Shown: positions 1-24,415 of the stretch, piece after piece
Layout: each line of letters opens with the position of its first letter
Numbering within the stretch: the stretch's first letter is position 1
DNA from: a virus
IMG/VR virus record: IMGVR_UViG_3300046642_000567
Coordinates: 1 to 24,415 of that record
Strand: one strand, 5' to 3'
DNA length: 24,415 nt
The notes under the pieces: generated by a model
What the model was told of the DNA's origin: nothing
Databases searched by the model: none
The model's input: only the letters and a program-made list of their open reading frames with translations
Made by a program: the position numbers and the translations under genes

Positions 1-602
1 CTCATATCGTAAACGCGGGTTGGATCGATCGGAGCGGGTACGGCATCAAGCACGACGGGCGGCGTCCGGTTACGAACGTGCTCCATGAACTGCTCGCCGC
101 GCGCGATCATCTCGGCGATGTATCCATCATCCCGCGGGATGAACTCGACCACGGGCGCATTGGCCCCCGCGATGACGGAGAGCGCGCACTGATCGGCGCC
201 GGTCACTTCCATCTGCCAGCCCATCTGCGGCCAGTATCGCTCGATGATGACTTCGAGCGGTTCACGGCCGCCAACGTGCTTCGCTTCGATCGGGCAATTG
301 AGGTCATCGATCCAGCCGTCGAGCGTGACCGCGGCCCAAGGATACCGGAGATGAACGACGACTTCACCGCGACGAGTGATGACGCTGTTACTTTTCCGTT
401 CATACCAATCCAGGTTAAGGGCTTCGGTGCAAGCGCCGAGTTGCACCGGCCAAACGCTCGACAAATCCTCGTACTCGAATTCCTGGCCCGTCATTTCCAG
501 CCAGAGATTATAGATCGCTTTCGTGTCGCCCCGCATCAAGCAGGCAATCCGCGAGCTCGTCAGCTTTCCGGTGCGAGCCTTGATTTGTTCTGCGTTAAGC
601 AT
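1..602 (-). CDS. YqaJ-type viral recombinase / phage exonuclease, C-terminus beyond window
   Basis: The frame is open from an ATG at 602 to the left edge, giving 200 visible residues and no stop. The layout fits the YqaJ/lambda-exonuclease nuclease family: an N-terminal 'TGKLTSSRIACLM' (residues 11-23), then 'LGACTEALNLDWYE' with E60, 'AVTLDGWI' with D95, 'PIEAKH' with E106 and K108, and 'YWPQMGWQMEVTGAD' with Q126 and Q130. D95, E106 and K108 form the expected D...ExK metal-binding core. Such enzymes resect double-stranded DNA 5'-3' for single-strand-annealing recombination, usually with a Beta/RecT/ERF partner. None is visible, so a partner could lie further left. The start overlaps the upstream gene's stop by 8 bases, indicating translational coupling. 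Family call is confident; biochemical role is by family. Confidence 0.88.
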   Translation of the reverse strand, partial: MLNAEQIKARTGKLTSSRIACLMRGDTKAIYNLWLEMTGQEFEYEDLSSVWPVQLGACTEALNLDWYERKSNSVITRRGEVVVHLRYPWAAVTLDGWIDDLNCPIEAKHVGGREPLEVIIERYWPQMGWQMEVTGADQCALSVIAGANAPVVEFIPRDDGYIAEMIARGEQFMEHVRNRTPPVVLDAVPAPIDPTRVYDM

Positions 603-912
603 CTATTCCGGCCTTTGTCTCTGCTTGTCGCACGATCCGGTAATGTCCGCGCAAGTCACGTCCATCACCGCTGATTCGAATGCGGACGCCGCTTTCCATC
701 AACATGCAGTTGATCTGGGTGACGTTAACCCGCACCGCATTCGTAGTGGCCTTGCCGTTGTAACATTTGGCGATGATGCCCAGCGTGGTGATGCCTGGAT
801 TGCGTTCGATGGCATCGAATATCTGTGCCTTTCTTGGCGGCAGATAAACGCCGCCACGCTTTTGCGACGGCAATGGCTGTTTGCAGCACGGACAAAGCGG
901 GTATCTGCTCAT
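595..912 (-). CDS. small zinc-ribbon plus helix-turn-helix phage protein
   Basis: A 105-residue protein. I chose the ATG at 912 rather than one 48 bases upstream because it makes a 4-base ATGA overlap with the preceding gene's stop. The N-terminus carries a CPCCKQPL knuckle that could bind zinc, though only one obvious Cys pair is seen. Residues about 25-80 ('RKAQIFDAIERNPGITT', then 'TTNAVRVNVTQINCML') look like a winged-helix/HTH DNA-binding unit of the sort phages encode as small regulators. Its place between an unknown protein and the YqaJ nuclease, overlapping both, puts it in the early replication/recombination operon. DNA binding is inferred from the helical pattern; the target is unknown. 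Confidence 0.72.
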   Translation of the reverse strand: MSRYPLCPCCKQPLPSQKRGGVYLPPRKAQIFDAIERNPGITTLGIIAKCYNGKATTNAVRVNVTQINCMLMESGVRIRISGDGRDLRGHYRIVRQAETKAGIDA

Positions 913-1508
913 GCCGCCTCCGAATGCCGCCGGTCGAGCAGTTCGCGCAGATAGCTGCACTCCTCTTCCGTCAGTTTGGGCAATTGCTTCAGGATGATCT
1001 GCAACGGTGTTTTTGGCTTGATGAAGCCTGCGGCGATGCCAGCAGCACGAGCAGACACGAATTCGCCACGGGCAAGCGCTTCAGCGATTTCCGGCGCGTC
1101 ACGCTTGAGACGGCGGACGATGCGCTCAGCGGAATCGCTGCTCAGCTTCGATAAACCGTGGCTATCCGCCACTGTTTTTCCTCGACCCGGTCCAGCCGTC
1201 CCTTCTGGTGCGGCTGGTGGTAGATCGGGATCGGCGGCCAAATCCTGCGCCAACCTCGCCTCTAGCTTCTTCAGCGTGATGCCAACTTCGGCGCGCACAT
1301 AGGCGGCGAGATCCTTGAAGCCGCAGACTTCCCAATGCTTATACTGCTTGATGAGATTCAGTTCGTCGGCAACATGCTTGGCGTCGAACGCCTTGCTTTC
1401 CAGAAATCGCTTCAGCGACCGCATGGTCTGGATCGCATACTCGCGCGAACGCGGATCGCGCAACTCTCGCGGCCCGGTGATTGCTGGTTTAGTCGGGGAT
1501 TTTATCAC
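909..1508 (-). CDS. conserved-looking phage protein of unknown function
   Basis: A 199-residue protein with a GTG start at 1508, overlapping the end of the helicase gene by 20 bases. I do not recognise a named family. Residues 20-95 are charged and helical ('LIKQYKHWEVCGFKDLAAYV', then 'VGITLKKLEARLAQDLA'). A Pro/Gly-rich linker follows at about residues 95-112 ('PPAAPEGTAGPGRGKT'). The second half contains 'RRLKRDAPEIAEALARGEF' followed by 'SARAAGIAAGF', a pattern resembling ParB/KorB-like or HTH-containing hypothetical proteins of phages and plasmids, where a 'rapid-fire' alanine helix follows an arginine-rich one. A DNA-binding role is possible but unproven. Coupling to the helicase upstream and the HTH protein downstream suggests DNA metabolism. 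Confidence 0.72.
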   Translation of the reverse strand: MIKSPTKPAITGPRELRDPRSREYAIQTMRSLKRFLESKAFDAKHVADELNLIKQYKHWEVCGFKDLAAYVRAEVGITLKKLEARLAQDLAADPDLPPAAPEGTAGPGRGKTVADSHGLSKLSSDSAERIVRRLKRDAPEIAEALARGEFVSARAAGIAAGFIKPKTPLQIILKQLPKLTEEECSYLRELLDRRHSEAA

Positions 1509-3393
1509 TGATCTGCTCGATGATTGTTTTCATGCGCCGTAAGGTTTCGATGTTTTTGATCTCCCTAAGCTCAACATTCCTCGGCACACCAACCATTCGA
1601 TAAGCAAACGTGAAAATCTTACTGCGAATTGGCCCATATAACTTTTTGTCGTAATAACCAGCCTGTCTGAACATTGCCTGGTTGGTTTTATCGTCGGCAA
1701 GATCGTTGATCTGTCCGTAGAGAGCATTCAGTTGCTGATCGAGGCCCCACGTCGGGGGCTGTGGCATTCCCCCTACCGCCGCATGCCCTGACTGTTTTAG
1801 GACCACAGCAACCTCGGCCTTGGTGTAAACCTCCGCGATCTTCGGCAAGCGCTGAAAAATCCGGGTTATTTCTTCGTAAAATTCCAACTCGCCGACATTG
1901 CCGCGTGAATCGTCGAAACCTGAAATCGCGCCAGGACCAAACGGCAAATCAGGGTCCGGCGGCGGCTTCTCTTCCTTTTCCTTGAGATAAGAATCGACAA
2001 AATCATCAGCTTCCCAACCCGCCATCTCCGACAGTTTGGCCTCGCCGCCTTCCTCGACAATCAACTTTTGCCAGACTGCTGTGCAGAAACAATCTTCCGG
2101 CATCACCAGATGCGCGATAGACAGTCCGCCCTGTGGCGTCGCTGGACGCATCCAAGTCTGGATCATCGTCGCCACTGAGCGAACAGGCGTGAAATAACCA
2201 AGTACCTTGATCCGCCAGTCATCCAACCCAACAGTGCCGGCCTGCTTGACGATAACGCCATCGTCGTCACTCTCTAAAAAATCCTCCATCGCCTTCGCTA
2301 GTGATTCGTCTTCAGGGTCTTGGCTTTTGAGCGTGATAATCCGGAGCCTGCACGCTCGACCCATGATCATCGGCGAAATGTCTGTCGCCAATCTCTTGAT
2401 GGTCTCGGCGTGGGCATTGTCGCGACGGTCGTTAGGCTGGTCACTGCCAGTCACAATCATCATCTTGCAGCGCGGGTCGATAGTCTGCATCAACTGCAAG
2501 CTGGTCAACACAAGCCGGATCGCCGGATCAAGAAAGCGTTCATCGCGAACAACCTTGCCGAGATGTTTTCGGGTGTCCGCGACCTTTAAATCCTTCAACG
2601 CCTTGCCATCGATATCGATGCTCACGACCTGGCGGTCGAGCTTGCACAATACGATTGGTTTTTCTTCCCACGCTTCGGCAAACGTGGTGACGTCATCGGC
2701 TTCTAGTTTACTCAAGGTCCGGACGCCGTCCCAGACATCGACATTGTTGTGGATGCCATCCCCAGCGTCATATGAGAAATAGCGCCGCTCGTCGTCTTCT
2801 CTGATCTGAGTATAACGAAATCCCGGTATTGCGTCGGCGTCCTCGCGGTACGGCGTCGCCGTCAACAGCACCAGCAACGCGCCAGCCTTCTGCATGCGCC
2901 GAAAGAAATCTCCCCAGCGCTTTTTATCGGCCAGAAACTGGCATTCGTCGATAAAGACAGCGAGCGGCTTACCAGTGCGATAGCGCTCCGCTTCAATCAG
3001 TTCGATGCAATCTTCGATATTTGTGCGCAGACAAAGCTGGATGTTAGCGGCCAGCAGGAATTCGCCATTGGAAAACGGCTGGTACTCACTGAACGAAGAG
3101 AGCTGGCGAATGCCGCCCATGACCTCACGAAACGGCATCTCATACCGAGTGATGGTCTGCCCGAGTTTCTTTTCCTTGAAAAATTGCCGCGTTGCCTGCG
3201 ACGCCGGGCTGAAAACAATTCCGCCGCTGACGATGCCGTCCTCGACAGCCTGCCAACATGACGTAATGATCAGGTCACGCTTGCCATAGCGTGTCGGCTT
3301 GACAATGCTGGTCGTAGGCTCGCCATTACGCAAGCGCTGCAAAATCAAATCAAAAGCCCGACGATTGCCAGGGCGCATCTCGTTTAAGTTCAT
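1489..3393 (-). CDS. superfamily II DEAD/DEAH-type helicase with divergent Walker A
   Basis: A 634-residue protein. I chose the ATG at 3393 over one 24 bases upstream because it forms an ATGA overlap with the HNH gene. The motifs are those of an SF2 helicase/translocase. Motif I is 'KPTRYGKRD' (about 32-40), where most members have PTGxGKT, so the usual Thr/Ser after Lys is Arg. Motif II is 'VFIDECQF' (DECQ at about 149-152) and motif III is 'LLTATPYR' (about 178-183). A motif V-like 'KQAGTVGLDDW' comes near 383-393, and a motif VI-like 'MIQTWMRP' near 410-417. C-terminal to this is a roughly 200-residue region without a recognisable domain. Phage relatives act in replication initiation, restart or recombination. 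The altered Walker A could change nucleotide handling. Confidence 0.83.
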   Translation of the reverse strand: MNLNEMRPGNRRAFDLILQRLRNGEPTTSIVKPTRYGKRDLIITSCWQAVEDGIVSGGIVFSPASQATRQFFKEKKLGQTITRYEMPFREVMGGIRQLSSFSEYQPFSNGEFLLAANIQLCLRTNIEDCIELIEAERYRTGKPLAVFIDECQFLADKKRWGDFFRRMQKAGALLVLLTATPYREDADAIPGFRYTQIREDDERRYFSYDAGDGIHNNVDVWDGVRTLSKLEADDVTTFAEAWEEKPIVLCKLDRQVVSIDIDGKALKDLKVADTRKHLGKVVRDERFLDPAIRLVLTSLQLMQTIDPRCKMMIVTGSDQPNDRRDNAHAETIKRLATDISPMIMGRACRLRIITLKSQDPEDESLAKAMEDFLESDDDGVIVKQAGTVGLDDWRIKVLGYFTPVRSVATMIQTWMRPATPQGGLSIAHLVMPEDCFCTAVWQKLIVEEGGEAKLSEMAGWEADDFVDSYLKEKEEKPPPDPDLPFGPGAISGFDDSRGNVGELEFYEEITRIFQRLPKIAEVYTKAEVAVVLKQSGHAAVGGMPQPPTWGLDQQLNALYGQINDLADDKTNQAMFRQAGYYDKKLYGPIRSKIFTFAYRMVGVPRNVELREIKNIETLRRMKTIIEQISDKIPD

Positions 3394-3596
3394 TTTCCAC
3401 CTTTGCTGCGATTGCACCAGCGGTGAGTTGGCTGGAGTTCATGAAAATTTGTTCGCCCGGTTTTTCGAAACGCTTCTCTGTGATCGATCTCCATGTCGCG
3501 CGGATCAAGCGGTTGCTTGCAAATTGCGCAAATGCCTTTTGTCGCTCGCCACAATGCCATTCGTCGCCGCTTTGAACGCAAAGTCCTCTTGGACAT
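3390..3596 (-). CDS. HNH endonuclease, small phage type
   Basis: A 68-residue protein. The ATG at 3596 is chosen because it follows a good Shine-Dalgarno-like GGGAAGGG and sits 20 bases after the upstream stop; a longer in-frame start would overlap that gene. After a basic N-terminus ('RTLRSKRRRMALW') comes a compact HNH fold. CxxC is at residues 23-26 ('CAIC'), 'MEIDHREAF' holds the catalytic D38-H39, 'TNFHELQPTH' carries N50, and 'HRWCN' completes an HxxC zinc pair (H58, C61). HNH proteins nick or cut DNA and in phages often help packaging, recombination or homing. Here the gene is early and ATGA-coupled to the helicase, so replication/recombination is more likely than packaging. Confidence 0.88.
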   Translation of the reverse strand: MSKRTLRSKRRRMALWRATKGICAICKQPLDPRDMEIDHREAFRKTGRTNFHELQPTHRWCNRSKGGK

Positions 3597-3616
3597 TGCC
3601 CTTCCCAACCAAGGTT

Positions 3617-3871
3617 TCAGGCGCGTTCGCGTTTGCGTTTGACGGCCGGCGGCTCCCGCATCGACCACAAATGGTCAGGTGCGGACCTGCCGATCCGCAG
3701 CAATTCGGACTTGATGACGAGGAAGGTATTGGCTGGGAAACGGCCAAAGGCCCGCCAGTTATGGACAGCCTTGGGCGTCGTCGAGGTCAGCCGCGCTACA
3801 GCGGCGGTGCCGCCCAGGGCAGCAATAATTTCTGCTGTATTGTCGATGCTGGTCATGGTAAACGCGACCAT
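3617..3871 (-). CDS. Cro/YdaS-like helix-turn-helix regulator
   Basis: An 84-residue protein taken from the ATG at 3871, which has an AAGAAG purine run 8 bases upstream. A start at 3856 (79 residues) is possible; the farther one at 3964 would run across the divergent control region. Residues 12-60 read 'TAEIIAALGGTAAVARLTS' and then 'TPKAVHNWRAFGRFP'. This is the typical YdaS/Cro pattern, where the 'GGTAAVARLTSTTPKAVHNW' portion gives the two HTH helices. The tail is basic (KRKRERA). It is the first gene of the leftward early operon, divergent from another HTH gene, the classical arrangement of a cro/repressor switch. Repression of the opposing promoter is inferred. Confidence 0.8.
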   Translation of the reverse strand: MVAFTMTSIDNTAEIIAALGGTAAVARLTSTTPKAVHNWRAFGRFPANTFLVIKSELLRIGRSAPDHLWSMREPPAVKRKRERA

Positions 3872-3950
3872 AGTCCAAGCTTCTTCGACTTTACAAGTAC
3901 CAAATAACTTTTCTAGGAGATTTTTTTGGAGTCGCGTAAATTTTTCGTTT
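3872..3950. promoter_or_regulatory. divergent promoter/operator region of the putative genetic switch
   Basis: This 79-base A+T-rich interval separates two divergently transcribed HTH regulators, so it should hold both promoters and their operators. It contains a T7 run, the string TTTCTAGGA at 3910-3918 and a weak dyad AAGT-N8-ACTT near 3894-3909. The same TTTCTAGGA occurs at 4560-4568 in the other A+T-rich intergenic region. I cannot pick clear -35/-10 boxes. The plus-strand ATG at 3951 lacks a well-spaced Shine-Dalgarno (GGAG is about 20 bases away), so that message may be leaderless or weakly translated. Confidence 0.55.
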
Positions 3951-4310
3951 ATGAAGAAGCCCAATCAAGAAAGGGAGAATGCTGCGATTACCCGCAGGCT
4001 TCACATTTTGCGTCATCATGTGTCTGGCAGTGACCACGGGTCAAAGGCACGGTTCGCCGCCAGAATCGGCATCGAATACAAGCGCTGGAACAATTTCGAG
4101 CGTGGCTACCCTCTTCCAAGAGACATGGCGATCCACCTGGTCAGGACCATTCATGGCCTGACACTGGACTGGATTTACCTCGGCCGCGAGGATGGCCTGT
4201 CGATCGCGCTTCAGCGGGAACTGGCAGAAGCCGGAAAATCCGTCACATTAGTGGAGACCGGCTCTGGTTCCGGCTCTTCCAAAAAGCCCGTCACCAAATC
4301 CCGCGCATAA
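3951..4310 (+). CDS. helix-turn-helix regulator, possible lysogeny repressor
   Basis: A 119-residue protein from the ATG at 3951. The open frame extends well upstream of this ATG, but that part is antisense to the divergent regulator. Residues 15-75 form a Cro/CI-type HTH: 'GSKARFAARIGIEYKRWNNF' (30-49), then 'ERGYPLPRDMAIHLV' and 'GLTLDWIYLGREDGLS'. The 'RWNNFERGYPLP' core is characteristic of XRE-family regulators. There is no S24 peptidase-like domain, so induction would not proceed by LexA-like self-cleavage. The C-terminal 35 residues are low complexity (Gly/Ser-rich) and antisense to another candidate gene. Divergence from the Cro-like gene suggests a repressor role; this is inference. 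Confidence 0.8.
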   Translation: MKKPNQERENAAITRRLHILRHHVSGSDHGSKARFAARIGIEYKRWNNFERGYPLPRDMAIHLVRTIHGLTLDWIYLGREDGLSIALQRELAEAGKSVTLVETGSGSGSSKKPVTKSRA

Positions 4311-4402
4311 TCGAGTACGGCCAGCGCTTCAGCGGTATTGTCCGGCAATTGCGCCGTGATCTGAATGGCCTGCCTGCGCAGATGATTATGCTCTTTTGGC
4401 AT
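4211..4402 (-). CDS. small helical protein of unknown function, overlapping the regulator tail-to-tail
   Basis: A candidate 63-residue protein from the ATG at 4402, preceded by a strong AAGGTGA Shine-Dalgarno 5 bases away. That ribosome-binding site is the main reason to include it. The sequence is acidic-amphipathic: 'HNHLRRQAIQITAQLPDN', then 'AEALAVLDYARDLVTGFL', an acidic/proline stretch 'EEPEPEPV' and a short tail. It overlaps the 3' end of the plus-strand HTH regulator by 100 bases in antisense, an unusual arrangement. It may encode a phage protein, or the reading frame may be partly fortuitous. I do not recognise a function. Its start lies at the edge of the A+T-rich intergenic region and faces away from the secreted-protein gene. 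Confidence 0.5.
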   Translation of the reverse strand: MPKEHNHLRRQAIQITAQLPDNTAEALAVLDYARDLVTGFLEEPEPEPVSTNVTDFPASASSR

Positions 4403-4613
4403 TCTACTCACCTTTTTCGACTGGCCAGTTGAACCCCGGCAGTCTGCTCGTCCGTGCCGTATTTGCACAAATCCTTACACCACCCTTACATCATGGCTAG
4501 ACCAGAATGGCCGCGCCGGACAATCATAAATATTTCGAAATCATCCTTGCTAATCCAAATTTCTAGGAATATGGTGCGCCCCATCGAAACACCAGATGGG
4601 AACACCTCACAAA
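4403..4613. promoter_or_regulatory. A+T-rich divergent intergenic region with candidate promoter
   Basis: This stretch of about 210 bases has no convincing gene and lies between the leftward 63-residue ORF and the rightward accessory operon. A possible plus-strand sigma-70-like promoter is TTGCAC (4463-4468), 17 bases, then TTACAT (4486-4491); the -10 is a weak match. Further in is the perfect palindrome ATTTCGAAAT within an A+T-rich patch around 4526-4542, then TTTCTAGGA at 4560-4568, a copy of the string seen in the regulator switch. These look like operator-type sites for phage regulators, but the assignment is inference. Confidence 0.4.
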
Positions 4614-4910
4614 ATGAAAACGCTTTCAATGATTGTTATTGCCGCAAGCGTCCTGTTCAGCGGCGCGGCATATGCCGGCGATCCTTCCTATCCGGGAGCG
4701 ATTGAGCGTGGCACTCGCGGCTCACCTCAAATTGGCACGCCGGATTATCCTGGGATGATCGAACGAGGAAACTCCCGTTTTAGCGTCGGCGACGACTATT
4801 TCACAAGCGGCCGTGCTTCCGGCCACATGCCTGCCTCTCCCGATAGCGTAACCGAAACGCAGCACAGCGACGGCTCGGTCTCGATCTCGAAAACGTACAT
4901 CAAGAAGTGA
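4614..4910 (+). CDS. small exported protein with internal YPGxIERG repeat
   Basis: A 98-residue protein. The ATG at 4614 is preferred over one 18 bases upstream because it puts a clean signal peptide at the N-terminus: 'MKTLSMIVIAASVLFSGAAY' ending at an A-x-A type site (AYA before GDPS). The mature part has two similar units, 'DPSYPGAIERG' and 'TPDYPGMIERG', about 24 residues apart, then 'SRFSVGDDYFTSGR' and a polar tail 'SDGSVSISKTYIKK'. There are no cysteines or membrane segments in the mature part. It should be periplasmic or secreted. The family is not recognised. It is the first gene of the rightward accessory operon and so a candidate lysogenic-conversion (moron) product. Confidence 0.72.
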   Translation: MKTLSMIVIAASVLFSGAAYAGDPSYPGAIERGTRGSPQIGTPDYPGMIERGNSRFSVGDDYFTSGRASGHMPASPDSVTETQHSDGSVSISKTYIKK

Positions 4911-4924
4911 AAACGGAGGCGCCG

Positions 4925-5128
4925 ATGATCGACGACGAGCGCGTGGCCGAAGGCCTCGACCACATCCTGACCGCGCTCGACATCATCGCCGGCATGGCGC
5001 TGAAGCCGGAGGACTACGACGAGGTCGCGGCGGAGCAGGTCCGCCTCGGCCAGGTCATCAGTCGGGTGCAATTAATTTTGAGCTTCATCGACGCACGGAA
5101 TCCGAGAACAGTAAGGCGGATGCAATGA
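4925..5128 (+). CDS. small acidic helical phage protein
   Basis: A 67-residue protein from the ATG at 4925, which follows an ideal GGAGG at 4915-4919. An upstream in-frame GTG overlaps the preceding stop and is less likely. The sequence is one long helical protein ('VAEGLDHILTALDIIAGMAL', then 'DYDEVAAEQVRLGQVISRVQ') with an aliphatic heptad-like pattern, so it may dimerise. No catalytic motif or membrane segment is visible. Its stop overlaps the next ATG (ATGA). Function unknown. Confidence 0.7.
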   Translation: MIDDERVAEGLDHILTALDIIAGMALKPEDYDEVAAEQVRLGQVISRVQLILSFIDARNPRTVRRMQ

Positions 5129-5487
5129 GCAACCTCCAGCAGGTCCGCGATGCGGTCTGGGAAGCCCTGCACACTTGTGTCATGGACGAGGACGCGCGGC
5201 ATTTGCTACGTCAGGCGCTGCACCTGATGCGCCGGAAGCAAAGCCATGCAATGGGACGCCGAAAAGCAGCAATTCATCCAAAAGCTGTGGCCGACGCATT
5301 CAGCCGGCTCAATCGTCGAAAAGATCTGGTTCCAGTTCGGGGAAAAGTGCAACCGCAACATGGTGATCGGGATCGTTCACCGCATGCAGCGAAAGAAGAG
5401 GCTCGAGAAAAAAGGCGCTGGCGTGCTGCCAAAGGTGAACAATCGCGCAGCGCCGCGCCAGCGAAAGCCGCGCACAATGAAGCCTAA
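5125..5487 (+). CDS. small protein overlapping the gcrA-like gene; C-terminal half doubtful
   Basis: The open frame gives 120 residues. The ATG at 5125 sits in an ATGA overlap with the preceding gene, which supports a real start. Residues 1-40 look like normal helical protein ('NLQQVRDAVWEALHTCVMDE', 'ARHLLRQALHLMRRKQ'). From about residue 41 on, the frame overlaps the GcrA-like gene for 242 bases, and in this frame the third codon positions lose their G+C bias while the residues become a basic, low-complexity mix. The tail is therefore probably not under selection: the ancestral stop may have been lost, or the gene truncated and extended. No function recognised. Confidence 0.5.
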   Translation: MSNLQQVRDAVWEALHTCVMDEDARHLLRQALHLMRRKQSHAMGRRKAAIHPKAVADAFSRLNRRKDLVPVRGKVQPQHGDRDRSPHAAKEEAREKRRWRAAKGEQSRSAAPAKAAHNEA

Positions 5488-5710
5488 ACCAAAACCGCAA
5501 TGGAAACCGATGATCCAGAAGTATGACGGCCCGCGCGTGCGCGGCATCCGGTGCCCGTGCCAGGTCGTCGACCTTGAATCCTGGAATTGCCATTGGCCGT
5601 TCGGCGATCCACGCGAGCCGAGCTTCTATTTCTGCGGCGCCGTGGTTGCGGAAGGCCGGCAGTATTGCCCGACGCATCTCACATCGGCCTACGACAGGCG
5701 AGCCGGATGA
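5246..5710 (+). CDS. gcrA-like: GcrA-family cell cycle regulator, phage-encoded
   Basis: A 154-residue protein from an ATG at 5246 preceded by GGAAG. It has both halves of the GcrA family. The N-terminal DNA-binding domain is at residues 1-52 ('QWDAEKQQFIQKLW', 'SAGSIVEKIWFQFG', 'NRNMVIGIVHRMQRKKR', matching the W-x-E...LW...IA..L...RNAVIGKVHRL signature). A basic linker follows (about 53-90). The C-terminal segment contains 'NCHWPFGDPREPSFYFCG' and 'GRQYCPTHLTSAYDRR', matching the CxWPxGDP...FCG...YCxxH motif. Host GcrA works with sigma-70 at promoters carrying CcrM-methylated GANTC sites. A phage copy could redirect host cell-cycle transcription. It is slightly shorter than typical host GcrA, and the linker is unusually Lys/Arg/Pro-rich. 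Confidence 0.9.
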   Translation: MQWDAEKQQFIQKLWPTHSAGSIVEKIWFQFGEKCNRNMVIGIVHRMQRKKRLEKKGAGVLPKVNNRAAPRQRKPRTMKPKPKPQWKPMIQKYDGPRVRGIRCPCQVVDLESWNCHWPFGDPREPSFYFCGAVVAEGRQYCPTHLTSAYDRRAG

Positions 5711-6195
5711 TCGACAGCATCGCACCGGAAAGCCTGCGCGTGCCGACGCACTGGGCAGTGCTGTCTGAATGGCTTCCTGCGGGGAGGTTTAGAATTCCGC
5801 TGACGCCGGCCAAGATGGCGTTAGCCACAGCCGCGATGCTGGCGCTGCTGATGGCGGCTGCAATCCGCAGCCTGCCTGGCGACGAGCGCATCGTGGTCGA
5901 GCGGCCGACGATCGAGGCCCGCGCCGACGACATCAAGGTTATGCCTAAAGCCGATCGTGAGCCAATCCGAGTAATAAACCTATCCACCGAGTCAAAACCG
6001 GTGGATGACGCGCCGCGCACCACGCCCGCCCCGGACAATGCGCCCGCGTCGATGCCGCCCGTGCTCCTAGTGCAGGACGACAAGCCTACTGCATCTCGGC
6101 ATAGGCGGCATCACAAAACCCATAACAATGTCTGCACCAGGCACGGCTTGAGAAAAGTCGAGACGCATGGCGGCCGATCGTGGCGATGCCGATGA
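5707..6195 (+). CDS. single-pass membrane protein with basic Cys-containing tail
   Basis: A 162-residue protein. The ATG at 5707 overlaps the gcrA-like stop (ATGA), which selects it over an in-frame start 120 bases upstream. A hydrophobic segment at about 35-54 ('MALATAAMLALLMAAAIRSL') suggests one transmembrane helix. The roughly 100 residues after it are rich in Asp, Pro and Arg. The end reads 'CTRHGLRKVETHGGRSWRCR', with two Cys and His/Arg-rich context that might bind metal or nucleic acid. Such 'CxRHGxRKV...GGRSWRCR' tails occur in short proteins of rhizobial prophages as I recall them, without known function. Translational coupling suggests it is co-expressed with GcrA. Confidence 0.72.
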   Translation: MIDSIAPESLRVPTHWAVLSEWLPAGRFRIPLTPAKMALATAAMLALLMAAAIRSLPGDERIVVERPTIEARADDIKVMPKADREPIRVINLSTESKPVDDAPRTTPAPDNAPASMPPVLLVQDDKPTASRHRRHHKTHNNVCTRHGLRKVETHGGRSWRCR

Positions 6196-6204
6196 TGAAG
6201 AAAA

Positions 6205-6291
6205 ATGATTAAACCTTATTTCTTTTATGCCGTGCTGCTATCACTGCTGATGTGGGGACTGATTATTTATGCCGTGCGGAAAGCGTTTTAA
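6205..6291 (+). CDS. 28-residue membrane micropeptide
   Basis: A short frame from the ATG at 6205 (with GAAG 4 bases upstream) encodes 'MIKPYFFYAVLLSLLMWGLI' followed by 'IYAVRKAF' and a TAA stop. It is a single hydrophobic helix with a basic C-terminal end, typical of small membrane peptides. It overlaps the start of the acyltransferase gene by 23 bases in another frame, so it could also serve as a translational leader for it. The hydrophobic profile and overlap support it, but the size makes chance coding possible. Confidence 0.45.
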   Translation: MIKPYFFYAVLLSLLMWGLIIYAVRKAF

Positions 6292-7399
6292 CGCCATCGA
6301 GGGCTTACGAGGCTGGTTGGCTTGGATGGTGGTATTCGATCATATTGCGTGGTGGAGCGGTTTTCGGGGTCCGCTCGGCGAATTCATGCGCAATTTGGGC
6401 TGGCCTGCGGTGACGACGTTTATTGTGGTATCCGGTTTCGTCATCGCCCATTTGGTTCTAGAACGGCGGGAAGCCTACCCGTATTATCTGCTGCGGCGGT
6501 TCATGCGGCTGTTTCCGCTATTCGCCGCCTGCTGCCTCTTAGGCTATTTCGTCTATGCGTTGCCGCTCACGATTAGCGGTTTCGATGCCGAATTCCTCAC
6601 ACATTTGCAAGCCGTCGTCGACAGCACCGAACGGTTTTTCTGGGCCCATGTCGTCGCCCATGCCAGCCTGCTGTATGGCGCAATTCCGCACGACTGGCTG
6701 CCGGCAAGCGACGTCGCCTTTAACATGGCGGCATGGACGATTTCGTTGGAGTGGCAGTTCTACATCGTGGCGCCCTTGATGGTAGCAGCACTGGTCAAAT
6801 GGCCGGCACCCGCGGCCTTGTCGCTGGCGCTGTTTTTCGCCGTTACGCAATGGCTGTTCGACCGCAAATATATCGGGCACTACGGGCAACCATCCTTGCT
6901 ATTGGGCATGGGCGAGTTTTTCATGCTCGGTATCGTCAGCCGTCTGCTGTATCCGCGATTGACCGGCAAGGTGGAGAACCAATATTTGGTGCTGGCCTGC
7001 ATCGTCGTGGTCTATGCGCTGACCAAGCATCATGCGCTGACGCTGTGGGCCGTGGTCTATCTCGGTCTGCTGGTTGCCGATCCTCCCCGGCTTTACACGC
7101 TGGCCTTGGAGAGCCCGCTTGCGCAGTATCTCGGCGCCCGATCCTATTCGGTGTTCCTGTCGCATTTCCTGGTCGTCAATGGTTGTGTATGGCTGTGGTG
7201 GTATCTGTTTGGCGTAGCTCCCGGCGTGGTACCGTTGACGCTGATGGTGGTGCCGAGCGCATTATTGCTGGCAGACGTTACTTATCGTTGGATCGAACTG
7301 CCGGGCATTCGATTGGGATCCTATTGGTGTAAGGCGTTGTCTACCCGTCCCGTAAAGCAGCAATGGGTTGAAATCAAATGCCGGGTTGGCTCACCGTAG
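6269..7399 (+). CDS. membrane O-acyltransferase, acyltransferase-3 family
   Basis: A 376-residue polytopic membrane protein starting at an ATG at 6269 (GGGGA about 10 bases upstream). The N-terminus has the family's 'AIEGLRGWLAWMVVFDH' with the R-x10-H pair (R14 and H25) that is essential in this family. It is followed by 'PAVTTFIVVSGFVIAH' and 'LLRRFMRLFPLF' (R76-R77...R80). About ten hydrophobic segments follow across the remainder, and 'LGARSYSVFLSHFLVV' closes the core near residues 289-304, as in OafB/OatA-type enzymes. These enzymes acylate, usually O-acetylate, cell-surface sugars. In a prophage this typically modifies O-antigen or exopolysaccharide and blocks superinfection. Substrate is unknown; the fused SGNH domain of some relatives is absent. 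Confidence 0.9.
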   Translation: MPCGKRFNAIEGLRGWLAWMVVFDHIAWWSGFRGPLGEFMRNLGWPAVTTFIVVSGFVIAHLVLERREAYPYYLLRRFMRLFPLFAACCLLGYFVYALPLTISGFDAEFLTHLQAVVDSTERFFWAHVVAHASLLYGAIPHDWLPASDVAFNMAAWTISLEWQFYIVAPLMVAALVKWPAPAALSLALFFAVTQWLFDRKYIGHYGQPSLLLGMGEFFMLGIVSRLLYPRLTGKVENQYLVLACIVVVYALTKHHALTLWAVVYLGLLVADPPRLYTLALESPLAQYLGARSYSVFLSHFLVVNGCVWLWWYLFGVAPGVVPLTLMVVPSALLLADVTYRWIELPGIRLGSYWCKALSTRPVKQQWVEIKCRVGSP

Positions 7400-7491
7400 T
7401 TCTCATCATCCTTTGCGCCTTGTTCGCCATCTATCTTACGTTGACGATCTGGACGCTATGGGAGCAAGCAAGCTGGCACGATTGGGATTAA
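7378..7491 (+). CDS. 37-residue membrane micropeptide
   Basis: A small frame from the ATG at 7378 overlaps the acyltransferase stop by 22 bases and encodes 'PGWLTVVLIILCALFAIYL' followed by 'TLTIWTLWEQASWHDWD'. The hydrophobic helix (residues 4-26) is followed by an amphipathic Trp-rich tail. It mirrors the 28-residue peptide at the other end of the acyltransferase gene. I find no strong ribosome-binding site, so coupling to the upstream gene is likely. Function unknown; an enzyme accessory subunit is one idea. Confidence 0.42.
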   Translation: MPGWLTVVLIILCALFAIYLTLTIWTLWEQASWHDWD

Positions 7492-7511
7492 CCCCTAAAG
7501 GAGTAGATTGA

Positions 7512-7733
7512 ATGTGGACTCGTATCGCAATTTTGACTTTTGCTTTGATCATGTCGTCTGCGCATGCCAAGGAACACGAGAATCCCGGCAACGGCAACGG
7601 CAACGGCGGTGGCCGGGAGGTGCGTGGTGCGCCTGGGCCTATCGCAGGTGCCGGCTTGCCGATTCTCGCCATTGGCTACGGCGTTTACTGGCTGGTTAGG
7701 CGGCGTAAAATGCAAGGGAGGCGCGGGCCGTGA
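7512..7733 (+). CDS. exported protein with GN linker and C-terminal membrane anchor
   Basis: A 73-residue protein with a perfect AAGGAG upstream. The start ATG at 7512 gives a signal peptide ('MWTRIAILTFALIMSSAHA', cut after AHA). A hydrophilic GN-repeat linker follows ('NPGNGNGNGGG', DNA repeat of ggcaac). The C-terminus is 'GAPGPIAGAGLPILAIGYGV', then 'YWLVRRRKMQGRRGP', a hydrophobic helix with a positive end. This signal-linker-anchor layout resembles the C-terminal sorting signals of exosortase/PEP-CTERM-like proteins, though the invariant PEP motif is not present; 'APGPIAG' may be an analogue. Location is probably the inner membrane or cell surface. Function unknown. Confidence 0.62.
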   Translation: MWTRIAILTFALIMSSAHAKEHENPGNGNGNGGGREVRGAPGPIAGAGLPILAIGYGVYWLVRRRKMQGRRGP

Positions 7734-7734
7734 G

Positions 7735-7932
7735 ATGAAATTACCCTATATCGAAGCGCTAGAAACTGAACTGGAAAAAGCCGCCGCCCGCATCGAGGAG
7801 CTGGAAGCCGCGCTGCGGAACCTACTCCAAGACCCGCCATCGATTTTGGACGAGCCCGACACAGATGCGCAGATCGTCATACACATGCGCAAGATCGCCC
7901 GCGCCGCGCTCCGCCGCAATAGTCGCCCGTAA
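7735..7932 (+). CDS. short coiled-coil phage protein
   Basis: A 65-residue protein from an ATG at 7735. Residues 3-35 are a clear coiled coil ('IEALETELEKAAARIEELEA' continuing 'ALRNLLQDPP'), followed by an acidic stretch and a basic helix ('MRKIARAALRRNSRP'). GGGAGG lies about 13 bases before the ATG, a little far. It is the last plus-strand gene before the convergent tailspike gene; the two stops are 29 bases apart. Function unknown. Confidence 0.6.
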   Translation: MKLPYIEALETELEKAAARIEELEAALRNLLQDPPSILDEPDTDAQIVIHMRKIARAALRRNSRP

Positions 7933-7961
7933 GGGTGTGGATAGAAACGATAGGGACGCCA

Positions 7962-9986
7962 TCAGCTAATCTGATAGATATGAACCGTTGAAGCCTTAGC
8001 GAACGTGTCGGTGAATGTACCGCCCGAGATTGGGATCGAGCGGTTTTCACCGACAACGTTTGCGGTGGTGCCTGAGGCCACCGTGAACGTTGCGGAGATC
8101 GGACCCGATGCCTCGCCAGCTCGAGTGGTTGCAAAAATGTAGAACCCGTTGACCAGCGCTAGGCCGTTGTTGGTGACGTTGCCGCCCTGATACTGATGGA
8201 CGCAAGCCTCGATGCCGCCGTTGAGCCAATTTGCCTCATAGACCGGGAAAAGATAACCGTGGGGCGTCACCGTCGTCAGGAAGCCCTTGGCGAACGGCGA
8301 GTTAAGCACCGGCGCAAGTTGGCTGATCAGGGTGTTGGTGGCGACGGCTTGGGCGTAGACGGAAATGGACTGGCCGCTCTGCACCGTCTGACTGAACTGG
8401 CCGCCGCCATGGTCGTTGACGAAGGCGAAATAAACGATGGCCCGCGCGCCATGAATAATCTGCGACCACGCCGCCCAATTCAACTGTGGCGGCGTAATCT
8501 GGTGTCTACCTTTCTCATTCAGTTTGCCGTCATAGTTTTCAAGGTAGACAAACAACGGACAGCGGCTGGGGGCGAGGCTGGTCTGGTTCGGGATATCGCT
8601 GAACGAACCGTTATTTGAACCGTTGCCCCATGATCGCATCACATCGATCATTTGGCCGTAGTGACTGCCGCGCGCGATTTGGTCGGTTGTCGGGCTGGTT
8701 GGCAGTCCAAGGATTATATTGATTGACCCGTTGACGCCGGAAAACATATTGCCGGGGTCGGTCGTCGCCGTGATCGTGCTGACCGCAAACCAGTAGATGT
8801 CAATTGAGAACCAGCCGATGGATTTCTTGCTGCCGTTCGGTGTGGTAAAATGATTGGCGGAAAGCAAAACGTTCATTTTGGTGCCACCAATATCGCCATA
8901 CTCGATGGCGGTATGGGTGCCATTGACGTGCATTAACCGGCCATCCTGTGTGGCGTTGGGCGTGTTGAAGAAAGCGGTAAAATCGGCAGTGCTCGACGGC
9001 TCGTCAAGCTCCATTCCAGCGGTGCTGGCATTGGCCACAGGCGAGCCAATGGTCCAGACCCCGGCATTCACCACGTTGGTCATGTTGCTGCCGCCGGTAA
9101 CGGCAACCGAGACGTTCAACTGCAGCGCCTGGAACTTGGCCATATCGCCGGTAGCGTCTTCGTATAGACCAAAGAAAGATCCCAGCGGAAAGAACTTCGG
9201 GTTATCCCAAGAACAACCGGCATACCAGATCGGCTTGCCAGCGTTATATGAGGCACTAGCCGGGAAAGTGTAGCCCTCCCTGCTGTGGTAATTGCTGCTC
9301 ATCGTAGTTGGCGAGGTCATGGTTTCGCCGTCGATGGCTTGCAACGTTACGCCAGAAGTAACCGGAGGCTGTGTGGTGCCGCCAACAAAAACCACGTCCC
9401 TGAAATAGTTGTTGCTGCGTGAGGTCTGGCTTGGGCAGGCACCACGTGGGCCATAGACCCCGTTGTTGCCGACAATGGTCGAGAGTGGTGGATTGCTGAC
9501 ACTGGTGGTCAGCGCGTTTTCCGTGGTGGAGAAATAGGAATTGCTGGTGCCGACCGAAGCGACGTAGGTGGTGTTCGCGGTGATGTTCAATGGCGTGGCG
9601 AGATTCTGTGTCTGCCAACCCGACGCGGTCTCGCCGGTAAACGTCACGCTGGCCAACTTGGCTCCGGTGGCCGACCAGATATTGCCAGTATGGGTGCCGG
9701 TCTCCTTGTCGCCCTTCCAGAACCGCAAGGCTGTAATCGATCCGGCAGTCGAGGATTTGAACTTGACGCCGAGCTCGTAGGTGACCGATGCACCATCGGA
9801 AGCGTTGACCAGCACTGGTGTTTGTGTGGTGAATAGCGAGACCGACGTGATCTGTTCCGGTGGCGGGGTCGTGGTGTCCGTATAGGTCACGCTGCCAGTA
9901 AATGTTGCGCCATCAACGTTGCCGGTGAAAGTGGGCCCGGTAACTGTGCCCTTCAACGTTCCGTTCGTGACATTGACGACGGTCAT
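7962..9986 (-). CDS. tailspike / receptor-binding protein with DUF4082 and glycosidase-like domains
   Basis: A 674-residue protein. The ATG at 9986 is chosen over one 90 bases upstream because of a GGAGG 8 bases away. The first 45 residues carry short beta repeats ('GTLKGTVTGPTFTGNVDGAT'). Residues about 50-203 match a DUF4082 jelly-roll: 'YELGVKFKSSTAGSITALRF', 'GTHTGNIWSATGAKLASVTF', 'TPLNITANTTYVASVG'. After a short Pro/Thr linker, residues 220-600 look like a TIM-barrel glycosidase, e.g. 'SIDIYWFAVSTI', 'CPLFVYLENYDG', 'NWAAWSQIIHGARAIVYFAF', and the C-terminus is a beta-sandwich ('FTVASGTTANVVGENRSIPI'). Enzymatic tailspikes of this type degrade or bind capsular or exopolysaccharide. The GH family is not fixed and no catalytic Glu pair is certain; 'LFVYLEN' could carry one. 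Confidence 0.8.
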   Translation of the reverse strand: MTVVNVTNGTLKGTVTGPTFTGNVDGATFTGSVTYTDTTTPPPEQITSVSLFTTQTPVLVNASDGASVTYELGVKFKSSTAGSITALRFWKGDKETGTHTGNIWSATGAKLASVTFTGETASGWQTQNLATPLNITANTTYVASVGTSNSYFSTTENALTTSVSNPPLSTIVGNNGVYGPRGACPSQTSRSNNYFRDVVFVGGTTQPPVTSGVTLQAIDGETMTSPTTMSSNYHSREGYTFPASASYNAGKPIWYAGCSWDNPKFFPLGSFFGLYEDATGDMAKFQALQLNVSVAVTGGSNMTNVVNAGVWTIGSPVANASTAGMELDEPSSTADFTAFFNTPNATQDGRLMHVNGTHTAIEYGDIGGTKMNVLLSANHFTTPNGSKKSIGWFSIDIYWFAVSTITATTDPGNMFSGVNGSINIILGLPTSPTTDQIARGSHYGQMIDVMRSWGNGSNNGSFSDIPNQTSLAPSRCPLFVYLENYDGKLNEKGRHQITPPQLNWAAWSQIIHGARAIVYFAFVNDHGGGQFSQTVQSGQSISVYAQAVATNTLISQLAPVLNSPFAKGFLTTVTPHGYLFPVYEANWLNGGIEACVHQYQGGNVTNNGLALVNGFYIFATTRAGEASGPISATFTVASGTTANVVGENRSIPISGGTFTDTFAKASTVHIYQIS

Positions 9987-10018
9987 AATCCGTTCCTCCA
10001 AAGTGCGCTCGCTAGATC

Positions 10019-10065
10019 GGCCGCCCTGGGCTGGGGCTAGGGCGACGATTGCGCCCAGGACGGCC
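10019..10065 (-). promoter_or_regulatory. GC-rich stem-loop in the leader of the tailspike gene
   Basis: The arms GGCCGCCCTGGGC (10019-10031) and GCCCAGGACGGCC (10053-10065) form a 13-base inverted repeat around a 21-base loop. The one imperfect pair (10024/10060) is a G-U wobble in the minus-strand RNA but a C-A mismatch in plus-strand RNA, so structure fits the minus transcript. It sits about 32 bases upstream of the tailspike ATG. No T-run follows it, so it is not a classic intrinsic terminator; an attenuator, pause or RNA-stability element is possible. Confidence 0.5.
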
Positions 10066-10104
10066 TCATCCCGCATTACCTATAGGGGACAGGTACGCGG
10101 AATT

Positions 10105-10461
10105 CTAAGTCTTCGGTCCCGCTTCGCCTTCGCCGGGTACTTTGACCCACACCCAGCGCCCCTGTTGCGGCGACCAGGCCCAGACCCAATGACCACTATC
10201 GGCGGCTGGTGGTTGAATCGGCGGTGGCTCCGTCGGCGGATCTACCGGCGGCCACGTCCCGTGAATAGGATCAAACCCAGCGATCGGATTTGTCGGTCGC
10301 GGGTCACCCGGCCCCCACATGCCAGGCGGACGACCGCCTTCCTGACCTGGTGGCACCTGTGCCCAAGGCGGGCTAAATCCCGGGTCCACTGGCCCCGCTG
10401 GGCCCGCTGCAACACCGATTACCGTGATGGTTTCTCCGGGTCTTACTGTAATTAAGGACAT
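10105..10461 (-). CDS. proline-rich phage protein with a beta-type N-terminus
   Basis: A 118-residue protein with an ATG at 10461 following GAGGAGAG. It starts with 'SLITVRPGETITVIGVAAGP', a short beta stretch, then a long Pro/Gly-rich portion ('GGRPPGMWGPGDPRPTNPIA', 'PPVDPPTEPPPIQPPAADSG') and ends with 'GHWVWAWSPQQGRWVWVKVP'. The 'PPGMWGP' and aromatic 'GRWVWVKVPG' units are typical of proline-rich proteins encoded next to tail genes in rhizobial phages. I infer a minor structural or tail-fibre-associated role. It follows the membrane-protein genes and precedes the tailspike. Confidence 0.7.
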   Translation of the reverse strand: MSLITVRPGETITVIGVAAGPAGPVDPGFSPPWAQVPPGQEGGRPPGMWGPGDPRPTNPIAGFDPIHGTWPPVDPPTEPPPIQPPAADSGHWVWAWSPQQGRWVWVKVPGEGEAGPKT

Positions 10462-10622
10462 CGTTCTCTCCTCGGTTTGGACTTCATCCTACTCAACATC
10501 CGCGACAGATATCTGGCGGCGCCGGCGGATACGGCGGCAGATCCTCGACTTTGTTACGGCATCGCTCCGCATCTCTGACTGACCGGCCGATGGGAGCGCA
10601 GTTCGGATCATCAACGTGCTGA

Positions 10623-10853
10623 CTATCGGTAGAAAAAAAGGTGAGGAAAGGTGGCACCTCCCAATACGCTGGCAAGCCACACCACGATAGCGATCAGGCA
10701 TATCAGCCCGACAATGATTTTGGCAAACTTCAGCACATTGCCGTCGATGGCAATGTTAAACCAGTCGCGGACTACCCATAGGATAACGTAGGCGATGAAG
10801 AGAATGATCGCGAGGTAGAGCAGGAGATTTAAAAAACTCACTAGAATGGCCAT
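10623..10853 (-). CDS. two-helix membrane protein, holin candidate
   Basis: A 76-residue protein with a textbook AAGGAG 5-7 bases before the ATG at 10853. It has two hydrophobic segments: residues 3-27 ('LVSFLNLLLYLAIILFIAYV') and 44-66 ('AKIIVGLICLIAIVVWLASV'), joined by a short charged loop ('RDWFNIAIDGNVLK'). This is the two-helix layout of class II holins, and the amidase gene lies about 300 bases upstream in the same transcript. No specific holin family is recognised. The stop is preceded by a T7 run (10633-10639) in a slippery-like context. Confidence 0.7.
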   Translation of the reverse strand: MAILVSFLNLLLYLAIILFIAYVILWVVRDWFNIAIDGNVLKFAKIIVGLICLIAIVVWLASVLGGATFPHLFFYR

Positions 10854-10863
10854 GGCTATCTCC

Positions 10864-10986
10864 TTAGGTCGCCCATACGATGATGAAGGCCACCGCGACT
10901 ATCAGCGCTAGATAGGCGACGGCGATCAACACAAACCGCCAGAATGGACCGCGCCACCATGGCTCACGCGAGGGGATCTCGTTCAT
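10864..10986 (-). CDS. 40-residue single-pass membrane protein
   Basis: Encodes 'MNEIPSREPWWRGPFWRF' followed by 'VLIAVAYLALIVAVAFIIVW' and 'AT', ending with TAA. The ATG at 10986 lies inside the preceding gene's coding end (23-base overlap). The short charged/Trp N-terminus followed by one hydrophobic helix is a common small-membrane-protein layout. Its place next to the two-helix protein and the amidase suggests part of the lysis cassette, for example a holin regulator; this is inference from position only. There is no strong ribosome-binding site. Confidence 0.55.
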   Translation of the reverse strand: MNEIPSREPWWRGPFWRFVLIAVAYLALIVAVAFIIVWAT

Positions 10987-11158
10987 CGCCGCCGTAATCC
11001 GCAGCGCTCTTTAGTATTTCGAGCTGGCCAATGATCGCCTCATACGCGGCATGCTGTGCATCAACATCGGCCGCAGCGATGGCCTCGTCCAGTTGCAATA
11101 GAATGTCTTCCATCCGAGTGATGAAGTCCTGTGCAGTATCTTTCAGTATCAGACTCAT
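10964..11158 (-). CDS. small helical protein downstream of endolysin
   Basis: A 64-residue protein starting one base after the amidase stop. Sequence is mostly helix ('DFITRMEDILLQLDEAIAAA', 'HAAYEAIIGQLEILKSAADY') with an acidic end, no membrane segment and no cysteines. The near-abutting start suggests coupled translation with the amidase. Function unknown; candidates include a lysis timing or accessory protein. Confidence 0.65.
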   Translation of the reverse strand: MSLILKDTAQDFITRMEDILLQLDEAIAAADVDAQHAAYEAIIGQLEILKSAADYGGDERDPLA

Positions 11159-11159
11159 A

Positions 11160-12173
11160 TCAGGCGATGCCTTCCGTCCATGGATAGATCACGGTTACTT
11201 CATCATCAGTAGTAATTCCGAGCGACCTCATCAGAAATTCGGAAAGATCGGCTGCGCGTCCCGTCTTCTCTTCGTGCGGGCCCCAATCCGCCGGGAAAGC
11301 TAGCGCTTCTCTTCCCGTCTTTGTTGCGCGCACCAATGCAAGATTTTCGGATGACGCGAGCATCGTCTTCGGCGTGACTGCATAATCCCAGCGGCAAGCC
11401 ACATAGCCAACCGCCTTTGAATTGAGTCGCCGAGCCAACCCGGTTGAGCCGGCGGGCTGGAAAGGCAAGAAGAGATGTTGGTTAGCTTCCGTGAGTTCGT
11501 AATGGAAAGCCAAGCCTTCGCTCGCCGAAACGCCCGTGAGATCATTAGGGCCACCGAACCACGAGCACTTGCCGATCGCCTGGAACAATACTTCGCCAGG
11601 AGGCGGCGGTCCCTCGGCACTCGGCGGTACCGTCTCCAGATGCGCGCCGCCGATCACATTAGCAATGCCGGCACAGATCTGGTCGAACTTGTCGCGATAG
11701 ATCTTGCAATCGGCCTCGCTATCCACGAACGCCACCTCGAGCAGCACGCTCGGCATCGCCGTGCCATTGAGGAAAAATAGCTGCGAGGAATATTTAGCGC
11801 CTCGATCCTTCAGCCCAGATTGCGCCATCGCCGCCGACAACTGCGCCGCCAGCTTCTCCTGGCTCACGAACCATACCTCTGTGCCGACAGGGCTTGCAGT
11901 GACTTTGCTGGCATTGAAGTGGACCGACACATCGAGCTCGCGGTTCTTGCTGTTATGAAAATTTACGATCCGGTTGAGGTTTTCGTTCTGGGTCGTGCTG
12001 ACATCATCGGCATAGGTGATGACGGCGACGCCCCTGGATTGCAACTCTTTCGCAACCCGGTTCATCACGTTCCGCGCTTCCTCAACCTCGTCGAGTCCCC
12101 ATGGGGTAGGTCCGGCAGCACCGCGGACATACTTCGAATGTCCGGCACTGATGACGACACTGCTATAGGTCAT
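11160..12173 (-). CDS. N-acetylmuramoyl-L-alanine amidase endolysin with C-terminal double-psi-barrel-like domain
   Basis: A 337-residue protein with GGAG before the ATG at 12173. Residues 1-180 are an amidase-3 catalytic domain: 'VVISAGHSKYVRGAAG' (H12), 'GLDEVEEARN' (zinc Glu at 29-32), 'DVSVHFNAS' (H85) and 'PSVLLEVAFVDS' (E146, catalytic). This would cut the lactyl-amide between MurNAc and the stem peptide. A Pro-rich linker (182-193) leads to a second domain at 200-337 ('CSWFGGPNDLTGVSASEGLA', 'KAVGYVACRWDYAVTPKTML', ending 'TGRAADLSEFLMRSLGIT'). It resembles an RlpA-like double-psi barrel ('GR..DLS...LGI'), which would bind or cleave peptidoglycan. It lacks an export signal, so release depends on a holin. 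Confidence 0.87.
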   Translation of the reverse strand: MTYSSVVISAGHSKYVRGAAGPTPWGLDEVEEARNVMNRVAKELQSRGVAVITYADDVSTTQNENLNRIVNFHNSKNRELDVSVHFNASKVTASPVGTEVWFVSQEKLAAQLSAAMAQSGLKDRGAKYSSQLFFLNGTAMPSVLLEVAFVDSEADCKIYRDKFDQICAGIANVIGGAHLETVPPSAEGPPPPGEVLFQAIGKCSWFGGPNDLTGVSASEGLAFHYELTEANQHLFLPFQPAGSTGLARRLNSKAVGYVACRWDYAVTPKTMLASSENLALVRATKTGREALAFPADWGPHEEKTGRAADLSEFLMRSLGITTDDEVTVIYPWTEGIA

Positions 12174-12183
12174 TGGCCACTCC

Positions 12184-12414
12184 TCATTTTGGCGGCGGCA
12201 CGATGCATTGGCTCAGAATCTTCTGGGTTTCCCGTTGCACATCGACGAACAGTTTGACATTCTCGGCGCGCATCGAATTGAACTGCGATTCCTGCAAATA
12301 CAAAAACCCGATCAGAGCGAAGATCACCAGCAGCAGCCCGAGCACTAGCGGCTGCGCCCGCATAACATCCAAAACGCCGGTTGCGACTTTGGAAGCTCCT
12401 TCACCTACAGCCAT
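12184..12414 (-). CDS. single-pass membrane protein, possible lysis protein
   Basis: A 76-residue protein starting at an ATG at 12414, just upstream of the amidase. One hydrophobic segment lies at about residues 22-40 ('QPLVLGLLLVIFALIGFLYL'), followed by a charged helical tail ('RAENVKLFVDVQRETQKILS') ending 'CIVPPPK'. A short cytoplasmic N-terminus, one helix and a periplasmic coiled tail resembles an i-spanin or a pinholin-like protein, but there is no overlapping o-spanin lipoprotein. Location directly before the amidase supports a lysis role. Confidence 0.65.
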   Translation of the reverse strand: MAVGEGASKVATGVLDVMRAQPLVLGLLLVIFALIGFLYLQESQFNSMRAENVKLFVDVQRETQKILSQCIVPPPK

Positions 12415-12426
12415 GTTGTCATCTGC

Positions 12427-12711
12427 TCATTTGACGTTCTTCCCGAAGTCCCGCAGCAAGATCTCTGAAATCCTGTCGAGTTGTTGTTTGTTGTGCTGGG
12501 TTTCCTTCTCCGTCACCGTCAGCCTGTTGTTGATCTCCGCCAAATGCGACGAACCACGCGTCTCCAACGTCACAACTCGCGCTTCCAAATTTGTCATGTA
12601 ACTAACGAAACTGACAGCAACGGCACCCGCCGCGAGGAACTGCGCGATCAGGAAATACACCAGTGTCGAGTTGTCGCGGACCCACTCCTTTAGTTCGGTC
12701 ACACTGGCCAT
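12427..12711 (-). CDS. membrane-anchored coiled-coil protein, lysis module
   Basis: A 94-residue protein whose ATG at 12711 overlaps the end of the SPRY-like gene by 13 bases. A hydrophobic helix at about 15-39 ('TLVYFLIAQFLAAGAVAVSF') is followed by a coiled coil to the end ('SYMTNLEARVVTLE', 'RLTVTEKETQHNKQQLDRIS'). The layout resembles a reversed XhlA-type lysis protein. Phages of this type often encode such a protein beside the endolysin, but no family signature is certain. Confidence 0.66.
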   Translation of the reverse strand: MASVTELKEWVRDNSTLVYFLIAQFLAAGAVAVSFVSYMTNLEARVVTLETRGSSHLAEINNRLTVTEKETQHNKQQLDRISEILLRDFGKNVK

Positions 12712-13349
12712 CCTGCCGTGAAGCCAGCCGGCACCACGCCGACAAATGCGCTGCCGCCGAAATTGGATATCAGGGTGTCCGCGCCGCCAAAACTATCGGT
12801 CGCGAATGCTGTTCCCGCGTTCGGAATGCTGGCGCCGCCGACGCCTGTTGCCGGATTGCGGGCAGCATTGGCGTTCCAGTTGCCAGCCGCGCCGAGACGC
12901 CACCACGCCAATTTCGCAGTCAGATCTACCGCAACACAGATCACGGTGCCGCTGGTAATGGTCCCGAAGGAAATGCTCGATCCACCCGTACCGCCAACAG
13001 TGATGGTTGACGCCCCATCGACATAGACAATGCCACCTTGCACCAGCCCGCATTTGCCGGTCCCAGCATTGGTAAACGTCTGCGTCGACACCGAAAGTGA
13101 TCCAATTGCCAGGCCAACTCCGCTATTGGCTTGCGCGGCATTGAATGTGGTTTCCCAATAATATTGGCCCGATGATTTCGAGGAAATCGAGCGGACAAGA
13201 CCGGTCCACCCCGCTGTTCCGGCTGCTGTCAGATTGCCGCCGGACAGCGTGATGTGCGTATCCTTGTCGGCCGGATTCAGAGTCGTAGGCGTTATTGGCA
13301 CTGCCACTATTCCCGAGCCGGGACCGGCACCCAGTAAAGGAAGCGACAT
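12699..13349 (-). CDS. SPRY/B30.2-like beta-sandwich virion protein
   Basis: A 216-residue beta-rich protein. The ATG at 13349 shares one base with the preceding stop (TGATG). After a short N-terminus, the sequence 'KDTHITLSGGNLTAAGTAGW', 'SSGQYYWETTFNAAQANSGV', 'AGTGKCGLVQGGIVYVDGAS', 'SGTVICVAVDLTAKLAWWRL' and 'NPATGVGG' follows the SPRY fold pattern. That pattern is yyWE (partner surface), GvG and the 'vgValDl..k.iwf' core. Such modules in phage tails are thought to bind carbohydrate or protein ligands as adhesins. Neighbouring genes encode other tail-tip proteins. Family placement is by pattern and would need profile search to fix. Confidence 0.7.
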   Translation of the reverse strand: MSLPLLGAGPGSGIVAVPITPTTLNPADKDTHITLSGGNLTAAGTAGWTGLVRSISSKSSGQYYWETTFNAAQANSGVGLAIGSLSVSTQTFTNAGTGKCGLVQGGIVYVDGASTITVGGTGGSSISFGTITSGTVICVAVDLTAKLAWWRLGAAGNWNANAARNPATGVGGASIPNAGTAFATDSFGGADTLISNFGGSAFVGVVPAGFTAGWPV

Positions 13350-13870
13350 CAGGCGGCCTTGTATCCGCTGGCCGAGACCTTCGTGCTCGAACCCGTGGTG
13401 ACGTTGGCGCAGTAGATCGCCGTTGCCGTCGTTGGCTGGCGCAGCGGCGTCGGGAAATCAATGGAAGCACCACCGTATGCCGCCGCCGCGGGAATAACAT
13501 ACAACGTCGTGCCACTGGCGCCGTCCTGGATGATGATATCGGTGCCGACCGTGGCGTGGGAATTACTAACCGTGATCTGGGTGATGTAGTTGCGCAGGCC
13601 GGCCGCTGGAGCAGCAAGCAGCGACGTGCTTGTGGTGCCCGTCATGGCCGTGGCGATCGTGCCCGAAACGTAGTTGGCAGAACTGACGCCCCCGGAGGAT
13701 GTGACGGACAACGCGCCGCCAGTAACCGTAACCGCCCCACCGAGCCCATCGGCCAGTACGTTGCCTTGCGAGTATGGCCCTACACCCGTGCCGCTTTCGT
13801 CCCAGACCCGCATGTTGCGCGTGGTGCCAGCAGCATCCTTGATGTTGAGAGTGGTCCACGATCCAGGCAT
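13349..13870 (-). CDS. small beta-rich virion protein
   Basis: A 173-residue protein starting at an ATG at 13870, immediately after the upstream stop. It is Gly/Ser/Thr/Ala-rich with beta character: 'TLNIKDAAGTTRNMRVWDES', 'GTIATAMTGTTSTSLLAAPA', 'NYITQITVSNSHATVGTDII', and an end 'TAIYCANVTTGSSTKVSASG'. The second half looks like a beta-sandwich head/tail decoration or tail-tip fibre protein found in rhizobial siphophages. No enzyme motif. Structural role inferred from position and composition. Confidence 0.7.
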   Translation of the reverse strand: MPGSWTTLNIKDAAGTTRNMRVWDESGTGVGPYSQGNVLADGLGGAVTVTGGALSVTSSGGVSSANYVSGTIATAMTGTTSTSLLAAPAAGLRNYITQITVSNSHATVGTDIIIQDGASGTTLYVIPAAAAYGGASIDFPTPLRQPTTATAIYCANVTTGSSTKVSASGYKAA

Positions 13871-14065
13871 TTACCATCCTCCAGCAAGGTAATAGGCAGA
13901 GTCATAAAATTTCGAAAAATCTAGACTCCAGATTACGCTATCGACCGGATAATCCTCCGGTGAATAGATCGTGCCGGGACGAATGGTTGTCGGTGGTTCG
14001 CCGGAAGACGACCCGATATTGCCGGGTTCGAAAATCGCGGTAATGCAGTTGTCGAGCAATGGCAT
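13871..14065 (-). CDS. small virion-module protein, unknown
   Basis: A 64-residue protein. Its ATG (14065) overlaps the preceding stop by one base (TGATG), and the next gene begins immediately after its stop. Sequence: 'PLLDNCITAIFEPGNIGSSS', then 'GEPPTTIRPGTIYSPEDYPV' and an aromatic end 'FSKFYDSAYYLAGGW'. No known domain. Because it is tightly packed between the hub and a beta-rich virion gene, I take it as real and possibly a minor tail component. Confidence 0.6.
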   Translation of the reverse strand: MPLLDNCITAIFEPGNIGSSSGEPPTTIRPGTIYSPEDYPVDSVIWSLDFSKFYDSAYYLAGGW

Positions 14066-16113
14066 CAGAGCGGCCCTCCTCGGGGGAACGCGGCAGTTGG
14101 CGGCGTAAACGAGGCGTCGGTATGATACCGGGCAACGCCCTTGGTAATGCGAACCTCGTCAACCCAACCTGTCATCGGTGTACCGAACCAATTGTTGTCC
14201 CCGATCTGAACAGGCGAGGAACAATCATGTATGCTGCTATCAACAGGCGTGATGCTGGCCAGCGGCACACCGTTCTTGTAGATTCTTATCTTGCCGCTTG
14301 AATCCTTGTCGACCGCGACATGATACCAGACTCCGACAACCATAGCGGCGCCGCTGGAGACCAGACTCACATTGAAGGTGGATCCGTCCGCTGACGATCT
14401 AAAACGCAGTTCGCCTCCCAGCAACGCTTCAAGATTCCAACCATAATTTGTTGGCTGGAAGGACTGACAGATAATCGTATTAACAGCCGCGGAAAGAATG
14501 CTGAAACGCACCCAGCATTCAACCGTGAACTGATCGGAATTGGCGGCCGACAAGTGCCAGTCCGGACTGTCTGGGAAACCCAAAAACTGGCTAAGAGCAC
14601 CGTTGAGTACCAACGATGACGATCCAAATTTGTATTGCGCGGTATCGATCTCACCGCCGTTGGGAACACTGGAGCCGGTTCCGTGTAGCTTCAGACTTTC
14701 ATCCGTAAAGCCAGGCGCTCCCGTTGAACCATCAATGTCCTCAAACCCCAGCAGCAATACGACATAAATAAAATATGGATCGGTGCTGTCATCGACCACC
14801 AGCGAACACCGCAGAATGCTTTCAGCAACAAATTCCACCGCATAGTTCTGGCCGTGCGTGGTCTCGATAATGTGGAACACCTCATTAATGAAGTCGTCGC
14901 CCAGATTCAGAAACGCCACCAAATCTCCCGGCTCGATCTGCAAACCATACATCATGGCCGTCCCGGTGATTTTCTTGCGGGCCACTTCCTCCTGGTACTT
15001 GGCGTATGTCACCAGCGACATCCGCGTTCCGGAATCGAGGATCATCGGCAAGTAGATCGATTCCGACGACACCGAACTTGACACATTAACCGGTACCCGT
15101 GGACGCATCGCCTTGCTGGGCACGATGGTGTAATCCGCATCTGGATCGATGGTACTGAGCTCGAGTTCCCTGGGCACGCTGGTGGTTGCTGCCCTGGCGA
15201 GCACAGCCTGGCCGCTCAGTCGCGTCTTGTCGAGATTGATATCCGCCGTTACCACGACGCCTCGATCCACGATCCGCAACTTGTCGGTTTGCAGGATGTC
15301 CCACGATTTGTAGAAGCGACCGAACTGCTGGACGGTCCCGAGAAACTCCGCGTCGGCTGCGAAGATCATTCCGCCGCAGGCGTCGGTAACGCCGATGGTC
15401 TCGAATTGCGCGGACGTGTAGCCGACCCAGGGGCTATAGGCCAATCTGGAAAACCCTTCTCCCAAATTGATCATGTCGCCGACGCTGTCGGCGATCAGCG
15501 CCGCGACATAAGGTATTTTCTTGAATTTGGTATTGGCGAGCGGCAGATTTTGAAACCAGAGCAGCATTTGCGGCCGATATGCCACCGCCTGGGCGCCGTA
15601 ATGCGCGATCTCGATCGGGTCGGCTGCCTGCGTCAATGTGCCAGAGTACCAGCGATAACTGAAACCCTCGGCGGAAAACCCGTCAGCCGCGGTCCACACG
15701 ACTTCGCTGTCAAACGCGATCTCGCGCAAACTCCTGATACCGTGCGGATCGGCCGGCACCCCGAACGAAATACAGAACGTCGCGGCGCCGTTCTCGACCC
15801 AGGGTCCCGCAATGATCTCGCCACCTATACGGGCCAGCCCCAGCACCGACAGTGGCACTATATGGCCGTACAAACTGTACGATGTCTCGACCGGATTGAC
15901 GCCAGTCGAGGTAGCAACGGCGGCGGGAGTAGCGGGAGCACTGGCCTGGCCGACCAATCGCCAATAACCAGTGGAATTTCGGTCAGGCGACCAGACATAC
16001 TGGGTTATTTGCCCGCCGATGGCCCCTATGCTGCCCGGATAGGCGGTCCACGTCCCTCCGTAGCCACTTGGATCATTTGGAGTGTAGATGTTGGGATCGT
16101 TTTGCCAGGCCAT
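14065..16113 (-). CDS. tail hub / baseplate protein with fused C-terminal LamG-like domain
   Basis: A 682-residue protein. The N-terminal roughly 450 residues resemble the hub (gp15-like, Phage-tail_3) proteins of gene-transfer-agent-type tails: 'SYSLYGHIVPLSVLGLARIG', 'IREIAFDSEVVW' type segments ('LREIAFDSEVVWTAADG'), 'LADVGDMIN' type ('IADSVGDMINLGEGFSR'), 'PSKAMRPRVPVNVSS'. The last roughly 220 residues are a concanavalin/LamG-like sandwich ('GSSSLVLNGALSQFLG', 'FTVECWVRFSIL', 'GVWYHVAVDKDSSGKIRIYK', 'MTGWVDEVRITKGVARYH'), which would bind polysaccharide. The hub is about half the length of classic GTA gp15, so part of the baseplate region is missing or moved. The fusion is the notable point. 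Confidence 0.8.
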   Translation of the reverse strand: MAWQNDPNIYTPNDPSGYGGTWTAYPGSIGAIGGQITQYVWSPDRNSTGYWRLVGQASAPATPAAVATSTGVNPVETSYSLYGHIVPLSVLGLARIGGEIIAGPWVENGAATFCISFGVPADPHGIRSLREIAFDSEVVWTAADGFSAEGFSYRWYSGTLTQAADPIEIAHYGAQAVAYRPQMLLWFQNLPLANTKFKKIPYVAALIADSVGDMINLGEGFSRLAYSPWVGYTSAQFETIGVTDACGGMIFAADAEFLGTVQQFGRFYKSWDILQTDKLRIVDRGVVVTADINLDKTRLSGQAVLARAATTSVPRELELSTIDPDADYTIVPSKAMRPRVPVNVSSSVSSESIYLPMILDSGTRMSLVTYAKYQEEVARKKITGTAMMYGLQIEPGDLVAFLNLGDDFINEVFHIIETTHGQNYAVEFVAESILRCSLVVDDSTDPYFIYVVLLLGFEDIDGSTGAPGFTDESLKLHGTGSSVPNGGEIDTAQYKFGSSSLVLNGALSQFLGFPDSPDWHLSAANSDQFTVECWVRFSILSAAVNTIICQSFQPTNYGWNLEALLGGELRFRSSADGSTFNVSLVSSGAAMVVGVWYHVAVDKDSSGKIRIYKNGVPLASITPVDSSIHDCSSPVQIGDNNWFGTPMTGWVDEVRITKGVARYHTDASFTPPTAAFPRGGPL

Positions 16114-16117
16114 TCAG

Positions 16118-16945
16118 CTAAACCTGCTGCGCCGCGGCGGCTGTCCCCGTGAAGTGAGGCTCTCCCTGAAAATTGAGGTAGTTATTGTACTTGCCACAGC
16201 CGGTCGCGCCCATCGTCTTGTCGCAGCCCGGCCACAACGTCACCCCCTGCCCCGGTGTCACCAGCCGCGCGGAGGGCAGATAAGTGGTGATGGTGTGAGA
16301 TGCCTGCACCCAGTTGGCGATCTCGAGAGAAGTACCACTGTCCAGCAGCAGCACACCCTGGGTAAACCAGCCGTCCGGATTGCCCAATGCACCAACCGTG
16401 AAATTGTAGGCGTCTACGACCGCTCCAATCGTCGTCAGAACCTTGTATGAATCCGGATTGACACCGCACAATTCGGAATACAGGTCCGTGCGACACATCG
16501 GCGAGCGTTTCTGGGTCATCAGAATCTTGCCGAATGCCGCGGCCCCCTGAATGTCGAGCACCAACTGATTCTCGACATTGTAGGTAATGTTGCCGATCGA
16601 CCCGGTAAACAGCAGTTTCGGCGTCGCCAGGTTCATGCGATCGACGATATAAATCTGGACCGCAGCCGCATCGAATAGACCGACATCAATATCGTTGGAA
16701 TCAAACACCGTGCCGCGGTTATGCACAGCTACGATTTGCGCGCTCGGCATCTCGCCGTTGTTGGTGTGCTTGACGGCGCTGATCATCAGTCCCGGCACCA
16801 CATTCCAGGTCTGGCCGCCGATCGTAATCGGTTCATCGGATTCGGCGATGCGGTAGATGTTGCCATCCTTACGGGTGACGGTGCACAGCCGCGCAGGAAA
16901 CCCGACCACCGCTGCGGTAATGTTGAGCGGGCCGAAGATTTTCAT
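16118..16945 (-). CDS. DUF2163 / BR0599-family tail protein (GTA gp13-like)
   Basis: A 275-residue protein. The N-terminal half fits DUF2163 ('FPARLCTVTRKDGNIYRIAE', 'PSAQIVAVHNRGTVFDSNDI', 'LLFTGSIGNITYNVENQLVL'). The C-terminal part is BR0599-like with 'KRSPMCRTDLYSELCGVNPD' and the Cys motif 'GCDKTMGATGCGKYNNYLNF', followed by 'QGEPHFTG'. In gene transfer agents this protein sits at the tail tip between the distal tail protein and a peptidoglycan-cutting cell-wall peptidase. Here it directly precedes the hub; no NlpC/P60 gene intervenes. Confidence 0.85.
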   Translation of the reverse strand: MKIFGPLNITAAVVGFPARLCTVTRKDGNIYRIAESDEPITIGGQTWNVVPGLMISAVKHTNNGEMPSAQIVAVHNRGTVFDSNDIDVGLFDAAAVQIYIVDRMNLATPKLLFTGSIGNITYNVENQLVLDIQGAAAFGKILMTQKRSPMCRTDLYSELCGVNPDSYKVLTTIGAVVDAYNFTVGALGNPDGWFTQGVLLLDSGTSLEIANWVQASHTITTYLPSARLVTPGQGVTLWPGCDKTMGATGCGKYNNYLNFQGEPHFTGTAAAAQQV

Positions 16946-16949
16946 TGTG

Positions 16950-17582
16950 TCAGTACTCGCCGATCACTTCCCTGATCGAAATCGAGTTCATGGAAGCCAC
17001 GTCGGCCTCGTTCAACACCACCGGCAACTGATCAGTATCGAATCTGACCGGCACGTCGAATTCACCGCTCCATGTCAGTTGCGCAGTCGAGGCAGGCGCC
17101 GTCGTGAATGTCACCATGCCAGACGCAGAGATCGTATAGGCTGTGGTGAGAACGTTATTGATCTTGATGACCGGCGTCGAAGCCAGCAAGGTGATAGCGC
17201 GAACATAAAAGAAGGAACCCGCAGTGCCATATATGATGGCCTGCGGATCATAGGTCTTTGTCAGTTGAAACTGTGTCTGCGAACCCGTGCCGGTGCCAAA
17301 CACTTCATTAGTAGCGGTGTAGTCACCCCAATCACGAAACCGAAAAGGATAGAGCGAGCCGAAATGACCACGCCACAATGCGATAATGGTCTTGAAGTCT
17401 CCCAGCGGATCTGCCGAATTCTGCAATCCATACGACAGATTGCCGACGCACCGACATTTTGTCCATTGCGCAAACCGCTGCTCGTTACCGCTTATCGCCT
17501 CTTGGATGACGTTACGGAAGGTCGGCCCGAACTGACTTCCCTTCTCGATGTAGGCTGGCAATCGGTAAGCTGGAATCGTCAT
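16950..17582 (-). CDS. DUF2460 distal tail protein (GTA gp12-like)
   Basis: A 210-residue protein with an ATG that overlaps the tape-measure stop (ATGA). Distinctive family sequence is present: 'FPTFRN' type N-terminus ('GPTFRNVIQEAISGNEQRFA'), 'GHFGSLYPFRFRDWGDYTAT', 'GTGTGSQTQFQLTKTYDPQA', 'VTFTTAPASTAQLTWSGEFD', then 'VPVRFDTDQLPVVLNEADV' and 'IREVIGEY'. This family forms the distal tail disc at the end of the tail tube next to the hub. Order with DUF2163 downstream and tape measure upstream is as in gene transfer agents. Confidence 0.9.
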   Translation of the reverse strand: MTIPAYRLPAYIEKGSQFGPTFRNVIQEAISGNEQRFAQWTKCRCVGNLSYGLQNSADPLGDFKTIIALWRGHFGSLYPFRFRDWGDYTATNEVFGTGTGSQTQFQLTKTYDPQAIIYGTAGSFFYVRAITLLASTPVIKINNVLTTAYTISASGMVTFTTAPASTAQLTWSGEFDVPVRFDTDQLPVVLNEADVASMNSISIREVIGEY

Positions 17583-20500
17583 TGCGTCACCGATCTTAAC
17601 TGCTTCGCGAGGTTCTGGTTGTTCTGGAACATGGTTCGTCCGACATCGTCCTTGCTGGCGTTGCCGGCAATCATTACCGGGGAAGATATGTTGATAGTAA
17701 GATTACCACCGCTCGCCGTTCCCCTCCTGCCGGTCATCGGATCGACATAGATCCGCTCGCCACTGGCGACCGGAATCGTCGCCAGCATGTTATCATTCGC
17801 GCTGCTGCCGCCCGGCACATCGACATAACCACCGGACGCCATGCCCTGCGATCTAAACCCGATGTGACTGGTCCGTGGGTCTTGAGTGTAATACGGGCTC
17901 AACAATTCGCTGTTGGCTTGGGTTGCTGACGTATTGCTATCGGTCGACTTTGTCAGACTATCGATCGAATTCTGAAGCGAGGCGATCTTCTGATAGTTCT
18001 CGGTGGACGCCGGCAGGCCCTGAACGTAGCCCAACTCGCTCTGGTAGGCGGCGAGCTGCCCGGCTGGATTGCGCTCGGCCGTGGCCTTGGCTATGGCTTG
18101 GTCGTAAGTCGCCAGCGTATCGGCAGCCGCCTTGTCCGCTAGGGCTTGGTTCGTCTGGTTTAGTTGCGTGTAGTCGTAGTTGATTGACAAGTTCTTGCCG
18201 ATGCCGCCGCCGCGATAGGCTACGCTCAGATTGGGATCGGCGGTGAAACCAAGCTGCCCCGTCGGCATGACGTTTGGCGCGAAGATGCCGTTCTTCATAA
18301 CGAAGGCCAGATCCGCCGCGGTCTTGGCGGCGCGTGCGGTGTTTTCGGCAGCCATGTCCGTTGCGGCAGCAACGCGCTCCGCTGCCATGGCGGCCCCGAC
18401 AAAACTTGTCTCCAATGTCCCCGCCGACAAATCCATTTGCCCAAGGGCATCCACCCCTTGCTTCGTCTGCTTGACGAGACTGCTCGCGCCCTCTGTGGCG
18501 TGAAAGATATGCTGACCTAGCCTGGCGGTGGCACCTCCACCAAGATCAACATTCTCAACAAAGGCTTTTGTATCCTTCAGTGCGGAACTCCTGGCAGCGG
18601 CTTCATCGTTAGTCTGTTTTTGCTGGGCAACTTGTTTGGCTAATGTCGCATCAACCCCATCATGGATTAATTTGTTTTTCATCGCCTCCGCTTCTGCTGC
18701 TCGTTTCCCTTCCTCGGTGATCGCCTCCAACACCGGCAGCTGATTTTGCAGATTCCACAGCGTCTCTTTGGCCTGCGCGTTGATCGCGGCTTCCGTTGTT
18801 GCCCGGTTCATTGACGCCTGTAGAAGTGCCTCGGCCGGGTCCTTGGTCTTCTCCAGAATATCATAATAGTCCTTGGCATACTGCGCCTGTATCTTGGCCG
18901 CGCCGCCGACGGCTTCGATCACCGGCAATTGGGCTTGTTGCGCTTCCAGGGAACGCGCTGCCGCTGCGGAAACGCCGTCCCATTTTTCGCGAAGATCAGC
19001 TACTCGAGCTTGGATTTCCTCAAGTACCGCAATTTGATTCTGAAGGCTCTGCTCGATACCGCCCTTATCATCAAGGGGCTTGCCAGCAGCGGCAGCGGCT
19101 TCCTTGGCCGCTTTAAGGTCAGCTAATTGTTGCTTCAGTTTATCAAGCTGCGCAATTTCCGGTGTCTGGTCTTCAATGACTTTTATGCCTTTTCCAATCA
19201 ACAAATCCTGCTGTTGTTTAACGCCAGCAAGCGAAGCAGCTAATTCTTTTGCCGTCCGCGCCTGCTTTTGCGCTTCGGTTTCCCACACCTTGTAAGATAG
19301 GATAAATCCAGCCCCTTCGGCTGCCATCTTAAGCGTGTTGACGAGCCCTTTCCAACCTGCCTCAAGCAGTGTAATGGTCCCCAATGCTCTTTTGTTCGCA
19401 TCTGCTACCGCATCTATGATGGCCTGCTGTGCTCCTGCGACGTTATTCATGGCCAGCATGGTCCGAACGGTATCTCTCAATGCGGGATCAAGTGCCCCAT
19501 AGACTTTTTCCAGATCATCGACCGCCTTTACCAGATTGCCGCCAAGCGCCTTAGCCAAAGCGTCGGTGGCTTCCTTGGCATCCTTGCCCGCAACGATCGC
19601 ATAGCCCCGAACAGCGTCTTCAACTCCCTTTAGCTTGCTGATATCGATATTGCCGGTCTGGGCGAATGCCGTTCCGACGTCCCGCCGTTCTCCAGGCGAT
19701 AGCCCTGTAATGCTTTCCTGCGGGCCAATATGCGCAAACTGGTTGATCTTGGCTGCGGTCGCGCCGCTCTGTCCGCCGATACCAAGCAACGAACGCTCGA
19801 TCTCTTTCTGCGCGCTTGCAAATTGCGATGCAGAATATAGTGCCGCCGTGCCAATTGCCGCCACGGCGCCAACCACCAAATTGATCGGCGTAAGAAAACC
19901 CTTTGCAGTCTCGATCATCGAGCCGATCATGCCGCCCGCCTGCTTGAACGCACCGACGATGCCGCCCTCGCCCGACGCCGCAAAGGCCAAATGATTCATC
20001 TGCGATGTCAGCGCCTGCATCGGCGACATGCCCATCGCCACCATCTCAACCATGCTGCGCACAGCATGGAATGCAGCCTGGCCCTGTCCAGCGAGTCCCT
20101 TATGCGCGTCGGCTAGGCCATTCACTGCCGTCTGCGCGCTCCCAAATTGTCTTACTGCCATCTGACTGGCTGCGGCATATTCTTCCTGACTGATTTTTCC
20201 TTCCTTGAGTGCCGTTCGATAACCAATCATCTGCGTGGCAATCCTACCCTGTGCCTCTTCCAGTGGATTCATCGCCGCACGCAATTTATTAATCGACGCA
20301 ACCTGTTCTTCCTGGGCTTTTGCTGCCGCCTCGAATTGCGCCGCGTAGGCCTCGGTGCCACCAGCCCGCTGCACAGTTATGCCCGGCCCAGCCGTGACTT
20401 CGGCTTGCTTCCGACGCGCGTTCTCGGTCGCCACCGCGAGCTCATTCAGTTTTTGGGTCTGAGCCGCAACCTTGGCATTAGTGATTTCGTAATAGGCAGC

Positions 20501-20758
20501 GAGTTGTTGTTGCGTACCCACACCTGCTTCTGCATATTTTTCATAGCTTTCATACGCCTTGCGAATATTCTCCAGAGCCCTGGCTGTTTCATCGTAGCGC
20601 GCGATGCTGCTCTGTAAGCCCTGCGAAAATACTCTGTTTTTACCGGTCGCGTTTTCCTGGGCGATTGCCAACCCATCGATGTACGACTTCAATTCGGCGA
20701 GCGCGGGCTGACCTTCCACTTGCAATCTATAGACAGCAGTCTCTACCGTCTCGGCCAT
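17579..20758 (-). CDS. tail tape measure protein
   Basis: A 1059-residue protein; GAGG lies about 10 bases before the ATG at 20758. Residues 1-270 are long helices with Gln/Ala coiled-coil character. A conserved block ('MEMVAMGMSPMQALTSQM' type; seen as 'VEMVAMGMSPMQALTSQMNH') leads to a hydrophobic stretch ('FLTPINLVVGAVAAIGTAAL'), as in TMP_2 proteins. The middle has loose internal repetition ('QAQLPVIEAVGGAA' and 'QNQLPVLEAITEEG'). The C-terminus 'GGYVDVPGGSSANDNMLATI' is typical of tape measures. It sets tail length and is ejected or seen as the DNA channel. By the usual ~1.5 angstrom per residue rule the tail would be on the order of 150 nm; this is an estimate. Confidence 0.9.
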   Translation of the reverse strand: MAETVETAVYRLQVEGQPALAELKSYIDGLAIAQENATGKNRVFSQGLQSSIARYDETARALENIRKAYESYEKYAEAGVGTQQQLAAYYEITNAKVAAQTQKLNELAVATENARRKQAEVTAGPGITVQRAGGTEAYAAQFEAAAKAQEEQVASINKLRAAMNPLEEAQGRIATQMIGYRTALKEGKISQEEYAAASQMAVRQFGSAQTAVNGLADAHKGLAGQGQAAFHAVRSMVEMVAMGMSPMQALTSQMNHLAFAASGEGGIVGAFKQAGGMIGSMIETAKGFLTPINLVVGAVAAIGTAALYSASQFASAQKEIERSLLGIGGQSGATAAKINQFAHIGPQESITGLSPGERRDVGTAFAQTGNIDISKLKGVEDAVRGYAIVAGKDAKEATDALAKALGGNLVKAVDDLEKVYGALDPALRDTVRTMLAMNNVAGAQQAIIDAVADANKRALGTITLLEAGWKGLVNTLKMAAEGAGFILSYKVWETEAQKQARTAKELAASLAGVKQQQDLLIGKGIKVIEDQTPEIAQLDKLKQQLADLKAAKEAAAAAGKPLDDKGGIEQSLQNQIAVLEEIQARVADLREKWDGVSAAAARSLEAQQAQLPVIEAVGGAAKIQAQYAKDYYDILEKTKDPAEALLQASMNRATTEAAINAQAKETLWNLQNQLPVLEAITEEGKRAAEAEAMKNKLIHDGVDATLAKQVAQQKQTNDEAAARSSALKDTKAFVENVDLGGGATARLGQHIFHATEGASSLVKQTKQGVDALGQMDLSAGTLETSFVGAAMAAERVAAATDMAAENTARAAKTAADLAFVMKNGIFAPNVMPTGQLGFTADPNLSVAYRGGGIGKNLSINYDYTQLNQTNQALADKAAADTLATYDQAIAKATAERNPAGQLAAYQSELGYVQGLPASTENYQKIASLQNSIDSLTKSTDSNTSATQANSELLSPYYTQDPRTSHIGFRSQGMASGGYVDVPGGSSANDNMLATIPVASGERIYVDPMTGRRGTASGGNLTINISSPVMIAGNASKDDVGRTMFQNNQNLAKQLRSVTQ

Positions 20759-20767
20759 TTTCTAACC

Positions 20768-21463
20768 TCAGATCGGCGCGCTGAAAAAGATCGCAGGAGA
20801 CTCGACAGTGGCGCCGGCCAGCCGATCAGGCCGTTGCCTGGCGCTGTACCGATAGCCTGATGTCGTCTTGATCAGTAATCGCTGGTTCTTCGTCAATGTC
20901 CAGGCGCCGAGATCGACATATTTCATGCTGACTTTCGCCCTTCCCCTGGCTTGCGCTTTGACCATTTCCGTAACGCGATAATAGATGCGATTGGGCACCG
21001 AAATCAGGAACGGCCGCGCGCCGTGCTGGGCGCGGCCGATTTCCAGCCGTCTTGCATACGGCACTGGATTGGCGATGTAGATGATATCGCCCGGCTTGAA
21101 TGTTTTCGGCACCGTGGTCCCAACCGGTGTGTCGTTGACATAGACAGTATGTGAATTCTTGTATTTGCCGCTGCCGGTCGTCGGCGATGCTTTGATTAGT
21201 TCATCCAGTGCGAGTTGGATTAGGTCGGATAGGTAACGGTAATTATAGACAATCGGGCCGGGGACGACGACGGACTCGAGATTGCTATTGCCCTCGCGAT
21301 TGGCATAGGCCTCCCAGTACGGGTTAAGTCCCTTTGACCTGTTGTCGGCCATGATCCTGTCGTGGCCTGCGTATGCCGTCCGTAACAACAACTGCTTGCC
21401 GTCAGCCTCGACCTTCTTCGGCCAGTCAATAGTGACGAACTGCCGAATCAGCTTTGTGCTCAC
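20768..21463 (-). CDS. tail module protein with HK97-gp10-like features
   Basis: A 231-residue protein with a GTG start that overlaps the preceding TGA (GTGA). The segment 'PGDIIYIANPVPYARRLEIG' followed by 'ARPFLISVPNRIYYRVTEM' is the pattern of HK97 gp10/neck proteins ('NxxPYAxxLExG'). The N-terminal 100 residues are unlike gp10 and contain aromatic/charged segments. Its position between the chaperone genes and tape measure is not where gp10-type neck proteins usually lie, so the identification is provisional. A role in tail completion or as a tail-associated factor is possible. Confidence 0.55.
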   Translation of the reverse strand: MSTKLIRQFVTIDWPKKVEADGKQLLLRTAYAGHDRIMADNRSKGLNPYWEAYANREGNSNLESVVVPGPIVYNYRYLSDLIQLALDELIKASPTTGSGKYKNSHTVYVNDTPVGTTVPKTFKPGDIIYIANPVPYARRLEIGRAQHGARPFLISVPNRIYYRVTEMVKAQARGRAKVSMKYVDLGAWTLTKNQRLLIKTTSGYRYSARQRPDRLAGATVESPAIFFSAPI

Positions 21464-21840
21464 GTTATTTTCTTCCGCTCGGCCTGCATTTTTTCGGCGT
21501 GAACGTTAGCCCTGGTGACAGACAAGGTCATCATCACTTCAGTTTCCCACGGCAACAGATCAATCTGCATCAGCAACGACCACGCACGCAGACCTTCCCA
21601 GGTGATTACCGGATACGACATGCCGCCTGATGCCATGCCCATCGAGTGCGTCACAAACCAGCCCCAGAGATAGCCAAGAGGCTCGGGAAATGGTGGACCC
21701 TCCGGGCTGGCCAGGGCTGCTGCCTTGATGTTCCCAAGCGCGGCGAGTTGCCGGGCGGCGGACTCGAATTGCTCGCCCTCGGTAGAGCCGTCAGAGGTTG
21801 GACGGCCCTTTCTAAATTCGACCTCGGCCCATTCGATCAA
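21460..21840 (-). CDS. tail assembly chaperone, -1 frame segment (GT-like)
   Basis: The open frame is given from a TTG at 21840 (126 residues), but it lacks a good ribosome-binding site. Reading back in the -1 frame from the slippery site gives 'LAGLIEQ' joining smoothly to 'LIEWAEVEFRKGRP'. Downstream comes 'EPLGYLWGWFVTHSMGMASG', 'GMSYPVITWEGLRAWSLLMQ', 'IDLLPWETEVMM' and a charged tail 'ERKKIT', the pattern of the second chaperone segment in GTA-like tails. Product expected: a 266-residue fusion (133 + 7 + 126) with the upstream chaperone. It would contact the tape measure during tail assembly. Confidence 0.8.
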   Translation of the reverse strand: MIEWAEVEFRKGRPTSDGSTEGEQFESAARQLAALGNIKAAALASPEGPPFPEPLGYLWGWFVTHSMGMASGGMSYPVITWEGLRAWSLLMQIDLLPWETEVMMTLSVTRANVHAEKMQAERKKIT

Positions 21841-22259
21841 CTGCTCGATGAGCCCTGCGAGAAATTTGAACGATCGGCCGTGCTTTCATCAATCTGCTCG
21901 CGCAACCAACTGACGGCCGGATTGCTGTACAATTCGCGCGCATTGTCCTGGCTGAATGGCAAGTCAATTACATTGCCCTTAAGATCGACCAAGTGCCAAC
22001 CAACTGTCAATGCAGCCAGAATGTCGACTGCCTCAGCCTCGATCTCTTCCGGCGTGATTTTCATTCGGCCGCGCATCGCGAGTCGGCGGCGCTGGATGGT
22101 GCGCTGATGCTTGCGTGCGATCTCGGAGTCGGATGAGTAGTGATCGATGTAAGCGGGCTCACCATCGCCATTACGCATCGGCTGACGGGTGACGGGATGA
22201 ACCAGAATCAAGCGGAAGGGAGTTTCGACCTCGAGCTCGAGGCCAGCGAATTTAGACAT
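21837..22259 (-). CDS. tail assembly chaperone, first segment (G-like)
   Basis: A 140-residue protein; AAAGGA lies before the ATG at 22259. It starts 'SKFAGLELEVETPFRLILVH' and continues with 'PVTRQPMRNGDGEPAYIDHY', 'RTIQRRRLAMRGRMKITPEE' and 'DILAALTVGWHLVDLKG', then 'IDLPFSQDNARELYSNPAVS', a typical chaperone core seen upstream of the tape measure in this phage group. It ends at residue 140 with a short low-complexity 'SQGSSSS' after F133, where the slippery site sits. Only a fraction of ribosomes is expected to make the longer fusion, as in lambda G/GT. It coats the tape measure before tail-tube polymerisation. Confidence 0.85.
   Translation of the reverse strand: MSKFAGLELEVETPFRLILVHPVTRQPMRNGDGEPAYIDHYSSDSEIARKHQRTIQRRRLAMRGRMKITPEEIEAEAVDILAALTVGWHLVDLKGNVIDLPFSQDNARELYSNPAVSWLREQIDESTADRSNFSQGSSSS
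21861..21867 (-). other. programmed -1 frameshift slippery site between chaperone ORFs
   Basis: On the minus strand this reads AAATTTC with 0-frame codons A-AAT-TTC, the canonical X-XXY-YYZ heptamer. Slipping back one base continues in the -1 frame of the downstream chaperone ORF with no stop, and skips the 0-frame stop TGA (21837-21839). Two overlapping tail chaperone genes expressed by a -1 shift are known from many long-tailed phages (lambda G/GT). Slippage has not been measured here. Confidence 0.75.
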
Positions 22260-22283
22260 GATGTTTCCTTTGGCGGAAGGGTA

Positions 22284-22313
22284 GGCCGCGACGACCCGCC
22301 AGCCGCCGCGGCC
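22284..22313 (-). other. intergenic GC-rich hairpin between tail tube and chaperone genes
   Basis: GGCCGCG (22284-22290) and CGCGGCC (22307-22313) form a perfect 7-base inverted repeat with a 16-base loop in the 71-base gap after the tail tube stop. No T-run follows, so it is not a classic terminator. It might protect or pause the transcript so that the highly expressed tube gene and the poorly expressed chaperones differ in level. Chance occurrence in GC-rich DNA is possible. Confidence 0.35.
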
Positions 22314-22330
22314 CGATTGCTGTCAGGCAA

Positions 22331-23665
22331 TCACCCGGCACGAGCCAGGCGGGGCTCTTCCTTGGCGGTGGAAGAATCTTCGGGTTCGCCCTCGGTACTG
22401 CGCAGCAGCGAGCCGGCCGGCGTCTCACTATCCCAGATCTGCATGGTGGTTTGCGGAACGCCCGCCGTATTGCCCTCATATTTCAGGGCCTGATACGGAA
22501 TGGTGATCATCTGGCCCTGCTCTCCGGTCGTGGCGACATCGGCACCGCCCAACTTGACGCGAGGCAGATAGAACGACATCGATGGCGCGCCAGGCGTCGA
22601 GGCCGTCGTGAGATAGGCCAGCACATCGATCTCGGTCTCGTTCTTGAAATCGTTGAGTAGCACGGAGTCCTGAAAAAATGCCGTCATCTGACCGGTTATG
22701 ACATTTCTCCCGGCGAAGATCTCAGGCACTATATTACTTCCGACAACCGGATCTCCAGTCAGCGTAATGGCGTTCTGAATATTCATGCCCGTGATTACGG
22801 CAACGGTCTGGCCCGAGATCCGCAACAAACCATTGACCGCAGCCAGCAGTTTGGTGGTCGATGACGGTGCCGGTGCCGTAAAGAACGGCGCCGCCGTGGT
22901 CTCATACAGCTCCATATCACGCCCGGTGAAGTTGAATTCAATCGTTGACATGCCTGTCGCGGGCATCTGCAAATTGAATCCGCCGACTCGGCATTCGGTG
23001 TAGAGTCGCGCGATGTCGACATCGGAATTGTAGATTTCCACTGCGACCTTGCGCCTGACATGCGCGGTCGACGGGATCATCAAGGAAGACCCGGTCGTCG
23101 TTACCGTAAACGTGGTCTCGGCCGTGCCCGTAGTCGGAGCCGGGATCACCGCAACAGTACGATTGCTGGCGCCGCTAAACCCGGTAATTATGAACGTAAC
23201 GCCGTTGTTGGCGGTCGTCGTCGTCAGACCTGAAAACTTGATACCCATGCCCGCGCGCAGGCCGACTGTCACCGGATCACCGCCACCGAATGTCAGCGTC
23301 GAGGTGCCGCTATTGGCGGTCATCGAGGTCAGTGTGGTATTGCTGCTGGCGACAGGATCGAGCCAGTTGGCGCGGAACGACGCTTCAAACAGATCCTTGT
23401 AGGTGAACGGCGACAGTTCGCCACTGATGTTGCCCGCGACACGCCGCACGCCATGACGAAAATCCGCGATCTGGTAATCGCTGCGGATTTCGTTGCTCTG
23501 ATAGGTATCTTTCGTAAAAGCCAGCGTGCTGGCCACACGCCGCAAGATCTGCCCCCCGGCAGCGCCTGGGTCGGTCGCCGAGACCGCGGGGATGCCGGGG
23601 ACAATCGTTGGATCGGTGTAGAACTTGTAGACGATGCGGCCAGATACGCCTTCAGCTAAGGGCAT
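22331..23665 (-). CDS. major tail tube protein (phage_tube_2-type)
   Basis: A 444-residue protein. The ATG at 23665 is chosen because AGGAG lies 6 bases before it; an in-frame ATG 33 bases upstream would overlap the previous gene. The N-terminal part has 'TKDTYQSNEIRSDYQIADFR', then 'HGVRRVAGNISGELSPFTYK' and 'DLFEASFRANWLDP', the signature of tail tube proteins of this type. A 100-residue beta-rich insert (about 120-210, Thr/Gly-rich, 'NSGTSTLTFGGGDPVTVGLR') looks like an Ig-like decoration domain, and the end is 'QGQMITIPYQALKY'. It forms the hexameric tube. It follows a tail terminator-like gene and precedes the chaperones, the normal order. Confidence 0.88.
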   Translation of the reverse strand: MPLAEGVSGRIVYKFYTDPTIVPGIPAVSATDPGAAGGQILRRVASTLAFTKDTYQSNEIRSDYQIADFRHGVRRVAGNISGELSPFTYKDLFEASFRANWLDPVASSNTTLTSMTANSGTSTLTFGGGDPVTVGLRAGMGIKFSGLTTTTANNGVTFIITGFSGASNRTVAVIPAPTTGTAETTFTVTTTGSSLMIPSTAHVRRKVAVEIYNSDVDIARLYTECRVGGFNLQMPATGMSTIEFNFTGRDMELYETTAAPFFTAPAPSSTTKLLAAVNGLLRISGQTVAVITGMNIQNAITLTGDPVVGSNIVPEIFAGRNVITGQMTAFFQDSVLLNDFKNETEIDVLAYLTTASTPGAPSMSFYLPRVKLGGADVATTGEQGQMITIPYQALKYEGNTAGVPQTTMQIWDSETPAGSLLRSTEGEPEDSSTAKEEPRLARAG

Positions 23666-23681
23666 GGGTAACTCCTGTGTG

Positions 23682-24134
23682 TCATCCGATTTGATCAAAG
23701 ATCACTTGGGCCGCGACGAGAGCACCGGTGTAGTTGGAGACTTCGGAAGAAAGACCGGGAATAGAGAAATCACTGCCCGGCCCAAACGGTTCGACGTCGG
23801 CATTGAAGATCGAAATCACGCCATCTCGATAAGAGCGCAGATGATCGGCAACCGGCCTTGCCGCAGTTGCTGCTGCATCGTATCCGTACCCGAACGGCGT
23901 AAAGACATAGATCGAGGCCAAGGCCGTGTTGCGATAAACATTCTGGCCACGGCCGCCGCCGAACGCAGCCAGCGTCGAACCCTGAACGTCGAACACGAAG
24001 ATTCCGAACGTCGCTGGAACATCCGTGAACTGATACGATGGATCGCTATTATTGTAGATCGTAAAGGAGAACCCACCGCTATCGAGCCTGGCGCGAACCG
24101 CCCGCATCGCCTCGTCGGTTGAGACGCCCATCAT
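23682..24134 (-). CDS. tail terminator-like protein
   Basis: A 150-residue protein; its ATG overlaps the preceding stop (ATGA). Sequence is alpha/beta: 'TDEAMRAVRARLDSGGFSFT', 'YQFTDVPATFGIFVFDVQGS', 'ALASIYVFTPFGYGYD', 'ARPVADHLRSYRDGVISIFN', ending 'NYTGALVAAQVIFDQIG'. This length and pattern, with position directly before the tail tube gene, fits the tail terminator / tail completion group (GTA gp8/lambda U-like), which caps the tail. No single invariant motif fixes it, so the name rests on position and fold pattern. Confidence 0.6.
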   Translation of the reverse strand: MMGVSTDEAMRAVRARLDSGGFSFTIYNNSDPSYQFTDVPATFGIFVFDVQGSTLAAFGGGRGQNVYRNTALASIYVFTPFGYGYDAAATAARPVADHLRSYRDGVISIFNADVEPFGPGSDFSIPGLSSEVSNYTGALVAAQVIFDQIG

Positions 24135-24415
24135 CCAGCCGCGCGGATTTTCAAGGCAATCGGCTTGCCAGAAACGCCGATCTTCTCAATGCTATACATC
24201 GCGCTTTCCTTGAAACTGCCGGTGACGTGAGTATCTTCGTCGATCGGTGGCGTAGCGCTGAAATCATCGAAGCCTGTAAATCTGGTCACCAGTTTATCGT
24301 TGCTGTCGATCACCCTGATATCGAACGGCGGGCCGAGCAGCGTCTCGGCCAGTGCATACACCACGGCGTAGTTCTGGATTACCGAACCGACAAATTCCTT
24401 GGCAGGTTCATAGCG
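24131..24415 (-). CDS. partial phage structural-region protein, N-terminus beyond window
   Basis: The reading frame is open to the right edge, and 94 residues are visible. A GTG at 24364 could start it, but the frame upstream of that is continuous to the edge ('RYEPAKEFVGSVIQNYAVVY'), so the real start is probably outside. The sequence continues 'ALAETLLGPPFDIRVIDSND', 'FSATPPIDEDTHVTGSFKES', 'AMYSIEKIGVSGKPIALKIR'. Predominantly beta. It overlaps the terminator-like gene by 4 bases (ATGA). It may be a head-tail joining or minor virion protein; unknown. Confidence 0.65.
   Translation of the reverse strand, partial: RYEPAKEFVGSVIQNYAVVYALAETLLGPPFDIRVIDSNDKLVTRFTGFDDFSATPPIDEDTHVTGSFKESAMYSIEKIGVSGKPIALKIRAAG

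Follow-up and report, generated by a model that had tools for sequence, protein, structure and literature searches.

GcrA is a bacterial protein that helps RNA polymerase to start transcription. In Caulobacter crescentus, it is laid out as a DNA-binding domain (DBD; residues 1–45), a linker (residues 46–107), and a sigma-interacting domain (SID; residues 108–173), of which the DBD binds methylated promoter DNA and the SID binds domain 2 of the sigma factor (PMC7403470). Relatives of this protein have been reported from several phages: the phiCbK-like Caulobacter phages encode a GcrA homologue (gp222) that has been proposed to alter the replication state of the host (PMC3556154), and GcrA-like genes have been found in Agrobacterium phage Atu_ph08 (PMC6630229), cyanophage Pam5 (PMC9382816), Sinorhizobium phiLM21-like prophages of S. 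meliloti (PMC12429752), a coral-associated phage (PMC11309003), and Brucella phage Y17 (PMC11836647). Phage GcrA genes as such are hence already known and common, although we found no experimental test of one in the phage GcrA literature that we searched, and the idea that they redirect host transcription predates the locus described here, since it was put forward for the phiCbK-like phages (PMC3556154). What is new here is an altered recognition helix common to a group found only in phages, together with an extreme linker charge.

The window that we analyzed is the whole of an IMG/VR record of 24,415 bases, which is classed as linear and is therefore probably a fragment. Like C. crescentus GcrA (7ye1, 7ye2, 5yix, and 5yiv), the protein that it encodes has two domains (a helix-turn-helix [HTH] with the motif RN..G..HR and a CxWPxGDP...FCG...YC..H domain), both of which superpose on the phage model, and a linker of similar length; it differs in being phage-encoded and only about 35% identical, in having a far more basic linker, in the replacement of a lysine and an insert before the recognition helix, and in that phage gcrA genes are without the GANTC enrichment seen upstream of their host counterparts. 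The phiCbK protein gp222 is likewise phage-encoded and a member of the Pfam GcrA family; however, phiCbK itself is large and prolate and infects swarmer cells, whereas the sister phages of the window look temperate and carry gcrA near a repressor module. We set phiCbK beside the window by description; a protein search of phage records returned no phiCbK match. The genes of Atu_ph08, Y17, the phiLM21-like phages, and Synechococcus phages are also phage-borne and annotated by homology but belong to other phage lineages, and the alignment of the Synechococcus phage copy with that of the window (tblastn) is confined to the C-terminal domain, at 41%.

A Diverged GcrA-Family Gene in a Tailed Phage

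The window has genes for tape-measure, tail, and neck-like proteins and for an amidase endolysin on the minus strand, and on these grounds derives from a tailed phage; the tape-measure, tail, and endolysin genes bear out the description of the gene as phage-encoded in the first-pass annotation. No integrase was detected in this 24.4-kb fragment. Among its structural genes is a 704-aa DUF4082-domain protein (7962–10076, minus strand) that has no PHROG match.

The ORF at 5246–5710 (table 1) is a real, diverged GcrA-family gene. It matches Pfam GcrA with 72.9 bits (E 4.9e-20; cut-off 26.9) over positions 1–148 of the 155 in the model and matches full-length C. crescentus GcrA in the RNA polymerase complex 7ye1 at E 2.3e-9; two unnamed PHROG families are also matched. 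The GcrA-like identity first read from two signature halves is confirmed and is far from a chance resemblance: CNRNMVIGIVHRMQ lies near the N-terminus and CHWPFGDP...FYFCG...YCPTH near the C-terminus, and the latter motif, which has a single occurrence in the window, is absent from all 200 codon-shuffled windows. Against the NCBIfam equivalog model for cell-cycle GcrA (NF050816), the phage protein scores 56.1 bits where the cut-off is 280 and, judged on this profile and by the NCBI standard, it is not an orthologue of the host cell-cycle protein. As a separate observation from the control genomes, Pfam GcrA also gave a match above cut-off in the archaeon Sulfolobus acidocaldarius, possibly to the HTH only.

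Table 1. Coordinates and Properties of Features at the Phage gcrA Locus.
Feature	Position	Strand	Properties
Small DNA-binding protein, YdaS/Cro-like, divergent	3617–3871	−	phrog_8008 7.8e-8; YdaS 1e-3, below cut-off
Intergenic spacer of the divergent regulator pair	3872–3950		79 bp; one GANTC site, 3929–3933
Repressor-like ORF	3951–4310	+	119 aa; resembles HTH regulators by eye; no Pfam match
Small ORF directly upstream of gcrA	5125–5487	+	3' part lies over gcrA, in a different reading frame
gcrA-family ORF	5246–5710	+	154 aa; ATG at 5246, TGA ends at 5710; Pfam PF07750 and PDB 7ye1
N-terminal DNA-binding domain	5246–5404	+	Residues 1–53; helices 5–14, 20–31, 37–51; model match 5yiv_A
Recognition-like helix NRNMVIGIVHRM in DNA-binding domain			Ile at residue 43 (Lys in hosts); 5-residue insert before helix
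Basic low-confidence linker	5405–5548	+	About residues 54–101; block-mean pLDDT 52–79; K/R fraction 0.34
C-terminal sigma-interacting domain	5549–5695	+	Residues 102–150; invariant C115, C130, C141, H144; 5yix_B
Conserved downstream neighbor	5707–6195	+	Ends CTRHG..K..WRCR; overlaps gcrA stop by 4 bases

An AlphaFold2 model of the phage protein, computed from 46 aligned proteins, has a mean pLDDT of 81.8, with values above 90 at residues 1–50 and 111–140 and low values in the linker. Its C-terminal part matches the GcrA-SID solved with sigma domain 2 (5yix_B) with a Z of 7.1 and an rmsd of 1.8 over 48 of 48 residues (35% identity), and residues 1–53 match the C. crescentus GcrA-DBD solved with methylated DNA (5yiv_A) with a Z of 6.9 and an rmsd of 1.1 over 44 of 45 residues. 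Many unrelated HTH chains reach a Z similar to that of GcrA-DBD for the N-terminal part, and the assignment of this domain therefore rests on the sequence match. Taken together, the profile, the sequence match to the PDB entry, and the predicted fold support both membership of the GcrA family and the two-domain layout. Eight residues (W3, G42, R46, C115, C130, Y140, C141, and H144) are invariant in all 46 aligned proteins, and the phage protein keeps the RN..G..HR helix as well as the Cys/Cys/Cys/His set, which looks like a metal site.

Relatives of the Phage Protein

A scan of IMG/VR yielded 102 viral contigs that encode a GcrA relative, of which 80 were kept. Most of these phage genes are only distantly alike and are scattered over many contigs; the only close relatives among those kept are L089, L090, L091, and L092 (L092 and L002 being one contig), which share about 48–56% identity, an Ile/Val recognition helix, and the same downstream gene with the window, and have less basic linkers. 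All members of this group are unannotated metagenome contigs, and the group was found only in phages. In a tree of 160 rows, the nearest neighbors of the window protein are phage copies, and the host/phage label changes 8 times as opposed to about 52 times when labels are shuffled; support near the window is weak, and as no starred branch holds it, its exact place is unsure. Recent capture of the gene from a host, which we considered, was rejected on the ground that the nearest rows of the tree are phage copies.

That both domains are kept in this phage-only group, at ~50–56% identity to the window, suggests selection for function. The wide scatter of mostly distant phage copies might be expected of a passenger (moron), that is, a host-derived gene drifting without function in the phage, but we regard this explanation as highly improbable given that the nearest relatives are phage copies with few label changes on the tree, that the same downstream neighbor accompanies the gene in all members, and that all key residues survive about 50% divergence.

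Identity between the phage protein and host GcrA is about 30–35%, and the host of the phage is probably an alphaproteobacterium. Two Bradyrhizobium genomes contain four and three GcrA-like matches, respectively; extra GcrA copies therefore do occur in host genomes, and some of them may be prophage-borne. Searches of 296 genomes of the Bradyrhizobium genome's family, run without a positive control, returned no copy of the phage gcrA at E 1e-20, and at E 1e-60 neither the endolysin nor a tail protein had a close match; no phage DNA similar to the tail block was found.

An Altered Recognition Helix and a Strongly Basic Linker

The recognition helix of host GcrA reads RNAVIGK[VA]HRL in nearly all of 19 hosts, and the Lys is present in all 19. 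The corresponding helix of the window protein is RNMVIGIVHRM, in which Ile stands in place of the Lys of the host GK[VA]HR; Ile or Val replaces this Lys in every member of the phage group (5/5), whereas 19 of 22 other phage GcrA proteins keep it. An insert of about five residues directly before the helix is also common to the group, and the SID of the window protein shows no comparable change. Because the Lys has been lost, DNA recognition may differ from that of host GcrA.

We compared linkers, taken as the stretch between the N-terminal helix HR and the cysteine of CxWP, among the proteins for which an automatic search located the two motifs (68 from hosts and 52 from phages); thirteen hosts and some phages without the exact motif were left out, and the hosts, being the 80 closest by tblastn, are a nonrandom sample. 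The first-pass annotation had described the phage linker as longer than that of host GcrA and richer in Lys, Arg, and Pro, and of these traits only the abundance of Lys and Arg stands. The K+R fraction (0.34) compares with a host mean of 0.16 (sd 0.03) and a phage mean of 0.21, and the net charge over the 59-residue stretch measured is +18 against a host mean of +5.4; none of the 68 hosts and one of the 52 phages attain such figures. The Pro content is ordinary, equaled or exceeded by 16 of the 68 hosts, and a longer linker was rejected: at 68 residues it falls below the median of 74 found both in hosts and in other phages, and 60 of the 68 hosts have a longer one.

In the window protein, the SID motifs are intact but the recognition helix is altered (by Lys substitution in 5/5 members and by the insert), and the very basic linker could grip DNA regardless of sequence. 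Such a protein might serve as a competitor that, by occupying sigma domain 2, excludes host GcrA from methylated cell-cycle promoters and stalls the host cell cycle. We consider this unlikely: the DNA-binding fold, the RN..G..HR motif, and the overall helix are all retained, and a pure competitor would need none of them.

Gene Neighborhood

A divergent pair of regulators (3617–3871 on the minus and 3951–4310 on the plus strand) lies ~0.9 kb before gcrA in the window, and its plus-strand member occupies the position held by HTH/S24 repressors in the sister phages. In L002, L089, and L090, a repressor-like gene (HTH or S24) ends 0.3–0.5 kb before gcrA on the same strand; gcrA thus lies 0.3–1 kb downstream of a same-strand repressor-like gene in four of the five group members; in the fifth (L091), the part of the contig that was read shows no repressor adjoining gcrA. 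A tyrosine integrase is also encoded by L002, L089, and L090, which therefore look temperate.

Immediately upstream, the small ORF at 5125–5487 runs through the gcrA start with a 242-base overlap, which is far shorter in L002; the first part of this ORF is common to both phages. Downstream, a homologue of the 5707–6195 gene follows gcrA in all four other group members, and its CT.H...WRCR-like tail is present in all five. Beyond this block, the window carries an Acyltransferase family 3 gene (6269–7399; 47% identity to an L002 gene), possibly a surface-sugar acetylase. On the far side of the regulators are two minus-strand ORFs, one helicase-like (1489–3417; recognized by eye, with no Pfam match) and the other HNH (3390–3668); in L002, HNH and ResIII-helicase domains occur within a single 860-aa ORF.

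GANTC Sites and Methylases

The first-pass annotation had pointed out that host GcrA acts with sigma-70 at GANTC-methylated promoters. One GANTC site (3929) does lie in the promoter region of the divergent regulators, but over the whole fragment GANTC is depleted, with 59 sites observed against 110 expected from dinucleotides (0.54 of expectation), and enrichment on the fragment was rejected. This depletion is nothing special, since host loci (0.21–0.30) and other gcrA phages (0.32) are more depleted still; the sister contigs stand at 0.36. The 200 bases upstream of gcrA give a different picture for hosts, where 175 sites against 20.7 expected (8.5-fold; L009–L088) agree with the six GANTC sites reported upstream of A. 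tumefaciens gcrA (PMC11514494), and for phages, where there are 28 against 23.7 expected (1.2-fold; L089–L168), a gap that may arise partly because the phage regions are probably mostly coding and the host ones mostly intergenic. Within the phage group itself, 4 sites are present where 1.7 are expected, a count too small to support enrichment.

A phage protein that reads GANTC-methylated promoters as host GcrA does and switches on host replication genes would accord with the shared fold and core residues and with the published proposal for phiCbK-like phages (PMC3556154). The replaced recognition-helix Lys, a score far under the equivalog cut-off at about 30–35% identity, and the absence of upstream GANTC enrichment in phages all speak against such plain mimicry, and we think it decidedly unlikely.

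The first-pass annotation also raised a CcrM-type methylase elsewhere in the phage; neither N6_N4_Mtase (PF01555, the CcrM family) nor MT-A70 (PF05063) was found in the 24.4-kb window or in the sister contigs, all of which are possibly incomplete. Other gcrA-bearing contigs do carry methylases. In L005 (IMG/VR 3300044801_000056), one phage ORF (472–2013), which immediately precedes a GcrA-family gene, joins a DUF1153 domain to an MT-A70 adenine methylase, bringing three cell-cycle-like parts together in one phage; DUF1153 is the family that includes the CtrA inhibitor SciP. MT-A70-like methylase ORFs also occur at up to about 5 kb from gcrA in L096, L099, L102, L112, L120, L122, L131, L146, and L168.

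Proposed Function

We propose, with a probability of roughly 0.6, that the phage protein is a sigma70 cofactor that acts for the phage, most likely by raising transcription from phage promoters. The Pfam match, the match to 7ye1, the two domain folds, and the invariant residues favor this reading, as does the position of gcrA near a repressor-like gene in four of the five members, three of which carry an integrase; the lost Lys, the lack of GANTC enrichment on the fragment and of a clear one before the gene in the group, the absence of a detected integrase from the window, and L091, with no adjoining repressor in the part read, weaken it. Produced from the regulator-side block close to the repressor genes, the protein would bind domain 2 of the main sigma factor of the host through its C-terminal domain, as in the solved Caulobacter complexes, and the N-terminal HTH and strongly positive linker would hold promoter DNA, the DNA contact again being modeled on those complexes. 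RNA polymerase would then load on and open particular promoters, most likely those of the phage and perhaps some that drive replication genes of the host, at a fixed stage of infection or lysogeny. The promoters chosen, the timing, and any part played by methylation are conjectural. That the protein redirects host cell-cycle transcription, as first suggested, is plausible.

More tentatively, proteins of this phage group might be sigma70 cofactors that are independent of methylation and have a changed DNA specificity, with the linker as a general grip on DNA, and so be free of CcrM timing; we offer this as a possibility to which we give no great weight. If it is true, the phage could activate its own promoters whatever the stage of the host cell cycle. 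As a natural variant in which the sigma-binding half of GcrA is kept and the DNA-reading half altered, the group offers a way to ask which residues tie GcrA to DNA methylation, and it bears on the question of whether the lysogeny switch of temperate phages is tied to the host cell cycle or freed from it.
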